DNA from: Clostridia bacterium
GTDB taxonomy: Bacteria > Bacillota > Clostridia > Christensenellales > Aristaeellaceae
DNA length: 64,000 bases
Reading direction: 5' to 3'
Assembly (NCBI GenBank): GCA_017509255.1
Contig: JAFWQA010000001.1
Coordinates: 235,785 to 299,784, forward strand
The notes below the pieces were generated by a model, which saw nothing but the letters and a program-made list of their open reading frames with translations, was not told the origin of the DNA and made no database searches. Shown one piece after another: positions 1 to 64,000 of the stretch. Within the stretch, counting starts at the first letter, position 1; every line of letters begins with the position of its first letter. A program made the position numbers and the translations under genes.

Positions 1-383
1 CAGTCATCCGCCCGGATCTCGTGAAGCCTTCTCAGCTGCACCGCGGCAGTATCGCACAGTTTTTCGGGTTCAGTCAGATACATCGGGTGTGTGCAGTCCT
101 CGCCGGGGATGCGGTGTGTCAGGAGATAATCGTATTCACCGGCGCTGACATAGGACAGGACTTCCGCAGACAGGCCCAGGGAATGATAATAGGCGGTCAT
201 CTCCGCTTCCGTTTTCAGCTTTCCCGCAGCATATCTTTTCAGAAACAGGCCGCCGTTCCGGTCAATATAAAAGACCCGCGCATCTTCAGAGCAGCTGCTG
301 TCGAACACGGCGGCGTCCTGAAGGAACGGCCGGAGCTCTTCGGGAAACTGCGCGGGATCCAATGCGATTCTGGTTCGGTTCAT
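1..383 (-). CDS. APH(3')-like aminoglycoside phosphotransferase, 3' end outside window
   Basis: The first 127 residues of a kinase-like protein are readable on the minus strand from an ATG at 383; the rest lies before base 1. The segments VFYIDRNGGLFLKRYA, GLSAEVLSYVSAGEYDYLLT and IPGEDCTHPMYL match the N-lobe of the APH(3') family, which transfers phosphate from ATP to aminoglycosides. The ATP-binding N-lobe is present, while the catalytic HGD loop would lie outside the window. It is one of several resistance-like genes in this tract. A native kinase of unknown substrate in the same fold is possible. Confidence 0.8.
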   Translation of the reverse strand, partial: MNRTRIALDPAQFPEELRPFLQDAAVFDSSCSEDARVFYIDRNGGLFLKRYAAGKLKTEAEMTAYYHSLGLSAEVLSYVSAGEYDYLLTHRIPGEDCTHPMYLTEPEKLCDTAAVQLRRLHEIRADD

Positions 384-472
384 ATCTTTCCCTTTCTGTA
401 TAGCAGTGACGGCGGAAATATCCTCTGACCGGGTGTTTTACGGATCGTTTACCTCCCGAATGCCGGAATTCT

Positions 473-1189
473 TTACAGCAAAACGGTATCGCCGTCGGAG
501 GAGATCTGCGTCATCAGGCCGTCCCGGATGATGTATGCTTCGCCCCTCAGCTCTTCCTTTCCCGGCCCGATGAACAGGTAGCTCCCGTCCGGAATGGCAT
601 AAAAGGTCCGGCTCACGCTGTCCGGGCAGGCGATATCGGCATATATCCGCATACCGTCCAGTACGTCATCCCTGTTTTCCTGATAATGGGGAAGCAGCAT
701 GGTCTTCGTCAGGTTTAAGCCGGTCAAAAACCGCCGGTAGTCCGGATCAACGGCTTCCCCCTCTTCTTCCGGCATGGAATATACGACGTCCGCGCTGTTC
801 ATGCTTCCGGCGCTGATGCCGATGACGACCCCTTCATAGCTTTTCATCAGGCCGCGCAGGCGGATCCTCCGGAAAAAACGGTTCTGTGTGGGGACGTGTC
901 CGCCTGAAAGGATCAAAAGGTTTGATTTCCGGATAAGCTCCGCCGCCTGCATTTCGTTTCTGCTGTCCAGGGTCTCCCAGCTCTCAAACAGGAATCCGGC
1001 TTTTTCAAAACAGCCTCTCATCAGGGCAGCATAAAAGTCGGTCATTTTCCATCCGTCCGGATCGGAACTGACGGTCAGCGCACGGCACGGGCGCGGGAAA
1101 TGCAGCCGCAATTCCTCCGCAAAGTGATTGGCGGTATTCAGTTCTCCGGTATTGGGATCGTCTGCCCTGCTTGTCAGAAAGCAAATCAT
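473..1189 (-). CDS. Peptidase S51 (peptidase E-like) family protein
   Basis: A 238-residue protein with the nucleophile elbow GISAGSMN at about residue 125 and SGGHVPTQ before it. Both are typical of the S51 dipeptidase E / cyanophycinase group, with a class I glutamine-amidotransferase-like fold and a serine nucleophile. No signal peptide is seen, so it should be cytosolic. GGAGG lies 7 bases before the ATG. A second S51 paralog sits at 22.3-23.0 kb. Real substrates of these accessory S51 proteins are mostly unknown; Asp-X dipeptides are the textbook substrate. It is probably co-transcribed with its minus-strand neighbours (short gaps). Confidence 0.85.
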   Translation of the reverse strand: MICFLTSRADDPNTGELNTANHFAEELRLHFPRPCRALTVSSDPDGWKMTDFYAALMRGCFEKAGFLFESWETLDSRNEMQAAELIRKSNLLILSGGHVPTQNRFFRRIRLRGLMKSYEGVVIGISAGSMNSADVVYSMPEEEGEAVDPDYRRFLTGLNLTKTMLLPHYQENRDDVLDGMRIYADIACPDSVSRTFYAIPDGSYLFIGPGKEELRGEAYIIRDGLMTQISSDGDTVLL

Positions 1190-1228
1190 GTGTCAGCCTC
1201 CGCTCATATACCCATGACAAACCCGGGT

Positions 1229-1717
1229 TCAATAATCAAAGGTGTTCCGGCCGACTTTCATTTGCGTTGTCAGCTTTTCGTCCCGGTACGGTTTTCTGAT
1301 CTCGATCATATTCAGGACTGTATAGCCCTTGGAACGAAGGAACCGGATCATCCCTTCATTGTTCGGGTGGACATAATTGAACACCGTGTCTTCGCCCATG
1401 GATCGGGAGATTTCCTCGGCCTTCTCAAACAGTTGGGCAGCGACGCCCTTTCGCCTGAATTCCGGCCGGACATAAATATGCTCGACCCAAAGGCAGGGCT
1501 TATCGATCCTGCAGACGATGTATCCCGCCAATTCACCGCCCTCTTCAGCGGCAAAGACCGGATAACCCGATGACAGAAATTCCAGTATTTCTTCGCGCCC
1601 GGCATCCACATCCGGCTCCGAAACAATGCCGTTCAATGAACGAAGAAAAACACGGAACGCGGCAACCAGCGGCGCGACCCGGCCAGCCGCTGTTTCATCA
1701 ATTGTGATAATACTCAT
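1229..1717 (-). CDS. GNAT family N-acetyltransferase
   Basis: A 162-residue single-domain GNAT. The acetyl-CoA pyrophosphate loop reads RRKGVAAQLFEKAEE at about residues 90-104, preceded by the strand LWVEHIYVRPEF, and the C-terminal strand holds the NEGMIRFLRSKGY motif. GGAGG lies 6 bases upstream of the ATG. The acceptor substrate is not predictable. It is one of about ten GNAT genes in the first 48 kb, all on the minus strand. Confidence 0.9.
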   Translation of the reverse strand: MSIITIDETAAGRVAPLVAAFRVFLRSLNGIVSEPDVDAGREEILEFLSSGYPVFAAEEGGELAGYIVCRIDKPCLWVEHIYVRPEFRRKGVAAQLFEKAEEISRSMGEDTVFNYVHPNNEGMIRFLRSKGYTVLNMIEIRKPYRDEKLTTQMKVGRNTFDY

Positions 1718-1745
1718 TTTTCCCTCCGGATCCGTACAGGGCGGA

Positions 1746-2165
1746 TCATTCCAGGCTGAAGCTTTCCGTTTTCAGATCCTGATAGTATCTTCCGCGGGAA
1801 GCCGTGAAACGCAGAACACAATAATCCGGGTCCGTGACGCCTTTTTTGTAAAACAGCGTATCTCCTTTTTTCCAGATCATTCCTTTGGTTTCCTGATCTG
1901 TCAGCACTTCCATTTTCCCTGTCAGCATGACCCCGGTATACCTGAATAAGCCTTTACGGAAAAAGTAGATGCAGGCATTGGGATTGTTCCGGTACTGTCT
2001 GACCCTCATGGATGAAGTATTGGTGGAAAAGTAGAAGGTCTTCAGCCCGATCCGCTTTCTCGGTTTCAGCATAGCTTTGATATTGGGATAGTTTTCCTCA
2101 TCGATCGAGCAGATCAGGCTGACTTTCTGTCTGCCGATAAACCTTTCAATTCTGTTCAGATCCAT
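1746..2165 (-). CDS. Pyridoxamine 5'-phosphate oxidase-like flavin-binding protein
   Basis: A 139-residue split-barrel protein. The N-terminal strand pair (SLICSIDEENYPNIKAML) and the segment TFYFSTNTSSMRVRQYRNNP are typical of small PNPOx-like proteins that bind FMN or F420-type cofactors. The ATG at 2165 has GGGAGG seven bases before it, whereas the GTG two codons upstream is too close, so I chose the ATG. General stress protein 26-like or antibiotic-inactivating relatives exist; the substrate is unknown. Confidence 0.85.
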   Translation of the reverse strand: MDLNRIERFIGRQKVSLICSIDEENYPNIKAMLKPRKRIGLKTFYFSTNTSSMRVRQYRNNPNACIYFFRKGLFRYTGVMLTGKMEVLTDQETKGMIWKKGDTLFYKKGVTDPDYCVLRFTASRGRYYQDLKTESFSLE

Positions 2166-2213
2166 CCGCACGCCTCCCCGGGTCCCGGGCTTTTTCCCGG
2201 CCTGTAATAAATG

Positions 2214-2615
2214 TCACATCCGCACTTTTTCAAACACGGTCCGGATATCTTCCTTCGCCCCGTCAAAGTGAGGCCATCCGTCGATCCCGTCTTTGCTTTT
2301 TCTCGGAATGATATGGATGTGGAAGTGGGGCACCGACTGGCCGGCGCATTCTTCGCTGGCATTGAGCAGATTGACGCCTTCATACCCGCAGTTTTCCGTC
2401 AGATGCAGGGAAACCTTTTTCACTGTCGCGGCAACGGCGGACAGCGCGTCCGGTTCGCAGTCCAGGATGTTTTTATAATGCGCTTTCGGGATCACCAGAA
2501 TATGGCCGTCCACATCCTTCGCGATATCCATGAACGCAAGTGTCATTTCGTCCTCAAAGACTTTCAGGCACGGTATTTCGCCGGAGCCGATTTTGCAAAA
2601 AATACAGTCTTTCAT
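2214..2615 (-). CDS. HIT family protein (HINT-type nucleotide hydrolase)
   Basis: A 133-residue histidine-triad protein beginning with the zinc-type DCIFCKI motif. The triad HFHIHIIPR lies near residue 95, and HILVIPKAHYKNI is the standard mid-region. HIT proteins of this branch hydrolyse purine phosphoramidates such as AMP-lysine or AMP-NH2. The start was set at 2615 because GGAGG is seven bases from that ATG and only one base from the ATG two codons earlier. A second, divergent HIT protein lies at 12.0-12.5 kb. Confidence 0.92.
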   Translation of the reverse strand: MKDCIFCKIGSGEIPCLKVFEDEMTLAFMDIAKDVDGHILVIPKAHYKNILDCEPDALSAVAATVKKVSLHLTENCGYEGVNLLNASEECAGQSVPHFHIHIIPRKSKDGIDGWPHFDGAKEDIRTVFEKVRM

Positions 2616-2651
2616 TCTCATTCCTCCATAAATATTGATCTGCCTGCCGCC

Positions 2652-3260
2652 TTATTCTGTTAATTCCGTCGCTCTCACCGCACCCAGGCAATGGATCCTC
2701 ACGACGCGGTTGCTGTCGGTTTCGGATATCGTTCTCAGCTGCCCGAGAAAAGGCCGGACGAACTCCGGCCTGCGTTTTCCGAGGACGCGGAAAATCTCCG
2801 GTGCTTCCATCCGGACCCTGTCATCCGCGTCGTGAAGAAGCTTTTCAAACACCGGCATATATTCCTCATAGATCTCCGGCGTGTTCGACGCGATATTTTC
2901 GGATGCCCAGATAAAGCTCAGCCGGACCTGGGATGCCTCATCCGCGGCAAAACGGAACATGCTTTTCCAGAACGGCCGGACCGGCTGAAAGCTGCCCCTT
3001 CCGATCCTTCCGAGAGCGTTCACCGCGCGCTCCCGCAGAAGCGGCTCCGGACGGTCACAGAAGGAAGCAATAACCGGAACAACATCTTTTACTTCCTCAG
3101 GACAGAGCAGGCCTGCCTCTCCGAGCAGCCAGAGCGCCTTTGCCTGTATTTTTACGGATTCATGGGCAAGCAGGGCAGACAGGTAAGGAATATTCTCCTT
3201 CCACCTGTACTTGTCCTTTGTCAGTACGCCAAGCTCTTTATATATTTCAGACTCGTTCAT
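2652..3260 (-). CDS. HEAT-repeat protein
   Basis: A 202-residue helical repeat protein. About five HEAT-like units recur, with conserved spacing of segments such as SVKIQAKALWLLGEAG, PLLRERAVNALGRIG and RVRMEAPEIFRVLG. There is no catalytic motif, signal peptide or membrane segment. Such proteins are scaffolds or DNA/protein-binding superhelices, and some are AlkD-like DNA glycosylases, but I see no feature that supports glycosylase activity. GGAG lies seven bases before the ATG. It sits between a HIT and a VOC gene in an apparent minus-strand operon. Confidence 0.8.
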   Translation of the reverse strand: MNESEIYKELGVLTKDKYRWKENIPYLSALLAHESVKIQAKALWLLGEAGLLCPEEVKDVVPVIASFCDRPEPLLRERAVNALGRIGRGSFQPVRPFWKSMFRFAADEASQVRLSFIWASENIASNTPEIYEEYMPVFEKLLHDADDRVRMEAPEIFRVLGKRRPEFVRPFLGQLRTISETDSNRVVRIHCLGAVRATELTE

Positions 3261-3286
3261 TCATGATCTCCTATATCCGGAAGCTG

Positions 3287-3670
3287 TTACACCGTGATCT
3301 CTATCTGATTGTCCTCGACGGCAAGGATACAGCTTTCATAATATCCGTCCCCTGTCGTCCGGGGGCCGCTTATGACCTGATATCCGTCCGCCTTCAGTCT
3401 TTCCGTTACCCGGTCAACATTTTCCTTACTGCCGACACTGAAAGCGATGTGGGCATATCCTGTACGGTTCATTTCCTTTTTGGGATCGGTCATTTCAGGC
3501 TTTTTCATGATTTCCAGACGGGCTCCGTCATCAAAAGAAATAAAATAGGAGCGAAAGCCCGAGCCTTGATTGTGATAGCCGCCATCGGCTTTGCCGCTAA
3601 GATACCGGATAAAAAAATCCCGTGCCGCTTCCAGATCATTTACATACATTGCAATGTGTTCTATTCTCAT
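3287..3670 (-). CDS. VOC (glyoxalase/bleomycin resistance) family protein
   Basis: A 127-residue protein with two beta-alpha-beta-beta-beta modules. The first begins [20 protein letters not shown] and the second [19 protein letters not shown], and it ends [10 protein letters not shown], so the metal ligands H5, H-mid and the C-terminal E are in place. An in-frame extension to 3739 exists, but AGAGG stands seven bases before the ATG at 3670 and homology starts there. Function may be glyoxalase, fosfomycin or bleomycin binding, or other metal chemistry; it is undetermined. Confidence 0.9.
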
Positions 3671-3886
3671 TCGATACCTCTGTAAAAACAGATTTGCCGG
3701 ACCAAAGCCCTGCCGCAATGATACCACAGCTGCCGCCAAATGGCCATCTTTTCCGATCGTGGGACGGAAAGCATTTGCATGTTCATGGTTATTGTAGTAA
3801 TCTAGCGGTGACGGATCATTGAAAAAAGCAGATCAGGCAGAAAAGGGGAGCGGGTCCCCGGCATAATATTGTCAGGAGGCAGCGCT

Positions 3887-4309
3887 ATGGTACAGGGAAT
3901 CGGGCATGTGGCATTCAATGTGAAGGACATGGAAAAAACGATTGCATTCTATGAAAAAACCCTGGGCTTTCAGAAGGCGTTTGACATTCAGCGTCCGGAG
4001 AACGGAGAACCGTGGATCGTATACATGTATGGCGGCGGAGGACAGTTTATTGAGCTGTTTTACGGCGCCACAAAAGCCAATCCGTATAAGGATGAGAATA
4101 TCGGGTTCTTCCATTCCTGCCTGGCTGTGGACGATATACAGGAGGTATGGAAAAGGATCGTGGAGACCGGGGCACCCCAGGACGATGCGCCCAAGCAGGG
4201 CGCGGATCATAACTGGCAGTGCTGGACTCATGATCCGGACGGCAATAAGATCGAGCTGATGCAGATCAGCGAGGACAGTCCCCAGATGAAATTCATCAGG
4301 AGCCTGTAA
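3887..4309 (+). CDS. VOC family protein (lactoylglutathione lyase-like)
   Basis: A 140-residue VOC protein and a rare rightward gene in this tract. It begins VQGIGHVAFNVKDMEKTIAFYEK and ends with the DPDGNKIELMQ signature; the ligands H8, E-mid (FIELFYG), H-mid (GFFHSCLAV) and the last E are visible. AGGAGG is eight bases upstream of the ATG at 3887; an upstream TTG at 3869 was not used. It is followed by its own terminator and so is monocistronic. It is transcribed divergently from the VOC gene at 3287-3670. Confidence 0.92.
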   Translation: MVQGIGHVAFNVKDMEKTIAFYEKTLGFQKAFDIQRPENGEPWIVYMYGGGGQFIELFYGATKANPYKDENIGFFHSCLAVDDIQEVWKRIVETGAPQDDAPKQGADHNWQCWTHDPDGNKIELMQISEDSPQMKFIRSL

Positions 4310-4336
4310 AGCTTCCCCCAAAAGCCAAAGAATGAA

Positions 4337-4364
4337 GCCCGGCTTCCGAAAACGGAGGCCGGGC
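4337..4364 (+). terminator. Rho-independent terminator after the rightward VOC gene
   Basis: A 12-bp stem (GCCCGGCTTCCG with CGGAGGCCGGGC, one G-T pair) closes an AAAA loop 27 bases after the VOC stop. Only a short T-run follows, so strength is moderate. Confidence 0.6.
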
Positions 4365-4424
4365 ATTTCGGCCTGTACCGCGGAAGAAACCGCGCAGCTT
4401 GCTTATTCCCCGGAGAACCGGAAA

Positions 4425-5225
4425 TCATCGCTTTATTTCATTGATCAGAAAGATTCTGAGCGATTCCAGCTCTTCTTTCGGAAAGCTGAAATCACCGCCT
4501 CCAAACCAGGCTTTCATGGCTGCCTCGGGCAAATACTTCAGCTCGGAAGGAACATAGCCAATCATCCAGAGACCCGCTTCATATTTGGAGAGGATCCTCC
4601 TTTCCACCTTAAAGGAAAGGATCCTTCCCAAAATAAGGACATTGCTGGCCAGATATCTTTCATTGTAGTTTTCAAACCTGTAATCGTCGATCCCGGAGCT
4701 GATCGCGTTCCAGAAATCCTCATCCGAAATATCGGAAAAGACTTCATCAATTGCCTGACCGAATAAAATGATCCCGCGCTCTTTGATAAGCCGGATATAG
4801 CTTGTTACGTCCGCGTCCGGGAATTCATGATCCACCACATAAACCTCTTCATTCGGATCGATGAATCTTTTCCGATATTTTTCCGTCCAGAAATCGCTGT
4901 AATGGAATACACAATTTCCGTGATCAACCCAGTTCCGCGCGTCTTCCAGTCTGATCGCGGACATTTCCAGCGGTCTCGGTTTTCCGTCGATCGCAATGAT
5001 CTCCCGGGCGATATCCAGCTTTTTGCCTGCCGCAATGGAATCTCTGACAACCACCAAAAGATCAATATCGCCGCTGTCGGGACAAAACGCATGTAAGGAA
5101 ACGGAACCGTGCAGATAGACTCCGACCAGTTCATTCCCCATGTGCTTTTTCCATATTTCCACTGCTTCTGCAATCTGCCCCGTGATGTCTGCCGGCAGAT
5201 CCTTATAACCCAATAAATCTTTCAT
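4425..5225 (-). CDS. Aminoglycoside adenylyltransferase-like nucleotidyltransferase
   Basis: A 266-residue protein of the AadA/ANT(3'')(9) type. The polymerase-beta motif GSVSLHAFCPDSGDIDLLVVV at about residues 40-60 supplies the two catalytic aspartates (GDIDLLV). The C-terminal part (PSELKYLPEAAMKAWFGGG) matches the helical adenylyltransferase C-domain. Such enzymes adenylylate streptomycin/spectinomycin, but many chromosomal relatives are uncharacterised. No strong ribosome site is visible (AGGACAACAG), so the start is less certain. Confidence 0.82.
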   Translation of the reverse strand: MKDLLGYKDLPADITGQIAEAVEIWKKHMGNELVGVYLHGSVSLHAFCPDSGDIDLLVVVRDSIAAGKKLDIAREIIAIDGKPRPLEMSAIRLEDARNWVDHGNCVFHYSDFWTEKYRKRFIDPNEEVYVVDHEFPDADVTSYIRLIKERGIILFGQAIDEVFSDISDEDFWNAISSGIDDYRFENYNERYLASNVLILGRILSFKVERRILSKYEAGLWMIGYVPSELKYLPEAAMKAWFGGGDFSFPKEELESLRIFLINEIKR

Positions 5226-5348
5226 GATTTTATCTGTTGTCCTTTGGGATTCAGATCAGCCCCGGGGGTTTCTCCGGATATTCCGGCTCTGAATCATCGT
5301 CAAATCTCATTTACCTGCCGGTTTTAGCACCGCGGCAGGATGGCCTGA

Positions 5349-6317
5349 TCAGATCTTTCCCGCCGCCTCGGCAACCCAGCGGATCCTCTCATCCTGAAGC
5401 GAGTTGTGCAGGCTGCAGTCCGCGCCGATGATATAGCCTTTCCTGCCGCCTTCCCTGATCAGATCGGCAACCGCTTTTTCGATTTCGTCCCGCGAGGCGG
5501 TGTAAAGGAAGGTGCCGGGCCGGTTGTCAAAGCCGCCCCATACAGTGCATCCGAACTGTTTCTTTGCCTCCCGGATGTCCATGATGTCCATATACCGCGA
5601 CCAGCTTACCGCGGCCGCATGATAATCCTTCCATACGGAGAGCCGGTTCGGCTCTTCTTCCCAGGCGCAGAAATGAATGACGTTCCTGTCGCTCATAGCG
5701 TTTGCATAATCCAGTACTTCCCGGTCGCTGGGCATCACCCAGTCCCGGTATTCCGCTTCCGTGAAACGGCTTACCTCACCGTTCTGGACACTGTAGAAGA
5801 TCCCGTCCGCACCGGCATCCTGCAGAATGCCTTTCACAAGCAGCTTCTGATCCTCGGCGATCACGCGGCACGCGTATTTGACCGCTTCGGGATCCTCACG
5901 GATAAACCGCATCATCTTCGGATATCCGACGCGCAGGCGCAGGCAGGACAGGGGAACAAAAACAAGGTAGATCGCCACGCACTCTCCGTTCAGTTTCCGG
6001 ATGACCTTCGCCGTGCGTTCCACCTGTTCCCTGACGTAAGGATGTGCCGCACCGAGAGGCTCCAGCTTCATCAGGTCCTGCACATTTTCAATGCTCTCCA
6101 GCTGCGGAGACGGCCATCCGAAGTATCCGTCCGCGGACAGCTTCATAAAATCAACGCCGGTACTGTGGAACGCCGCAGCCTGACAGTCGGCAAACCGGTC
6201 AAAATCCTGCCAGTATTCTGCCGGAACATGTTTCCACATACAGACCGGGACGTGATCTGTTTCCTGTCCCGCAAACGCGGCCAGGACCCGTTCTCTCTTT
6301 GTCATCATGCTGCTCAT
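5349..6317 (-). CDS. Uroporphyrinogen decarboxylase (URO-D) family protein
   Basis: A 322-residue TIM-barrel protein of the URO-D superfamily. It begins with the TKRERVLAAFAGQETDHVPV signature, has an HFCAWEE segment and ends with the GYIIGADCSLHN region. Accessory copies outside heme operons usually resemble cobalamin/CoM-type methyltransferases (MtaA, CmuA), and no other heme genes are here. I therefore infer a methyltransferase-like or unknown role rather than heme synthesis. GGAG lies eight bases before the ATG. Confidence 0.85.
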   Translation of the reverse strand: MSSMMTKRERVLAAFAGQETDHVPVCMWKHVPAEYWQDFDRFADCQAAAFHSTGVDFMKLSADGYFGWPSPQLESIENVQDLMKLEPLGAAHPYVREQVERTAKVIRKLNGECVAIYLVFVPLSCLRLRVGYPKMMRFIREDPEAVKYACRVIAEDQKLLVKGILQDAGADGIFYSVQNGEVSRFTEAEYRDWVMPSDREVLDYANAMSDRNVIHFCAWEEEPNRLSVWKDYHAAAVSWSRYMDIMDIREAKKQFGCTVWGGFDNRPGTFLYTASRDEIEKAVADLIREGGRKGYIIGADCSLHNSLQDERIRWVAEAAGKI

Positions 6318-6366
6318 TCTGATCGCTCCTTTTCATTCGAGACCCGGCTGACCGGATGTGAAATGT

Positions 6367-6810
6367 TTACAGACCGATACGAAACAGCTGGTCTGTTGTT
6401 CCGTATACCGTGCGAAAATCACCGATCTTTTCAAAGCCGTATTTTTCATACAATCCCTGTTCCCCGCTCAGGAGGTAAACGGTCCGGAACCCGACGGATT
6501 TTGCATAGGACAGGACTTGCCGGATCATCTTCTCCGATATCCGTTTGCCCCGATAATGTTCATCCACAAAAACGAAACCGATAAACGGGGAAAAACTGTA
6601 TTCATCCGGCAGTTCATCCCTTTCCGAAAATGTACAGAAGCCGACAACGGTTCCATTCTCAACGGCAGCAACAACCCGTTCCCAGTCCCGGAAAGCATTT
6701 GCCTTCATACGTTCCGCAAGGGAAGGTCCTGCTTTCCAGGAGCAGGATTCGGCATAAGCGATCGTTTTGTTCCACAGGTCATGGTCTTTTTGAATCATCT
6801 GAATATCCAA
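6367..6810 (-). CDS. GNAT family N-acetyltransferase (TTG start)
   Basis: A 147-residue GNAT with the acetyl-CoA loop YRGKRISEKMIRQVLSYA, the conserved FIGFVFVDEHYRG strand before it and the C-terminal GLYEKYGFEKIGDF. The start chosen is a TTG at 6810 because GGGAGG stands eight bases before it; a longer in-frame ATG at 6867 has no ribosome site. Substrate unknown. Confidence 0.88.
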   Translation of the reverse strand: MDIQMIQKDHDLWNKTIAYAESCSWKAGPSLAERMKANAFRDWERVVAAVENGTVVGFCTFSERDELPDEYSFSPFIGFVFVDEHYRGKRISEKMIRQVLSYAKSVGFRTVYLLSGEQGLYEKYGFEKIGDFRTVYGTTDQLFRIGL

Positions 6811-6887
6811 TGATGGATCCTCCCGGGAAGTAATCCTCCGTGATCGAATAAAAACGTTTGAAAGCATCGTCGTTTCCGTCAGTCCGG

Positions 6888-7490
6888 TTAAATCTGAACT
6901 CCATATGGTTCATTTATCTCCTGATGAGCCTTCTTCTGATCCTGCTGCGTAAAGAACACGGCAATACTGTCTGTTCCCGCCACTGCATTCCGGTCATTGA
7001 TCGCCGGAATTTCATTGGTGTTATGGCTGTATACAAGTTTATGAATGGCATGACAGTTCATATGATGCAGGAGGGTACAGGCTGTGCCGTACGCCTTGTC
7101 CATGCTGCCGTCACCGCCGCCGACCAGGATGACCGCCCCTTTTTTCTCCTTCGGGATGGGTTCTTCTTTTCGAAAAGATGAAGCGCAGTAATAGGTCTGC
7201 AGCCTGCTCCCCAGGTCCAGAAGCCTTCCTGTCAGCTCTGAAAAATAGACCGGTGAAGCGATCAGGATATTGTCGCATTCCTGTATGTACTCATATACTT
7301 CCTGCATTTCATCCTTTACGGCGCATCCGCTGTGATCCCAACAGTATCGGCAGTCGATACAGGGGGAGATGCCGCATCTGTAGGCATCAACAAGCTTATA
7401 GTCCCCGGGCAGCTTTTTTGTTACTTCCCTGATAAGGCTGACCGTATCGCCGTTCTCCCTCGGAGAGCCGTTCAATATCAGTGTTTTCAC
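6888..7490 (-). CDS. Flavodoxin-fold NAD(P)H-dependent FMN reductase
   Basis: A 200-residue protein starting from a GTG. It begins KTLILNGSPRENGDT (FMN phosphate loop), then has a cysteine-rich insertion (CGISPCIDCRYCWDHSGC) and ILIASPVYFSELTG, the hallmark of the iron-sulfur-flavoprotein-like branch of NADPH-dependent FMN reductases. The four-cysteine patch could bind an Fe-S cluster. It probably acts as a cytosolic redox enzyme on quinones or iron. GGGGGG lies a few bases before the GTG. Confidence 0.88.
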   Translation of the reverse strand: MKTLILNGSPRENGDTVSLIREVTKKLPGDYKLVDAYRCGISPCIDCRYCWDHSGCAVKDEMQEVYEYIQECDNILIASPVYFSELTGRLLDLGSRLQTYYCASSFRKEEPIPKEKKGAVILVGGGDGSMDKAYGTACTLLHHMNCHAIHKLVYSHNTNEIPAINDRNAVAGTDSIAVFFTQQDQKKAHQEINEPYGVQI

Positions 7491-7566
7491 AGAATCCCCC
7501 CAAACATTACCTGACAGAATAATACCACAAACGCTGTCAAACGGTCATTTCTTTTGCGAATCATAA

Positions 7567-7731
7567 ATCTTTATTCCTCTGCGGGAGGTCAATCCGCATA
7601 TTCTATCCGGAGCAGACAGGATGCCTTTATCACTGACCTGTCATCACGCGACAACGGACGGATGGCATGTCCACCTGTTTCTGGATCGGCTGCAGGAAGA
7701 AATGAACCGATTTGGTGATCATCTTGGTTGA
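7567..7731 (+). pseudogene. Remnant of a chloramphenicol acetyltransferase (C-terminal part only)
   Basis: An open frame without a start codon runs 7567-7731 and ends TGA. It encodes MPLSLTCHHATTDGWHVHLF followed by LDRLQEEMNRFG. This is the CAT active-site block, including the catalytic histidine in HHATTDG. The N-terminal two thirds are missing, and an in-frame stop lies just upstream. It is a decayed resistance gene that fills most of the 7.5-7.87 kb gap. The flanking bases show nothing else recognisable. Confidence 0.72.
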
Positions 7732-7873
7732 ACCGATGAGACGGCGGGAAAGTGTTTTTTGATCCGGCAGGCTTCCGAACAAATCAGCCAGGTTGAATTT
7801 TCTTGCTTTTCAGTTTATAGTCTGACTGGAGCTTCATCCTCTTACAGCGCATCAACAGAAACGGAGTATGCTC

Positions 7874-9088
7874 ATGAGAATCGCCGTGACTTTTCTGACA
7901 TTACTTTTCCTCCTGGGCATCATATGCTCTGCCCGGGCTGAAACAAAGCTGATGGTCGTTTCTGACCTGCATTATCTGGAGCCTTCCCTGTATGAAGGCA
8001 GCGATCTGTTTGTACAGACGCTGCGGAACGGGGACGGAAAGATCACACAGTACGGGGAAGAGCTGCTGGCTGCGCTGTACCGGCAGATCGGCCAGGAACA
8101 GCCGGACGCCCTGATCGTAACGGGAGACCTGACCTTCAACGGCGAACAGAAAAGCCACGCCGCGCTGGCGGACTGGTTCCGCAGGGTGGAGGAGAGCGGC
8201 GTTCCCGTTTGGATCATACCCGGCAATCATGATATTAATGTTGAGCATCCCACAGGCTATGCCAAAGGCACGGTATACGGCACAAAGGCGGCAACGCCGG
8301 AGGATTTTTTCTCCGTCTACAGCGATTTCCTGGAGACGGGCGGACCGGGCTTTTCCTATGTGGCCAAGGTCAGCAGCAGCCTTTGGGTTGCCATGACGGA
8401 TGTCGCCCGGTATCAGGACCGGGCGGAAACCGTCGGCATGTTTACCGCGCAGCACGCTTCCTGGCTGGAGAATGTACTGATTCAGGCAGGAAAGGAGAAT
8501 GCCAGGGTGGTAACCGCCACCCACCACAATGTGCTGGCTCACACCAGTTTCTCACGGGATGATTTCCTGATGTTCGGCAGCGAAAGAATGGCTGCGCTGG
8601 CGCGGCAGTACGGCGTGCAGATCAATCTTTCCGGGCATTTGCACATGCAGCATATCGTCCGGGAAAACGGCCTGACGGACGCGGCCCTCGGGGCTTTCTG
8701 CATCTGGCCACACCGCTACGCCCTGCTGACCTTCGGCGATGATGACCGCTGGAGCTATGACGCGAAGGAACTGAATGAAAAATTCCTGCCGGACGGCTTC
8801 CGGCGTCTCAGCAGGGAATGGTTCACCGGGATCTCACGGGATAAGATGAAGGCCTCAGGCATCACCGGCTCCGACGAGGAAACGGATGCCATGGCAGATT
8901 ATGCCGCACGGTTCCATGCCGCTTATTTCTCCGGCACATACCGGAAGGATGACCGGTCCTGGACAAGGGATCCGGCGTATGCGCTCTGGGAAAGCCGGCA
9001 GGATGGCTCATTCGTGACTTACCTGCGCCTGATGATGAGCGAGGCGTCCGACGATCCGCTGCATGCCGAAGGCGCACTGTCACCCTGA
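7874..9088 (+). CDS. Secreted metallophosphoesterase (calcineurin-like)
   Basis: A 404-residue protein with a signal peptide (hydrophobic core AVTFLTLLFLLGIICS, cleavage near ARA-ET). The metallophosphoesterase motifs appear in order: VSDLHYL, VTGDLTFNG, IPGNHDIN, THHNVLAH and SGHLHMQH. It should hydrolyse phosphoesters outside the membrane with a two-metal centre. The ATG at 7874 is preferred over that at 7868 because GGAG is seven bases from it. It stands alone and rightward, with no clear terminator downstream. The gap 9089-9294 holds nothing I recognise. Confidence 0.92.
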   Translation: MRIAVTFLTLLFLLGIICSARAETKLMVVSDLHYLEPSLYEGSDLFVQTLRNGDGKITQYGEELLAALYRQIGQEQPDALIVTGDLTFNGEQKSHAALADWFRRVEESGVPVWIIPGNHDINVEHPTGYAKGTVYGTKAATPEDFFSVYSDFLETGGPGFSYVAKVSSSLWVAMTDVARYQDRAETVGMFTAQHASWLENVLIQAGKENARVVTATHHNVLAHTSFSRDDFLMFGSERMAALARQYGVQINLSGHLHMQHIVRENGLTDAALGAFCIWPHRYALLTFGDDDRWSYDAKELNEKFLPDGFRRLSREWFTGISRDKMKASGITGSDEETDAMADYAARFHAAYFSGTYRKDDRSWTRDPAYALWESRQDGSFVTYLRLMMSEASDDPLHAEGALSP

Positions 9089-9294
9089 TTCAGCGTTATA
9101 ACAAATCAGGCTGCGTCAGTCACGGCAGGATTCGATACCATTCGGCATTCACAGGTTCGTTCTCCGTTATTTAGCTATATCTTTCACCATAATCCCTAGT
9201 CTGTCCCTGTAAGATTAATTTTGAAATATCTTTTCATCAGACAGTCTGACTTGTCATAAGTGTTTTGTCCGGATATGCATATACCCTGAGTGGT

Positions 9295-9825
9295 CTAAAT
9301 AAATCCCTTGCAGTTCCAGTGAAGCACGGGCTCATAACCAAGTTTCATGTACCACTTTTCAAGATGTGTAAAGTGGATCCAGGAAAGGTCAAAACCGTCA
9401 CGCTTTAAAATCTCCGTGCCGAGCTGTACCATTCTGAGGCCGATGCCCTGTTTGCGAAACTTGGGAACCGTTCCCACGCAGCCGGGCCCTCCGATTCTTA
9501 AGTCTCCCACCCGGCCCATTTCACCGAGGAAACAAAAAGCAGCGATCTCGTTTCCGGCATAAGCACAGAAATAACGGCCACCCTCGTTAAAATACTGGAC
9601 CCAATCCCCGTCAACCTCAGAAACCGCCTTCTTAAGCACCCCAATATTTCCTTCAAAATACCTGAATGCAATGCCCTCGGGACAAGGCACCGGATCTGTA
9701 ACAGGAAGATTTTTCTTTAAGTCCATGGCAAGCTCGGCAAATATCCAGTGTTCCTTCATGTCCTTTATGTACTCCCTGTCAAAGAAGCCGGGATTTAACT
9801 TATCAAAAATCTCTTTATAATTCAT
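9295..9825 (-). CDS. GNAT family N-acetyltransferase
   Basis: A 176-residue protein whose C-terminal half is GNAT: FCFLGEMGRVGDLRIGGPGC, then the loop RKQGIGLRMVQLG and LEKWYMKLGYEP. The N-terminal half (FDKLNPGFFDREYIKD) is family specific. AGGAGA is placed correctly before the ATG at 9825; the upstream extension to 9891 lacks homology. Substrate unknown. Confidence 0.88.
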   Translation of the reverse strand: MNYKEIFDKLNPGFFDREYIKDMKEHWIFAELAMDLKKNLPVTDPVPCPEGIAFRYFEGNIGVLKKAVSEVDGDWVQYFNEGGRYFCAYAGNEIAAFCFLGEMGRVGDLRIGGPGCVGTVPKFRKQGIGLRMVQLGTEILKRDGFDLSWIHFTHLEKWYMKLGYEPVLHWNCKGFI

Positions 9826-9917
9826 CTTATCTCCTGAATGTTCTCCTGAAAACGCTCTTTCTGTCGACCGGCCGGCATTCGTGGATCCCATACTTATTCC
9901 GTTTCAGGACGGTCCGA

Positions 9918-10721
9918 TCAATCCACAGTCTTTTTCCCAAGGATGATCATGGAAAGCGGAAATCCGTGATGATCGAGTGCGGAAAAACCGGTGCCGATAT
10001 CATAATCAAATTCCTGCAGTCCGGTAACAACGATCCCATTGCCGCACATCCCGGATATGATTTCAGACATCGAGTGCGTAAAATCGGTAAAAGTCTTTGA
10101 CCGGTACCTTTTCTGTGTCATATAGTATATACCTTCGTTTCCGGTCCATTCATGCTCAAAATAGGAATACAGGCATTCTGTCCTGTGATCCGGATCAAAT
10201 GTATCTTCGCCTTCCGCGGCAAGCATATGCGTACAGGGATGCTCCTCATTGATTATGATGACAGCGCCCGGTTTCATGCATTTCGCGACAATTGCAAAAA
10301 AGCGGTTCAGGTCCTTAAACCAGCAGAGCGCGCCGATGGTGATGATCACCACATCAAACAGCGCCCTGTACCGGTCGTCGATGTCGTAAATATTGACAGC
10401 CTTAAACACACACGGAAGCTGCAGCTCTTTTGCTTTTTCATTGGCAAACGCCACCTGGTTTTCGGCAATGTCAAAGCCGATCCCTTTCCTGGCCTTTCCG
10501 CTTTTCACCAGAGAAAGCAGTTCGCGTCCGTTATTGCAGCAGAACTGGCCAATCACTGCCCCCTCTGTACGGATCTGCTTCAGGGTGTTCTTTGTATCCT
10601 CATTGAAAAACGGGTAATCCTCCTTCTGTATGCGCTCTGTAATATCCGCGCCCCAAGAGGCGGTTCTGTTATCAAAAGCCTCTTCCCATGCCGCTTTGTT
10701 TCCCTCTATATATTTTTCCAT
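9918..10721 (-). CDS. Class I SAM-dependent methyltransferase
   Basis: A 267-residue protein with motif I variant IGQFCCNNGRELLSL (two cysteines in place of the usual glycines), motif II IGFDIAENQVAFA and the post-I region FDVVIITIGALCWF. The head EGNKAAWEEAFDNR is shared with small-molecule methyltransferases of Firmicutes. Substrate unknown. GGGG sits nine bases before the ATG, and a consensus-like promoter lies at 10775-10803. Confidence 0.88.
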   Translation of the reverse strand: MEKYIEGNKAAWEEAFDNRTASWGADITERIQKEDYPFFNEDTKNTLKQIRTEGAVIGQFCCNNGRELLSLVKSGKARKGIGFDIAENQVAFANEKAKELQLPCVFKAVNIYDIDDRYRALFDVVIITIGALCWFKDLNRFFAIVAKCMKPGAVIIINEEHPCTHMLAAEGEDTFDPDHRTECLYSYFEHEWTGNEGIYYMTQKRYRSKTFTDFTHSMSEIISGMCGNGIVVTGLQEFDYDIGTGFSALDHHGFPLSMIILGKKTVD

Positions 10722-10774
10722 GATTGATCACCCCTTAGCCGTATATTTCAAAAGATATTCCGGATCATTTTGTC

Positions 10775-10803
10775 AGTATAACAGGGTATAGAATCTCATT
10801 CAA
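10775..10803 (-). promoter_or_regulatory. Sigma-A type promoter for the methyltransferase at 9918-10721
   Basis: On the minus strand a -35 TTGAAT and a -10 TATACT are separated by 17 bases, about 55 bases before the start codon. The promoter lies just before the stop of the next gene upstream. Confidence 0.6.
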
Positions 10804-10806
10804 CGA

Positions 10807-11331
10807 TCATTCTGCTGCCGGCCTGTACCACAGCTGTGCTTCCACATATCCATACGGAGCAATACTTCGGATCAGACTATCCGGAGAATCATCAAAGGCA
10901 TGCAGTCTTTCAATGAACATCTGTTTTGTCAATACTTCCAATGGATCGTTCCTTGAGAGTATTGCGCAGCTGTCACCGGGAGTAAAACTGATCAGCTCAT
11001 CCGGGATCTCATCCAAAGGGATCCGCAGACTGTCACCCTCATCAAACCATGTTTTCAGGTAATCGCTTTCCCCCAGGACAAAACTGTAAGGATGCTCCAG
11101 CTGAGGTTTTCCGCCCAGACAGATAAACTGCTCCCGCAGCAATTTGTCCGCTGCTTTTCTCAGCGGATAGTAATTTATGAAATCCGCAAAACGCCCGTAA
11201 CTGGTCATACCTTTATGCGCAGAGGCCAGTTCGGCAGCTTTCTGAAACGCTGCCTCCTCCGGGAGCAGCATGATATTCTTCCAGGGATCTGTCCCCTTTA
11301 CATAGTAGTGTGTGATGTACAACGAATTCAT
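10807..11331 (-). CDS. Protein of unknown function (174 aa)
   Basis: I do not recognise this family. The protein is soluble and acidic, with no signal peptide or membrane segment. It begins NSLYITHYYVKGTDPWKN and contains FTPGDSCAILSRNDP and a C-terminal APYGYVEAQLWYRP. The start at 11331 follows GGGAGAAGAA; the upstream in-frame extension to 11409 is not supported. It lies between a deaminase and a methyltransferase gene on the same strand. Confidence 0.7.
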   Translation of the reverse strand: MNSLYITHYYVKGTDPWKNIMLLPEEAAFQKAAELASAHKGMTSYGRFADFINYYPLRKAADKLLREQFICLGGKPQLEHPYSFVLGESDYLKTWFDEGDSLRIPLDEIPDELISFTPGDSCAILSRNDPLEVLTKQMFIERLHAFDDSPDSLIRSIAPYGYVEAQLWYRPAAE

Positions 11332-11413
11332 TTCTTCTCCCTGCCCCGTAAAATCCCGGGATTTCTGACTGGCAGGCATCCCTGCAAACTGGAATTTGTC
11401 TGATGTCACTTTC

Positions 11414-11929
11414 TTATTTGTTCAGCTTATCTTGCGGAGTAAACTGAAAGCCTTCAAATACCCTCAAACCCTCATCCAACAGGATCTTACCGCCAATCAC
11501 CTTTTGGCTTGTTCCAGAATTGATCAGACTCTCACAGGAAGGTTTTAATCTACCGCCGCTGATTTTGTTGATCTCATTCTGGGGAACAGAATAATATATT
11601 TGTCCAATCTTGGCCCACTTGATTGCTCCCGAACACATCACACAGGGTTCAGCTGAACAAACCAGGATATAGTTTTCCAGATATACCCGCTTCTGTATCT
11701 GGCAGAACTCCCGAATGACTTGGATTTCCGCATGCGCTGTTGGATCAGATCGTTCTATACTTTGGGAATGCGCTTTATGGCAAAAATGGTATTCCGGATC
11801 AAGTAATACTGCTCCGTATGGGTTTTCGCCTTTGCGCTTGGCGATTTCGGCTTCCTCAATTGCTATCCTCATAGCATCCTCGATCGACTGCCTTATTCCT
11901 GTATCGGAAAGCATTTGAGTGACGTCCAT
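11414..11929 (-). CDS. Nucleoside/nucleobase deaminase (CMP/dCMP deaminase fold)
   Basis: A 171-residue cytidine-deaminase-superfamily protein. The zinc site is complete: HAEIQVIREF (H and catalytic E) and SAEPCVMCSGAIKWAKI (PCxxC). The order matches guanine deaminase / TadA-like enzymes that work on free bases or nucleosides rather than tRNA. The N-terminal extension of about 25 residues is helical. AGGAGG is nine bases before the ATG. Confidence 0.9.
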   Translation of the reverse strand: MDVTQMLSDTGIRQSIEDAMRIAIEEAEIAKRKGENPYGAVLLDPEYHFCHKAHSQSIERSDPTAHAEIQVIREFCQIQKRVYLENYILVCSAEPCVMCSGAIKWAKIGQIYYSVPQNEINKISGGRLKPSCESLINSGTSQKVIGGKILLDEGLRVFEGFQFTPQDKLNK

Positions 11930-12040
11930 TGGCTATTTCCTCCTGGAATTATTAAGACAATTTGCTATTTGAGTAAATTCCGATTTGTCGATAGTTGATT
12001 ATCTCAAAGATATCTTCCGAGATTCCTTGCTTCCGGGATC

Positions 12041-12505
12041 CTATAACAGCGTGTCAAGTTCTTTGAGTAATTGCTGTTTCATCTTTTCCAGATCTTCTTT
12101 GCCGGGCTTTTCGGAATCTGCGTACATCTTTTCCATCGGATACCACCAGGCCGGGCCTTTTCCTTTGTTACCGTACTCACCAAGGTCTCCGGTTTTTCGG
12201 GGGAACAGGTGCCAATGGATATGAGCACCTCCTATGCCGTTGCCAAGGCATTCATAATTCATCTTCTCAGCACCGAAAGCATTACGGACAGCCTGGGCAA
12301 CCATTGTCATTTCCTCAAGATGTTTTGCCCTGACCGCCGGCTCCAGGTCGAACAGTTCAACAACATGATCCTTATGAATAAACAACGTGTATCCCATAAA
12401 ATGCTGGAAATCACCGATGACCACGTATCCGGTTTCCAGTTCCTTTACAAAGTAAGGGTTGGTACCCTCCCGGATCATCCGGATTCTTTCGCATACGCCG
12501 CACAT
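12041..12505 (-). CDS. HIT family protein (longer, AP4A-hydrolase-like)
   Basis: A 154-residue histidine-triad protein. The zinc-type start CGVCERI and the triad HIHWHLFPR at about residue 105 are clear, with GYTLFIHKDHVVEL upstream. The C-terminal tail (WWYPMEKMYADSEKPGKEDL) is longer than in HINT proteins and resembles uncharacterised GalT/AP4A-like HIT enzymes. GGGGAG precedes the ATG. It is not close to the HIT gene at 2.2 kb. Confidence 0.9.
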   Translation of the reverse strand: MCGVCERIRMIREGTNPYFVKELETGYVVIGDFQHFMGYTLFIHKDHVVELFDLEPAVRAKHLEEMTMVAQAVRNAFGAEKMNYECLGNGIGGAHIHWHLFPRKTGDLGEYGNKGKGPAWWYPMEKMYADSEKPGKEDLEKMKQQLLKELDTLL

Positions 12506-12629
12506 TTTTGTGTCTCCCCGGTCTGTTATTTCAAAAGATATTTTTGCAAGACCTGTTCATTACAGGTACTCCATATGATACCCCAGCATAGCAAAAACAG
12601 CAATCGCTTTCTCCCAAAGCGACAAAAAT

Positions 12630-12649
12630 CCCGAAGCCAAAGCTCCGGG
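12630..12649 (-). terminator. Orphan leftward terminator
   Basis: The stem CCCGGAGC/GCTTCGGG with a TTTG loop is followed on the minus strand by ATTTTTG. No gene lies just upstream on that strand. The stem and the seven bases before it match the terminator found directly behind the integrase remnant at 40.8 kb, suggesting a lost gene here. Confidence 0.5.
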
Positions 12650-12702
12650 AAATCAGGCCGAACTGCCTGCCATCTCCTATGGCGGTTTGGTTTTTCGTGC
12701 TG

Positions 12703-12763
12703 TATAATGAAATGGTTTCCAGGGGCTGCGGTAATGTTGATTACCGGTCTGGAGCAAAGGAGG
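12703..12763 (+). promoter_or_regulatory. Probable promoter -10 and ribosome site for the Nmad3 gene
   Basis: A perfect TATAAT at 12703-12708 has no good -35 (TGGCGG at the expected distance). AAAGGAGG at 12756-12763 precedes the GTG start by six bases and decides the start choice. Confidence 0.45.
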
Positions 12764-12769
12764 TTTTCC

Positions 12770-13576
12770 GTGAAAATCATTCTGTCCCGAAAAGGATTTG
12801 ATTCTTCCAACGGCGGCTCTCCCAGTCCGATTATGCCGGATGGTTCTTTGCTTTCTATGCCAATTCCATCCGACAATAGTGCCCGATATACTGATCTTCA
12901 TTACCACGGCCTTTCTTATTCTGACCTTCTGCACCAACTGAACCCGAAATTCGTTTATGACCATTGTCATGTTGATCCGGATATCAGGGAAGATGTGTGG
13001 GCGGGACGAATCCCAAACTGGAAGCCTGCCTTCGGACAGGTCAATTCTGCTCAGGGTGTGTTGATGAATGCAGGCGTAGAACCGGGAGATATCTTTCTGT
13101 TCTTCGGTTGGTTCCGGAGAGCAGAGAAATATCAAGACTGCTATCGATTTATCAAAAGAAACGCAGGGACCTTCTATGATCATTCTGATCTGCACGTCAT
13201 ATACGGGTATATGCAAATAGGCAGGATCATAACGAATCCGGGCGAAATAATCAGATACTCATGGCACCCTCATTCTGACCGGGAACATCTGAACAACCGT
13301 ACTAATGCACTATATATTCCCTCAGAGAAGCTGTCTCTGAATCCAAATCTGAAAGGATATGGAACTCTGAATTATAGGCAAGACCGGGTTTTGACAATGG
13401 AAAACCAAAACCGAGGCACATGGAATGCATATTCTTTTCTTATGCCGGAGAATGTGTATGGTGAACGCAAAAATTCCGCCAAAAAGGCCGGTCTGTTCTA
13501 CAGCGGTATTTGGCAGGAGCTTGTCGTTTATGAATCCAATGGCCTGCTGGAATGGGTCAAAAGCATTGTCTGCTGA
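12770..13576 (+). CDS. Nmad3-like putative nucleotide-modification protein
   Basis: A 268-residue protein starting from a GTG after AAAGGAGG. The opening ILSRKGFDSSNGGSPSPIMP and the block GDIFLFFGWFRRAE match, from memory, the Nmad3 family (nucleotide modification associated domain 3). That family was named by comparative genomics of DNA-hypermodification clusters, with no proven activity. A frame open from 12071 is only an accidental extension. No phage or DNA-modification neighbours are seen; the gene stands alone and rightward with its own terminator. Confidence 0.7.
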   Translation: MKIILSRKGFDSSNGGSPSPIMPDGSLLSMPIPSDNSARYTDLHYHGLSYSDLLHQLNPKFVYDHCHVDPDIREDVWAGRIPNWKPAFGQVNSAQGVLMNAGVEPGDIFLFFGWFRRAEKYQDCYRFIKRNAGTFYDHSDLHVIYGYMQIGRIITNPGEIIRYSWHPHSDREHLNNRTNALYIPSEKLSLNPNLKGYGTLNYRQDRVLTMENQNRGTWNAYSFLMPENVYGERKNSAKKAGLFYSGIWQELVVYESNGLLEWVKSIVC

Positions 13577-13590
13577 GAGCAATCGATCCA

Positions 13591-13622
13591 CCCGGGAGAG
13601 GCAGCAGCCTTTCCCGGGTTTT
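13591..13622 (+). terminator. Rho-independent terminator of the Nmad3 gene
   Basis: A 12-bp stem (CCCGGGAGAGGC with GCCTTTCCCGGG, one G-T pair) closes a four-base loop and is followed by TTTTAT, 15 bases after the stop codon. Confidence 0.8.
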
Positions 13623-13655
13623 ATAATGTCCGCCGCCTCCGGGAAAACACAATGA

Positions 13656-13830
13656 TAAAAATTTTCCGCCTACCTCACCGCTCCGCTGTAACCCGGCAGG
13701 GGAACGAACGGAGCGGCAGTCCGGTGGATTGCTGCCGTAGGCAGAGCGATGTGAGCGAGTCAATCGAACGAGCAATGCGACCGCTCCAAGGGAGCAGTGC
13801 GAAGATTGAGATTGCGGAATGCAAAACGAA
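13656..13830 (-). repeat. Partial copy of the covarying palindromic repeat family
   Basis: This stretch matches the inner part of the repeat at 42.2 kb in the plus orientation (ggggaacgaac ... gtaggnnnanncga ... gagtcaa). It also matches the reverse complement of that repeat's distal arm (CTGCTCCCTTGGAGCGGTCGC). Its hairpin CGGCAGTCC..GGATTGCTGCCG corresponds to GGTGACCC..GGGTCCATTCACC at 42237-42260 with compensating changes. No tRNA fragment adjoins this copy. Confidence 0.65.
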
Positions 13831-13861
13831 AAAACCTGAAAAAACCGCCGGAAAAGCAAAA

Positions 13862-13893
13862 CCCCGGGAGCATTGATTTTCAATGTCCCGGGG
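13862..13893 (-). terminator. Leftward terminator of the kinase gene, shared sequence family
   Basis: The stem CCCCGGGA-CATTGA with TCAATG-TCCCGGGG (one bulge) is followed on the minus strand by TTTTGCTTTT. Near-identical copies occur at 20920 and 48932, and a decayed one at 42103. Confidence 0.75.
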
Positions 13894-13947
13894 GAGTCGA
13901 AGCACCATTGTTCCGGTTACACGTCCGGCACCGTTATCCGACCGTCT

Positions 13948-14460
13948 TCATTCGGGCAGAGATGTGATAAATGCCGAGATTTTCTTTGTGGTTTCTTCAA
14001 CTGTTTCATTTCCGTTGTCAATAAAGAGTGAAAACTTCCCTTTATTTTTCCGGAACCACCGGTTGTATTCCAGGTGTGGCCGGATGATCTCATCCGAGGT
14101 GAATCCCCGTTCCGCCGGCCTGGCTTTCAGCCGCCTGTCAATGACTTCGTCCGGGGGACAAAGGGCAATAAAGTAGCTCGCTTCAATTTCTTCCGGAGCC
14201 GTCACCTTCGCGAAGTAATCCTGCGGATTCAGGCAGGACACAAACACAAGATCCTTTCCGGCCGCCATTCTGACCGCGCCTTTCAGGGTGTCCTCCCCGT
14301 ACTTTTCCTCCCGCTCGGTACCGGCGTAATCCCACCAGTTCAGACCGACCTCGTCCGAGTCGACGCAGGCAAACTTCTCAGGATCCAGAGCCTCACCCAG
14401 GCTGTCCCGCATGGTAGATTTTCCGGCCCCGCAGGTGCCGGTCACAATAAACAGTCTCAT
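13948..14460 (-). CDS. P-loop nucleotide kinase-like protein
   Basis: A 170-residue protein with the Walker A motif TGTCGAGKST near the N-terminus and CVDSDEVGLNWW as the acceptor-side acidic motif. The C-terminal half carries HLEYNRWFRKN and an arginine-rich lid (DRRLKARPAERG). It resembles small AAA_18/zeta-like or shikimate-kinase-like phosphotransferases of unknown substrate. The ATG at 14460 was chosen because AGGAG is nine bases upstream. Confidence 0.8.
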   Translation of the reverse strand: MRLFIVTGTCGAGKSTMRDSLGEALDPEKFACVDSDEVGLNWWDYAGTEREEKYGEDTLKGAVRMAAGKDLVFVSCLNPQDYFAKVTAPEEIEASYFIALCPPDEVIDRRLKARPAERGFTSDEIIRPHLEYNRWFRKNKGKFSLFIDNGNETVEETTKKISAFITSLPE

Positions 14461-14482
14461 TCTTCTCATCTCCTGTTTTATT

Positions 14483-15229
14483 TTATCGGCGGATAACCTT
14501 GCATTCCTTCACATATTCACCGTACTTGTCCATGAAATCATCCCGTTCCGCTTCCTCCGTGATCCAGACGATCACCCAGGCCTTTTCGATTCCGAGATTC
14601 TCATATGCCTTATGGCGGTGATTGCCGTCATTCAGTTCAAATCCGCCGTCCACAAAGTGTACGATCAGCGGCGGCATATCGTCGTCCGCTTTTATGCTTT
14701 TTTCCAGTTCCGCGATCCGGTATTCCCACCAGTCCTTGTCGATCCTGTATTTCATTTCCGGTTCTGGACCTGTGCATCTGGTGAACAGACGGATCGGAAA
14801 CTGTGCCGGGCTGAAATAATATCGGTCAAACAGCTTCAGACCGTCGGAAAAAGGAATGTTGCGGCCCTCTTCATTCAGGTACAGATGGATCCATGCGTCC
14901 AGTTTTCCCGCCTCGGCGTAGGCCTTCGCGGATGATAATGTTGCGCTGTATTTCAGCATTGCGTTTTCCCTCCTGTTGTATACGATTCGTTTAATGGAAT
15001 CATAGGAGAGCGCGTAATGATCCATCAGTTCCTCAATGGTCTGGCCTTTCGCAAAAGCGGCACGGATCTCTTCATTCCGTTCCCGGATATAGCGCTGGTA
15101 TCCGGACGTTTCACCCCAGCCTTTTCTCTCTTCCCTGGCCGGTATGTAAATCGTTTCTCCCGACACATACCGCTGGATCTGTTTCAGGAGACCTTCCGGA
15201 AAAATCTCCTGCGCGTTTCGGTAACCCAT
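14483..15229 (-). CDS. CD3324-like helix-turn-helix domain fused to a ParB-like domain
   Basis: A 248-residue protein. Residues 1-90 match the small CD3324 family: GYRNAQEIFPEGLLKQIQRY, then a helix-turn-helix with IEELMDHYALSYDSIKRIVY. The C-terminal domain carries the ParB/sulfiredoxin-type signature NDGNHRHKAYENLGI near residue 210. It could bind DNA through the first domain and have nucleotide-hydrolysing or regulatory activity in the second, but neither is shown. AAAGGAGG precedes the ATG. Confidence 0.75.
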   Translation of the reverse strand: MGYRNAQEIFPEGLLKQIQRYVSGETIYIPAREERKGWGETSGYQRYIRERNEEIRAAFAKGQTIEELMDHYALSYDSIKRIVYNRRENAMLKYSATLSSAKAYAEAGKLDAWIHLYLNEEGRNIPFSDGLKLFDRYYFSPAQFPIRLFTRCTGPEPEMKYRIDKDWWEYRIAELEKSIKADDDMPPLIVHFVDGGFELNDGNHRHKAYENLGIEKAWVIVWITEEAERDDFMDKYGEYVKECKVIRR

Positions 15230-15400
15230 GGCTGCGCACCTCCTTTCAGGTGGGATTGTAGATGATTGACAGCCGCAATGATATACCGTATTCAGCTATA
15301 ATTGTTTTCGGCACAGGCGCTGCGGATTTCCTTTCAGTCAGATACCATCATACTGCCAAAGACGAAAAAGAACCGCAAACAGCCGCCGGCATACCTCCGG

Positions 15401-16387
15401 CTATTCCTCGCCGAAGCCGCCGTAGGGGATATCGTTTACAAGACAGTATACAGCGTTTCCGATATCTTCCTCGTCCGGTTCACTGCCTTCTCTGGCGCAG
15501 CATTCAAACTCATCGACCACAAACTCAATGATCGTCATGTCGATGAAAAGCGGCAGATTCTCCAGCATCACTTCCGATACATCCGTTTCACTTCGGTATC
15601 CTTCCAGAATCTTCCCAAAGTAATGACTCATGCATGACATCCGCTGCCCGGCACTGGCAATATGCCGATACCAGCCGATGCCGTGAGTCCAGAGATGGGC
15701 CAGGTCGAACATATACCAGCAGTAGATGCAGTTGTCAAAATCAAAGGCTGTGATGTCACCGGTTTCCAGATCGACATGATAGTTGCCGTCGCAGAAGTCA
15801 AAATGGACAAGTCCGTAATTCTCCGGATCAGTCGGAAGCGCCCGGTATTCCTCCAGCCGCCTGCAGATCGCCCGTTTCAGATCGGCGCAGGAATCCGGAA
15901 TCAGACGGCCGATGTACTCCGCGGTATATTTGTCTGAAAATTTCCCTCTGCGATGGACCGGCCTGTACTGTTTTGACAGCCGGTGAATGGATCCCAATGC
16001 CTTCCCGGTATGATAGAAATACTCATCCAGCGAAGCACCTTCCCGGTATCGGTATCCATTGTCACTCAAAAGCATTCCCTTCGCATACTCAAACAGGGAA
16101 ATAAAGACGGTTTTTTTCTCCTGTTTAATGCTTTCAACCAGTTTCCCGCGGACAGACGGAATCACATCCGCCACAGGCGCGCCGTTCCGGGCAAGGTATC
16201 GGACAAACTCCGTTTCCGCCAGATAATCCTCTTCCGTCCTGTCGTCCAGCGCCGAGGTCCGGAGCACATACCTGTTCTCACCGTCCCGGCTGCAGATATA
16301 TACCAGGTTCCGGCCGCCCTCATGGCCGGACACAGGCCGCAGTTCGAAGTTTTCAAGCGCATACAGTTCTTTTGCTTTTTCTATCAT
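15401..16387 (-). CDS. APH-family phosphotransferase (homoserine kinase/CotS-like)
   Basis: A 328-residue kinase of the APH superfamily. It has an N-lobe with YVLRTSALDDRTEEDYLAE, the Brenner-type catalytic loop GLVHFDFCDGNYHVD and the metal-binding ITAFDFDNC. The catalytic aspartates of both motifs are present. Its ATG overlaps the stop of rsgA by four bases, so translation is probably coupled. Substrate unknown. Confidence 0.85.
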   Translation of the reverse strand: MIEKAKELYALENFELRPVSGHEGGRNLVYICSRDGENRYVLRTSALDDRTEEDYLAETEFVRYLARNGAPVADVIPSVRGKLVESIKQEKKTVFISLFEYAKGMLLSDNGYRYREGASLDEYFYHTGKALGSIHRLSKQYRPVHRRGKFSDKYTAEYIGRLIPDSCADLKRAICRRLEEYRALPTDPENYGLVHFDFCDGNYHVDLETGDITAFDFDNCIYCWYMFDLAHLWTHGIGWYRHIASAGQRMSCMSHYFGKILEGYRSETDVSEVMLENLPLFIDMTIIEFVVDEFECCAREGSEPDEEDIGNAVYCLVNDIPYGGFGEE

Positions 16388-17391
16388 TTTCTGTCAGTTC
16401 CCCTCCCGTGTCTTTGGAGCGCCATGTCCCTTTTGCGCCGTTCCATGGCAATACTCATCATCTTCTCATTCTTCCGGATCTTGCTCCATTGGTTTTCTTT
16501 CTCCAGACGGCTGAACATCTTCCATCTGTCGGCGGAAAGCGTTCCGTTCTCCAGGGCTTCCCTGACCGCGCAGCCCGGTTCGCTGCGGTGTGTGCAGTCA
16601 GAAAAAGCACACTGGCTGACCAGTTCCGCAATATCGGAAAAGGTGCTGTTGATTCCTTCCTGCGCGTCGATCATGCCCAGTTCCCGAAGCCCGGGAGTAT
16701 CAATAAAGCTGACGCCGTCCAGTTCGATCAGTTCCCTGTGGGTGGTCGTATGCCTGCCCTTTGAGTCTTCCTCCCGGATCCCGCCGGTTTGCATGATTTC
16801 CCGTCCTGCCAGCGTATTGATCAACGTGGATTTTCCTGCTCCGGAAGACCCCAGAAGCGCGATCGTGGCACCGGGCCTGAAGTATGTCCGTAGCCGGTCC
16901 ATCCCGTATCCGGTCCTGGAACTGATCGATACGACCTGCAGGTCCCGGCTCAGGGCGGCGGTTTTTGCTTCCATGTCTTCAACGTCCGGGCACAGGTCCG
17001 CTTTTGTCAGCACCGCAACGGGGACCGCGCCTCCGGAAACTGCCATCGCGGCGTAGCGGGCAATCCGGTTGATGCTGAAATCCTGATTCAGGGATGTAAT
17101 AATAAACACATAGTCGATATTGGCGACCAGCGGCTGGACCTGCAGGGTCTTGGCGAAGCCGTCCGCGTGACCCCCGCGGTCCGGGCGGCAGAACACCGTT
17201 CTGCGCGGCCGGATCTCCCGGATCAGGCTGTCCCCGTAAGGATTTTCCGTGATCTCCACATCATCGCCGACAACTGGGAATTCTTCCCGGTAACGCATAC
17301 TGCCGGTCAATGTGCAGTACAGCTCCTTTTCTTCATTCCGCACAAGATAACGGTCCCTGTGGACCAGTACCACTCTGAAAATATGATTCAA
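16384..17391 (-). CDS. rsgA: Ribosome small subunit-dependent GTPase A
   Basis: A 335-residue circularly permuted GTPase. The order is an OB-fold, the G4 motif TKADL, the P-loop GSSGAGKST, GRHTTTHREL and G3 DTPG, followed by a zinc-type C-terminal patch (CAFSDCTHRSEPGC). It matures the 30S subunit. GGAGG is nine bases before a TTG at 17391; the frame runs further but only over the neighbour's end. It lies downstream of a methyltransferase behind a leader attenuator. This accessory-looking copy may not be the organism's only rsgA. Confidence 0.92.
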   Translation of the reverse strand: MNHIFRVVLVHRDRYLVRNEEKELYCTLTGSMRYREEFPVVGDDVEITENPYGDSLIREIRPRRTVFCRPDRGGHADGFAKTLQVQPLVANIDYVFIITSLNQDFSINRIARYAAMAVSGGAVPVAVLTKADLCPDVEDMEAKTAALSRDLQVVSISSRTGYGMDRLRTYFRPGATIALLGSSGAGKSTLINTLAGREIMQTGGIREEDSKGRHTTTHRELIELDGVSFIDTPGLRELGMIDAQEGINSTFSDIAELVSQCAFSDCTHRSEPGCAVREALENGTLSADRWKMFSRLEKENQWSKIRKNEKMMSIAMERRKRDMALQRHGRGTDRK

Positions 17392-17410
17392 TTCTATAAT
17401 TCCTCCTTGT

Positions 17411-18220
17411 TCATTTCCGTACCTGCTTCCGATAGCGCCAGGTCGTTTTACCGAAAGAGCCTGTATAGGCAAGCTCTTCCCAGCCATCCGCAAGCAGCTG
17501 CTCGTTCCTCCCGGTTTCACGGCGCTGGTCGCCGGGCACATCCAGCAGCCAGCCGCCGGGTTTTGCGACCCGCGTCAGCTCATTCACTTCCTCGCGAAAA
17601 AAGTCACCGACCACATGCCCGCTCATCACAACGTCGAAGCAGTTATCCGGAAAAGGCAGACAGTGACAGAGTCCGTCACACACCCGCATATTCCCGATGC
17701 CCTTTCCCGCGATCCTGTCGCGCATGAATTCCCGCAGTGAACCCACCGGCTCGCTGGCTATCACAAACGCGGCTTTCCCGGCGGCGGCAAACGCCAGTCT
17801 TCCCGTTCCGCTTCCGACATCCAGAACGATCTTCCCATCCAGATCGCACAGTTCATACAGCCGTTCCTTATTCCAGCCATAAATGAAATCGCATTTTTCC
17901 GCCATCACCTCCGGCGTCGTGTATATCACAAAGTCTTCGAATTCATCCATCACCCGGATCTCCGCTGCCCGGATCTGTTCAGGCGTATACACTTCATGCG
18001 CCTGAGGAGCGGTCAGTGCCTTGATCTTATCCGCCATCTCCGGGCATTTTTGCCTGAAGAGCCACGCCGTCTTCGGATTCGCTTTCAGCGCGACGGCCAT
18101 GGCGCCATCAGTCTTTTCATCCAGGCATTCAAGCATCAGTCTGATCTGAAAGCGCTCCATACGGAGCATACAGTCAAAAGAATAGTTTTCCGTATTGATC
18201 CAACCGATATTTCCCACCAT
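17411..18220 (-). CDS. Class I SAM-dependent methyltransferase, leader-controlled
   Basis: A 269-residue protein with an N-terminal helical domain of about 110 residues. A Rossmann fold follows, with motif I VLDVGSGTGRLAFAA, motif II VIASEPVG and LPFPDNCFDVVMSG. The target is unknown. It is the first gene after a 33-codon leader ORF and a perfect terminator hairpin, an arrangement used by antibiotic-inducible resistance genes, and is followed by rsgA after 19 bases. AAAGGAGG directly follows the terminator T-run. Confidence 0.88.
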   Translation of the reverse strand: MVGNIGWINTENYSFDCMLRMERFQIRLMLECLDEKTDGAMAVALKANPKTAWLFRQKCPEMADKIKALTAPQAHEVYTPEQIRAAEIRVMDEFEDFVIYTTPEVMAEKCDFIYGWNKERLYELCDLDGKIVLDVGSGTGRLAFAAAGKAAFVIASEPVGSLREFMRDRIAGKGIGNMRVCDGLCHCLPFPDNCFDVVMSGHVVGDFFREEVNELTRVAKPGGWLLDVPGDQRRETGRNEQLLADGWEELAYTGSFGKTTWRYRKQVRK

Positions 18221-18241
18221 GTTCCTCCTTTTTTTGCACGC

Positions 18242-18273
18242 AAAAAAACTGCTTATCCGTCACGGACAAGCAG
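18242..18273 (-). terminator. Attenuator-type terminator between leader ORF and methyltransferase
   Basis: An 11-bp stem (CTGCTTGTCCG with CGGATAAGCAG, one G-T pair) with a three-base loop is followed by seven T. The T-run is itself complementary to the A-run just before AAAGGAGG, so the run-through RNA can fold further. It lies 27 bases after the leader stop and 21 bases before the gene start. Confidence 0.82.
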
Positions 18274-18300
18274 CCGGTCAAGCCGAATATATACCGGGGA

Positions 18301-18402
18301 TTATTCCGGTCTGCTCTTCGGATGATCGGACACAAAGTCTGTACGGATATGATTCGCAGTGTTTACGGTCACTGCCGCCCGTTCATTCATCACTGTCCGC
18401 AT
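18301..18402 (-). CDS. Putative 33-residue leader peptide
   Basis: An ORF begins at an ATG nine bases after AAGGGGG and ends TAA 27 bases before the terminator. The peptide starts RTVMNERAAVTVNTANHIR and ends HPKSRPE. GCTCTTCG just before the start codon is perfectly complementary to CGAAGAGC inside the last codons, so ribosome position could change the RNA fold. Presence of the peptide is inferred. Confidence 0.6.
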   Translation of the reverse strand: MRTVMNERAAVTVNTANHIRTDFVSDHPKSRPE

Positions 18403-18435
18403 ACGAAGAGCCCCCTTTCCTGTTAAGCTGAAAAA

Positions 18436-18464
18436 AATATACTATGAAAAACAAGCATTGTCAA
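18436..18464 (-). promoter_or_regulatory. Strong promoter of the leader-methyltransferase-rsgA-kinase operon
   Basis: On the minus strand a consensus -35 TTGACA and a -10 TATATT are 17 bases apart, about 34 bases before the leader ATG. Confidence 0.8.
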
Positions 18465-18560
18465 TTCGTTCGGAGAAAAAAAGGGGACACGCTTACGACC
18501 CGCCGCAGCCCGGAAGACTGCAAAGCGGAGAAAACCGGCAAATCCGCCCCAAAAGGAAAA

Positions 18561-18592
18561 CCCGGAAGCGAAGGAAAATCAACGCTTCCGGG
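18561..18592 (-). terminator. Leftward terminator of the cysteine-rich protein gene
   Basis: A 10-bp perfect stem (CCCGGAAGCG with CGCTTCCGGG) is followed on the minus strand by TTTTCCTTTT, 23 bases after the stop. Of the gap 18221-18614, this terminator, the leader and the promoter are the only content seen. Confidence 0.72.
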
Positions 18593-18614
18593 ATTCGAAA
18601 CAGCGGGGTTCCGG

Positions 18615-19166
18615 TTACGCGTCCGGCACATTGATCCTGATCCTGCATACGGCGTCTCCCTGCCGGATACTGCTGATCAGTTCTGTCCGAACCTCTTTTC
18701 CGAATATATACCCGAACATCCTCCTGCTATATCCAAGCGTGCAGTAACACCAGGTTCTGGGCAATGGTTCATCGGTACCGCCCACGCATGAACAGTAGCA
18801 TTTCGGATAGATCAGGCAATAATCCGTTCCGTCATATTCCAGTGAAAACCCCAGATCCAGCGCATTCGCCTTCTCCACAAAATCATACGGATCCCTGCTT
18901 TTCTCATAAACCGCCTTAAGCTTACTGCCGCCGTATCCGTATTTCGGTCCGCACGCGCAGTCCATCCTGATCGCTTTGACAGACTCATCATCATAGTGAT
19001 TTTCCAGAAAAGCGCAAAGGCTTTTGGCCCATTGGAATTTTTTGTTTCCGTTGGCGGATTTTGACAGCGGGTTTCCTTCGCAAAATTGGCTGACGGCTTC
19101 CTGCTGACCGTGCTTTTCCATGCTGGCAAGAAACCGGAGCGCCTGCGGATGATCATTCTTCGGCAT
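18615..19166 (-). CDS. Cysteine-rich protein of unknown function (183 aa)
   Basis: A soluble protein with three cysteine groups: DCACGPKYGYG, YPKCYCSCVGG and RTWCYCTLGYS. This suggests a metal or Fe-S site. The start follows GGAGGG with long spacing (GGAGGGAAAAGAATC). I recall similar proteins grouped as DUF6144 but cannot confirm it. The last five codons and the sequence after the stop resemble bases 13918-13930, as if a lost paralog once ended there. It is followed 18 bases downstream of the AraC-type regulator gene and is probably co-transcribed with it. Confidence 0.72.
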   Translation of the reverse strand: MPKNDHPQALRFLASMEKHGQQEAVSQFCEGNPLSKSANGNKKFQWAKSLCAFLENHYDDESVKAIRMDCACGPKYGYGGSKLKAVYEKSRDPYDFVEKANALDLGFSLEYDGTDYCLIYPKCYCSCVGGTDEPLPRTWCYCTLGYSRRMFGYIFGKEVRTELISSIRQGDAVCRIRINVPDA

Positions 19167-19184
19167 GATTCTTTTCCCTCCGCG

Positions 19185-20021
19185 TCACTTTTTCCTGACA
19201 GGTATACAGATTTCACTGACATAATCCGGGGAAGTAGCATCACCGGGCAGGTAGTTTTCAATATCATAATCGGGGATCAGCTCATAATCGGAAACCGGCA
19301 GCCACTCTTTGTAAATCCGTTCCCACATGGCCTGAATCGCCTTGGGTGTCGGCCCGACACATTTGAAAACCGCCCAGGTATATTCCGGAATATGAATGAT
19401 CTCGAATCCCTCCGGAACGCCTTCCACGTCGGATGCTTTGCAGCCGATGCCGTACCGGAACGTATCGCCGCCGGTTTTCTGCTGGGCACACAATCCGAGA
19501 TACCCCGGGATCTTCCGGTATTCCGCATTCGCATAATACGCATCCCAGAACTTCGGAATCTCGGCTTCGCTTGTTTCGGCATGAAACTCCTCCGCGTGCA
19601 TGAGAAGATCCATCGCTTCCCATTTTTCAATGTTATACTCCATGATACAGCCTCCTTCAATGGTGATCCGGACGGTAAACCGGTTCATAAACTGAATGGA
19701 GCTGCCCTTTTTCACCTGCATCGGTGAAACGCCGTGGAACCGTGTAAACGCTTTGGCAAAGCTTTCCGGAGAATCATAGCAGTACTTCATCGCGACATCG
19801 ATGACCTTTTCATCTCCTCCGATCAGATCCGCCCCGGCCTGTGAAAGACGCCTTTTCCGCAGGTATTCAGCAGGGGACATTTCCGTCAACAGGGAAAACG
19901 CCCTCTGGAAATGAAAGGCAGAAAGGTTTATATGCCTTGCGATATCCGCCAGCGTGATCTCATCCGTCAGATGATCCTCCATATACTCAATGGCATTGTT
20001 GATCGTCCTGATCCAGTCCAT
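19185..20021 (-). CDS. AraC-family regulator with GyrI-like effector domain
   Basis: A 278-residue protein. The N-terminal 105 residues hold two helix-turn-helix units (LADIARHINLSAFHFQRAFS and VIDVAMKYCYDSPESFAKAF). The C-terminal GyrI/SOUL-like domain (YNIEKWEAMDLLMHAEEFHA to IPEYTWAVFKCVG) usually binds hydrophobic cations or drugs, as in Rob and BmrR. AAGGAGG precedes the ATG. Targets are unknown; the cysteine-rich gene downstream is a candidate. Confidence 0.92.
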   Translation of the reverse strand: MDWIRTINNAIEYMEDHLTDEITLADIARHINLSAFHFQRAFSLLTEMSPAEYLRKRRLSQAGADLIGGDEKVIDVAMKYCYDSPESFAKAFTRFHGVSPMQVKKGSSIQFMNRFTVRITIEGGCIMEYNIEKWEAMDLLMHAEEFHAETSEAEIPKFWDAYYANAEYRKIPGYLGLCAQQKTGGDTFRYGIGCKASDVEGVPEGFEIIHIPEYTWAVFKCVGPTPKAIQAMWERIYKEWLPVSDYELIPDYDIENYLPGDATSPDYVSEICIPVRKK

Positions 20022-20100
20022 CCGGTCTCCCTCCTTTCATCATTGATCATAAGGCTGTTCATAAGAAAAAACCTGTCCCGGATTGCTTTGTTTTGTCCGG

Positions 20101-20775
20101 TCATGGTTGAGGCAGCCAGTAAACCGAATACTCCTGTTTAGCCTCAAAGCCGAATTTTTCAGCCAGGTGCCGGGAAACATCGTTTTGCGCATCCCAATGG
20201 ACCGTGATGTCGCGCTTCATGCAATCCTGAAGCATCCACGCGATACAGGCGGCAGCCAGCTTTTTCCCCCTGTGGTCTTCCCGTGTGGATACGTCCAGTT
20301 CCACTTCCTTGCCCACGCTCAGGAAGGAAGAGGCAGCCGCCACGATCTCTCCGTCATGATATATTACGGCGCCGGAACCCTCTGCCTGAAACGCGGCCCA
20401 GCATGGGTAGTTTATCCCGTGAGAAAACGGATGCTGTTCAAAAGCCGTTTCATCCATACCGGACAGCAGGTATTCTTCCGGGATTTCCATATTGTCCGGA
20501 ATTGTGAAGCGGCATGCCGGTTTCATTACCGTTCTCCGGTATATCGCCGCATCCGGATAATTCGCCAGGACATGTTCTTCCCAGCCTTTTGTCAGGCATA
20601 CCAGCGGCCTGTTCCTGAAATGGGAATCCAGCCGGGCTGCGGATCCCGCTTCCGGTTCCCCGTCCAGATATACAAACAGCGCGTCTGTGATGCTGCTTCG
20701 GCTGTACTGTTCCTGTTTGCCGAAGATACCCAGCTGAGCTCCACGGTATAAAAGGTGCATGTTCCGGATCCCCAT
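20101..20775 (-). CDS. GNAT acetyltransferase of the large PF12746-like type
   Basis: A 224-residue protein. Its C-terminal half is GNAT: VIYHDGEIVAAASSFLSVG, then EVELDVSTREDHRGKKLAAA and VHWDAQNDVSRHLAEKFGF. The N-terminal half (FVYLDGEP, LVCLTKGWEEHVLANYPDA) fits the family. The family usually starts 10-20 residues earlier, and no ribosome site stands before the first ATG, so the N-terminus may be eroded or the start misplaced. Confidence 0.78.
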   Translation of the reverse strand: MGIRNMHLLYRGAQLGIFGKQEQYSRSSITDALFVYLDGEPEAGSAARLDSHFRNRPLVCLTKGWEEHVLANYPDAAIYRRTVMKPACRFTIPDNMEIPEEYLLSGMDETAFEQHPFSHGINYPCWAAFQAEGSGAVIYHDGEIVAAASSFLSVGKEVELDVSTREDHRGKKLAAACIAWMLQDCMKRDITVHWDAQNDVSRHLAEKFGFEAKQEYSVYWLPQP

Positions 20776-20919
20776 TCTTCAGAATCTTTACAGTCATCAT
20801 ACTCCATGCTGAGGAACATTTAAAGGTGCAGCCGGCAATGTGCCGGGATTTTTTAAAGGCAAAAAAAAATACCCAGGGGAAAAACCGGTAAAAGCGGAAG
20901 ATCCGCAGGGAAAGCAAAA

Positions 20920-20952
20920 CCCCGGGAACACTGATCAACAATGTCCCGGGGG
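20920..20952 (-). terminator. Leftward terminator of the GNAT gene at 20988
   Basis: The stem CCCCGGGA/TCCCGGGG with an inner CATTG/CACTG-like part is followed on the minus strand by TTTTGCTTT. It is a copy of the terminator family at 13862 and 48932. Confidence 0.68.
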
Positions 20953-20987
20953 AGGAAGTCAAGGCGGTCACGCTTTCTGCACCGTCT

Positions 20988-21434
20988 TTATCGTTTTTTG
21001 GAATAGTAAACAAAATCAGTATCCCGTTTCACTTCCGAATATCCCAGGCCGGTGTAGAAGGCATTCGTCCGGGTATTCCAGATGGGTGTGTCAAGCGTAA
21101 AATGCTTTACATCCGGAAACAGCGCTTCGATTTCCCGCATCATAAAAATGCCGTAACCTTTCCGAAAGTGCTGCGGATCAATGAATATCCTTCCGATGTT
21201 CAGCGTGTTCCCAATCCGGAAAAGGATCGCCCCGCCGACGATCAGGCCGTTCTCTGTCAGTTTGAACAGATAACCCGATTTTGCCATTTTCATATGGTAT
21301 TTCAATGACATATACCCGGGCGGGCCTCCTGCTGAAGGAGCCCCGGCTTCCACATCACTGTCAAAAGCAAGCTTTGATATGGCATTCAGTACCAAAGCAT
21401 CCGCAGTGCCGGCTTTCAGGAACTGTAAACTCAT
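20988..21434 (-). CDS. GNAT family N-acetyltransferase
   Basis: A 148-residue GNAT with LNIGRIFIDPQHFRKGYGIFM as the strand and acetyl-CoA loop and TRTNAFYTGLGYSEVK at the C-terminus. GGAGG lies six bases before the ATG. It is followed by its own terminator. Substrate unknown. Confidence 0.88.
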   Translation of the reverse strand: MSLQFLKAGTADALVLNAISKLAFDSDVEAGAPSAGGPPGYMSLKYHMKMAKSGYLFKLTENGLIVGGAILFRIGNTLNIGRIFIDPQHFRKGYGIFMMREIEALFPDVKHFTLDTPIWNTRTNAFYTGLGYSEVKRDTDFVYYSKKR

Positions 21435-21461
21435 CAGCTGCCTCCGCTTTCCGGACGTTCA

Positions 21462-22130
21462 TCATTTGCAGGCCATATAGACGTCCATGCCTTCTCCATC
21501 CGTTTCAAAGCAGGGAATGACTTCATTCTCCACATATGCCAGCCCGTTCGTTCTCATATAATCCCCGAGGGTATGATAGGCTCCCGGAATGGTGGAAAAC
21601 GGATTGTCAAAGGGCCGTTCGATGTGGATCGCAGCATACTGATGGGCAGGCTGTTCTTTTATTTCGTACCCTTCAGGCGTAACATCCTTCGGCAGTATCA
21701 ATGCCGCTGTATACCCATGCATATTGAACACATTCACCTGCTCCTGCGACAGCTTCGGGAAATCCCATCCGATTACTCTCGGATTCGCAATTCCGTTTTC
21801 TTCCGCGCATTTGTACATCCTGCCGATGGCATCCGCTTCCGGTTCACGGCTGATCACTGTATACTCCACATAACGGAATCCTTCGACTGCCTCAGTACGG
21901 AGATTTGAATAGGCATCGCTGCGCTTATCCATTTCTTCCCTGAAGAGATTATCCAGTGTGCAGTTAAAGATCCTGCAGATTTCCAGCGCTTTGTCCATTT
22001 CCGGATTCGCCGCGTCCATTTCCCATTTTGAGATCGTCTGACGGCTGACGTTCAGTTTTTCCGCCAGCGTTTCCTGGGTCATGTTCGCGCTCAGCTGCCT
22101 TAAATACTGAAGATTTTTTCCAAAGCTCAT
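21462..22130 (-). CDS. XRE-family regulator with GyrI-like effector domain
   Basis: A 222-residue protein. Residues 1-65 form an XRE helix-turn-helix (TQETLAEKLNVSRQTISKWE). The rest is a GyrI-like small-molecule domain (FRYVEYTVISREPEADAIG to YEIKEQPAHQYAAIHI). This pairing is a common Firmicutes arrangement for drug- or stress-responsive regulators. AAAGGAGA precedes the ATG. The neighbouring GNAT and the exporter at 23 kb are possible targets, by inference only. Confidence 0.9.
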   Translation of the reverse strand: MSFGKNLQYLRQLSANMTQETLAEKLNVSRQTISKWEMDAANPEMDKALEICRIFNCTLDNLFREEMDKRSDAYSNLRTEAVEGFRYVEYTVISREPEADAIGRMYKCAEENGIANPRVIGWDFPKLSQEQVNVFNMHGYTAALILPKDVTPEGYEIKEQPAHQYAAIHIERPFDNPFSTIPGAYHTLGDYMRTNGLAYVENEVIPCFETDGEGMDVYMACK

Positions 22131-22291
22131 ACTCTTTCTCCTTTATATCAGTATGTGTTTCCCCTGACAGTTCCTTGCTCCGCGTCGCAAGGACAGATTA
22201 ACATAAAAGCAGGCAGCTTTCCCACCAACTCACAGGTGCTGTTTCCGGGAATCACGCAACTACAGGTTGCAGCAAGCCCGCAGGCCGTGCC

Positions 22292-22957
22292 TCAGAGCCG
22301 GACGTCTTCTTCCGTAAACGGTCTGATCTCACCCTGATCGATCCTGTGAATGATACCGACAATTTCAGGCTTGCCGTTCTTAATGAAAATGGCGCTTTCA
22401 TCCTCCATGGCACAGACCGGCCTTTCCATGGAAACCGCCTTCATCAGCCGAAGCCGTTCCGTGTCGTCATAGCTGAAGTGGCCGATCATCGTGATATCCG
22501 CAAAACCAAGTCCTTCATACGGAACGAGGGACTCCCAGATATCCACCGTGGTTTTTCCCATGTTCATGGATCCCGCGCTGACGCCCAGCACCATCGCCGG
22601 GCCGTTCCGGACAATGTCACAGATGCCCTTATCACGCATCAGCTGCATCTGCTCAGCACAGGATCCGCCGCCCATCAGGAAAAAGCAGTCGGCTTCCCGG
22701 GCCCATTTCTGCGCGTCGGCAGGTTCCATCCGGGCGTCAACCACACAAAACCGGTCAAAGCCGATCCCGTATTCCACGAACATCCCGTGCATTCCGGCCG
22801 AGTCATCGTCGTTCTGCTGATGATCCGCCGGGCAGGCAGTGATAAACACAATACACCTGCGTTCCGGCAAGTTTTTTTCCAGGCGTTTGGCAATCTCATC
22901 CGTAAACCGGCGGTCCGGGAACCCGCTGAAAAAAGCGATCGCTTTATTGCTGTTCAT
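22292..22957 (-). CDS. Peptidase S51 (peptidase E-like) family protein
   Basis: A 221-residue protein with the nucleophile elbow GVSAGSMNMG, FFLMGGGSCAEQ before it and IGHFSYDD after it, as in the S51 family. GGAGG is eight bases before the ATG at 22957, so I took this rather than the ATG at 22972. It is the second S51 gene of the window (first at 473-1189). It starts 15 bases after the MFS exporter ends and should be co-transcribed with it. Confidence 0.85.
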   Translation of the reverse strand: MNSNKAIAFFSGFPDRRFTDEIAKRLEKNLPERRCIVFITACPADHQQNDDDSAGMHGMFVEYGIGFDRFCVVDARMEPADAQKWAREADCFFLMGGGSCAEQMQLMRDKGICDIVRNGPAMVLGVSAGSMNMGKTTVDIWESLVPYEGLGFADITMIGHFSYDDTERLRLMKAVSMERPVCAMEDESAIFIKNGKPEIVGIIHRIDQGEIRPFTEEDVRL

Positions 22958-22972
22958 ATCTGTTTCCTCCAT

Positions 22973-24289
22973 TCAGTTTTTCTGTACCGTTTCTGTTTCA
23001 GTCCGATCCAGTTCCCTGTAAACCGGTTTCCGTAAGCGCGTAAAACTGATCAGCATCCCGACGATCCCGGCAACAAAGAACATCAGGCCGATGCCCGCTC
23101 CTTTTCCTGTTCCGAAGAACCCGGACAACATCCGCTGCGCCGGTGAATCCGTTCGCATAAAAGGTTCAAACACCGTGTCCGCCAGCAGGCCGCCCAGCAG
23201 GAGGGCAGGCGGGATCGTGAAATTCTGCAGGGTGCTCTTCGCGGAAAACACCCGTCCCTGCATCTCCATCGGAACCTTTTCCCGCATCAGGATATCCTGG
23301 TTCACGTTCATCACGGCTGCCAGTGCATAGCTTCCGAAAGCTGCCGCGCACCACAGCCACGGACGGGAAGTCAGGCTCTGGATCATGTTTCCGGCGAAAA
23401 CAAGGCCGGTGGTAATGAAAATCAGCCGGGTCCGGCTCTTCGGTGGTTTGATCGCCGTTGCCAGCACGCTCCCGGCCAGCACGCCCAGCGCTGTAAAGCT
23501 TTCCACCATGCCCAGCACGGACTGGTTATTGCCCGTCCTGCCCAGGATAAAGGGCGAAAGCATCCCGTCATTGCCCAGCTTCGCCAGGAAATTGATTACA
23601 GCCAGGAACAGCGTGATCCGGAGAATGCCCGTATGCTCCTTCAGATAACGGATCCCGGCCAGGCAGGTCTGTGAAAAAGGTTCCTGTTCCGCTGCCTGCC
23701 GTTCCGGCTCCGGAATCCGGATCAGGAACAGCAGCACCAGGAAGGCAACGGCAAAAGTCGCCATGTCGATCATCAGCACCAGGTCCAGTCCGCCGGCTGC
23801 CAGCAGCAGCGCGCCCAGCGCCGGGGCCAGAATGGATACGGCGGCCCCGCTGAAGCCCTGCAGTCCGCCGGCCCGGGCATAATGCTCCTTCGGAACCAGC
23901 AGGCTGACAGCGACAAAGGAGGCAGGCTCCTGGAAAGCATTCATGAAGCTGAGCAGGAAGTTGATCACATACAGGTGCCAGATCCGTAGCGCATCCGCGG
24001 AATGCAGCACAAACACAGCCAGCGTTCCGCAGGCTGCCAGCAGGTCCGCGATCAGCATGATCCTTTTTTTGTTCTGCCGGTCCACCATACTTCCCGCCAG
24101 GAAGCGGAAAAAGATGGTCGGCAGGAAGGTGCATACCGTCAGCAGGGTCACGCTGGACGCGGTTCCCCTCTGGCTGTACACCCAGATAATGACCGCATAA
24201 TCCGTCATGGCCGTCCCAAGCTGGGATACGGTCTGCGATCCCCACAACAAAAGAAAACTGTGAAGTTGTTTAAAAGAATGTTTATTCAT
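22973..24289 (-). CDS. MFS drug-efflux transporter (MFS_3 / Mef-like)
   Basis: A 438-residue protein with about 12 hydrophobic segments. It begins LLLWGSQTVSQLGTAMTDYA and has the loop DRQNKKRIMLIADLLAACG, typical of macrolide-efflux and enterobactin-exporter-like MFS proteins. AAGGAG precedes the ATG. A 20-codon ORF with a strong ribosome site lies upstream, as in other ribosome-controlled efflux genes, so regulation by translation-inhibiting drugs is plausible. The substrate is unknown. Confidence 0.88.
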   Translation of the reverse strand: MNKHSFKQLHSFLLLWGSQTVSQLGTAMTDYAVIIWVYSQRGTASSVTLLTVCTFLPTIFFRFLAGSMVDRQNKKRIMLIADLLAACGTLAVFVLHSADALRIWHLYVINFLLSFMNAFQEPASFVAVSLLVPKEHYARAGGLQGFSGAAVSILAPALGALLLAAGGLDLVLMIDMATFAVAFLVLLFLIRIPEPERQAAEQEPFSQTCLAGIRYLKEHTGILRITLFLAVINFLAKLGNDGMLSPFILGRTGNNQSVLGMVESFTALGVLAGSVLATAIKPPKSRTRLIFITTGLVFAGNMIQSLTSRPWLWCAAAFGSYALAAVMNVNQDILMREKVPMEMQGRVFSAKSTLQNFTIPPALLLGGLLADTVFEPFMRTDSPAQRMLSGFFGTGKGAGIGLMFFVAGIVGMLISFTRLRKPVYRELDRTETETVQKN

Positions 24290-24381
24290 GGCTTTGCTCC
24301 TTACATGTTTCTGTTTTCATGCGGCGCAAAGCCTGTCCGGACGAATGGATCCCGGCCGCTCCGTGCAGGCATCGTCCTGTA

Positions 24382-24444
24382 TCAGGCCTTGCGCGGAGCA
24401 GAAACATCTGCGGCTAACGATATCCCCCACCTGGTATGTATCAT
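24382..24444 (-). CDS. Putative 20-residue leader peptide of the exporter
   Basis: AAGGAGG stands eight bases before the ATG at 24444. The ORF encodes IHTRWGISLAADVSAPRKA after the start methionine and ends 92 bases before the exporter start. Its end overlaps the arm of a hairpin (GCTCCG..AGGC with GCCT..CGGAGC). No annotated gene would use this strong ribosome site otherwise. Confidence 0.55.
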   Translation of the reverse strand: MIHTRWGISLAADVSAPRKA

Positions 24445-24480
24445 ATTCTTTTCCTCCTTCAGCCGGTTCCGGAGAACCGG

Positions 24481-24909
24481 TCAGATCCGTCTGTACTGAA
24501 CAGAGCAGCTGTCCCTGTCCAGACCGCATTTTTTATAGAAGGTCTCATTGTAATCAATCGAGATCAGCTGAACTACGTCGATCTTCCTGTCTTTAAGGGT
24601 CTTCTCCAAGTGATTCAGCAGTTGCTTCCCGATTCCCTGCTTCTTTCTTTCCGGGATCACAAAAATTTCCGATACAAAGAAGAAATCTTCCTCAGCATAC
24701 GGATCAACATATCCCAGCAGCCCGCCGACGATCGTTTCATCCTCAACCGCTGCGAGGCCAAGCGCCTGATAATTGCCCAGGATCGCACCGACTCTTCTTT
24801 CTGCTTTTTCTTTCGTCCAGTTCTCATTCCAGGGTTCTTCGGAGTACGCTCTTGACATGGCGTCTGCCAGTCCGCCGATATCTTTATCAGTAACTATTCT
24901 GTATTCCAT
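24481..24909 (-). CDS. GNAT family N-acetyltransferase
   Basis: A 142-residue GNAT with [21 protein letters not shown] as the core strand and loop and [16 protein letters not shown] near the end. GGGAG is eight bases before the ATG at 24909; the longer frame to 25050 is not supported. Its last 17 codons are nearly repeated at 48516-48569, where only that fragment of a paralog survives. Confidence 0.88.
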
Positions 24910-24949
24910 ATAATGCTCCCTGTGTGTCTTCGTTATATTCTTTTTTAGG

Positions 24950-25474
24950 TTATAGCATGATCCAGTATCGTCTGACAAGATGATCGCCTTCTGCTTCATT
25001 ATACCGCTCAATGGTATCCCAAAGCTTTCCGCCCAGTTTTTCGCAGACATGAACGGACGCCGTATTCTTTTCGTTGATGTTCAGCAGCACCTTTTCCATG
25101 CCGTGCTCTTTTGCGATTTCCAGGCCCCGGCGCAGGATCTGCGTCCCGTATCCCTTGTTCCATTCTGATACCCTGACCGCGTAACCAACGCTTCCGATAT
25201 CCTGCATCACTTTCGGGGGAAACTCCGTCCTCAGCTGGAACTCTCCGATAAACCTGCCGCTGTCCACTGCCCAGTAATGAAAACTGACGGGCTGGCCTTC
25301 CACAAGTCCCTTTTCCTTCCGGTCATACCAGTCCTTTGTGCGTTCAAACCAGTCGCCTTCCAGATACTTCGGATTCGAGGGCCTGAAAAACACAACATTG
25401 TGATCATATAATTCCCGGCAGTATGCTTTGTATCCCTCCGCGAATTCCGGGCACCTCCTGATCAGCTGAAGCAT
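24950..25474 (-). CDS. GNAT family N-acetyltransferase (RimJ/RimL-like)
   Basis: A 174-residue GNAT with [20 protein letters not shown] and [20 protein letters not shown], which fit the RimJ/RimL-like branch. GGAGGG precedes the ATG at 25474. It lies 40 bases upstream of another GNAT gene in the same direction. Confidence 0.9.
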
Positions 25475-25526
25475 GATTCCCTCCGTAAATGCCGGCTTTT
25501 GTCCGGTCTTCACTGCTTTCCCACGA

Positions 25527-26810
25527 TTACATAAAATCTTTACCGACCAGTTCATATCCCCATACAGTCGGTTTTTCCGCGCCTTCCGGCAGCAGATCGT
25601 GCGTATAGCTCTGCTCCTCATGCCTGCGGATAAATGTATTGGGACCGATGCAGTACAGTTCAATATGGATGTTCTGATTGACGCGCACCAGATACAGTTT
25701 TCCGTTCTTCATTTCGATCTGTATTTTTCCGGGAAGATATGTGCCGGTGAACTTCCGGAGTTCTTCTTCCGTAACCGGTACCGCATCCGGTCTGACTGCA
25801 TGCTTCGGTTCCTCTCCATACAGGATGGCGGCGATCCCTTCTCCCAGCCGGTATTGGTTCAGCGATTCATTATTGGAAAGAATGATAATGCAGATATCAT
25901 CCTCAAAGAAATACTGCGTATACGCGGCAATCCCGTTGGCGTCACCGCCGTGGGCATACACCGTTACGCCGTTCCGGTCATGCCGTTCCAGCCCATAGCA
26001 GTAATGATTCATGTTTTCAGTAAAGAACCTTTCATACGCCGGTGCGGATAGCAGTTTCCTTTGCTTCAGGCACTCATACCACTTCTGCAGATCATCACAG
26101 TTCGAAACCAATGCCCCGGCTCCTGTCAGAAACAGATTGTTGACATACGGTACACGAACAATCTGTCCGTAATCATGCATATAATTGTTCGCTTTGTTTT
26201 CGTGAACCGACAGGCCGTCGTCAAACACAGTATTGGTCATCCCCAGCGGAAGGAATATGTTTTCATGCAGGAATTCCGCATAGGACTGTTTTGATACATA
26301 TTCAATGATCCAGGCCAGCAGGTTGTAATTTGAATTGTTGTAATTGAACGATTCTCCCGGGGCGTTCATCGGCTGCTTCAGAATCCATTTGCTGAGGAAT
26401 GCTTTCCGGTCATAAGGCAGTCTGTCCTCCCCGATATAGAAGTCATCCTCGAAGTTGTAGAAGTTATACAGTCCGGAGGTATGGGCAAGAAGATCATGAA
26501 CGGTAATTCCGGCGGGAATCAGCATGTCTTCCGGAAGATATGCCTTCGCATCCGTGTTCAGGGATAAAAGGCCCCTGTCATACAGAAGCATTACTGCAAA
26601 AGCAGTAAACTGCTTTGTGACCGACGCAATGGTGAACCGGGTGGACATGGTATTCCTCACACCAAACTCTGCACCGGCATAACCACGGCTGGTCTCCCAA
26701 AGAATGTTTCCGCCTTTTACAATGCGAATGCTGCCCCAGAAATCCCAGTATTCTGTCTCCCTGCTGATGAATTCAGCCAGGCGCTGCTGAATATTTTGTT
26801 CTTCCGTCAT
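25527..26810 (-). CDS. Serine beta-lactamase-fold hydrolase (class C/esterase-like)
   Basis: A 427-residue protein of the beta-lactamase (PF00144) family. SVTK at about residue 63 is the SxxK nucleophile motif, NYNNSNYN near residue 160 supplies the Y-x-N motif, and HGGDANG takes the KTG/HxG position. No signal peptide is visible, so a cytosolic esterase or D-aminopeptidase-like role is more likely than penicillin hydrolysis. The C-terminal region resembles a lipocalin-like domain. GGAG is six bases before the ATG at 26810. Confidence 0.88.
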   Translation of the reverse strand: MTEEQNIQQRLAEFISRETEYWDFWGSIRIVKGGNILWETSRGYAGAEFGVRNTMSTRFTIASVTKQFTAFAVMLLYDRGLLSLNTDAKAYLPEDMLIPAGITVHDLLAHTSGLYNFYNFEDDFYIGEDRLPYDRKAFLSKWILKQPMNAPGESFNYNNSNYNLLAWIIEYVSKQSYAEFLHENIFLPLGMTNTVFDDGLSVHENKANNYMHDYGQIVRVPYVNNLFLTGAGALVSNCDDLQKWYECLKQRKLLSAPAYERFFTENMNHYCYGLERHDRNGVTVYAHGGDANGIAAYTQYFFEDDICIIILSNNESLNQYRLGEGIAAILYGEEPKHAVRPDAVPVTEEELRKFTGTYLPGKIQIEMKNGKLYLVRVNQNIHIELYCIGPNTFIRRHEEQSYTHDLLPEGAEKPTVWGYELVGKDFM

Positions 26811-26985
26811 CGTTTTCTCCATCGTAAGTATTGTTCATAGTTATATTACCAAACCTGCCGGCCCGTGTCCATCCGGCTATATTCAGCCGCCAGGCATGCG
26901 TTTTCGATCCGCAGCCGGGGCAATGCCCGCCGGCGGCGGGAATTTCATGACTGCCCCCTCCGATTCCCGGTCTGCATGATCCACA

Positions 26986-27873
26986 TTATATCCTTTGATC
27001 TGCGGAAAGGATCTCAAGCATGCTTTGCATGGCAGCATTCACATGTTTATCCTTATGGACGAACACCTGTGCAAAGACGGGAAATTCCGCGCCTGCCCAT
27101 GGCAGCTTTTTCAGCATCTTCCTCCGTACTTCTTCTTCGGCAATCATATCCGGAATAAACGCGATCCCGAACCGATTCACTGCGAATTGCTTCAGAATGG
27201 ATTTGCTGCTTGTCTCCAGAATGATGTTGGGGCGGATATTTTCCTTCTCCAGCGCGGCAAGCAGCATGGCCCGAAAGCTGCACTGATGGCCGGTCAGCAG
27301 GAGAGGCATATCCGCAAGATCCGCTTCTGTCAGGCTTTTCCGTGTTTTGACCGGAAAGTCCGGGGCAGCAAAGAACCCAAGGCTCTCCTTTGTTTTATGC
27401 AGCAGTTTCAAACCCGGGGATTCGATCAGCGGATTCAGCGTATAAACCATGTCCAGCACTCCCTGCTTCAGTTGTTCCGGGAAAGTGCGGTGCTCAACAA
27501 AACTGATCCGGAGGTCCACTTTCGGGTTTTGTTCTTTGTACCGCAGCAATAATCCGGGGATACGGTGATAACAGAGAGATTCCGAAACACCTATCCGCAG
27601 CATTCCGGCCGGCTCATCCGGCGAAACAATACCGGCCGGGATCTCCTTCATCAGGCTCAGCATTTTTTCGGCATAGGGTACCAGCCGGCTGCCTTCCCGG
27701 GTCAGGACAGTCCTTTTCCCCAGACGTTCAAACAGCAGGCAGTTCAATTCTTCCTCCAGCTGCCTGATCTGGGTGGTCACGGTGGATTGGGCATAACCGA
27801 GCGCGTCCGCCGCGGCAGAGAAACTTTTCAGCTCAGCGACCTTCGTAAAGGTTTCCATCTGGACAACTGTCAC
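26986..27873 (-). CDS. LysR-family transcriptional regulator
   Basis: A 295-residue protein with the LysR helix-turn-helix (SFSAAADALGYAQSTVTTQI) and a periplasmic-binding-like effector domain from MLRIGVSESLCY. The GTG at 27873 follows GGAGG by eight bases; the in-frame ATG at 27930 lacks a ribosome site. It is divergent from the DinB-like gene and should regulate it through the A+T-rich region between them. Confidence 0.92.
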   Translation of the reverse strand: MTVVQMETFTKVAELKSFSAAADALGYAQSTVTTQIRQLEEELNCLLFERLGKRTVLTREGSRLVPYAEKMLSLMKEIPAGIVSPDEPAGMLRIGVSESLCYHRIPGLLLRYKEQNPKVDLRISFVEHRTFPEQLKQGVLDMVYTLNPLIESPGLKLLHKTKESLGFFAAPDFPVKTRKSLTEADLADMPLLLTGHQCSFRAMLLAALEKENIRPNIILETSSKSILKQFAVNRFGIAFIPDMIAEEEVRRKMLKKLPWAGAEFPVFAQVFVHKDKHVNAAMQSMLEILSADQRI

Positions 27874-27904
27874 GGTTTTATCCTCCGTAATATTATCAAT
27901 TAAA

Positions 27905-27960
27905 TTGAATATTATTATCAAAACATTCAATTTTACTGATGCATAATCCGATGCTATTAT
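27905..27960 (+). promoter_or_regulatory. Divergent control region: inverted repeat and promoter
   Basis: TTGAAT at 27905-27910 and ATTCAA at 27925-27930 form an inverted repeat suited to a LysR dimer. A -35 TTTACT (27932) and a -10 TATTAT (27955) 17 bases apart drive the rightward gene. Confidence 0.6.
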
Positions 27961-27989
27961 ACAGAAAACGAACGGAGGTGTCTACCGAT

Positions 27990-28514
27990 ATGAATGAATT
28001 ATGTCAGATTATCAAAGAAACGGTGAAACCCAACTTTCTGAATATCCGTACCTCATTGAAAACCTATGACCGGGATGCCCTTTGCTGCGGCGCTCCCTGC
28101 TGGAGATGGGCTTACCACGCGCTCCATTCAGCGGACAAGTGGTTCATCAATCCAAACAAATATAACGAACCGCCTTTTCATAAGGCGGGAATGGATAATC
28201 CTGACAATCCTTGTTCTATTGTGCTGACGGATGAGCAGCTGCTGGATTACCTGGACGGCGTAGAAAAAAAGACGATGAATTATCTGGATTCCCTGACGGA
28301 CGATATGCTGTATGAAAAGCCGGAAGACTGCCGCTTCACGCGGATGGAGCTGATTCTCCGGCAGTTCCGGCACATTTCTTTTCACACCGGCATGCTGAAC
28401 GGCCAGACCGCCCTGGCAACCGGGCAATTCCCTATGTGGGTCTCCCAGGCAGATCAGTACATTGATGACGGGATATTTTTCGGACGCTACCGGCAGGGGC
28501 AGGTCAGGCCCTGA
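27990..28514 (+). CDS. DinB-like four-helix metal protein
   Basis: A 174-residue protein with histidines placed as in the DinB/YfiT metalloprotein fold: WRWAYHALHSADKWF early and RQFRHISFHTG late. The family includes bacillithiol/mycothiol-dependent transferases and many uncharacterised members. GGAGG precedes the ATG at 27990 with long spacing. It is divergent from a LysR gene, its likely regulator. No clear terminator follows. Confidence 0.78.
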   Translation: MNELCQIIKETVKPNFLNIRTSLKTYDRDALCCGAPCWRWAYHALHSADKWFINPNKYNEPPFHKAGMDNPDNPCSIVLTDEQLLDYLDGVEKKTMNYLDSLTDDMLYEKPEDCRFTRMELILRQFRHISFHTGMLNGQTALATGQFPMWVSQADQYIDDGIFFGRYRQGQVRP

Positions 28515-28552
28515 ATCCCGGCAGCCTCAACCGGCGCCCGAAATGGCGGGAA

Positions 28553-29191
28553 TCAGTGGTTGAATTCACATCTGATCGGAAAAGTGAAACAGGTATCCGG
28601 CCAGGGTTCTTTTTCCAGGGTAAAATGCCACCACTCCGTTTCCAGCGGGCAAAAACCGTGTTTCACCATGAGTTCCCGCAAAAACATACGATTCGCATGC
28701 TGCACTTCACTGATGCCGGAATAATCCGGATGGCTCAGTTCGCCGAAATAATCAAACGTGCCTCCCATATCCAGATCCCGCTGCGAGGCCATGTCAAACA
28801 GCGTCAGGTCCACAGTGCTGCCCCTGCTGTGGCCGGAATGCTCCGCGATATATCCCAGCGGGATAATGTCTTTCTTTTCCAGTTCCGGATAAAAAAACTC
28901 TTTCATCCGGATATCGTCCGGATCTTTTGCCCAGCGCACAAAATGGTCTACCGCCTTCTGCGGGCGGTAGGCGTCATATATTTTGAGACGGAATCCCTGT
29001 CCCGCCGCTTCTTTGCCGGCTTCTTTCAGCGCCTGCGCGGCTTCCCGTGTCAGCAGGGCAGCCGGTTCTTCATATCCGTCGATCCGTTCCCCGATGAAAT
29101 TGAATGAGGAATAATACCGGATATCCAGCAGTATGTCCGGGATCGCTTCGCCGATACTGACAAAGCCGTGTGTGTTATCCGAATACTTCAT
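28553..29191 (-). CDS. D-alanyl-D-alanine dipeptidase (VanX-like, peptidase M15D)
   Basis: A 212-residue zinc peptidase. The motifs are RLKIYDAYRPQKAVDHF, SGHSRGSTVDLTLFD (the SxHxxGxxxD metal site) and ETEWWHFTLE (ExxWH). VanX-type enzymes split D-Ala-D-Ala; without vanH/vanA neighbours the role is more likely peptidoglycan dipeptide salvage than glycopeptide resistance. No signal peptide. It starts 13 bases after the DUF819 gene ends, so the two are likely one operon. Confidence 0.92.
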   Translation of the reverse strand: MKYSDNTHGFVSIGEAIPDILLDIRYYSSFNFIGERIDGYEEPAALLTREAAQALKEAGKEAAGQGFRLKIYDAYRPQKAVDHFVRWAKDPDDIRMKEFFYPELEKKDIIPLGYIAEHSGHSRGSTVDLTLFDMASQRDLDMGGTFDYFGELSHPDYSGISEVQHANRMFLRELMVKHGFCPLETEWWHFTLEKEPWPDTCFTFPIRCEFNH

Positions 29192-29204
29192 ACAGTTTCT
29201 TTCC

Positions 29205-30425
29205 TTATGCCCCCAGCAGGGATCCGACCAGGATACCCAGCCAGGTGCCGATCACATATCCGAAGGTGCCCACCAGCATGCAGGGTCCGATCAGTTTTAC
29301 CCATCCCTGGGAGATCGCCATGCCCGCCGCCGTGGTCGGCCCGCCGATATTCGCATTGGAAGCAAGGATGATATCCTCCAGGTCAAACTTCAGGAGCTTT
29401 CCGCCCAGGAAGCAGAAAGCCATATTGACCAGCACGATGATCATGCAGAACAGCAGCAGGATCGGAGCATTCCGGATCAGGACACCGATGGATGCCGGCA
29501 CGCCGATCACAAAGAAGAACAGATAGATCAGCCAGGTACCCAGCTCCTGCGCTCCATGCATCTCCTCCGCCTGCTTATGGAAGCAGGTGGCAAAGATCAC
29601 GGAGAAATTGGTGATCCAGACATACTGGCTTCCGAAGAAGGTGTTCAGCATCTGGGTAAACCAGTTATCCTTCGGAATCAGTCCGGCAAAGAAGCTGCCG
29701 ATCAGCCTGGAAAGGAACACGATAACCGCCGCATAGGCCAGGTCGAAAGCAATATCCTTCAGGGACACATTCTTCCGGGTCCAGTACTGCTTGGCCAGCG
29801 TTTCTGTATCTCCTTTCCCTTTTGAAGCCACTTCATCGATATGGGGATGGCTGTAGCGGCTCCGGAAGAAGGCACTTCCGGCCGCACCCAGCAGCACCAG
29901 GAAATACAAGGCCATGTTCAGGTTATCTGCCACAGTAGTGGCTGAGACCAGGCTGCTGTCCACATGGAAAGCATCCGCGATAGCCGTGAAGTTCACCCCT
30001 CCGCCGATATAGGAACCGGTCATCATCGCAGCCGCGCCGGGAAGGCCTTGTACCGCGCCGCCCAGCAGAAGTGTTGCGAGTACTGTCCCGGCCACGGTGC
30101 CTGCAGCGCCGATCAGAAAAATCTGCATGAACCGCCCGGTCTCCTTCCAGATTTTCCGGATGTTAGTCTGCAGAAGCAGCAGCGGAATCGCCAGCGGTAC
30201 CGCGTAGCCCCAGACGATATCGTCAAACACAGGCGCGCTGTCCGGAATAACATGGATATTCACCAGCACCAGCGCAATCACCAGTGTGATGATCGCCCCG
30301 GATATCTTCGAAGCCCATTTATACTTCTGCTCCAGGCAGATGGCAAGTGCTGTTGCCGCAAAAAGCACAGCCAGAAGCGCCCAGTGGTTGTCAGCGGCTA
30401 TCAGGGTTTGCACTGTCTGATCCAC
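29205..30425 (-). CDS. DUF819 family integral membrane protein
   Basis: A 406-residue protein starting from GTG after GGAGG, with about 10-11 hydrophobic segments. GSYIGGGVNFTAIADAFHV and SNANIGGPTTAAGMAISQGW are the paired glycine-rich signatures of DUF819 (YjcL-like) proteins, thought to be transporters. It lies directly upstream of the VanX-like dipeptidase, so import of a cell-wall dipeptide or amino acid is a reasonable guess, not shown. Confidence 0.9.
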   Translation of the reverse strand: MDQTVQTLIAADNHWALLAVLFAATALAICLEQKYKWASKISGAIITLVIALVLVNIHVIPDSAPVFDDIVWGYAVPLAIPLLLLQTNIRKIWKETGRFMQIFLIGAAGTVAGTVLATLLLGGAVQGLPGAAAMMTGSYIGGGVNFTAIADAFHVDSSLVSATTVADNLNMALYFLVLLGAAGSAFFRSRYSHPHIDEVASKGKGDTETLAKQYWTRKNVSLKDIAFDLAYAAVIVFLSRLIGSFFAGLIPKDNWFTQMLNTFFGSQYVWITNFSVIFATCFHKQAEEMHGAQELGTWLIYLFFFVIGVPASIGVLIRNAPILLLFCMIIVLVNMAFCFLGGKLLKFDLEDIILASNANIGGPTTAAGMAISQGWVKLIGPCMLVGTFGYVIGTWLGILVGSLLGA

Positions 30426-30484
30426 AATGAATTCCTCCGTTCTGTATCACGCGGGAGATTGGCGGAAAATGCAGAAATGCCGGC

Positions 30485-32101
30485 TTAAGCGGCCGGCCGC
30501 TGTTCTTCTTCTGTTGTAATATAGCGATAAATATATTCTTCAGCCAGTTCATCCAGTCTGCCGTTTTTCTTTTCGTCAGCCAGGAATTGGTTCACATACT
30601 CCAGCAGATCCTCTGATCCCTTCGGCATCAGCATCCCCAGCTGTCCCTCTGTGAAAGGCTCATAGATCAGCGGTGCGGCAAGACGGCTGTCCTGTCCCAC
30701 ATAATATCCCGCTTCCATGACCTCCGTGATCATGACGTCAGCTTCCCCGGATGCGACGAGCCCGGGGATCTCCTGATTGATATCATGAATGATCAATGTG
30801 GCGTCCGGAAGGTTCTCCCGCGCAAATTTCTCGTTCAGTCCTCCCGGATTTTCCATGACCCGAACCTCCGGCCGGTTGACAGCTTCCAGGGAAGTATACC
30901 TGTCAGCGTCCTCCGCACGGCAAAGAACGGTCTTGCCGTTCTGCAGGTATCCGTCGGACATCAGGGCCTGTTCTTTTCGGGCTTCGGTGACGGTGATGCC
31001 GCAGATCGCCAGGTCAAATCTGCCCGCCTGCGTATCCTCCATCAGGGTCGGCCAGGAAGTCGGGACATATTCGATCTCGACCCCCAGGGACGATGCCAGG
31101 TCCTCCGCCAACTCTGTGTCAAATCCCCAGTATGAGCCGGTTTCCGGCTCAAAAAAAGACATGGGTTTATAGTCTCCGGCAGTGCCGACTCTGATCACAC
31201 CCGTCTCCAGGATCCGATTCAAAGTCGGCGTGTCCGAAACCGTCTTCAGTGCCGGAAGATCATGAATATCATAGGTTTCATAATAGATATCGAAGGCTGT
31301 TTCAATATCACCGGAAAGCTCGATCAAAGCTCCTGCCTGGAACATTGTGGAAAGTGTGCCGGAAGGAGCATGCCAGGCCGCGTTGGAAACGACTGTCATG
31401 GTTTCTTTTCCTGCTTCTTCTGCCTGCAGGGTTGCCACCGCGCCAAAGAGCAGGGTACCGGTTGCAATATGATAATCGCTGGAAATGATCGCCAGCTGTT
31501 TCACCTGCGGATACTGTTCCGTCAGGATCCGATACGTATAGATTGCGTTCTGGGCGGTTGTCAGGGACCGGTCTTCCACGATGATCCGCTGAGGGTCCAC
31601 ACCGTTTTCAATCAGCCATTTCGCCATCTCTCCGGCTTCCGTCGCATCCCGGTTTCCTGACGCGGTTCCGCCGCCGGTACAGACAATCAGGGAATTGGGA
31701 TATTTTTCGGCGTTGGCTTTTGCGACTGTCAGCCTTTCGACCAGTTCGTGCTTCATACTGCCGTCCGGATTCAGCTGGAAGCCAAGAACGATCATGCATA
31801 GTTCATCGGTTTCCGGCAGCCCGTCCGGTAGGGTATCCTCATTGATTTCAGGGTCTTCATTCACTGTTTTCCAGAGCCGCATGATGCTTTTCCACTTGGC
31901 TCCCGAGACCGGATCAACAGTACAGAGTTCCTCCAGCAATTCCGCGGTCTTTTCTTCCGCTTCGCTGCCGTAGGTTCCGTAATATACCGCCAGCTCTTCT
32001 ATCAGGTCCTGAACAGGCCGACCCTTTTCTGTTCCTTCTTCCGCCAGTGAAGGAGTGATCATCAGTATGATACTGATCATCATTGAAACAAGCCTTTTCA
32101 T
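30485..32101 (-). CDS. Secreted fusion: YdcF/DUF218 domain plus family 3 solute-binding domain
   Basis: A 538-residue protein with an N-terminal signal (LVSMMISIILMITPSLA-EE). Residues about 100-260 form a DUF218 domain (MIVLGFQLNPDGS, VCTGGGTASGNRDATEAGEM, TTAQNAIYTYRIL). Residues about 300-530 form an SBP_bac_3 domain (GVIRVGTAGDYKPMSFFEP, GFDTELAEDLASSLG). I know these as separate proteins. The fusion may place ligand sensing next to a DUF218 activity on envelope carriers. No permease genes are adjacent. Confidence 0.85.
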   Translation of the reverse strand: MKRLVSMMISIILMITPSLAEEGTEKGRPVQDLIEELAVYYGTYGSEAEEKTAELLEELCTVDPVSGAKWKSIMRLWKTVNEDPEINEDTLPDGLPETDELCMIVLGFQLNPDGSMKHELVERLTVAKANAEKYPNSLIVCTGGGTASGNRDATEAGEMAKWLIENGVDPQRIIVEDRSLTTAQNAIYTYRILTEQYPQVKQLAIISSDYHIATGTLLFGAVATLQAEEAGKETMTVVSNAAWHAPSGTLSTMFQAGALIELSGDIETAFDIYYETYDIHDLPALKTVSDTPTLNRILETGVIRVGTAGDYKPMSFFEPETGSYWGFDTELAEDLASSLGVEIEYVPTSWPTLMEDTQAGRFDLAICGITVTEARKEQALMSDGYLQNGKTVLCRAEDADRYTSLEAVNRPEVRVMENPGGLNEKFARENLPDATLIIHDINQEIPGLVASGEADVMITEVMEAGYYVGQDSRLAAPLIYEPFTEGQLGMLMPKGSEDLLEYVNQFLADEKKNGRLDELAEEYIYRYITTEEEQRPAA

Positions 32102-32137
32102 TGTTTCCACCCTGTTTCCCGCCGTTTATCCCGCCAG

Positions 32138-32905
32138 TCAGAAGCTGGCGCCCAGATTCTCAAAGGTGTCAATGACCACCACGCATTCAGGAGACACCTG
32201 CTGCATGATCATCCGCATAATATTTTCAGGCACCGCCACGCAGCCGCCGGTATAAGGCTTGGCAGGACCAAAGCAATGCAGAAAGATGGCAGAACCGCGT
32301 CCGGGCGTGCCGTCCTCGTTGAAGCTGATATTGAGGCAATACTGATACTGGTATTCGTAATCGACAATATGTTCGCTGTCGTCCATCACCAGGTCCGGCA
32401 CGTCCCGGATATCCACCATTTCGTTGTAATGCCTGTCCGGATCACCAGACCAGTAGATGTTGTCATCCACCTGAATATAGGGCAAAGCACATCCGGGATC
32501 TGCCGCGATACCAAAGGCTTTGTTGAAATGATAAACGCCGACGGGCGTCTGTCCGCAACCCTCCGCATGGTCCGCATCCAAGCACAAGCCGTACCGACCA
32601 ACAAAGCCCGGCGAGGAGAGGATCTGTTTCCAGACGCCGCTGTCATCCTTCCGGTGCATGGTGATATAAGCTGTGGTTTTATCCATCCCCATCGCAGCCA
32701 CAACAAACAGCTGATCTGCCTCCTGCGCGGCGGGCAGACTCGTTACCCATGCCGGAGAGTCTGTCATATGCTGGATATTTACATGCAGGCCTTCCACCTG
32801 AGCAGACAGAACGTTTCCTGAATCAGGAACAACTTCTTCCGCGGTGGCCGGATTCATGCCAATGATCATCAGCAGTACCAGAAGCAGCGCTAAACATTTT
32901 TTCAT
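32138..32905 (-). CDS. Secreted L,D-transpeptidase-like (YkuD) protein
   Basis: A 255-residue protein with a signal peptide (CLALLLVLLMIIGMNPATA). The catalytic block FLHCFGPAKPYTGGCVAVP carries the H and C of the YkuD family, with GYTGGCV-type spacing in place of SHGC. The segment QTPVGVYHFNKAFG matches the T/xPxGxF strand. It acts on peptidoglycan or is an ErfK-like relative. AGGAGA precedes the ATG at 32905. It lies upstream of the YdcF/SBP fusion on the same strand. Confidence 0.88.
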   Translation of the reverse strand: MKKCLALLLVLLMIIGMNPATAEEVVPDSGNVLSAQVEGLHVNIQHMTDSPAWVTSLPAAQEADQLFVVAAMGMDKTTAYITMHRKDDSGVWKQILSSPGFVGRYGLCLDADHAEGCGQTPVGVYHFNKAFGIAADPGCALPYIQVDDNIYWSGDPDRHYNEMVDIRDVPDLVMDDSEHIVDYEYQYQYCLNISFNEDGTPGRGSAIFLHCFGPAKPYTGGCVAVPENIMRMIMQQVSPECVVVIDTFENLGASF

Positions 32906-32989
32906 GGGTTTGAATCTCCTTTTTTTGTTGTGTTTCCAATTCGATATTTTATACATACCGTCACCGGCAGCATACGGGCCGCGTCATAT

Positions 32990-33535
32990 TCATGTGCCGA
33001 CAGCGTTCTTTCTTTGATCCACCGTTTTCCATATGCGCCCGGTTATCCAATTTGCGAGCACGCCGAGCGCGATACCCAGTACAATGCCGGCCAACACATC
33101 TGTTGGAAAATGCAAGAACAGATACATGCGGCTGAAAGCGATCAGCGCCGCGGCGATGAAAGCGGCTATGCCTGACTTCTTATGCTGCATAAAAACAGCT
33201 GTGGCTGCTCCGAAGGCCCAGGCTGAATGGGTTGACGGAAAAGAAGAACTGGACGGTCTGTCAACCAGCAGTGCAAAATCCAGGTCTATTTGACAGGGCC
33301 GGGGACGGGAAACCAGGTTTTTCAGTCCATACTGTCCGATCAGGAAGACAGCTGCATAGGCAAGAAGCACCGCGACGCCTGCTTTCCGGGTCTTTTTGAA
33401 AACCAACAGAACGGCAGCGACAATGACCCACAGCTGCCCATAGGATCCGGCGATCTTCGTTACAGCCAGGAAGAAGCTGTCCAGCACAGCTGTGCGCGGA
33501 ATGGCATAAAGAAATGAAAACTCCATTGAAATCAT
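32990..33535 (-). CDS. PAP2-family membrane phosphatase
   Basis: A 181-residue protein with about five membrane segments. The phosphatase motifs are KNLVSRPRP, PSTHSAWAF and SRMYLFLHFPTDVLAG, all with their catalytic residues. Likely substrates are undecaprenyl diphosphate or phosphatidate. It lies within a block of cell-wall genes, which favours a lipid-carrier role. Confidence 0.92.
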   Translation of the reverse strand: MISMEFSFLYAIPRTAVLDSFFLAVTKIAGSYGQLWVIVAAVLLVFKKTRKAGVAVLLAYAAVFLIGQYGLKNLVSRPRPCQIDLDFALLVDRPSSSSFPSTHSAWAFGAATAVFMQHKKSGIAAFIAAALIAFSRMYLFLHFPTDVLAGIVLGIALGVLANWITGRIWKTVDQRKNAVGT

Positions 33536-33684
33536 TTGCCTTTCTTTTTTCTGTCGGCCCGACTGACAGCATCCGGCCGCCGCCGGGTCGCCTGGTTGGC
33601 AGAACCCCGTTACAGCGGATCAGCTCAAAATATGCGTTGTTTTCATTTACGTAACATCTATGCTTATCGTTTACAGCTGTGGTT

Positions 33685-35148
33685 TTATTGATTCTCAGGA
33701 TACCACTCCGCGATCACGCTGGTCGGGATCTCAAAATGCTGGTAATCCTTCCGGTCTTCCCAGTCTCCGCCCCATTCAAAGCCATGCTCAATGAAAAGAC
33801 GGTAACACAGGTCCTCGTGATCGATCTTATAAGGGAAATCCGCATCCCGATCCAGATAAGGTTCTCCGGTGACCGGCTCCACGATGCGCACGCCGTCCAC
33901 GATCTTCGTGTACGGGTTGTACAGCGTATTGATGTCCACGGCCAGGCCCAGACCGTGTTTGGAAACCCGGGTGGTGTGAGAAATAAAGCGGAAATTGAAG
34001 GAAGAGGAATTGTTATCCTCCATAGAAAGCTCATCATCCGCGTCATATTCATCCACCAGCCGCATCCGTTCGATCGGATAGTTTTCTTCATACAGCTGCC
34101 GGAGAATTTCCAGCACATCCTCGGCAATATGATAATTCACGATCATCTCGCCTTCATGTACCGCGCCGTCCAGATCCACGTGGAGCACATGAAGATACCG
34201 TAAATCCTCCCTGGGCAATGTACAGTCCTCTTTGAAGGATTTGCCATAAATACGCGCAAAGGTTTCATCAGAAATCGGAGCAATGTAAAACGGATCTTCC
34301 GACTGCGCTGCAGACTCCGTATCTGTTCCGGAACCCTTATCCTGACCAATTATGGAACTCATGGAGGCAAAAACATCTGCAAGCATCCTGATTTCCTCCG
34401 CCTTTTCCGGCATGGCTTCCACCAGTTCCTGGATCGCCTCTTCCGGGTTTTCAGCCGACAGGGCGTGAGTAATTATTTCCATGAGCTTCGTGTATTCGGC
34501 CCAGGGGTCGTTTTCCTCATCGTAGGTACCGTCTGCATGAAAGCGCAGTTCCGCCGCATTACGGGATAATCCGGCAACACTTGCGCTTTTCACGGTCAGG
34601 TCACCGATAAAGCCGTTGTCATTGTGCTCCATGTATTCAGTATAGGTTTCATTCAGCAGCAGATCATATTCATACAGGCCACAGCTTACGGTGTAGACAG
34701 CCGCATCGTCTACATCCATTCGGGACGAACTTGATTCAAAACCCGCGTCTTCCACTTCCTGCAGAGTTTTACCCACCAGGGCATCCAGTTCCTCCTGAGG
34801 CATGGGCTGCGCGGTAATTTCTTCTTCATAAGAAACAGGAAGAGTTTGGATATATGCGTTATATTCCGCGAAAGCGACTTCCAGCGCTTCAGCATCCGTA
34901 TATTCCAGCGTGGCCTGGCTCAGTGTGCGCGCTTCGTCATCCATGTCTGCCACCACGCGGAAATATACGCCGTCCAGTTCAAGAACCGCCACAAAATGTT
35001 CATCATTGCCGCCGGCGATGCCTGTATATCCGTCTGACGCCATTGCTTCGCCAATCGTGGCAAATGGAACGGAAAAAGCGCCTTCTTCAGCCAATGCTAT
35101 GTTTACCATCATAATCACTGCGAGTACAGCCAATAAAATCTTTTTCAT
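33685..35148 (-). CDS. Secreted M15 (VanY-like) carboxypeptidase with long N-terminal region
   Basis: A 487-residue protein with a signal peptide (ILLAVLAVIMMVNIALA). The last 150 residues are an M15 peptidase: SKHGLGLAVDINTLYNPY gives H and D, and GGDWEDRKDYQHFEI gives the last histidine. About 290 acidic residues in front include PQEELDALVGKTLQEVEDAGF and have no clear homology. It should trim peptide stems outside the membrane. AAAGGAAG precedes the ATG at 35148. Confidence 0.88.
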   Translation of the reverse strand: MKKILLAVLAVIMMVNIALAEEGAFSVPFATIGEAMASDGYTGIAGGNDEHFVAVLELDGVYFRVVADMDDEARTLSQATLEYTDAEALEVAFAEYNAYIQTLPVSYEEEITAQPMPQEELDALVGKTLQEVEDAGFESSSSRMDVDDAAVYTVSCGLYEYDLLLNETYTEYMEHNDNGFIGDLTVKSASVAGLSRNAAELRFHADGTYDEENDPWAEYTKLMEIITHALSAENPEEAIQELVEAMPEKAEEIRMLADVFASMSSIIGQDKGSGTDTESAAQSEDPFYIAPISDETFARIYGKSFKEDCTLPREDLRYLHVLHVDLDGAVHEGEMIVNYHIAEDVLEILRQLYEENYPIERMRLVDEYDADDELSMEDNNSSSFNFRFISHTTRVSKHGLGLAVDINTLYNPYTKIVDGVRIVEPVTGEPYLDRDADFPYKIDHEDLCYRLFIEHGFEWGGDWEDRKDYQHFEIPTSVIAEWYPENQ

Positions 35149-35402
35149 TATAAACTTCCTTTCGTCTCTACAGGACTGAGTTACTGTATGCACTTTTCTC
35201 TTGCTGTATTAACATTATCACAATATCATTTCGTCCGCAACATATTCATAACACGCCTGCCGGAAAGCGGATCAGCTTCTGTTTCTTCCGACTGAAAAAC
35301 CCGCTTCCGGGTCATACCCATCTTCAAGGTCATATCTCAAGGGTACTTTGGGATTTGCGACCGATGTATTGATATTTATTTGGGGAAATACACAATAATG
35401 GG

Positions 35403-35434
35403 TTGACATATAGATATAAAGTACTTTATATTAT
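35403..35434 (+). promoter_or_regulatory. Promoter overlapped by an 18-bp palindromic operator
   Basis: TTGACA (35403-35408) and TATATT (35427-35432) form a promoter with an 18-base spacer. A perfect palindrome ATATAAAGTACTTTATAT (35414-35431) fills the spacer and -10, and AAAGTA recurs just downstream. A repressor bound here would block transcription. The winged-helix protein made by the second gene of the operon is the natural candidate. Confidence 0.75.
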
Positions 35435-35490
35435 AAAGTATCCGGGAGACACCATCCGATTCCCGAATCCAATCCAAAGGAGAAATGAGT

Positions 35491-36243
35491 ATGACACAGC
35501 AGATATCTGCTTCCGAAAACCAACACAGCGAAGAAAACATAAAAACCGCCATGGAGGATATTGCTCTCATAAAGCGCATTATCAACCATGCGGAAATCAA
35601 TCTGCGCCGCCTCGGCTGGCTCTTCCTGGTATACGGTTCAGCCACACTTGCCTTCCAGGTATTCCAGATCGTTCTCACCCTTTATACCGCCCGTACATCC
35701 AGCCTGGAGAGCGTCAGCACCCTGTCCATCATCCTGACAGCCCTGTCGTATGCTGTAAGTATCGTGCTTTTCGTTCTGTTTATACGTAAACGCAGGAAAA
35801 TTGGAAAGAGCGAGAATGTTTATACCATGCGTCTGTTTGATATGTGGGGTGTAATGCTTTTCGCGCCGATAGTCCTGGGGCTCGTCACGCGGCTCATCGG
35901 GCTGACTGTCCAATCCCCGAATGCAGCAATCGGGAACACAGTCCTCAGCTGCATGAAATACGGCGCCGTATGTATCTGCATTTTCTTTACCGGCCACTAT
36001 ATCAGCAGCCGGACCATGAAGATTATCGCTGCTGTACTTTCTGTCCTGTTTCCCGTCCTGTTTATCATTCCGCTTCCTTATGTCATTGCTGTGAACCTCA
36101 ATGAAATCACAACTGCGATCCAGCTATATGCATATCTGAGTGCGAAAGCGAATATAATCTCCCTTTTGCTCCCCTTCGTGTATATCGGCATGGGCATCTT
36201 TTCCATGAAAAAGCAGAGAGGGTCTTTTTATGGAGATGAATAA
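35491..36243 (+). CDS. Six-segment membrane protein, function unknown
   Basis: A 250-residue protein with a charged N-terminal 40 residues and about six hydrophobic segments. They begin LGWLFLVYGSATLAFQVFQI and end IISLLLPFVYIGMGIFSM. No enzymatic motif is visible. GGAG is eight bases before the ATG at 35491. It overlaps the next gene by 14 bases. Membrane protein plus winged-helix regulator pairs of this kind are common in Firmicutes, often with unknown signals. Confidence 0.82.
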   Translation: MTQQISASENQHSEENIKTAMEDIALIKRIINHAEINLRRLGWLFLVYGSATLAFQVFQIVLTLYTARTSSLESVSTLSIILTALSYAVSIVLFVLFIRKRRKIGKSENVYTMRLFDMWGVMLFAPIVLGLVTRLIGLTVQSPNAAIGNTVLSCMKYGAVCICIFFTGHYISSRTMKIIAAVLSVLFPVLFIIPLPYVIAVNLNEITTAIQLYAYLSAKANIISLLLPFVYIGMGIFSMKKQRGSFYGDE

Positions 36244-36517
36244 TATCCCGGAAATGTTCCAGTCGAAACTTCGGCTGATGATCGTAAGCGGACTGATCAA
36301 GCAGCCCCTTTCGTTCACTGCGCTGAAACAGCTGACCGGAGCAACCGACGGCAATCTCAGCGTCCAGATCAGCAAGCTTACAGAAGCGGGTTACATTATT
36401 GTCCACAAGGAGTTTTCCGGCAAAAAACCGCTGACCACCTGCGAACTGACGCAGCTTGGCCGGGACAGTTTCCGGCAGTATGTTGAGCTCCTGAACAGCA
36501 TCCTCGCGGGTAATTAA
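36230..36517 (+). CDS. Winged-helix transcriptional regulator (HTH_34-like)
   Basis: A 95-residue DNA-binding protein with FQSKLRLMIVSGLIKQPLSF, then LKQLTGATDGNLSVQISKLT and a wing EFSGKKPLTTCELTQLG. This is the MarR/HTH_34 branch of short one-domain repressors. It is translationally coupled to the membrane protein and probably binds the palindrome at 35414-35431 to control both genes. Confidence 0.88.
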   Translation: MEMNNIPEMFQSKLRLMIVSGLIKQPLSFTALKQLTGATDGNLSVQISKLTEAGYIIVHKEFSGKKPLTTCELTQLGRDSFRQYVELLNSILAGN

Positions 36518-36539
36518 CAGATCATTTTGAGACAATTCA

Positions 36540-36865
36540 GTCGAAGTGGGCGAAGCTCTGACGACTACCAGTGGCAGGATTTTCGTCAGAGCTGAGGTCA
36601 AGCGAAAGGGAGCAAGCTCCACAGTATGGAGTTGCGACCATTGAGCTTGCGGACGGGATTCGATACCGTTTGCTCAATGGTCGCCCGGAACCCTTGGAGC
36701 GGGTTCCGTTCTCCCTTTCGCGCTAACAAACTCAGATCGCTTGCCTTCGGCACTCCCCACTGGGGAGACGCTCTCTTCGTTTGCCGTGGCCGCCGCGGGT
36801 TCTTCTCCCATCAATCCGGATAGCAAAAACCCGGGATACCCACAAGGGGCATCCCGGGTTTTCAT
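36540..36865 (+). repeat. Covarying palindromic repeat, copy 1
   Basis: The copy begins with GTCGAAGTGG, the last bases of tRNA-Pro read on the plus strand, and the same ten bases recur 326 bases later at the tRNA fragment. Stems include GCTCTGACGA/TCGTCAGAGC (36555, 36583), GCTCC/GGAG and CTCCCC-act-GGGGAG (36753-36767). Copies 2 (48965) and 3 (42135) keep the architecture while changing both sides of these stems. It fills most of the gap 36518-37120. Confidence 0.72.
36826..36862 (-). terminator. Terminator hairpin before the tRNA-Pro fragment
   Basis: AAAACCCGGGATacCC with GGgcATCCCGGGTTTT forms a strong stem flanked by A- and T-runs. It is the counterpart of the terminator behind the intact tRNA-Pro at 49252-49290. 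Confidence 0.65.
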
Positions 36866-36866
36866 G

Positions 36867-36908
36867 TCGAAGTGGCGGGATTCGAACCCGCGGCCTTCTG
36901 GTCCCGAA
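36867..36908 (-). pseudogene. Truncated tRNA-Pro: 3' half only (att-type duplication)
   Basis: The plus-strand text TCGAAGTGGCGGGATTCG continues through CCCGCGGCCTTCTGGTCCCGAA. It equals the 3' part of tRNA-Pro at 49294-49335 with one mismatch, from the discriminator base through the T arm to the anticodon loop. The 5' half is absent. Orientation is the same as the intact gene. Confidence 0.82.
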
Positions 36909-37120
36909 TTCGAAAATGTCCTGATTTTTCCGACTCTTTCCGGAAATTTCCGCAAACTGCCGGTTTTTTCTGCTTTTTGCCGGCTTTTTCCGCTTGTTTC
37001 TGGAAATTTCCAAGCGGTTTTAAAGTGGATACTCGGCATTTTCTTCACTTTTAAAGGTGCAATCCCTGGTTGCAACCGGTCGGGTTGCAGCATATCCACA
37101 GGCCGTGCCTTGTCGTTTGG
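36909..37120. repeat. Left-end arm of integrated unit 1
   Basis: This stretch and 42533-42743 are related. Both contain TAAAGTGGA, AAAGGTGCAAT, a TGCAACC-loop-GGNTGCA hairpin, GGCCGT and then the end of a SHOCT gene. Tandem GGAAATTTCC-like words occur here. The motifs AAAGTGGA and TGCAACC..GGTTGCA also occur in the right-end arms, as integrase arm sites might. Confidence 0.5.
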
Positions 37121-37312
37121 TCAAACTTTTGGTTCGCCGCTTGGTTCCATGCCCATCTTCACGGTCAGATCTCCGAGCGACTTGTCGTACTGCGCGCGGT
37201 TGATCGCGCCATGCTCTAGGAACGTGTCGAGCAATTGCTTCTGCCGCAGATAAAGGTCACGCTTCTTTTTCTCGCCAGATGATGGTATTTTATCGTTCTT
37301 TACTGAACTCAT
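37121..37312 (-). CDS. SHOCT-like mini-protein
   Basis: A 63-residue protein. Its C-terminal part QLLDTFLEHGAINRAQYDKS has the shape of a SHOCT domain (short helical hairpin ending many Firmicutes proteins). It overlaps the end of the zinc-ribbon gene by 23 bases, so it is probably translated with it. A close paralog lies at 42744-42950, in the same position relative to the tRNA fragment of the second unit, which links it to the element rather than only to the operon. Confidence 0.7.
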   Translation of the reverse strand: MSSVKNDKIPSSGEKKKRDLYLRQKQLLDTFLEHGAINRAQYDKSLGDLTVKMGMEPSGEPKV

Positions 37313-38750
37313 TATCAATCTCTTCGATTCTCTTAGTAAGCGGAGCCATCTTCCCCTTTATCGCGCTCTTTTCTTTTTCAATCTTATCATTCAGCTGGCC
37401 AGTTAGCTTATCAATTTGATCCTGCAATACTTTTCTCTCTTTGCCTGCAAATATCCCTAAGCTCTTCTTTTGTGCACTTCGAGAATCAATCTGCTTTTTT
37501 AGCAGAACGATTTCATCCTTGCTCTCAATACGACTTTCTTCATCTAAGAGCGCTTGGACTTGCTGTTTTAGCGATGCCTTTTCAGTTGTTAATTTTTCTT
37601 TTTCCTCAGCATGAGCTTTCCAGTACTCTTCTTTCCGTTTTTCCGCTTTCCGTTTTCCTTCTTCTATTGCTGCCTGCTTCTTGGCCTCGTACCCAGCAAT
37701 TTCTTTTCTCCGACTCTCTTTCGCGCCATCTGTCAGAAAATAATCAATATCATAATACTCAGAACGACTCATCACAGCTCCATAGCCATTTGTAGTCGTT
37801 GATATCATTCCTTTATAGCTCACCTGTTCTATTGGAACTTTTGTATACTCTATCATGTTTTCATATATTATGACCTTCGTGTTAGTAGGCGTGGATTCGT
37901 TAAACTGCTTTTCACAAAACTGAAGAAGGTTGACCAGATTTGCAGATTCATCAAGAAAAGTTTGGAATATTGGATGTGCTGGGCGAAATACATCAGAACT
38001 AATGTACTCTTTACGATTGCGATTTCTATTCCAATTAGCGCCATAATTACTCAAATCTTTACGGAAGTAATTGTATGCAACCGTTGTCTTCCATGCAGAT
38101 ACTGAGGTTTGATTGCACATTATGCAAAATAGATTGGCGAAATGCTCAATGTATTCTTTAGGATCTTGGCCAAACTCTTTATAAGCTGACTTAATCCATT
38201 CTATGCTCTCGTTGTATGTCTTTTGTATTTTTAAAAGAGCTGCATCAGTTGGACGTCCAGCTTCAAAATTATTAATCCAGAAAGACAGGTTCACTTCTAA
38301 GCATTCTTTCAGCGCTTTTATTATCTCTTCAGTTTTTTTGTTTTTTTCTTCTTCCTCAAGGTTAGGATTAAGCGCCCGATATGCAGCCATAATACAATTA
38401 TACGCTTCGAGAATACGACAATTTTCCATAGTGAGCTGGAAGTGGATCGCTTGTCCTTTCAATAGCCATGCTTCAACGTTCTTATCATCCATGGCAATTA
38501 CCTGATCACAGAACTCTTCTGCTTTTGTCGGGTTTTTTGAATCAAAAGCGCTATGTGCCATTTTGAGGAGGTTGCTTACCTGGGCGGCATTTGCAATCTG
38601 TACTGTACCTTGTACCTCCACAGTACCCTCAACCATCATTTTCCTGACATCATCAAGAGAATACTTACACCCACATACTTGGCAAACAAAGATTCCATCT
38701 TGCTTCATCAGTTCGTTGCTGCCACAAACTTCACAGGTCAATTGTTTCAT
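37290..38750 (-). CDS. Zinc-ribbon, TPR-like and coiled-coil protein, function unknown
   Basis: A 486-residue protein. Residues 1-30 form a zinc ribbon (CEVCGSNELMKQDGIFVCQVCG), followed by helical repeats (AEEFCDQVIAMDDKNVEAWL, TPR-like). A long charged coiled coil from about residue 355 to the end is rich in K and E. No membrane segment. GGAGG precedes the ATG. It is the third gene of an operon headed by an SPFH protein. Base use is A+T-richer than the flanking genome. Similar zinc-ribbon/TPR proteins often neighbour YdjI-like SPFH genes; the function is not known. Confidence 0.75.
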   Translation of the reverse strand: MKQLTCEVCGSNELMKQDGIFVCQVCGCKYSLDDVRKMMVEGTVEVQGTVQIANAAQVSNLLKMAHSAFDSKNPTKAEEFCDQVIAMDDKNVEAWLLKGQAIHFQLTMENCRILEAYNCIMAAYRALNPNLEEEEKNKKTEEIIKALKECLEVNLSFWINNFEAGRPTDAALLKIQKTYNESIEWIKSAYKEFGQDPKEYIEHFANLFCIMCNQTSVSAWKTTVAYNYFRKDLSNYGANWNRNRNRKEYISSDVFRPAHPIFQTFLDESANLVNLLQFCEKQFNESTPTNTKVIIYENMIEYTKVPIEQVSYKGMISTTTNGYGAVMSRSEYYDIDYFLTDGAKESRRKEIAGYEAKKQAAIEEGKRKAEKRKEEYWKAHAEEKEKLTTEKASLKQQVQALLDEESRIESKDEIVLLKKQIDSRSAQKKSLGIFAGKERKVLQDQIDKLTGQLNDKIEKEKSAIKGKMAPLTKRIEEIDNEFSKER

Positions 38751-38798
38751 GTTGCAACCTCCATCCTTATCAATTAATGTGGTTTCCCTACGTTAACT

Positions 38799-39464
38799 TT
38801 ATTTCAAGGTCTTACACCTTATATTCCGTTCATCTAATAATTCCTTGATTTCACTAATCACGCCCAGTTTGTCACTTGCTACTGGAAGTTCTGCGAATTT
38901 AGCACCAATTTTTGTTTCAACTTCTTTTAACCCATCAACACTCATCGGATCGCTTAAGCGAATTTTCTCCACCAAAGTAGCAAGTTTCTTCTTCACCGCA
39001 GGGTCTTTTTCGCTGCTCATCAAAGCTGTTGCTTCTGTTCTCAAATTCTGGAAAAATTGTGTTTTGCTTTGTATGTGCTCGTCAACCTTGTCGACATACG
39101 CCTTACCACCGCCAACGGCGAAAATGCTAATAAGCATAATGCCCAAAAGAATGACAGAAACAATGATGCAAACCCAGGTTGGTATTGCCGGAACAAGGAG
39201 ATAAATGAACAGTAAAACTGTCTGTAATGTCAAACAAGTCAAGCCGGTTTTTATCGGAGCAAAAGAGAGGAATCCATTTTTCCCTTCTACATGTTTGCTT
39301 GCAGTGCTAACTGCAAATAACAGAAGCAAAAACATTGCGGCCAGAACACCATAAAGCAGCCAAAACGCTCCTGTTCTATTTCCAGGGATCACAAAGCAAA
39401 CAACGCTAATGATAATAAAGCAGACTGCCACTATCCCCAAGAAAGCACCATTAGCCTTTTTCAT
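38799..39464 (-). CDS. Four-segment membrane protein with cytosolic helical tail
   Basis: A 221-residue protein. The first 120 residues hold four hydrophobic segments (AFLGIVAVCFIIISVVCFVI, LLYGVLAAMFLLLLFAVS, LTLQTVLLFIYLLVPAI, VCIIVSVILLGIMLISIFAV). The rest is a charged helical domain (FFQNLRTEATALMSSEKDP) resembling no family I know. GGGAGGG precedes the ATG at 39464, two bases after the SPFH stop, so translation is coupled. Confidence 0.75.
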   Translation of the reverse strand: MKKANGAFLGIVAVCFIIISVVCFVIPGNRTGAFWLLYGVLAAMFLLLLFAVSTASKHVEGKNGFLSFAPIKTGLTCLTLQTVLLFIYLLVPAIPTWVCIIVSVILLGIMLISIFAVGGGKAYVDKVDEHIQSKTQFFQNLRTEATALMSSEKDPAVKKKLATLVEKIRLSDPMSVDGLKEVETKIGAKFAELPVASDKLGVISEIKELLDERNIRCKTLK

Positions 39465-39466
39465 TG

Positions 39467-40645
39467 TCAACCCTCCCTTGGTGTCCCGCACTTGGGACAG
39501 AATTTCCCGGGCTTGATAAACTTAAACCCGCATTTGCTACAAGTGTCCGGTGATGATTGCGGTGCACCACAATTATCGCAGAAAGCCGCACCTGGTGTCA
39601 GTTCTGCACCGCACTGATCGCAAAACGCATTAGCCTGGGCTTGTGGAGCCTCCGGAGTGGATGCCTGAGGATTAAGAGCGCCACCGATTGCATTACCTAC
39701 AAGTCCTCCAACAGCGCCACCTACACCTGCCATAGTTCCTAAGCCAACACCCATATTGGTAAACTGGCCAACAGCTTCATTCTCAGCAACCTTCTCAGCA
39801 ACACCAAACCCGCGTTCCTGTTGATATGTATATCCTTCAGTCGCTCTCTTTTGCGCAAGCGCCTGAGATTCAATCACCATCTGCTGAGCCTTGGTCTGCT
39901 GTTCGATAATGCCAACCTGCTGTTTCAACTTTGCTTCGGCAATATCAGCGTATTGACGGAAATGCAGTTCTTTGAATTTTTCATACTGTTGGTCTCCTTC
40001 CGGCTTTACGACCGTTGTGACCAAGAAACGATTAAGATTTATTCCATAATCAGCAAAATCTGGCGTGAGTTTCTCTTTTAATTCAGCAGAAAAATCTTCA
40101 AGCCTCTCATCAATTTCAAAGATGCTGATCTCGTTTGTGCGCATCGCCTGCGCCATATATGTCTTTACTCTTGTCATAAGGAAGGCCCGGAAGAACCTGA
40201 CAAGCTCGGTCTGAGTCAAGATCCTTTCTGTACCGACCAACTTGACCAGCAGATTACGAGAATCAGCCACGCTGAGACTCATCTCGCCGTTAGCACCAAA
40301 TGAGAGAGGAAATCTATATGTCGGTTCAATGTATTGTACTTTACTGTCCGTACCCCATCTGATTGCCATCTGTTCGGTCTTGTTGATAAAGTAAACCTCG
40401 CAGTGGAAAGGCGTTACTCCGCCTGTAGGAATATTCAAAATCCGTCTTAAGATCGGAATATTCTGTGTCTCAAGCTTATGTCTGCCAGGCCCAAATAAAT
40501 CTAATGCTTGGCCATTAAGAAAAAGAATTGCTTCTTGAGATTCATGCACAATCAGTTGTGACGCTGTGTTGAAATCTTCTGAAGGGTGTTTCCAGACAAA
40601 TGTACTATTATCCCCTTCGTACTTGATGACATCCAGTATCGCCAA
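39467..40645 (-). CDS. SPFH-domain protein with C-terminal zinc ribbons (YdjI-like)
   Basis: A 392-residue protein of the YdjI/virion-core-like SPFH branch. It has IKYEGDNSTFVWKHPSEDFN and HESQEAILFLNGQALDLFGP at the N-terminus, FADYGINLNRFLVTTVVKPE in the SPFH core, a glycine-rich linker, and paired zinc ribbons (CDQCGAEL..CDNCG, CSKCG..CPKCG). The TTG at 40645 was chosen because AGAGGTGG stands before it, homology begins there, and the promoter lies at 40739. SPFH proteins oligomerise at membranes; YdjI is linked to envelope stress. Confidence 0.88.
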   Translation of the reverse strand: MAILDVIKYEGDNSTFVWKHPSEDFNTASQLIVHESQEAILFLNGQALDLFGPGRHKLETQNIPILRRILNIPTGGVTPFHCEVYFINKTEQMAIRWGTDSKVQYIEPTYRFPLSFGANGEMSLSVADSRNLLVKLVGTERILTQTELVRFFRAFLMTRVKTYMAQAMRTNEISIFEIDERLEDFSAELKEKLTPDFADYGINLNRFLVTTVVKPEGDQQYEKFKELHFRQYADIAEAKLKQQVGIIEQQTKAQQMVIESQALAQKRATEGYTYQQERGFGVAEKVAENEAVGQFTNMGVGLGTMAGVGGAVGGLVGNAIGGALNPQASTPEAPQAQANAFCDQCGAELTPGAAFCDNCGAPQSSPDTCSKCGFKFIKPGKFCPKCGTPREG

Positions 40646-40738
40646 CTCAGCCACCTCTTTCTTTAAAATGTCTAATAGTACGCCTAGTTTTTTCACCCTG
40701 TTCGTATTCGGTTGCAAAACTGACAGAAATATCATGTT

Positions 40739-40790
40739 ATTATACCACCATACAAATCCCCTTGTAAACCCTAAACCGGTAACGTTACCG
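40739..40790 (-). promoter_or_regulatory. Promoter and operator of the SPFH operon
   Basis: On the minus strand -35 TTTACA and an extended -10 TGGTATAAT are separated by 18 bases. Just upstream, 40777-40790 is the perfect palindrome CGGTAACGTTACCG with a central CG, the type of site used by LacI-family proteins. No LacI gene is in the window. Confidence 0.75.
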
Positions 40791-40830
40791 ATAACCTAAG
40801 CACAATCATGCCAAGGTTTCCCAAAACAAC

Positions 40831-40854
40831 AAAAAGCCGGAGCCAAAGCTCCGG
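40831..40854 (-). terminator. Terminator behind the integrase remnant
   Basis: The stem CCGGAGC/GCTCCGG with a TTTG loop is followed on the minus strand by CTTTTTG, 11 bases after the integrase stop. Its twin lies alone at 12630-12649. Confidence 0.7.
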
Positions 40855-40864
40855 GAAATCAGTC

Positions 40865-41114
40865 TCAGGTCCCTGTCTGGGGGAAAAACAGCATGTTGCC
40901 CCGCGGTTTCTGCCAATGACCCTTTCTGGCCGCGGTATCCACCTTCTTGAATACGTCTGCCAGATCGTCCGCAGTGGTCTGGTACTCGTTGTGCCCCACG
41001 ATCTTCATGGCCTTCAGAGGGTCAATCCCAGCCCGGTAAAGCATGGTTACGAAATTGTGCCGGTAGTAGTACAGGGTCAGTGTATCTTTCTTGCCATAAT
41101 AGTATTCAGATCTT
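40865..41114 (-). pseudogene. Tyrosine recombinase (integrase) remnant, C-terminal catalytic part
   Basis: A minus-strand frame of 82 codons without a start encodes TLTLYYYRHNFVTMLYRAGI and MKIVGHNEYQTTADDLADVF. These are the RHxxxT.L..G and GHxxxQTT blocks of phage-type integrases. The catalytic-tyrosine segment that should follow TTA is replaced or deleted, and an in-frame TAA precedes the fragment. It is most likely the decayed integrase of the surrounding element. Confidence 0.78.
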
Positions 41115-41152
41115 TATTTACTCATCTTGTCTTCAATCTAACAGCATTACCA

Positions 41153-41698
41153 TCATAGCTGGTCTCCATCATAAGCACAACATTTTATGCCTTTTTTGCA
41201 ACAGGCAGCAGCTTCATTGAGCAAATCGCCATGATTTACTTTTATTCGACGAAGTCGTTTTACCTCATTGTATAAAAGCTTTGCATACTCATAGCCTTGT
41301 TTTGCTAGTTCCTCATTCTTCCCTATCTTATCATGGAAGGCTGCTCCATCCTTGTAGAGACCATGGACACGTATATCTCGTTCTCTAATCCAATTTCTTA
41401 GTTCCCCCTTATCAGTAAAAAAGTGGTTAGGCAGCTTCGATTTAGAAAAAATGTTTCTATTCTTGTTCCTATATGCCCGGAGGCATTCGATCCTTGTACT
41501 GATCTTTACATCCTTTCTGCACCGGCATCTCTGGCCACAAGGTAAGCCAAGAACACCACAAACCGATTCGAGCCTAGATTCGATCGCAGCATATTCCATC
41601 AAAATCGCCTCAAGGTAATAACCATTCTGGATTGCATATTCGCATCGAATAAAGAAGTCAGTATGCATTTTGACCAGATTATTCTCCACTTCTGTCAT
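41153..41698 (-). CDS. HEPN-like helical protein
   Basis: A 181-residue, all-helical basic protein. NGYYLEAILMEYAAIESRLE and IRERDIRVHGLYKDGAAFHD look like a HEPN-type four-helix bundle, and RDIRVH gives the R-x4-H motif of HEPN ribonucleases. Two cysteine pairs (GQRCRCRKD, AACCKKGIKCC) are unusual. It has its own promoter and GAGGAGG before the ATG. A defence or toxin role is possible, but no antitoxin nucleotidyltransferase is adjacent. Confidence 0.6.
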   Translation of the reverse strand: MTEVENNLVKMHTDFFIRCEYAIQNGYYLEAILMEYAAIESRLESVCGVLGLPCGQRCRCRKDVKISTRIECLRAYRNKNRNIFSKSKLPNHFFTDKGELRNWIRERDIRVHGLYKDGAAFHDKIGKNEELAKQGYEYAKLLYNEVKRLRRIKVNHGDLLNEAAACCKKGIKCCAYDGDQL

Positions 41699-41766
41699 CT
41701 CTTTGTCCTCCTCGTAATTATTGTTTTATGCTTCTGACCACTCTACTCTCACCAATCTATAAGATT

Positions 41767-41795
41767 TATATATCACAGATGATTGCCAATGTAAA
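41767..41795 (-). promoter_or_regulatory. Promoter of the HEPN-like gene
   Basis: On the minus strand -35 TTTACA and -10 TATATA are 17 bases apart, about 69 bases before the ATG. Confidence 0.68.
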
Positions 41796-41947
41796 CAAAA
41801 GCTCTGCAATCTCGCACATTCATTTATGTTTCAGTTTCTGGTTTTCGATTTCCGCTACCAACCGAACATTTGTATCACCAGTTGTTGGACTCATGGCACT
41901 CCCTCCGCGAAAACCCGATTCAACGGAGGTTGTGGTCAAGCTACATT

Positions 41948-42133
41948 TTAAAGTAGGCATTTCAAAAGCGAAAAGAAACGGTTATTTCCGGAAATAGACG
42001 AAAGCGACTTTTTGGCATCTGCAGAATAGTGCCTCAAAGTGCTGTGCAACCCGTCAGGCTGCAAACCGGAAAAAACGGAAATTCTGCCAGAAAAGTTAAA
42101 AGCCAAGGGGCATTGATTTACAATGTCCAGGGG
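41948..42133. repeat. Right-end arm of integrated unit 1, with decayed terminator
   Basis: Related to 48778-48964: AAAGTRGRCATTT, AAAGCG, then TGCAACCCG-loop-GGYTGCAAACCGG, and finally the terminator family (here decayed: ccaaggggcattga ... caatgtccagggg). The palindromic repeat follows at once. In the gap 41699-42743 the only other items seen are the promoter at 41767, the repeat and a tRNA fragment. Confidence 0.55.
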
Positions 42134-42134
42134 A

Positions 42135-42510
42135 GTCGAAGTGGGCGAGGAACCGATGACCGCCTGTGGCGGAAATCTCATCGGTTCTGAGGTCAAACTT
42201 TAAGGAGCAATCTCCCGTGTGGGGAACGAACTGAGTGGTGACCCAGTGGGTCCATTCACCGTAGGTGAAAACGAAGTGAGTGAGTCAACCGAAGCAAGCA
42301 GCGGGCTGCAGCGTCAGCAAAGCCAGCTGCGCCGACTGAGGTTGCGGAGAGTTGCGACTATAAAGTTTGCAGGTGGGATTCTCCTTCGGGCCGCAACTTC
42401 AATCTTCGCACTGCTCCCTTGGAGCGGTCGCATTGCTCGTTTCGATTGATTCGTTCGTCTCTCTTCCGTCTGCGGCGGACAGCACACTGTGCTGACGTTC
42501 GGCTCGCTCA
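42135..42510 (+). repeat. Covarying palindromic repeat, copy 3 (longest)
   Basis: It begins GTCGAAGTGG. Stems are GAACCGATGA/TCATCGGTTC (42150, 42178) around CCGCC-tgt-GGCGG, AAACTTTA/TAAAGTTT, GGTGACCC..GGGTCCATTCACC (42237-42260) and CAGCAC-act-GTGCTG (42480-42494). An inner block missing from copies 1 and 2 matches the copy at 13.7 kb, and the block near 42420 is its reverse complement. The whole is therefore a large imperfect palindrome. Confidence 0.7.
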
Positions 42511-42532
42511 CCCGCGGCCTTTTGGTCCCGAA
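42511..42532 (-). pseudogene. Short tRNA-Pro fragment (second att-type duplication)
   Basis: CCCGCGGCCTTTTGGTCCCG plus AA equals 22 bases of tRNA-Pro (T-stem edge to anticodon loop), in the same orientation as the intact gene. The acceptor and T-loop part is missing here. Confidence 0.65.
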
Positions 42533-42743
42533 ATCGAGAACTATGAATTCCAACCTCGGGTTTCCCCGCATGGCCGCATTTCCTCCGGTAAAGCCATCAA
42601 AAGGCCCTGTTTTTCCGCATTTGGCCGGCTCTGGCCAGCCATTTATAAAGTGGACATTCTGCCTTTCCGGACAATTCTAAAGGTGCAATTCGCGTTGCAA
42701 CCCGATTGGCTGCAGCACCCCCCGGCCGTATCTTAGCCTTGGG
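42533..42743. repeat. Left-end arm of integrated unit 2
   Basis: Counterpart of 36909-37120: TAAAGTGGACATTCTGCC, TAAAGGTGCAATTCGCG, TTGCAACCCGATTGGCTGCA and GGCCGT, leading into a SHOCT gene whose 3' end is nearly identical to that of the first unit. Confidence 0.5.
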
Positions 42744-42950
42744 TCAAACTTTGGGGTTGCCGTCTGGTTCCATGCCCATCTTCACGGTCAGATCCCCGAG
42801 CGACTTATCATACTGCGCGCGGCTGATCGCGCCATGTTCCAGGAACGTATCCAGTAATTCCTTCTGCCGCAGATAGAGGCCACGCTTCTTTTCCTCCGCG
42901 GTCATCGATTCCTTTTCCACCGTGTTCACCTGATCCTTCATCCTCATCAT
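42744..42950 (-). CDS. SHOCT-like mini-protein, paralog of 37121-37312
   Basis: 68 residues from the first ATG. An ATG at 42905 after AAGGA would give 53 residues and may be the true start. LYLRQKELLDTFLEHGAISR and the tail KMGMEPDGNPKV are nearly the same as in the paralog, while the N-termini differ. No SPFH operon accompanies this copy, so the conserved context is the element end, not the operon. Confidence 0.68.
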   Translation of the reverse strand: MMRMKDQVNTVEKESMTAEEKKRGLYLRQKELLDTFLEHGAISRAQYDKSLGDLTVKMGMEPDGNPKV

Positions 42951-43019
42951 AAAAAGCCTTGGCAGGATTCATGTTCCGGGTTTTCATCCGCTCCATAACC
43001 GGAAGACGGCCCTCTGCTG

Positions 43020-43607
43020 TTACAATATTCTGCGCATGACTGCCTGCCCTTTTTCCCTGGCAACTTCAATAAATCCTGCTTTCTGATAAAGGCATAAAGG
43101 ACCCTGATAATCAAAATCATTTCGTTGGTCAGAGAGTTTCGCGTACCCTTCAACAGCAGCATATCCCTTTGATCCGGCATCTGTACAGATGCTGTCAATG
43201 AACGCTGATGCTATGCCCATTCCACGGTATTCAGGTGCGATTTCAAAACAAACAATCGAGATCGTTTTCCCGCAGGCGATCTCCCTCGCAAACGCAGGAA
43301 CGAACCCGGCATAGCTCTCCATATCCGCCGCATTGCACCATCCGACAGATTGATCTCCGTCATAAGCAAGGTATCCGTGAATCTGGTTCCTGCCAAGCAT
43401 TTCTGCCGCATGTTTGCGCAGCGTCTCTTTCACGCCGTATGTTTTAAACTCACGGACCATCTGTTCAATCTGTTCTGGTTCCTGATTGGGGGAAGTGCAA
43501 TAACACGGGCCGTTCGGATTATCATCCGTAAAGGCTCTGTGATCAAAAAAGTCAAGATAATCAGCGCTCAATTCAGCGGTCAACGGCCGGATAACGATTG
43601 TTTTCAT
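43020..43607 (-). CDS. GNAT family N-acetyltransferase
   Basis: A 195-residue GNAT with FDHRAFTDDNPNGPCYCTSP at the N-terminus, SIVCFEIAPEYRGMGIASAF as the core strand and loop, and LYQKAGFIEVAREKG at the C-terminus. GGAG precedes the ATG with 10-base spacing. It lies 15 bases downstream of the kinase gene in one minus-strand operon (44617 to 43020). Confidence 0.9.
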   Translation of the reverse strand: MKTIVIRPLTAELSADYLDFFDHRAFTDDNPNGPCYCTSPNQEPEQIEQMVREFKTYGVKETLRKHAAEMLGRNQIHGYLAYDGDQSVGWCNAADMESYAGFVPAFAREIACGKTISIVCFEIAPEYRGMGIASAFIDSICTDAGSKGYAAVEGYAKLSDQRNDFDYQGPLCLYQKAGFIEVAREKGQAVMRRIL

Positions 43608-43622
43608 CAGGCATTCACTCCG

Positions 43623-44108
43623 TTAATCCTCTATATGCTTTTTCATTTCCCTGACAATTTCCCGGACGCCTTTGTTGTCTGTTTCAATCAGAATATCCCC
43701 CGGGCAGGGCGGAAGATGTAACCAGTAATAATTCGTTTCGCCTTTATCACCCCTTTTGTCATGCCGCTTCTTCAGCGTTTCCTCCGAGCAGGTCAGCGTA
43801 AAGGAGACGGTTTCGTAATCTTTCGCCGTGATCCCCTTCAGGATGCCTTCCCGGATCTTCGGATCCGTCAGTACGACCGAGGTGAAAAATACATATTCAA
43901 AATCCGAATCCAGATAGTTGGAGAGAATAAAGGACATGCTTCTGTCTCCGTTACGGAGCCGGCTGTCCGTAACGGAAAACGGATGCACACACCAGCACCA
44001 GTCCCCGTCCAGATAGGCGCTGTTGCCATAGCTTTCAAAAAGCCGTGTGCCCACAGCCGTCTTGCCGACGCAGGGAGATCCGCTGATGAGGATCAGCTTC
44101 TTCTTCAT
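43623..44108 (-). CDS. P-loop kinase-like protein
   Basis: A 161-residue protein with Walker A ISGSPCVGKTAVG near the N-terminus and a second acidic motif AYLDGDWCWCVHPF. The lid region is basic (LKKRHDKRGDKGE). It resembles the AAA/zeta-like small kinases, as at 13948. Its ATG overlaps the previous GNAT stop by four bases. Substrate unknown; antibiotic kinases such as chloramphenicol phosphotransferase share this fold. Confidence 0.82.
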   Translation of the reverse strand: MKKKLILISGSPCVGKTAVGTRLFESYGNSAYLDGDWCWCVHPFSVTDSRLRNGDRSMSFILSNYLDSDFEYVFFTSVVLTDPKIREGILKGITAKDYETVSFTLTCSEETLKKRHDKRGDKGETNYYWLHLPPCPGDILIETDNKGVREIVREMKKHIED

Positions 44109-44617
44109 TGCCCGGCTTTCTCCTTTGCTGCAAACCTGAACAACGGATCCCCGTTTTCTTCCGTACCGTACTGCGCCATGCCGCCCTTCTCCATCGCCCG
44201 GGCGGAGGCGATATTCTCTTTGGCGCAGCCGCCGTGCACGCCGGAAAGCGCGTAATCCTCCGCGGCGATCCGCAGCAACGCCTTTACGCATTGGGTTCCG
44301 TATCCCTTGTTTCGGTATGCTTCATCCAGCAGGATGAAGATTTCAGGCTCTGAATGATTCCTCGTGCCGTCCAGCCCGCACCATCCCATGATTGTTCCGG
44401 GATCATTTTTTTCGCACACCGCCATGCACAGGTGAAAAAGACAGCCTTTCATATTTCTCCCGTAATATCCGCGCATATAGGCAATTGCTTCCCGCGCCTC
44501 TGTGTCAGAGAGCGGATGATGATCAGCGGGCCAGGTCCTTGCGACTTCTGTCAGGTCTTCCTCCGTAACGTAATGAAGGATCAGGTTTTCCAGTTGATAA
44601 TCCGTCATGTCATTCAT
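44105..44617 (-). CDS. GNAT family N-acetyltransferase (RimJ/RimL-like)
   Basis: A 170-residue GNAT with PEIFILLDEAYRNKGYGTQC and CAKENIASARAMEKGGM. The ATG at 44617 follows GAGGAAGGATAAAGGG; the open frame to 44767 is unsupported. It is first in a three-gene unit (GNAT, kinase, GNAT) with coupled translation. Confidence 0.88.
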   Translation of the reverse strand: MNDMTDYQLENLILHYVTEEDLTEVARTWPADHHPLSDTEAREAIAYMRGYYGRNMKGCLFHLCMAVCEKNDPGTIMGWCGLDGTRNHSEPEIFILLDEAYRNKGYGTQCVKALLRIAAEDYALSGVHGGCAKENIASARAMEKGGMAQYGTEENGDPLFRFAAKEKAGQ

Positions 44618-44771
44618 CCCTTTATCCTTCCTCTTTTTTGTATCCGGCATATCGTTCACACCGGCAGCAGCTTCCTGAGAATCAGCCGGTCCTTTTCCAA
44701 TCTTGGAATATACCTGCATTCTTTCAGCATCTGTTCTCACTCTCCGATGGAGAAGAAGCTTTGTCATAATT

Positions 44772-45842
44772 TCATTTCAGGCCTTCATACCATCTGACTG
44801 CCCGCTCTGTCCATCCGGCAATGCATGTACCGGTTCCGTCCGCAAAACCGTGCCCGCCTTCCGGGCCGATCTCCAGTCTGCAGGGAATCTGCAGCTTTTC
44901 CAGCGTACGCGCAAGCAGCTTTGAGTGGCCCAGCAGATCATCCCCTGCCATCACAAAGATCGCGCAGGGCGGGAACCCTTCCGCATGTTCCGGACTCTCG
45001 TAGGCTTTTTCCATCGCTTCCGTGAACGGGCAGCCGTACAGGCGCATATCCTCCCGTTCATCCTCTTCCGGGTTTTCTTCTTCGCCTTCTTCCGGAACAT
45101 ATTCTTCTTCAGCCAGCCTCAGGCTGACAAAAGGATAGATCGGGAACGACGCCTGCGGCTTCGGCAGGCTGAAAGCCGGATACCCCATCTCTGTGTTCCA
45201 AAGACAGATCAGCATCCCGCCCGCGGAAAAACCGCATGTGATATACCGGCCCGCCTGTACGTGGAAATGCTTTTCCTTCTCCCTGATCAGCTGCAGCGCC
45301 CGGGCCATATCCACCATATTCTTTTCCAGCAGTCTTTCTTCTCCGTCCACCTGGTAGGTCACGATGAACACATGGTATCCCTCGCTGTTGAACTGCGCCG
45401 CCACCGGCCAGCCTTCCGTCAGGTTCCAGACGTTCACAAACCCGCCGCCGGGCACCAGCAGGATAAAGGGCTTTTCATCCGCCTTCGGATCGTCCGACGG
45501 AAGCCATACCATATTGACATTCCTGCGGGCTTCGTCCTCCGCGCATTCTGCCTCGCTGTACAGTGGATAATACCAGTCTCCCGTATCCGCCGCGTCATAC
45601 AAGCGCTGGAAGCCCCGGCCGATATCGCCGAAAAAGAAATGCTCGTCCTGCAGCTGTGCCGGCGTCTTATTCCACACTTCTTCCCTGCTCAGGTCCCTGT
45701 TGCGGATCGCGTCCGGCGCGATCTTCCTGATCCGCGGATCTGACAGCAATTCTCCCAGTGTTTTTCTTTCATCGATCATTTCAGTATTCTCCCATATTTG
45801 TAATTTCTGCAGTGCGGTTGGATAAGCTTTCATCTCTGTCAC
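44772..45842 (-). CDS. Alpha/beta-hydrolase (BD-FAE/esterase-like)
   Basis: A 356-residue protein with the oxyanion loop LLVPGGGFVNVWN, the nucleophile elbow CGFSAGG, and acid/histidine regions VMAGDDLLGH and GPEGGHGFADG. These are typical of feruloyl/acetyl-xylan-esterase-like hydrolases. An acidic insertion (EEGEEENPEEDEREDM) is unusual. No signal peptide, so it is cytosolic. The first 25 residues may be extra, since further in-frame ATGs follow. Confidence 0.88.
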   Translation of the reverse strand: MTEMKAYPTALQKLQIWENTEMIDERKTLGELLSDPRIRKIAPDAIRNRDLSREEVWNKTPAQLQDEHFFFGDIGRGFQRLYDAADTGDWYYPLYSEAECAEDEARRNVNMVWLPSDDPKADEKPFILLVPGGGFVNVWNLTEGWPVAAQFNSEGYHVFIVTYQVDGEERLLEKNMVDMARALQLIREKEKHFHVQAGRYITCGFSAGGMLICLWNTEMGYPAFSLPKPQASFPIYPFVSLRLAEEEYVPEEGEEENPEEDEREDMRLYGCPFTEAMEKAYESPEHAEGFPPCAIFVMAGDDLLGHSKLLARTLEKLQIPCRLEIGPEGGHGFADGTGTCIAGWTERAVRWYEGLK

Positions 45843-45887
45843 TGCAATTCACCGGTTTCAGCTCCATCCGTATTACCATTTTCTTTC

Positions 45888-46889
45888 TTAATAAAATTCA
45901 ATCATTCCAAACCCTTCCTCACATGAGAGTTCAGAATAACATTCGATTGTTTCCGGTTTAAGTTCCACCGGCAGTATTGGAGAGCCCAGCACCGCAGCAA
46001 TCTCCAGCGCGTCATGCTCATTGGATGACATATAAATAAACCCTTTTCCATCTGTTATAGCGCTGTTTACGGTCGGCGCCATCAGTTCTTCGCCATCCAG
46101 CCGGATCGCAATTTCCTTTCCGATGCTTTTGGCAGTCACTTCAGCAAAGAGCTTTGTGCCATCTTCATTCAGTGAAAAGGCAATTCCCCGGGCATCGTTA
46201 TCCTGATACTCTGCAGATGTTAGCATATCCCCCGTCATAAATACATTGCCATCCGGATCAACAAACTCCAGTTTTCCCTGTCTGATAATCGTATCAAACA
46301 TCGTCTTGTCCTGCCTGCGGGGGACATCAATCCGGATTCTGTCTTTTCCGGCTTTTTCCACCGTTGCATCCTTCCAATACCACCGATTGATCCGCTCCCG
46401 CAGAATGGCCACCGTGGTATCAATCAGTTCATCGGCATTCTGTTCTGAACCTTCAGGGATGATGCACTGATATTCTGCTCTCGTTCCCATCTGGAACTCG
46501 GCTTCCTCGCCTTCCGTTCTTCCCAGCACGTAAAGGGATGAGCTTAGATCCATGAGCAGGAAATCCTTATATGTTTTCAGTCTGGCTTTAAACCGTCCCA
46601 CGGCCAGATCACCAATGATCGTGATTCCTTCCTCATCCTCGCGCCATTCAGAAACGATAACATCCTCCCGGTCAAGGCCACGCACTGTTCCGGTTCCGTC
46701 TTCATTGAATTCAAACGACATTTCACTCGGATTCGCCCATTTTGCCAGACTTGAGCCCGGTGTATATTCATAATTCCGGTACCAGGTTCCTGCAATCTTT
46801 TCCTTCAGGGACTCTCCGCAGCTCACGCCGCAGACTGTAACCAGCAACACCAGAACCATCAGCAACCCAATACTCTTTTTCATAGTCAT
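45888..46889 (-). CDS. Secreted protein with a SecD ectodomain-like C-terminal part
   Basis: A 333-residue protein with a signal or lipoprotein-type leader (LLMVLVLLVTVCGVSCGES; cysteines fit a lipobox only weakly). Residues 25-130 look lipocalin-like (IAGTWYRNYEY). Residues 150-320 match the SecD P1 domain: TVAILRERINRWYWKDATVE, GKLEFVDPDGNVFMTGDML and IAIRLDGEELMAPTVNSAIT. No membrane segments follow, unlike SecD itself. The role is unknown; it may bind exported proteins. Confidence 0.78.
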   Translation of the reverse strand: MTMKKSIGLLMVLVLLVTVCGVSCGESLKEKIAGTWYRNYEYTPGSSLAKWANPSEMSFEFNEDGTGTVRGLDREDVIVSEWREDEEGITIIGDLAVGRFKARLKTYKDFLLMDLSSSLYVLGRTEGEEAEFQMGTRAEYQCIIPEGSEQNADELIDTTVAILRERINRWYWKDATVEKAGKDRIRIDVPRRQDKTMFDTIIRQGKLEFVDPDGNVFMTGDMLTSAEYQDNDARGIAFSLNEDGTKLFAEVTAKSIGKEIAIRLDGEELMAPTVNSAITDGKGFIYMSSNEHDALEIAAVLGSPILPVELKPETIECYSELSCEEGFGMIEFY

Positions 46890-46975
46890 TCTTCTCCCGG
46901 TTTTCCTGTCTCGTTAAGCAGGCATTTTGTATTATTATACCTTCTCTATCAGCATATTCCAACAGTGAAACCCAC

Positions 46976-47116
46976 TCACATCTCAGAACTTCCCCAGTCG
47001 TATTCCAGGGTGCATTTTCCCGTGTCCAATGTTGCCTTGACACCGCTGGGAAGGATAGCGCTGTTTTCACCGTGGCCGAAATCGTCCGAATATGCGACGG
47101 GAATCCGACCATCGAA
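46976..47116 (-). pseudogene. Remnant of an S66 (LD-carboxypeptidase/MccF-like) gene
   Basis: A start-less frame of 46 codons reads GRIPVAYSDDFGHGENSAIL, then PSGVKATLDTGKCTLEY and TGA. This is the C-terminal end of S66 peptidases (the DFGH block holds the catalytic histidine). The upstream part is out of frame or lost. The rest of the gap 46890-47391 shows only a 31-codon ORF (47156 to 47254, minus) with a fair ribosome site and no recognisable product. Confidence 0.6.
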
Positions 47117-47391
47117 TACTCATAACAAATATCATTTACACATACTCTCCGCAGTATAAGCTGATTTCACCAAAGGCTTTTTCCCACCTGCCAATGATTA
47201 TTTCATGCCTGGCACTGATGATCAGCATCATATTTTCTCCCTCCGATGTCCTGCAGAGGCACTTTGAGTAAGTAAGTTCCAATTTCATTATAACAGAAGG
47301 GGAGGCTTGTATCGACGATCAGACGATGCTATGGTTCTTTCTTCTTGTCAAAGATATCCCGGCATACTGGAATTGTCGGGATTAACACGCA

Positions 47392-47808
47392 TCACTTGAA
47401 TGCAAACACGATATCATCGGAAGCGGCATTGCAGATTCCCCCTGCTTTCTCATAACACCTGCAGGCAGAAACATTGTGCTTATCAGTAACCAGAAACATT
47501 TTGCGGCAACCCAGGGTTTTCGAATGTTCGTGAACAAACCGGACAAGTTCCGTTCCGTAACCTTGATTTTGCCATCCTTCCATAACGTCAATTGCGTGAA
47601 GATAGTATACTTTTTGCCCGTTTGGCTCATTCAGAACATAGCCGTAAGCAAATCCGATTGCTTTTCCGTTTTCTGCAACAATATATCCGTATGCGTTCTT
47701 TTCATTCAAAAACGCCTTCAGCACGGCTTCATCGTATTTCGTATTCTCATCATCAACAAAGTCAAGCATCAGTGCAAGATTTTGTTCTGCTAACAGTTCA
47801 CACTTCAT
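47392..47808 (-). CDS. GNAT family N-acetyltransferase (AAC(3)-I-like)
   Basis: A 138-residue GNAT with KVYYLHAIDVMEGWQNQGYG and KHNVSACRCYEKAGG. Size and the YYLHAIDV strand resemble the AAC(3)-I/AAC(6')-type branch, but drug acetylation is not implied. GGAGG lies seven bases before the ATG. It is 19 bases from the flavin reductase gene upstream and is likely in the same transcript. Confidence 0.87.
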   Translation of the reverse strand: MKCELLAEQNLALMLDFVDDENTKYDEAVLKAFLNEKNAYGYIVAENGKAIGFAYGYVLNEPNGQKVYYLHAIDVMEGWQNQGYGTELVRFVHEHSKTLGCRKMFLVTDKHNVSACRCYEKAGGICNAASDDIVFAFK

Positions 47809-47827
47809 ACGCTTGCCTCCGGCATCA

Positions 47828-48487
47828 TCAGTATTCCATCACATCTATCTTTTTCTGCAGTACAGCCGCATAATCATGTCCGGTTTTCATCACATGTTCC
47901 GGATTCATCTGGTAATGAATGTTATAAAGAAGTCCCTCTTCGCCAGTCCTGTCTTCCAGATGATCCTCATCGATATGCACAACCAGCACTTCCAGGCAGA
48001 TCATCACATGATCGTCTCCCGGTACGACCTCTTTTTCCCATACATACCGGCATTCCAGGTTCATAAAGCATTCTTTGACCATCGGGGCGTTTACCCGGCT
48101 CGCTTTTTCCACTGTCAGCCCGGAAGCTGTAATCTCGTCTGCCTCAAATGCATTGTTCCGGATGGTTGCCATGCAGGCGGCATGGTAATCTGCCGACATG
48201 AAATTGATAACAGCTTCCTGCTGTTCCTTTATGGTCTGATAAAAGTGTCCGTTTTTATTCACGCTGGCCAGGATTGCATAGAAACCCTTGCCCTGGTCAG
48301 CACTGGTGAAAGCAGCCCAGGACTGCATACAGGCGTTGGGCAGGCCGTTTGATTTATAAGTGGTTGCCAGAAACAGCGGCGACGGCACCGTCGCCACGAA
48401 CTCCTTCCATGAGAAGCCAAAGTTCCTGGAATAATCAGCATAGGTTCCCTTCAGGCTTTCCGGCATTTCAGAATAGATGTGTTTCAT
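47828..48487 (-). CDS. Flavin reductase-like FMN-binding protein
   Basis: A 219-residue protein of the flavin-reductase split-barrel family. It has PSPLFLATTYKSNGLPNACM as the FMN loop, SVNKNGHFYQTIKEQQEAVI and VEKASRVNAPMVKEC. It should use FMN for NAD(P)H-linked reduction. AAAGGAG precedes the ATG. Confidence 0.88.
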   Translation of the reverse strand: MKHIYSEMPESLKGTYADYSRNFGFSWKEFVATVPSPLFLATTYKSNGLPNACMQSWAAFTSADQGKGFYAILASVNKNGHFYQTIKEQQEAVINFMSADYHAACMATIRNNAFEADEITASGLTVEKASRVNAPMVKECFMNLECRYVWEKEVVPGDDHVMICLEVLVVHIDEDHLEDRTGEEGLLYNIHYQMNPEHVMKTGHDYAAVLQKKIDVMEY

Positions 48488-48515
48488 CCGTCTGCTCCTT
48501 TCTTCTCCCGGTCTT

Positions 48516-48569
48516 TCAGATCCGTCTGTACTGAACAGCGCAGCTGTCCCTGTCCGGACTGCACTTTTT
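48516..48569 (-). pseudogene. 3' fragment of a GNAT gene
   Basis: 17 codons ending TGA read KKCSPDRDSCAVQYRRI and match the end of the GNAT at 24481-24909 ([17 protein letters not shown]). Similarity stops abruptly upstream, so only the 3' tip of a paralog remains. Confidence 0.7.
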
Positions 48570-48775
48570 TGTATTATGAGTTATTTTCTGAGCTCTTTGA
48601 CCATCATGATGCGTTTCCCCTGATCCTCATAATCCGAATATATCAAGCATAAATATCCACACTTTTTCCTCCCGAAACACCTGCCCATTATCATCGTCAA
48701 CCGTTAGATTTTTCTGTAATTATCTTAACAAACGAAAAACAAATTGTCCATCTGTCAGGAATTGTAACGAGAAAT

Positions 48776-48931
48776 ATCAAAGTGGACATTTTCAAAGCGG
48801 AAAAAGCTGGAAATATGCGGAAATTCCCGGAAGTGATCTTTTCCGTCTGCCAAACCAGTGCCTTGGCGACCTGCTGCAACCCGGCAGGTTGCAAACCGGA
48901 AAAAAGCGGAAAACCCGCTGGAAAAGCAAAA
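48776..48931. repeat. Right-end arm of integrated unit 2
   Basis: Counterpart of 41948-42102: CAAAGTGGACATTTTC, AAAGCGGAAAAA and the hairpin TGCAACCCGGCAGGTTGCA followed by AACCGGAAAAAA. The short hairpin also appears near 22255-22275 and in both left arms. The gap 48488-49293 otherwise contains the GNAT tip, a terminator and repeat copy 2. Confidence 0.55.
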
Positions 48932-48964
48932 CCCCGGGAGCATAGATCTTCAATGTCCCGGGGA
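48932..48964 (-). terminator. Orphan copy of the shared leftward terminator
   Basis: The stem CCCCGGGA..TCCCGGGG is followed on the minus strand by TTTTGCTTTT. No coding gene stands just upstream on that strand. The sequence is nearly identical to 13862-13893. Confidence 0.65.
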
Positions 48965-49292
48965 GTCGAAGTGGGCGAAGCTCTGACGACTGCCAGTGGC
49001 AGGAGTCTCGTCAGAGCTGAGGTCAAACTTTAAGGAGCAATCTCTCCTGTGGAGAGTTGCGACTATAAAGTTTGCGGAGGGATTCGATACCGTTCGCTCA
49101 ATGGTCGCCCGAAACCCTTGGAGCGGGTTCCGTTCTCCCTTTCGCGCTAACAAACTCGGGTCGTTTCCGGCTTTGCCGGACAGCCCACCGGGCTGACACT
49201 TCCCTCGTTTGCCGCGGCCGCCGCGGGTTCTTTCCCATCATTTCGGATAGCAAAAACCCGAAGCACCCATGAAGGGCACTTCGGGTTTTTGT
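48965..49292 (+). repeat. Covarying palindromic repeat, copy 2 (next to intact tRNA-Pro)
   Basis: It starts GTCGAAGTGG; the same ten bases at 49293-49302 are the tRNA-Pro 3' end. Stems are GCTCTGACGA/TCGTCAGAGC (48980, 49008) around CTGCC-agt-GGCAG, GCAATCTCTCC-tgt-GGAGAGTTGC, AAACTTTA/TAAAGTTT and CAGCCC-acc-GGGCTG (49181-49195). It is alignable with copy 1 over about 370 bases including the tRNA part. Confidence 0.72.
49252..49290 (-). terminator. Terminator of the tRNA-Thr/tRNA-Pro transcript
   Basis: The stem ACCCGAAGTGCCC/GGGTGCTTCGGGT with a five-base loop is followed by TTTTT on the minus strand, four bases after tRNA-Pro. Confidence 0.8.
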
Positions 49293-49293
49293 G

Positions 49294-49367
49294 TCGAAGT
49301 GGCGGGATTCGAACCCGCGGCCTTTTGGTCCCGAACCAAACGCGCTACCAAACTGCGCTACACCTCG
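49294..49367 (-). tRNA. tRNA-Pro(CGG)
   Basis: 74 bases on the minus strand fold into a complete cloverleaf: acceptor CGAGGTG/CACTTCG, D stem GCGC/GCGC, anticodon stem TTTGG/CCAAA around TTCGGGA (anticodon CGG), and T arm GCGGGTTCGAATCCCGC. CCA is not encoded. Its 3' half is the apparent integration site for the elements to the left. Confidence 0.95.
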
Positions 49368-49371
49368 AAAG

Positions 49372-49447
49372 TGGAGCCGATGAGGGGACTCGAACCCCTG
49401 ACCTGCTGATTACGAATCGGCTGCTCTACCAGCTGAGCCACATCGGC
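49372..49447 (-). tRNA. tRNA-Thr(CGT), CCA encoded
   Basis: 76 bases on the minus strand including CCA. The acceptor is GCCGATG/CATCGGC, the anticodon loop TTCGTAA (CGT), the T arm AGGGGTTCGAGTCCCCT. The anticodon stem GCCGA/TCAGC has one C-A mismatch in the third pair, where relatives have a T-A pair. It is four bases from tRNA-Pro in the same transcript. Confidence 0.93.
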
Positions 49448-49464
49448 ATAAACCAGCAACGCGT

Positions 49465-49493
49465 ATTATATCAAAGAGAAAAAGGTTTGTCCA
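49465..49493 (-). promoter_or_regulatory. tRNA promoter
   Basis: On the minus strand -35 TGGACA and -10 TATAAT are 17 bases apart, ending 18 bases before tRNA-Thr. Confidence 0.75.
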
Positions 49494-49586
49494 GCACAAT
49501 TTTTCAGAAGGCCGGAAAGCTTGAAGGAGAGCGGGGGCTGTGATAAAATCGGATCGGAAGAAAACCCGGAAGAGGGGAGAAAAAGA

Positions 49587-50558
49587 ATGATTACGGTCGC
49601 AAAGGACGGCAGCGGGGATTATACCTCTGTTCAGGCAGCCGTCGATTCGCTTCGGGCGGAAAACGGTCTGGCTGAAATCTATATCCGCAAGGGAGTCTAT
49701 GAGGAGCGGGTGGTGATCCACCGGAAAAATGTCCGCCTGACCGGTGAAGACCGGGAGGGCACGGTGATCACCTGGTCCGCCTGCGCGAAGGATCTTTATC
49801 CGGACGGGAAGGAGAAGGGGACCTTTCTTTCCTTTACGCTGATGACGGCCGCTCCGGACGTGACGGTGGAGAATCTGACGGTGCGGAACGACGCGGGGGA
49901 CGGAAGCGTCGTCGGACAGGCGGTGGCAGTCTATGCGGCGGGCGACCGGGGAGTCTGGAGGAGCTGCAGCTTCATCGCGCACCAGGACACGCTGTTCTGC
50001 GGGCCGGTGATGCCCAAAGTGGAGGCGGAGATCGCTCCTTACCGGGCAGAAACCGAATCGGTGGAGTCGGTGGGCGACTGCCCGCTGACGCACAGCCGCC
50101 AGTATTTCGAAAACTGCCTGATCCGCGGGGATATCGATTTTATTTTCGGCCCGTACCGCTGCTGGTTTGAAGGATGCGAGCTGTATATGAACGCGCGCGG
50201 AGGCTGGTATACCGCGGCGAACACGCCTGAGGAGCAGCCGTACGGCCTGGTATTCCGCCGCTGCCGTCTGACGGGGGAGTGCGGGGACGGAATGGGATAT
50301 CTGGGACGTCCGTGGCGGAGGTTTGCCCGGACGCTGTTCCTGGAGTGCGATATGGATGAACACGTGTCACCGGAGGGATTCCGGGACTGGGACGAAACAC
50401 GGGTCGTGACGGAACGGTACGGGGAATGGCGTACCTCTGGGATCCGGGCGGATCAAAAAACCCGCCATCCGAAGCAGAAACGGATGACGGAGGAAGAGGC
50501 ACGGAAAGTTACGCTGCCCGGGGTGCTCGGGGGCGCGGACGGGTGGCAGCCGGCATAA
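49587..50558 (+). CDS. Pectinesterase-family protein, apparently cytosolic
   Basis: A 323-residue right-handed beta-helix protein. It opens TVAKDGSGDYTSVQAAVDSL and has GQAVAVYAAGDRGVWRSCSF and AHQDTLF (catalytic D), GDIDFIFG (second D) and YLGRPWRRFA (R). All catalytic residues of family CE8 pectin methylesterases are present. There is no signal peptide, so it may act on imported oligogalacturonides. GGGGAG precedes the ATG at 49587. Confidence 0.92.
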   Translation: MITVAKDGSGDYTSVQAAVDSLRAENGLAEIYIRKGVYEERVVIHRKNVRLTGEDREGTVITWSACAKDLYPDGKEKGTFLSFTLMTAAPDVTVENLTVRNDAGDGSVVGQAVAVYAAGDRGVWRSCSFIAHQDTLFCGPVMPKVEAEIAPYRAETESVESVGDCPLTHSRQYFENCLIRGDIDFIFGPYRCWFEGCELYMNARGGWYTAANTPEEQPYGLVFRRCRLTGECGDGMGYLGRPWRRFARTLFLECDMDEHVSPEGFRDWDETRVVTERYGEWRTSGIRADQKTRHPKQKRMTEEEARKVTLPGVLGGADGWQPA

Positions 50559-50564
50559 AGGGGA

Positions 50565-51671
50565 TCAGCGCGGCACGGCGGGACAGAAGACCGCCGCGCC
50601 GTTTTTTTCATCAAAGGGCTCAAAGCCGTTCCCGGTGGAGTCCTTCAGCTTCTGCAGGACGCGCTCGGCATCCTTTCCCGTCAGGAAGGCGGGAGAGTAG
50701 TTGTTGTAGTGGCTGTCGCTGGTGATCGAGATCGGATAGAACTGCAGCACGGTTTCGGCCAGAACGCCCTCCTCAAAGCGCAGTTCCGCGCGGACGACCA
50801 GCGCGTCCGAATCCTTGGCGTGCGTGGTCCCGCCGAAGGAGCAGTTGCCTAGGCTGTAGACGACCGGCATGCCGGACAGGATCTCATAGCCCTGCACGAC
50901 GTGCGGGTGATGCCCGATGACCAGGGAAGCGCCGCTTTTGAGGGCGAGGTTCGCGATCTGTTTCTGATAGCCGTTCGGCGTATAGGTGTATTCTTCGCCC
51001 GCGTGCATGACCGTAATGACCGCCGCGCAGCCCAGGGAGCGCAGAAGCTCCATCTGCCGCTCATAGCGTTTTCCCTGGTTGCCGGACACGGAGAAGGAAG
51101 CGCCTGTAAAACCGATCAGCACGCCGTCCTCGTTCTGCCAGACCGCCAGGCAGTCCGTACCGAAAAAGGAAATGCCGGCGGAAGCCAGCGCGGCCTTGGT
51201 GTCGGCGTAGCCGGCGTCCCCGTAATCGTGGGAATGATTGTTGGCCAGCGTGACGCACTCGATCCCGGCCGAGGTCAGGATCTCCGTGTAGTCGGTCGGG
51301 CCGCTGAAATTGTATTTTTTATCCACCTTTGCCAGCTTCCGGTCCGTCAGGACGCCCTCCAGATTGGCAACGGTCAGGTCGTCCGAGGCGGTCAGCGCGG
51401 AAAGATTGCGCATCGGGAATTCGTAACCGTTATCCCGGATCCGGCGGAAAAAGCCGAGAGAGCTGTTCCGGGACTTTTCCTCCCCGCCCAGGGTGCAGTC
51501 GCCGAGAAAGGTGACGGTGACGGTCCCCGTATACTCGTTGACAAGGTAGCCCATCTGCTCCGGGGGAGCGTCCTCCGTGAAGGTATACCAGGTCCCGGAG
51601 GCACCGGCGGATACAAAAACGCCCTGCAGCAGGATCAGGCACAGCAGGGCGGTCATCAGGCGGGTTTTCAT
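50565..51671 (-). CDS. Secreted CapA-like metallophosphoesterase
   Basis: A 368-residue protein with a signal peptide (MTALLCLILLQGVFVSAGA). The CapA/PgsA-type phosphoesterase motifs are FLGDCTLGGE, VANLEGVLT, LANNHSHDYG, VMHAGEEY and GHHPHVVQG. It may act on cell-surface polymers such as poly-gamma-glutamate-like material. The ATG overlaps the argH stop by four bases, so it is co-translated with argH, an odd functional pairing. Confidence 0.9.
   Translation of the reverse strand: MKTRLMTALLCLILLQGVFVSAGASGTWYTFTEDAPPEQMGYLVNEYTGTVTVTFLGDCTLGGEEKSRNSSLGFFRRIRDNGYEFPMRNLSALTASDDLTVANLEGVLTDRKLAKVDKKYNFSGPTDYTEILTSAGIECVTLANNHSHDYGDAGYADTKAALASAGISFFGTDCLAVWQNEDGVLIGFTGASFSVSGNQGKRYERQMELLRSLGCAAVITVMHAGEEYTYTPNGYQKQIANLALKSGASLVIGHHPHVVQGYEILSGMPVVYSLGNCSFGGTTHAKDSDALVVRAELRFEEGVLAETVLQFYPISITSDSHYNNYSPAFLTGKDAERVLQKLKDSTGNGFEPFDEKNGAAVFCPAVPR
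50571..50608 (+). terminator. Terminator of the pectinesterase gene
   Basis: The stem CGGC-CGGCGG with CCGCCG-GCCG (one A-C mismatch) is followed by seven T. It lies inside the 3' coding end of the convergent CapA-like gene. Confidence 0.75.
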
Positions 51672-53044
51672 GCTTCCTCCAGCTTTCTGCGAGCGCTGTC
51701 GATGGCTTTCTGCACCATGTCGGGCGCCGGGGCGCCGGGGATCCGGCGCTTTTCCACACAGGCGATCATGCTCAGATCGTCAAATACGTCCTGCTCAAAG
51801 GCGGGATGGAAGGTCTTCAGCTCATCCAGCGTCAGATCCAGCAGCGCCTTGTTTTCATTCAGGCAGTGGGCCACAAGCTCCCCGACCACACGGTGAGCAT
51901 CCCGGAAGGCGACGCCCTTCCGGACCAGATAGTCCGCGCAGTCCGTCGCGTTGGTGAATCCGCCGGAGGCGCCCTTTTCCATGACGTCCTCCCGGAAGGT
52001 GACTGTGCGCAGCATGGCGGTGAAGACGGTCAGCCCCTTCACCAGCGTATCCCGCGCGTCAAAGAACGCCTCCTTGTCCTCCTGCATATCCTTGTTGTAG
52101 GCCAGGGGCAGCCCCTTCATCACGGTCAGCAGGCCGATCAGGTGGCCGTAGACACGGCCGGTTTTCCCGCGGATCAGCTCCGCCACGTCCGGGTTCTTTT
52201 TCTGCGGCATGATGCTGGAACCGGTGGAAAAGCCGTCGTCCATTTCCACAAAGCGGAATTCGTTGGTGTTCCAGAGGATCAGCTCCTCGCAGAAGCGGCT
52301 CAGGTGCATCATGCAGATAGAGGCGGCGGAAAGATAGTCCAGCAGGAAATCCCTGTCGGAAACGCCGTCCAGGCTGTTTTCGGATACGGCGGAGAAGCCG
52401 AGAAGCTCCGCGACCCTTTCCCGGTTCAGGGGATAGGTGGTCCCGGCCAGCGCGCCGGAGCCCAGGACCATGACGTCCGCGGCACGGAAGGCGGCGCGGA
52501 AGCGTTCACGGTCGCGGAGGAACATCTGGACGTAGGCCATCATATGGTGGGCGAGGGTGATCGGCTGCGCTTTCTGCATATGCGTATAGCCGGGCATGAT
52601 GGTGTGCAGGTGGCTCTGGGCGATATCCAGCAGGACATTCAGCAGATCCTCCAGCATGGCTTCCGTTTCCCTGCAGGCGACTTTGGCGTACATGCGGGTA
52701 TCCAGCGCGACCTGATCGTTGCGGCTGCGCCCGGTGTGGAGGCGTTTTCCGGCTTCCCCGATCCGCTGGATCAGGAGCGTTTCCACATTCATATGGATAT
52801 CTTCGGCGTCGACCATCCATTTGATCCTGCCGGCGCGGGCGTCCTCGAGGATGCCCTTCAGGCCCTCCACGATCCTGGCCGCGTCTTCCGCCGGGATGAT
52901 CCCCTGCTCGCCCAGCATCGTGGCATGGGCGACGGAGCCGGTGATATCCTGCTCAAACAGGCGCTGATCAAAGGAAATGCTGGAATGGAAATCATCCACC
53001 AGCCCGTCGGTGGCTTTGCCGAAACGTCCGCCCCACAGCTTCAA
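51668..53044 (-). CDS. argH: Argininosuccinate lyase
   Basis: A 458-residue enzyme splitting argininosuccinate into arginine and fumarate. It begins LWGGRFGKATDGLVDDFHSS, has the HTGRSRNDQVALDTR block, MPGYTHMQKAQPITLAHH and the fumarase/aspartase signature GSSIMPQKKNPDVAELI with the catalytic serine. The start is TTG. No argG or other arg gene is in the window. A good promoter lies at 53126-53154. Confidence 0.97.
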   Translation of the reverse strand: MKLWGGRFGKATDGLVDDFHSSISFDQRLFEQDITGSVAHATMLGEQGIIPAEDAARIVEGLKGILEDARAGRIKWMVDAEDIHMNVETLLIQRIGEAGKRLHTGRSRNDQVALDTRMYAKVACRETEAMLEDLLNVLLDIAQSHLHTIMPGYTHMQKAQPITLAHHMMAYVQMFLRDRERFRAAFRAADVMVLGSGALAGTTYPLNRERVAELLGFSAVSENSLDGVSDRDFLLDYLSAASICMMHLSRFCEELILWNTNEFRFVEMDDGFSTGSSIMPQKKNPDVAELIRGKTGRVYGHLIGLLTVMKGLPLAYNKDMQEDKEAFFDARDTLVKGLTVFTAMLRTVTFREDVMEKGASGGFTNATDCADYLVRKGVAFRDAHRVVGELVAHCLNENKALLDLTLDELKTFHPAFEQDVFDDLSMIACVEKRRIPGAPAPDMVQKAIDSARRKLEEA

Positions 53045-53125
53045 GGTCGATCACACTCTCATTTCTTCGGTTGGATTGTTCCGGCCGGCGCTGTCCAAAG
53101 CCTGCAGGCTGCCCGGAACGCAGTC

Positions 53126-53154
53126 AGTATAACACGGTTGAAAACCATCTGCAA
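53126..53154 (-). promoter_or_regulatory. argH promoter
   Basis: On the minus strand -35 TTGCAG and -10 TATACT are 17 bases apart, about 80 bases before the TTG start. I see no T-box or ARG-box between promoter and gene. Confidence 0.65.
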
Positions 53155-53247
53155 TTTTTTTCCGTGTTTTTGAAAAACGGCGGAACTTTTCCGATCCGGA
53201 CGCGTCATACAGGGTGAACCGGATAAAAAGGCGAGGAGGAAACAAAC

Positions 53248-55092
53248 ATGAAGTACGGAAGAAAAATGATCGCGGCGCTGCTGATGCTGGTCATGCTGCT
53301 GTCGGCCGTTCAGGCGTTCGGGGAGGAAAGGATCTGGAAGCGGGACGATACAGGGGAGACCGTAACGGAGATCCAGACCCGCCTGATCGGGCTGGGCTAT
53401 CTGGAAGGAGAACCCACAGGGATCTTTGACGAGAAGACGGAGAAGGCGCTCATTGCTTTCCAGAGGGCCAACGGGCTGCTGGTCACCGGCATGGCGGACG
53501 GAAAGACGCTGGAGGTGCTCCGGAGCGAAAACGCCGCCGCTTACGAAGCGCCCGAAGAGAAATGGGCCTGGGAAACAGAAGAAGAGGCCATGGTGGATGC
53601 GGGCTGGGTATATTCCACCGCCATGCCTGCGCCGAACCTGTATATGAGCAAGAACACCTTCGTGGCGGGCGGGAGCTATCTCATGGGCTCGCAGCCGCCC
53701 TTCTCCACGGATGAGTACACGCTGATCGGGGAGAACGGCTTTGTAACGGCCGCCTATTCGCCGCTGTCCACCTTCGCGGCGGACGTGGACACCTCTTCCT
53801 ACGCGCAGCTGCGCCGGAGGATCCTGGACGGGCAGGAGATCCCTGCCGGCAGCGTACGGATCGAGGAAATGCTGAACTATTTCTCCTATGATTACAGGAA
53901 GCCGGAGGGGAACGAACCCTTCGGGGTCACCATGGAGCTGGCCGCGTGCCCCTGGAACGAGAAAACAATGCTGCTGCAGATCGGGCTGCAGGCTGCCGCC
54001 GTGGAAGAGGAAAACCGCGCGCCCTACAACCTGGTCTTCCTGATCGACACGAGCGGAAGCATGGAAGGGGCGGACCGGCTGGACCTGGTCAAGCGGGCGT
54101 TCCTGCTGCTGCTGGAGGAGCTGAAGCCGACGGACACCGTATCCGTCGTGACCTACGCGTCCCGGGAAAGCGTCCTGCTGGAGGGCGTTCCCGCTTCGGA
54201 GAAGACCCGGATCATGGAAGCCATCAGCGACCTGAATGCCTACGGCTCCACCAATGGGAGCGCCGGGCTGATCCGCGCCTATGAGATCGCGGAGAAATAC
54301 GCGCAGGAGGGCGGCGTCAGCCGGATCCTGCTGGCCACGGACGGGGACCTGAACGTCGGCGTGACGAGCGAGGCGGAGCTGGCCCGGATGGTGACCGAAA
54401 AGAAGGAAAAGGGCGTGAGCCTGACCTGCCTGGGCTTCGGCATGGGCAATTACAAGGACAACAAAATGGAAGCCCTGGCGGATTACGGAAACGGAAACTG
54501 CCACTATATCGATACGATCTATGAAGCGCGCAAGGCGCTGATCACCGAGGGCGGCGGCACCTTCCAGACCGTGGCGAAGGACGTGAAACTCCAGCTGGAC
54601 TTCAATCCGGCCAGGGTGAAGGGCTACCGGCTGATCGGCTATGAGGACCGCCTGATGGCGGCCGAGGATTTCGCGGACGATACCAAGGACGGAGGCGAGA
54701 TCGGCAGCGGCCACCGCGTGACTGCCCTGTACGAGATCGTGCCCGCGGACAGCGACTTTGATTTCGGCGGCGTGGAGAGCAAATACAGCGCTCCCGCGCC
54801 GCAGGAAAACGATGAATGGCTCACGCTGAGCATCCGCGCCAAGGCGCCGGACGGGGATGAAAGCACCCTGTACACCTATCCGCTGAGCGCTGAGGCGGCT
54901 GACGAGCTTTCCGACAACATGAAGTTCGCCGCCGCGGTGGCGGAGACCGGCATGCTGCTCCGCGAAAGCGAATGGTCCGGGGACGCGACCTGGAGCAGCG
55001 CGCTGGAGCTGCTCAGAAGCTGCGGAAGCGTCAGCGGGGATCCGTACAAGGAGGAGTTCCTTTACATGGTGACCCTGCTGGAAAGAAAATAA
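53248..55092 (+). CDS. Secreted VWA-domain protein with peptidoglycan-binding domain (YfbK-like)
   Basis: A 614-residue protein with a signal peptide (ALLMLVMLLSAVQAFG). Residues 30-90 are a PG_binding_1 domain (VTEIQTRLIGLGYLEGEPTG). Residues about 165-250 match the YfbK N-terminal region (STFAADVDTSSYAQLRRRI). The VWA domain has an intact MIDAS (LIDTSGSMEG, near residue 265), and the C-terminus resembles DUF3520. It is probably anchored to the wall and binds proteins through the metal site. GAGGAGG precedes the ATG. Confidence 0.9.
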   Translation: MKYGRKMIAALLMLVMLLSAVQAFGEERIWKRDDTGETVTEIQTRLIGLGYLEGEPTGIFDEKTEKALIAFQRANGLLVTGMADGKTLEVLRSENAAAYEAPEEKWAWETEEEAMVDAGWVYSTAMPAPNLYMSKNTFVAGGSYLMGSQPPFSTDEYTLIGENGFVTAAYSPLSTFAADVDTSSYAQLRRRILDGQEIPAGSVRIEEMLNYFSYDYRKPEGNEPFGVTMELAACPWNEKTMLLQIGLQAAAVEEENRAPYNLVFLIDTSGSMEGADRLDLVKRAFLLLLEELKPTDTVSVVTYASRESVLLEGVPASEKTRIMEAISDLNAYGSTNGSAGLIRAYEIAEKYAQEGGVSRILLATDGDLNVGVTSEAELARMVTEKKEKGVSLTCLGFGMGNYKDNKMEALADYGNGNCHYIDTIYEARKALITEGGGTFQTVAKDVKLQLDFNPARVKGYRLIGYEDRLMAAEDFADDTKDGGEIGSGHRVTALYEIVPADSDFDFGGVESKYSAPAPQENDEWLTLSIRAKAPDGDESTLYTYPLSAEAADELSDNMKFAAAVAETGMLLRESEWSGDATWSSALELLRSCGSVSGDPYKEEFLYMVTLLERK

Positions 55093-55120
55093 AACAGATC
55101 CGCCGGTGAACAGGCGCGGG

Positions 55121-55152
55121 AAGGACCCCTTTGTAACAAAAGGGGCCCTTTC
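55121..55152 (+). terminator. Terminator of the VWA-protein gene
   Basis: The stem AAGGaCCCCTTT/AAAGGGGcCCTT, one mismatch, is followed by a T-rich stretch, 28 bases after the stop. Confidence 0.7.
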
Positions 55153-55182
55153 TTGTGTATCCCGGGCAAAGTATGGTATAAT
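55153..55182 (+). promoter_or_regulatory. Promoter of the penicillin-binding protein gene
   Basis: TTGTGT and TATAAT are 18 bases apart, with an extended -10 (TGGTATAAT), about 45 bases before the start. The terminator of the preceding gene ends at the -35. Confidence 0.7.
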
Positions 55183-55227
55183 TCATCCCTACCAATGGCT
55201 TTTTTCGCGGAAACAGCAGGAAAGGAG

Positions 55228-58077
55228 ATGAGGCTGTTGTTCGGAAAGCGGAAGCAGGTACGGGAGAATGACGACTTCGGAGAATACACTCCGGAGGATG
55301 AATATATACAGCAGTTTGACGGCGACGCGCCGGAGTATGAGGACCCCGGATACGGAGAAGGGGACGCGGATTATTCCGGGGAGGACGGTTACTGGGAGGA
55401 GAATGACCTGCCGGAGGAACCGGAGAAAAAGCCGGAGCCCCACAGCATTTTCCGTCCGGAGACAAGAAAGCCGAACTTTGTGGTCAGTGTGCTGCTCAAT
55501 ACCGCGCGCGTGCTGATCCTTCTGGTGGTCCTGGCCGGTGTGGCCGGCGTCGGCGCACTGCTGGGCATCGCCAAGGGCTATGTGGACACGGCGCCGGAGC
55601 TGGATCTGGCGGCGCTGGATTCCCAGGAGCAGACCTCCTTTATCTATGACTGCAACGGAACGCTGATCACGGAATACAAGGGGACGGAGAACCGGGTGAT
55701 CGTTTCCCTCGCGGCGATGCCGAAGATGCTGCGCAACGCGTTTATCGCGGTGGAGGACGCCCGCTTCTACAGCCACGCGGGCGTGGACGTCAAGCGGATC
55801 GTCGGCGCGTTTATCAGCAACCTGACTTCCTCGTCGACCCAGGGCGGCTCGACGATCACCCAGCAGCTGATCAAAAACAGGCTGCTCTCCTCTGAACAAA
55901 GCTATAAACGGAAGATCCAGGAAGCCTATCTGGCGCTGCAGCTGGAGCTGAAGTACAGCAAGGACCAGATCCTGGAAAGCTATCTGAACACGATCTATCT
56001 GGGTGAAAACTATTACGGCGTGCAGGTGGCGGCCGAGGGCTACTTCGGCAAAAGCCTGGGTGAGCTCACCCTGCGCGAATGCGCCATGCTGGCCGGCGTG
56101 ACCAACAGCCCCTACTACTACAATCCGCGGCGGAACTTTTATACCCGGACGAGTGAGAAAACGGACTACAAGGCCATCACCAACAACCGGACGAACTACG
56201 TGCTCCGCTGCATGTATGAAAACCAGTTCATCACTTACGACCAGTATCAGCGCGCGCTGGATCCGTCCACGGCGGCGGTCCTGACGTCCTCTCCCTCCGA
56301 CGGGGACAGCATGTACGCCTATCCCCATTATGTGGAGTATGCCGTCAGCGAGGTGGTGGATATCCTGCTGGAGCTGAACGGCCTGGAGAACACCCCGGCG
56401 AACCGGGCAGCCATGGAAACGCAGTTCCGCACGGGCGGGTATCATGTCAAGCTGGCGCTGAACCCCGCCGTACAGGAGGCCGTGGAGGACACGCTGCGGA
56501 ACTGGAGCAAGTATCCGACGCTGCGGGATCCCTCCGACAAGGTGTTCCGGAGCAAGAACTCGGACGGCACCTATACCGAGATCATCCAGCCCCAGGCGGC
56601 ATGCGTGGTGCTGGATTACCATACCGGCGAGCTGAAGGCGATCGTCGGCTCCCGTTCGGAGGTCAAGGCGCGTAAGACGCTGAACCGCGCGACGGACATG
56701 AAGATGCCGGTCGGTTCCTCCATCAAGCCGATCGCTGTATATGCTCCGGCGCTGGAGCTGGGAGCCAGCCCGGCCTCCGTGGCTTACAACATGCCGGTGC
56801 CCATTCCCGGCTGGAAGGATTCCAAGGGGAACGACAGCTGGCCGGTCAACTACGGCGGCGGCGGCTACGTCGGCCCGGAAACGCTCCGGGTCGCCATGGC
56901 CAAGTCTCACAATACCGCGGCGGCCTATACCCTGATGAACCGGGTCGGCGTGGAGCGGAGCGTGGACTTCCTGCACAGGATGGGGATCGACGACGGACAT
57001 ATCGACGCGACGCCCTTCGGCCTTTCGCTGGGCTCCTCCGGCATCACGCCGCTGCAGATGACGGTGGCCTACGGCGTACTGGCCAACGGAGGCGTGTATC
57101 AGGAGCCGATCTCCGTGCTGGGCATCTCCGATTCGGGCGGCAACGTCGTCTGGGACGGGCACCAGCATCAGGACCAGCGCAGGGTTTTCAGCGACAGCAC
57201 CTCCTGGATGATCGTGGATATGCTCAAGTCAGTCGTCTCCTCCGGGACCGGAACGAGCGCGAAGATCAAGGGGCAGACCGTGGGCGGGAAAACCGGCACC
57301 AACTCGGACCAGAAGGGCGTGTTCTTCGCGGGAATGACAGGCCATTACGCGTCCGCGCTGTGGATCGGCCATGACAATTACAAGGCGCTTTCCTCCAAGT
57401 CGACGGGCTCCGGCGCGGCGGCTCCCCTCTGGCAGGCCTATATGAGCAAGATCCATGAAGGGCTTTCCAACAAACCGATCCTGAGCGGGAACGCGTCGGA
57501 CTACGGCTGCGTGCGGGTGGAGACCTGCGCGGTCAGCGGCCAGCTGGCCACGGAAGCCTGCAGGAATGACGTCATGGGCTACGGAACGGTCAGCGATTAC
57601 TGGGCGAACGGAACGCAGCCGACCGTTTACTGCCAGATGCACGAAACACAGACGATCTGCGCGGAAACAGGCATGGCGGCATCGCCCTACTGCCCGAATC
57701 CGGTCACACGCGGCGTCATCACGATCCCCGCCGGACATCCGCTGTATCAGTTTGTAGGTTCCAGGTATCAGGACGTGCTGGAGCAGTATCTCGGCTCCGT
57801 GGCGGCGTCCTCCGGAATGATCTGCACCTACCACAACGAATACAATCAGGGCCAGACGGTCTCTCCGGTCACCGCATCCCTGATCGCGGACGCGCAGACA
57901 CTGCTGGTCAGCGCCGGAACGATGATGAACGGAATGGATCCGTCCACCGCCCATTACGCGGCGATCTATCAGGCGGCCATTTATCTGAACTCGGTGATCC
58001 AGCAGCAGGCGCCCTCACAAAACGATGTTGCCGCGGCCATGGCGGCGCTGACGCAGGCGATGGCGGGCATTTACTGA
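55228..58077 (+). CDS. Class A penicillin-binding protein (transglycosylase/transpeptidase)
   Basis: A 949-residue protein with an acidic cytosolic head of about 85 residues and one membrane segment (ILLVVLAGVAGVGALLGI). The glycosyltransferase-51 domain has AVEDARFYSHAGVDVKR and GGSTITQQLIKNRLL. The transpeptidase domain has SSIK, SHN and KTGT motifs in order. The tail has paired cysteines and a helical end. It builds and crosslinks peptidoglycan. AAAGGAG abuts the ATG at 55228, so a TTG at 55237 may be the real start. Confidence 0.95.
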   Translation: MRLLFGKRKQVRENDDFGEYTPEDEYIQQFDGDAPEYEDPGYGEGDADYSGEDGYWEENDLPEEPEKKPEPHSIFRPETRKPNFVVSVLLNTARVLILLVVLAGVAGVGALLGIAKGYVDTAPELDLAALDSQEQTSFIYDCNGTLITEYKGTENRVIVSLAAMPKMLRNAFIAVEDARFYSHAGVDVKRIVGAFISNLTSSSTQGGSTITQQLIKNRLLSSEQSYKRKIQEAYLALQLELKYSKDQILESYLNTIYLGENYYGVQVAAEGYFGKSLGELTLRECAMLAGVTNSPYYYNPRRNFYTRTSEKTDYKAITNNRTNYVLRCMYENQFITYDQYQRALDPSTAAVLTSSPSDGDSMYAYPHYVEYAVSEVVDILLELNGLENTPANRAAMETQFRTGGYHVKLALNPAVQEAVEDTLRNWSKYPTLRDPSDKVFRSKNSDGTYTEIIQPQAACVVLDYHTGELKAIVGSRSEVKARKTLNRATDMKMPVGSSIKPIAVYAPALELGASPASVAYNMPVPIPGWKDSKGNDSWPVNYGGGGYVGPETLRVAMAKSHNTAAAYTLMNRVGVERSVDFLHRMGIDDGHIDATPFGLSLGSSGITPLQMTVAYGVLANGGVYQEPISVLGISDSGGNVVWDGHQHQDQRRVFSDSTSWMIVDMLKSVVSSGTGTSAKIKGQTVGGKTGTNSDQKGVFFAGMTGHYASALWIGHDNYKALSSKSTGSGAAAPLWQAYMSKIHEGLSNKPILSGNASDYGCVRVETCAVSGQLATEACRNDVMGYGTVSDYWANGTQPTVYCQMHETQTICAETGMAASPYCPNPVTRGVITIPAGHPLYQFVGSRYQDVLEQYLGSVAASSGMICTYHNEYNQGQTVSPVTASLIADAQTLLVSAGTMMNGMDPSTAHYAAIYQAAIYLNSVIQQQAPSQNDVAAAMAALTQAMAGIY

Positions 58078-58111
58078 TACCGATATGTTGTTAAAGGATG
58101 GAATCACTTTC

Positions 58112-59692
58112 ATGAAAAGACTGCTTCTTCTGCTGCTCTGCCTGGCGCTCCTGCTGCCGGCGAACTGCGTCGGCGAAGCGGCAGGGCTGACCGTGACCGC
58201 TCCGGAGAAGCCGGTGATCCCGGGAGAGGCCTCCGTGATCCGGTTTTCCGTCCCGGAGGACGGGCTGTGCAGCCTGACGGTCCGGGACGCCGAGGGAAAC
58301 GAGATCTCCGTGATCTGCCTGGACCGGCAGGCGCACGCGGGAGGAAACAGCATCTACTGGAACGGGACCTACAACTGGGCGGACGCGCCGGCGGGCACAT
58401 GGCGGCTTTGCCTGGAATGGAACGGGGAAAGCGCGGAAACGCCTGTGGTGATCGCCGGCGGGGAAAAGCCGGAGGAGGCGGAGGATCCCGCCGGAGCGGC
58501 GGCCGATGAGGAGATCCTGGAAGAGATCATCGTGACGGACAGCACGGAGGACGAAGCGCCCGAACCGGCACAGGACATTTCCGCGGAGCCGGAGCAGACG
58601 GTCTATACCCCTTCCGGGCCCGTTTCGCAGCAGGAGACGGATGCCGAACCGAATTACTGGACACTGCCGATGGATATTACTGACGAGGAGGCTGTCTGGA
58701 AAGCGCTGACGGCGCCGATCACGGTCATCGATACCGGCAAGAGCACGGAAAAGGCGCAGATCATGCTCCGTTCCGCTCCTGACTCAGACAGCGACGGGAT
58801 CGGCGTTATCACCTGCATGACGCAGGGCGTGCATGTGCTGGAAAAGGGCGAAGACTGGTCCCTGGTGGAGTGCTATTCCTCCTCCTTCCATGATTCGGCC
58901 GTGCTGAACTGGAACGTGCTGGTGCAGGGCTATGTACCGACCTCGTACCTGAAGGAGGTCACGCCGAACCAGGAGTTGGGCTTTGTGATCGACAAGCTCA
59001 CGCAGCGGCTCTATCTGTTCAGGGAAGGGCATCTGTTTTCCACCCTGCTGATCTCCACCGGACTGAGCAACAAACGGCAGCCTTACAACGAGACCCGGAG
59101 CGGGGAGTTCCTGATGACCAGCAAGGTCGGTACCTTTCCCTCGGACAATCTCAGGTGCGGGATGGCCATCCGGTTCAACAGGGGAGACCTGCTGCATGAG
59201 GTGCCCTACACCGTCCTGGCGGACGGCGGAAAAAACTACAAGAACTGCGAACCGAAGCTGGGAACGAAGGCCAGCCACGGATGCATCCGGGTACAGCGCA
59301 AGAAGACCCCGGAGGGCGTGAACATGGCCTGGATCTGGCAGAACCTCGGCAGGAATTCCCGAACCAGGCTGCTGATCTGGGAGGACTGGCAGGGACGCCA
59401 GATCGATATCCCGGCGGACGATACGGTCCTGTATTACAATCCGAAGGGCGGCCAGTTCTATCACAGGGCGGATCACTGCTACAGCGTCCAGAAAAAAGGC
59501 GTCACCTTTGAACCGTTTACCTACGGGGAGCTGGACACGAAGCCCTTTTCCAAACTGCAGCCCTGCGAGTACTGCGCTCCGGCGCCGAGAAGGGCCGAGA
59601 TCGAAAAGATCAATCAGGTCTATGCCGCCGGAGGCGATCACGATCCGGTTCTGACCAAGGCCAGGGAATCCTGCCCGAAATTGCTGAGATAA
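58112..59692 (+). CDS. Secreted L,D-transpeptidase with Ig-like and SH3-like regions
   Basis: A 526-residue protein with a signal peptide (LLLLLLCLALLLPANCVG). It has a FlgD/Ig-like domain at about 25-110 (YWNGTYNWADAPAGTWRLCL), an acidic linker, an SH3-like segment (AQIMLRSAPDSDSDGIG) and a YkuD domain with ASHGCIRVQR at about residue 395. A cysteine-containing C-terminal domain (YHRADHCYSVQ, CEYCAPAP) follows. It starts 35 bases after the penicillin-binding protein, probably in the same operon, which fits cell-wall crosslinking. Confidence 0.9.
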   Translation: MKRLLLLLLCLALLLPANCVGEAAGLTVTAPEKPVIPGEASVIRFSVPEDGLCSLTVRDAEGNEISVICLDRQAHAGGNSIYWNGTYNWADAPAGTWRLCLEWNGESAETPVVIAGGEKPEEAEDPAGAAADEEILEEIIVTDSTEDEAPEPAQDISAEPEQTVYTPSGPVSQQETDAEPNYWTLPMDITDEEAVWKALTAPITVIDTGKSTEKAQIMLRSAPDSDSDGIGVITCMTQGVHVLEKGEDWSLVECYSSSFHDSAVLNWNVLVQGYVPTSYLKEVTPNQELGFVIDKLTQRLYLFREGHLFSTLLISTGLSNKRQPYNETRSGEFLMTSKVGTFPSDNLRCGMAIRFNRGDLLHEVPYTVLADGGKNYKNCEPKLGTKASHGCIRVQRKKTPEGVNMAWIWQNLGRNSRTRLLIWEDWQGRQIDIPADDTVLYYNPKGGQFYHRADHCYSVQKKGVTFEPFTYGELDTKPFSKLQPCEYCAPAPRRAEIEKINQVYAAGGDHDPVLTKARESCPKLLR

Positions 59693-59704
59693 CAGGGAGG
59701 CCGT

Positions 59705-60412
59705 ATGAACATTATTGACATTGTGATCCTCGGGATCATTGGCCTGAGCGTACTGGTCGGGCTGTATCGGGGCTTTATTTCCTCCGTGGCTTCCCTGGGC
59801 GGCTGCATGCTGTCCCTGGGCCTCAGCTTCTGGCTGAATCCGAAGCTGGTTACGTGGGTGCAGAGCAATCCGGACTTTGTGCGGACGCTGATGTCGTTCA
59901 CGGACGCGTCCACCCGGCTGGGGGATCAGACACTGGCCCAGACGAATGTGGCAACGCTGACGGGGGACAAGATCACCGAGATCATCAGCCGGGTCTCCCT
60001 GCCGGCGCCGCTGGATTCGCTGCTCAGAACCAATCTGGAAAAGCAGATCTTCGCGCCGTCCAACCTGTCACAGGTCGGGGACTATGTTTCCCAGACGATC
60101 GTCGGAGCGGTCCTGAACGTGATCTGCTTTATTCTCTGCTTCCTGGCCTGCTTCATTATCCTGCACTTCCTGCTGAATTTCCTGAAAGCGGTTTTCAAAT
60201 TCCCGGTGCTCAAGCAGCTGAACTCTCTGGCGGGCGGCGCTTTCGGACTGCTGCGCGGCGCCCTGCTGTGCTTTATTGCCTTTGCGCTGCTGCCCCTGGT
60301 GCAGACCATGTTGCCGGTGGATAATCTGCAGGAGCTTCTTGCTTCCAGTACGCTGGCGCCGCTCTTCAACAGCCAGAATCTGATCCTGGCCATTATGAAC
60401 GGAAGACTGTAA
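59705..60412 (+). CDS. CvpA family membrane protein
   Basis: A 235-residue protein beginning NIIDIVILGIIGLSVLVGLY, the CvpA signature, with four hydrophobic segments (two near the start, two after residue 130). It has an extended loop of about 80 residues containing serine/threonine-rich stretches. CvpA is known from colicin V production and envelope homeostasis. GGGAGG precedes the ATG. It is downstream of the transpeptidase in the same run of genes. Confidence 0.88.
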   Translation: MNIIDIVILGIIGLSVLVGLYRGFISSVASLGGCMLSLGLSFWLNPKLVTWVQSNPDFVRTLMSFTDASTRLGDQTLAQTNVATLTGDKITEIISRVSLPAPLDSLLRTNLEKQIFAPSNLSQVGDYVSQTIVGAVLNVICFILCFLACFIILHFLLNFLKAVFKFPVLKQLNSLAGGAFGLLRGALLCFIAFALLPLVQTMLPVDNLQELLASSTLAPLFNSQNLILAIMNGRL

Positions 60413-60425
60413 CGGGAGGGGAAAC

Positions 60426-61184
60426 ATGCGCATTCTGCTGATCCGGCATGCGGAACCGGACTATACCACCGATTCGCTGACCGCCAGGGGAAAGATGGAA
60501 GCGGAGCTGCTCAGCCGCCGGCTGAGCCGGTATCAGATCCGGGACTTTTACGTTTCCCCGCTCGGACGGGCCAGGGAAACGGCGGCCTATACGCTGGAGA
60601 AGACCGGCCGGACGGCCGAGGTGCTTTCCTGGCTGCCGGAGTTCCGGGCCCGGTTTCAGGATCCCGAAACGGGAATGAAACGGCTGGCATGGGACGTAAA
60701 GCCGAGGCTGTGGCCGCTTTTTCCGGGCATTACGGACGTCGGCACATGGGCGGATTCCCCTGTTTTTGCCGGCAGCGACGTGAAGGCGGTCTGGCAGGAG
60801 ACGGTGGACGGCGTGGACGCGCTGATGGCGCGTTACGGGTTCCGGAAGGACGGGTCCGTCTGGCTCTGTGAAAACAACACGCAGGACACAGTCGCCCTGT
60901 TCTGTCATTTCGGCATCTCCATGGCGATCCTTGGCTACCTGACGGACGTTTCGCCGATGGTGCTCTGGCATCACTGCATCTGCCTGCCCTCCTCCGTGAC
61001 GGAGGTCATTACCGAGGAGAGGATCCGGGGAGAGGTCTCCTTCCGCGTGACCAAGCTCGGGGATCTGACGCATCTGGAGGCCTGCGGGGCAGGACGCTCC
61101 ACGGCGGGCGAATTCCCGGATGTATATACCGGAGCCGATTCCACGGACCCGGCCGTGAACGGGACAAAAAACATCTATGAATAA
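60426..61184 (+). CDS. Histidine phosphatase family protein
   Basis: A 252-residue protein of the phosphoglycerate-mutase-like superfamily. The RHG motif is at the start (LLIRHAEPDYTTDSLTARG), SPLGRARETA is present, and the second histidine is in VALFCHFGISMAILGYL. It is longer in the middle than RNase H-like/CobC phosphatases. Substrate unknown. GGGAGG precedes the ATG. Confidence 0.92.
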   Translation: MRILLIRHAEPDYTTDSLTARGKMEAELLSRRLSRYQIRDFYVSPLGRARETAAYTLEKTGRTAEVLSWLPEFRARFQDPETGMKRLAWDVKPRLWPLFPGITDVGTWADSPVFAGSDVKAVWQETVDGVDALMARYGFRKDGSVWLCENNTQDTVALFCHFGISMAILGYLTDVSPMVLWHHCICLPSSVTEVITEERIRGEVSFRVTKLGDLTHLEACGAGRSTAGEFPDVYTGADSTDPAVNGTKNIYE

Positions 61185-61235
61185 GGACGGCCGGAGGGCC
61201 GGAAACAAATAAGGGACGATCAAGGAGGAGCGCTT

Positions 61236-62132
61236 ATGGAACGCCTGACATCCTCGGACGCGATCACGCGTCAGTACCTGGACAGCCTTCTGGTGGAGGT
61301 CCGCCATCTGGACGCGGTGAAGGCGGATACGGGCATGGAGCTGTACGGGAAGAAGTTTTCCACTCCGGTCATGACCGCGGCGCTTTCCCATCTGAATAAG
61401 TTCTGCGGGATCGAGTCCGGGGAAAACGGCATGGTCCGGATGGCGCGCGGCGCGTTCCTGATGAACGCGGTCTGCTTCACCGGCATGGGAAGTACGGATG
61501 AGCTTGCGGCGATGATCGATACGGGAGCGTCCGTGGTCAAGATCATCAAGACCTACCGGGACAGGGAAAAGATCACTTCGAGGATCCGCCATGCCGAGGA
61601 GCACGGCGCGCTGGCGGTCGGGCTGGATATTGACCATGCCTTTAACCGGCAGACCGGCTATGACGTGGTGGAAGGCGAGGAAATGCGCCCCATGACAACA
61701 GCGGAGCTGGAGGAGCTCTGCCGCAGCACGAAGCTCCCACTGGTGGTCAAGGGCGTGCTCAGCGTGCAGGACGCGGTCAAATGTGTTCAGGCGGGCGCGG
61801 GCGGCATCGTGGTCAGCCACCATAACGGCCGGATCGACTGCGCCATGCCGCCGCTGGCCATGCTGCCGGAGATCCTGAAAGCGGTGGACGGGGCTTTCCC
61901 GGTATTTGTGGACTGCAGCCTGCAGAGCGGGCTGGACGTTTTCCGCTGCCTTGCGCTGGGCGCGAAAGCCTGCTGCGTCGGACGGCCGATCATGAAGCCG
62001 CTGAAGGAGCAGGGAGCCGAGGGCGTGCGGGACGTCCTGTCCGGTATCACGGAGGATCTGCGGTATACCATGGGCATGACCTGCTGCAGGGATCTGAAGC
62101 ATATCGACGGTTCCGTGCTGCACAGGCTGTAA
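61236..62132 (+). CDS. FMN-dependent alpha-hydroxy-acid dehydrogenase
   Basis: A 298-residue TIM-barrel flavoprotein of the lactate oxidase/glycolate oxidase family. Blocks are FSTPVMTAALSHLNKFC, LPLVVKGVLSVQDAVKCVQA and IVVSHHNGRIDC (catalytic H and R; the usual SNHGGR reads SHHNGR), then CVGRPIMKPL for phosphate binding. It is shorter than usual at the N-terminus, where LctO-type enzymes have 50-60 more residues. AAGGAGG precedes the ATG. Confidence 0.9.
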   Translation: MERLTSSDAITRQYLDSLLVEVRHLDAVKADTGMELYGKKFSTPVMTAALSHLNKFCGIESGENGMVRMARGAFLMNAVCFTGMGSTDELAAMIDTGASVVKIIKTYRDREKITSRIRHAEEHGALAVGLDIDHAFNRQTGYDVVEGEEMRPMTTAELEELCRSTKLPLVVKGVLSVQDAVKCVQAGAGGIVVSHHNGRIDCAMPPLAMLPEILKAVDGAFPVFVDCSLQSGLDVFRCLALGAKACCVGRPIMKPLKEQGAEGVRDVLSGITEDLRYTMGMTCCRDLKHIDGSVLHRL

Positions 62133-62137
62133 TCACG

Positions 62138-62162
62138 GGCAGGGATCATCCCTGCCTTTTTT
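62138..62162 (+). terminator. Terminator of the FMN-dehydrogenase gene
   Basis: A perfect 8-bp stem GGCAGGGA-tca-TCCCTGCC is followed by six T. Confidence 0.88.
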
Positions 62163-62175
62163 CGGAGGAGAAGAC

Positions 62176-64000
62176 ATGAAAAAGACCGTTCAGAAGGAAC
62201 TGAAGCCGATCCTGACGGAGGATATCGCGCTTTATCAGATCCCCGGCTTACTGATGTACAGCCCGGACGGGAAAACGCTGGCCTTCCAGGTGACCCGGCA
62301 GGACCTGAAAAAGAACTGCGCCCGCACGGACGTGTATCTGCGGCGGGACGGGGAGACCAGGCGCATGACCTGGGACGCCGACGCGTCCCCGGTGCTGTGG
62401 CAGGATGAGAATACGCTGCTGATCCGGAAAAGCGCGCCGGACGCGCCGAAGGGTATGACGCAGCTTTTCGCGCTGGATATCCGCGGGGGCGAGGCGGCCC
62501 CCTTCCTGACGCTGCCCTTTCCGCTCCTGAGCCTGAAAAAGCTGGACTCGGGCGCCTTTGCGGCCATCGGCATGACAGAAAAGCTGCATCCGGATGCCTG
62601 GAAGCTTTCCGAGGAAAAGAGAAAGGCGCTGGAGGAGGAGCTGAAGGAAGAAAAGGACTATGAGGTGCTGGACGAGGTGCCCTACTGGTTCAACGGCGCC
62701 GGCTTTACCAACGGGAAGAGGAAAAGCCTTTTCCTGATCGGCGCGGAGCCGGACAGGAGGATCCGGAAGCTGACCGGCACGCTTTTCGATACGGGCGAGA
62801 TCTGTGCGGACGGGAACCGGATCTATTACACGGGCTGCGAGGCCAGGACCCGCATTCCCTTCCGCAGGGGGATCTACTGCTTTGACACGGAGACCGGAAA
62901 GAACGAGACGCTGTATCCGGCCAACCGGGTATCGGCGGGAGACCTGTTTGTGCTCAGGGGACAGCTGTATGCCTCCGTAACGGATATGAAGACGTACGGC
63001 GTCAATGAGACGGGCGTGATCAGCCGGGTGGAAAAGGGAAAGCTGACGGAGGTCTACACGCCGGAGGTATCCCTGTACAGCTCCATGGTGGGCGACACTG
63101 CCGAGGGCGGCGGAGGCTCCGCCGAGCTGAAAAACAGCCGGCTGACGCTGGCGACCGTGGACAGCCGCAGCGCGGTATTCCGCTTTACCCGCGGGCAAAA
63201 CGGCAGGCTGAAAAAACAGTGCGTCTGGGAAAAGGAAGGCATGGTCTGCGCGATGGACGCCACGGAGGAGAAGATCGCGCTGGTGTACCAGCCGTGGAAC
63301 GAGATCGCGGAGGTCTGGGAGATGAACGCGGACGGCACCGGCATGACGCGGGCGACCGGCCTGAACACGGAAGCGCTGCGCGGGAGGTATATCGCCGAGC
63401 CAAGACGGGTGGAGTACGAGTCGGAGGGAGAAAAGCTGACCGGCTGGCTGCTGCTGCCGCTGAACTTTGATCCCGGAAAGCGCTGGCCGGCGGTGCTGGA
63501 TATTCACGGCGGGCCGCGCTGCGTCTACGGGGAGACCTTCTTCCATGAGATGCAGCTGTGGGCGTCAAAGGGCTATGCGGTTTTCTTTACCAATATCCGC
63601 GGCTCCGACGGACGGGGCGACGCCTTCGCGGACATCCGGGGCGATTACGGCGGAACGGATTTCCGGAACCTGATGGATTTCACGGACGCGATATTGGCGG
63701 CCTGCCCGGCCATTGACCCGAAACGGGTCTGCGTCACCGGCGGCAGCTACGGCGGATTCATGACCAACTGGATCATCGGGCATACCGACCGCTTCTGCTG
63801 CGCAGCGAGCCAGCGCTCGATCTCCAACTGGGTCTCCATGAGCTTCATCTCCGATATCAATTTCTTCGGCCCGGACCAGTGCGGCGCAGAGGGATTCTTC
63901 GGTGACGCGAATACGGAGCTTCTCTGGAAGCACTCTCCGCTGCGGTACGCGGCGAACGTCAAAACGCCGACGCTTTTCATCCACAGCGAGGAGGAGTACC
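62176..64000 (+). CDS. S9 prolyl-oligopeptidase family peptidase, 3' end outside window
   Basis: 608 residues are readable from an ATG after GGAGGAG; the frame is open at the last base. The N-terminal half is a beta-propeller-like region (SPDGKTLAFQVTRQD, LLIRKSAPDAPKG). The hydrolase domain starts near residue 415, with DIHGGPRCVYGE (oxyanion), NIRGSDGRGDAFADI and the nucleophile GGSYGGFMTNW. The catalytic Asp and His lie after the window end. No signal peptide, so it is a cytosolic acylaminoacyl- or dipeptidyl-peptidase-like enzyme. Confidence 0.93.
   Translation, partial: MKKTVQKELKPILTEDIALYQIPGLLMYSPDGKTLAFQVTRQDLKKNCARTDVYLRRDGETRRMTWDADASPVLWQDENTLLIRKSAPDAPKGMTQLFALDIRGGEAAPFLTLPFPLLSLKKLDSGAFAAIGMTEKLHPDAWKLSEEKRKALEEELKEEKDYEVLDEVPYWFNGAGFTNGKRKSLFLIGAEPDRRIRKLTGTLFDTGEICADGNRIYYTGCEARTRIPFRRGIYCFDTETGKNETLYPANRVSAGDLFVLRGQLYASVTDMKTYGVNETGVISRVEKGKLTEVYTPEVSLYSSMVGDTAEGGGGSAELKNSRLTLATVDSRSAVFRFTRGQNGRLKKQCVWEKEGMVCAMDATEEKIALVYQPWNEIAEVWEMNADGTGMTRATGLNTEALRGRYIAEPRRVEYESEGEKLTGWLLLPLNFDPGKRWPAVLDIHGGPRCVYGETFFHEMQLWASKGYAVFFTNIRGSDGRGDAFADIRGDYGGTDFRNLMDFTDAILAACPAIDPKRVCVTGGSYGGFMTNWIIGHTDRFCCAASQRSISNWVSMSFISDINFFGPDQCGAEGFFGDANTELLWKHSPLRYAANVKTPTLFIHSEEEY

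Follow-up and report, generated by a model that had tools for sequence, protein, structure and literature searches.

The dispersed palindromes in the window, by which we mean the whole 64,000-nucleotide stretch of clostridial DNA that was analyzed, belong to a new family of non-autonomous hairpin elements. Its units A, B, and C are probably related mobile DNA elements of ~100-130 bp that are moved as a folded single strand by an enzyme acting in trans; they are too short to encode a transposase themselves. Their paired arms probably change together because the elements move only while folded.

The three palindromes, at 36540, 42135, and 48965, are composites of sharply bounded repeat units (Table 1). 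Each carries, as independent units, A (105 bp) on the + strand and B (about 120 bp) on the opposite strand, and the copy at 42135 has an extra unit, C, located within A. The sequence-only reading that first drew attention to these repeats had quoted stems that change on both sides, and these were found in place: GCTCTGACGA/TCGTCAGAGC at 36540 and 48965 against GAACCGATGA/TCATCGGTTC at 42135; CTGCC/GGCAG at 48965 against CCGCC/GGCGG at 42135, with an imperfect CTACC/GGCAG at 36540; and CTCCCC/GGGGAG, CAGCCC/GGGCTG, and CAGCAC/GTGCTG, all of which lie in the second unit. It had also placed a tRNA-Pro 3' end at the borders of two copies. Indeed, GTCGAAGTGG opens all three copies and the tRNA-Pro 3' end also closes those at 36540 and 48965; the third copy, at 42135, has a shortened piece of it.

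Table 1. Repeat units, tRNA-Pro sequences, and cargo islands in the window.
Feature	Position	Strand	Basis
Unit A copy 1, two hairpin domains, 105 bp	36548..36652	+	covariance-model R1 match 117.1 bits, E 4e-23
Unit B copy 1	36666..36785	-	B-profile copy at L001:1627; high end read off sequence
Terminator-like hairpin T2 of tRNA-Pro, diverged copy	36806..36862	-	blastn 79%
tRNA-Pro 3' fragment (tRNA positions 33-75)	36866..36908	-	blastn 98% over 43 nt
Conserved end of cargo island 1, TTTTCCGC-type iterons	36918..37273	.	matches in other species
Cargo island 1: SPFH and zinc-ribbon genes	36866..42144	.	limits inferred from two tRNA-derived ends
Unit A copy 2, split by unit C	42143..42372	+	R1 match 54.6 bits to left part 42143-42224; end read off sequence
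Unit C inside A copy 2	42221..42347	+	matched at 76-83% by free-standing copies from other genomes; copy at L006:1587; high end read off sequence
B/C-type unit (B3) at tRNA T-arm	42391..42512	-	B-profile copy at L006:1757; high end read off sequence
tRNA-Pro fragment (positions 33-55)	42510..42532	-	blastn 100% over 23 nt
Cargo island 2: GNATs, abhydrolase, SecD-like, flavin reductase	42510..48974	.	limits inferred
Conserved end of cargo island 2, terminator T1, and GTCGAAGTGG	48760..48975	.
Unit A copy 3	48973..49077	+	R1 match 118.9 bits, E 1.6e-23
Unit B copy 3	49090..49213	-	B-profile copy at L002:1626; high end read off sequence
Intact tRNA-Pro (cgg)	49293..49367	-	ARAGORN and Rfam RF00005

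All three window copies fold better than 100 shuffles each (z -7.4, -6.4, and -3.4). We judged covariation by pair counts with shuffled and slid controls. The alignment of unit A was built from 36 candidates, from which L028 and L033 were dropped because their 5' part could not be aligned; for four others we changed the range manually, and another nine copies entered with coordinates worked out by hand. In the resulting 43 copies (42 distinct), 88.1% of cells are paired and both sides change in 31 of 40 pairs. The alignment contains 212 double-change cells compared to 58 in shuffles, none of 500 shuffles reaches 212, and the best slid structure yields only 28. These results exclude chance pairing in unit A and bear out the claim that its covariation implies selection for a paired structure.

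In each of the units A, B, and C, a variable 5' hairpin domain is followed by a 3' hairpin domain that all three have in common, with the pattern CNNC-GAAA-NN-GA-hairpin-GA-N'N'-ATTGA-GNNG-CGG. The GA/GA mismatches that recur in it are retained at three sites in 77, 74, and 64 of 90 copies; the tandem GA motifs are conserved, as is a 7-nt loop in B and C. Unit A starts with GG, ends in GCGG(A), and inserts next to GG, a weak target signature. Across 92 copies its ends are sharp and its flanks unconserved, and tandem A copies have a single GG common to both at their junction. Rfam searches of the window at the gathering score and of four loci at E up to 1 brought only tRNA to the gathering score, in line with the earlier view that no described family fits; we took eight weak sub-threshold matches as chance. 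The core of A resembles that of the hammerhead ribozyme, CUGACGA...GAAA, a reading that we dropped because the core bases covary as a stem.

Unit A is present in 8 to 42 copies per genome in eight genomes of the genus, and the window's own genome has four clear matches and one weak one; the R1 searches score only part of the candidates, making these copy numbers lower bounds. Under stricter filters, it was found in none of 196 genomes of the order outside the genus. Public contigs with a true A copy number 41, clostridial MAGs by title, many of them from ruminants. In a comparison of two related genomes, G036 and G023, A is cleanly missing from one of the pair at three sites, where junction bases are altered by 1-3 nt and at most a GG is common; one of the three inserts (167 nt) carries a further insert. 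A fourth candidate, the pth locus, proved to be a replacement rather than a clean insertion. Within the stretches compared, the 11 A matches of G036 fall into two shared with G023, two cleanly absent, five with disturbed flanks, and two without orthologous flanks; the eight of G023 fall into two shared, one cleanly absent, two with disturbed flanks, and three without orthologous flanks. Units are also found inserted within one another and within H, a second hairpin repeat. We do not claim preferential insertion inside hairpins, with 7.8 site-spanning pairs compared to 7.5 in controls and a fold z of -1.6 compared to -0.6 (mononucleotide shuffles).

The strong covariation, the conserved tandem GA motifs, and the conserved loop of B and C could also mean that the units are structured RNAs, either a small RNA or a cis-regulatory element, whose stem changes compensate for an RNA fold. 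The sequence-only reading had left the choice between RNA and a DNA hairpin open; for unit A, the wobble counts favor DNA. In near-full-length profile matches with E up to 1e-6 and no N (93 copies, 90 distinct), G-T occurs 24 times and A-C 31 times in 3208 cells. In contrast, a control of 35 tRNAs yields 25 G-T and 7 A-C in 420 cells (Fisher P 0.0019 for the two ratios); tRNAs entered this control only if at least 10 of 12 pairs formed, a filter that favors pairing and that 35 of 36 sequences passed. A first, cruder control with 18 tRNAs gave 13 and 6. Units B and C do show a G-T excess, 37 to 13, as would be expected for RNA or for single-stranded DNA of one strand, so that these two units may be RNA. 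This count omits three doubtful outer pairs of B, in which RNAalifold had matched near-invariant G with T; including them brings the G-T count of B to 104. The sets of B and C, with 43 and 48 keys, share 40.

The position of A relative to genes is likewise even. Leaving out copies with less than 900 bp of flank or with repeated flanks, we analyzed 76: 21 lie in the same direction as their neighbors, 18 opposite, 18 between divergent and 15 between convergent genes, and four are edge cases. By a heuristic count, 16 of the 76 overlap an ORF of at least 150 codons, so "intergenic" does not hold strictly for A copies. At one locus, L018, three tandem A copies lie directly before a probable gene start, as might be expected of a cis-regulatory RNA. 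Taken together, the parity of wobbles, the even orientation, and the presence and absence between strains favor mobile DNA over RNA for unit A, and with only tRNA recovered from Rfam we consider the RNA explanation unlikely.

The setting of the window copies raises the possibility that the hairpins are folded recombination sites of tRNA-Pro cargo islands that serve in cassette exchange, like the attC sites of integrons, which are fold-conserved palindromes at the borders of cargo cassettes. In the window, A, B, and C lie in what is left of tRNA-Pro 3' ends on either side of two cargo islands, and the island at locus L250 has a B/C-type unit at both of its flanking tRNA-Pro fragments. The remnants appear to be attachment sites left by the two islands: we interpret the fragment at 36866..36908 in this way, and the intact tRNA-Pro is presumably the integration target. 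The islands have conserved ends, tRNA fragments, and cargo genes. Part of the end of island 1 (37096-37273) recurs at 42719-42896 with 85% identity, and an end query from 48760-48935 finds its match in 12 of the 16 loci fetched, a set preselected for matches to the window repeat. A Pfam scan of ten window proteins turned up no integrase for either island; beyond the window, a crude pattern search of twelve island regions, some of them truncated at contig ends, found an integrase motif in L243 only. Tyrosine recombinases number two to four per genome in six genomes.

The hairpins are not confined to such borders, however. The expectation that copies always sit at tRNA 3' ends failed: a tRNA-like stretch within 150 nt was detected for 12 of 93 A copies, compared to 0 of 151 control windows, so that the association is enriched but not universal. 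The figure is a lower bound, since the short tRNA pieces beside the copies of the window itself escaped the test; for the remaining 81 copies it detected no such stretch. Unlike attC sites, most A copies have no detectable tRNA or cassette border. B copies were found through similarity to the window, which biases them towards tRNA-associated ones. At L245, L247, and L248, terminator T1 and the island end follow directly after tRNA-Pro, with no room for A or B. The core boxes of attC, RYYYAAC/GTTRRRY, were not noticed in an inspection by eye. An attC-like role is therefore quite improbable. A related and speculative idea, which we also think unlikely to be right, is that in this family of mobile DNA shape is inherited more faithfully than sequence and that branch B settles where the 3' half of a tRNA has been palindromized. 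The layout downstream of tRNA genes would run from an inverted tRNA 3'-half piece through an apex and the hairpin unit to a forward tRNA 3' end, and the folded unit together with the tRNA palindrome might form a single-stranded landing or excision site for islands lacking an integrase.

Matching arms might instead arise without selection, through a mutational process such as template switching or the correction of quasipalindromes. In favor of this, both arms often change and A has few wobble intermediates. But the 13 most similar copy pairs (1-4 differing columns) show one double and ten one-sided stem changes, and the GA/GA mismatches persist at positions from which correction would remove them, making this explanation highly improbable. 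Among 71 nearest-neighbor pairs there are 123 double and 62 one-sided changes; few doubles in the closest pairs and many in deeper ones are what a filter for pairing, acting on the copies that spread, would produce. A classical MITE mobilized by a DDE transposase, the long-range palindromy being merely a chance nesting of A and B, would account for non-autonomous, numerous, mostly intergenic copies but is hardly credible given that A has no terminal inverted repeats (end logo, 92 copies) and the three empty sites no target duplication beyond about 2 bp.

How would such elements move? We infer a single-strand route, recognition of the folded DNA, and the enzyme as follows. An element exposed as a single strand would fold, be recognized by its stem geometry together with the conserved mismatches and loops, and be inserted at a new site by a trans-acting enzyme, for which a Y1/HUH-type single-strand transposase is the most plausible candidate. 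Resting copies would then decay; since only pairing-competent copies could move, the lineages that spread would show compensated stems. Units that landed in tRNA-Pro 3'-end remnants would explain the GTCGAAGTGG borders.

No mobilizing enzyme could be tied to the family. Y1 transposases are encoded in seven of eight genomes of the genus tested and in 25 of 77 genomes of the family's other genera; the window's own genome (74% complete) has none. Genes of RAYT size exist in the genus and in two of these 25 genomes, but RAYTs are not linked to copies and we rejected them as mobilizers. Searches with the A profile and with one query each for B, C, and H found nothing within about 1.5 kb at 19 of 20 Y1 loci; the other has an A copy beside an IS200-size gene (155 aa). 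A search of 2.8 Mb of fetched DNA, parts of which overlap, revealed neither a parent element whose two domains enclose a gene nor a resident IS200/IS605 element with matching ends; 19 of the 20 Y1 loci likewise gave no match. Six candidate parents with separated domains were discarded, the domains being split by merely 69-87 nt.

The literature search found no publication on this hairpin family, which is no proof of absence. The sequence-only claim that no described family fits stands at the family level only, although the anatomy is of a known kind. PATEs of Haloquadratum are described as transposase-free relatives of IS605-type elements (PMC3119063). From that description, they share with our units near-terminal palindromes without terminal inverted repeats, a length that leaves no room for a transposase, high copy number, strain-specific insertions, and other small elements inserted into the palindromes. 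PATEs are described as making no target duplication (PMC3119063); at our three empty sites at most GG is shared and 1-3 junction bases are altered. PATE palindromes match those of resident IS605-type elements (PMC3119063), whereas no such parent was found here in the DNA searched. What sets our units apart are covarying stems, conserved GA/GA mismatches, and a gut clostridial host genus. REPs (TnpA-REP/RAYT) are likewise dispersed palindromic DNA repeats, and those of E. coli are described as needing a conserved stem mismatch, activity being abolished if pairs are restored (PMC3733652, PMC8266576). As described there, however, a REP palindrome measures 20-40 bp and bears a GTAG or CGTC tag (PMC3733652, PMC8266576), whereas our units are two-domain, 105-130 bp long, and, by consensus and end logo, untagged. 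RAYT-associated REPs flank a RAYT gene, and our units were not found beside the RAYT-size genes, although CGTC-type REPs are described as not flanking them either (PMC3733652). BOX elements of Streptococcus pneumoniae are also small interspersed repeats of modular build for which strong folds are predicted, but they contain tandem boxB arrays (PMC3049150), whereas the modules here are whole, nesting mobile units; this comparison is by description, not sequence.

To a covariance model, A units resemble structured RNA, while wobble, orientation, and strain comparison point to mobile DNA. Compensatory changes are usually taken as proof of RNA, and unit A is a caution for automatic RNA discovery. 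The ratio of G-T to A-C is a simple discriminator that others can apply, and the family offers a clean test case for single-strand, structure-directed mobility.

Re-reading the window sequence showed that the three palindromic stretches are present as the sequence-only reading described them. They lie at the borders of the two gene islands, downstream of an intact tRNA-Pro(cgg), and each is a composite of repeat units. Because the front part and the back part each recur on their own in relatives, A and B are separate units; a third unit, C, sits within the A of the copy at 42135. Of 61 genomes, 35 have matches to the window repeat, and every one of these is among the 37 that belong to the window's genus.

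Repeat units, tRNA settings and insertions (window positions unless a genome, G, or a locus of a relative, L, is named)
Feature	Position	Strand	Remark
Unit A, copy 1	36548-36652	plus	
Unit A, copy 2	42143-42372	plus	interrupted by unit C
Unit A, copy 3	48973-49077	plus	
Unit B, first	36666-36785	minus	
Unit B/C type, middle	42391-42512	minus	
Unit B, last	49090-49213	minus	
Intact tRNA-Pro(cgg)	49293-49367	minus	
Ordered tRNA/reversed-piece loci	L003, L010, L030, L032, L038, L055, L085, L126, L183		
A insertion	G036 stretch 1, 222926		empty site GATTT-GGGTA-ACAAC
A insertion	G036 stretch 2, 181149		inside tRNA-like D arm; empty site CTCAG-TGGGTA-AGAGT
A insertion	G023 stretch 2, 146645		167-nt A bearing a further insert

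Aligning 43 A copies drawn from many genomes (A1; mean column identity 85%) reveals two domains. The 5' domain forms a long stem, mismatched GA/GA close to the base, together with an asymmetric internal loop and a loop of three bases that is AGT in most copies; the 3' domain reads CNNC-GAAA-NN-GA-(hairpin)-GA-N'N'-ATTGA-GNNG-CGG. GA/GA occupies three sites of A in 74, 77 and 64 of 90 copies, with ordinary pairs replacing it at a site in some copies. B and C have a 3' domain related to that of A and a different 5' domain, and in the fetched DNA 52 of 202 3'-domain matches have no adjoining A-type 5' domain. A has sharp ends: its first base is G in 90 of 92 copies and its second in all 92, the preceding base is random, and an A comes after the closing TGCGG in 64 of 92. 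Tandem copies have the GG in common; at L018:1506-1815, three A units lie head-to-tail directly 5' of a probable GTG-start gene. At L075:1600-1790 and L112:2410-2600, a larger inverted repeat encloses A in its loop; its arms are not the same in the two loci, and the differences are compensated.

The compensatory changes on both sides of the stems, claimed from the sequence alone, were confirmed for A. RNAalifold on A1 predicts 33 pairs, 25 with changes on both sides. In a structure of 40 named pairs, 88.1% of cells are paired, compared with 75.6% in shuffles; both-sided changes affect 31 pairs and 212 cells, compared with 18.6 and 58.3 in shuffles, and none of 500 shuffles reached these values, kinship among copies inflating such double-change counts. 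Sliding the structure along the alignment, a control that retains this kinship, abolished the signal. In 13 pairs of A copies with 1-4 differences, one-sided stem changes outnumber double ones 10 to 1; in more distant copies double changes predominate. This is the pattern expected if only well-paired copies spawn new ones.

When a C-G pair undergoes a transition, the product is G-T or A-C depending on which arm changed, so roughly equal numbers of the two are expected unless there is strand-specific tolerance. The 90 distinct A copies (3208 cells) contain 24 G-T and 31 A-C, compared with 25 and 7 in 35 tRNAs from the same DNA (420 cells; Fisher P 0.0019 for the ratio); the G-T rates are 0.75% and 5.95%. 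Thus A shows no sign of being selected as RNA of the counted strand. Its orientation to neighboring genes is even in 72 classified copies, with genes called by a simple ORF heuristic, in which 16 of 76 copies overlap an ORF of 150 codons or more. G-T outnumbers A-C in the overlapping B and C sets (33 to 14 and 37 to 13) and, 10 to 5, in H, a second, separate hairpin repeat; these units may act as RNA, or as single-stranded DNA of one strand. H spans some 100 bp (TTGAG...GATCGCA), has covarying stems and was seen in stretches of two related genomes, G036 and G023 (e.g. L189, L204, L205).

Comparing two paired 400-kb regions of G036 and G023 (89-99% identity across the 25 longest blocks aligned in the first region), we found three sites where A is cleanly present in one genome and absent in the other. 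Two copies are common to both; the remainder in these stretches have disturbed or no orthologous flanks. Because junction bases at the empty sites are altered by 1-3 nt, no target duplication beyond GG can be claimed. H also shows present/absent differences between these genomes. A covariance model finds 42, 40, 36, 34, 34, 30, 18 and 8 copies of A in eight genus members, and four clear matches plus one weak in the window's genome. Across 200 genomes from the order, matches occur solely in the four genus members; nine of the genomes listed without a match belong to other genera of the family. Pattern scans gave 56 stretches in public genomes, 41 with a true A copy, and four in IMG/VR, two with a true copy. 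Contigs L147 and L148 are from IMG/VR and carry an A unit; in L148 it adjoins a tRNA-Pro-like remnant, possibly at a provirus edge or in host DNA.

The idea that copies always sit at tRNA 3' ends did not hold: a tRNA-like stretch was detected within 150 nt of 12 of 93 A copies, a lower bound, the test having missed the window's own copies, compared with 0 of 151 control windows. For B the count is 29 of 50, in copies picked by similarity to the window. Nine of 12 loci inspected have the order tRNA (intact in seven), terminator, reversed tRNA piece, A unit, forward tRNA 3' end. The reversed piece gives clear blastn matches in L183 (28 nt, 93%) and L055 (17 nt), is short in L003 and L038, and was judged by eye in the rest; at other loci, B units precede the same forward 3' end. 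In the window, GTCGAAGTGG 5' of A and GGGATTCGA 3' of A are the two halves of one such tRNA-Pro 3' end. The ends of the islands are also seen in other species, with 12 of 16 loci chosen for window-repeat hits matching one end query. The tRNA-Pro link probably reflects old attachment sites that served as insertion places and travelled with the islands; a crude search for an integrase motif in twelve island regions found it in L243 only. Across the genus, the tRNA-Pro(cgg) islands (window 36866-48974 and L238-L250) have recurring ends, with TTTTCCGC iterons and a GGTTGCAACC-type palindrome, and differing genes. One cargo protein (window 45888-46889) combines SecDF P1-head domains with a start that, by eye, resembles that of a lipoprotein.

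Y1 transposases, candidate enzymes, were seen in 7 of the 8 genus genomes tested; as 25 of 77 genomes from the family's other genera have them too, their association with the units is weak. At L221:503-1186, a RAYT-size gene adjoins a tandem DNA repeat that may be a REP family belonging to it. According to PMC3119063, PATEs lack inverted ends, have near-terminal palindromes and nest, as do our units; PATEs also lack duplications, and at the three empty sites of A at most a GG is shared. For our units no parent IS element was found in the DNA searched, which sets the units apart from PATEs. REPs, according to PMC8266576 and PMC3733652, are palindromic and dispersed, and those of E. coli require a conserved stem mismatch. 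Our units are likewise palindromic and dispersed and have conserved stem mismatches; they do not carry the GTAG/CGTC tag or adjoin RAYT-size genes, which sets them apart from REPs. As they resemble both and belong to neither, we call the units a new family, similar in general kind to PATEs and REPs.
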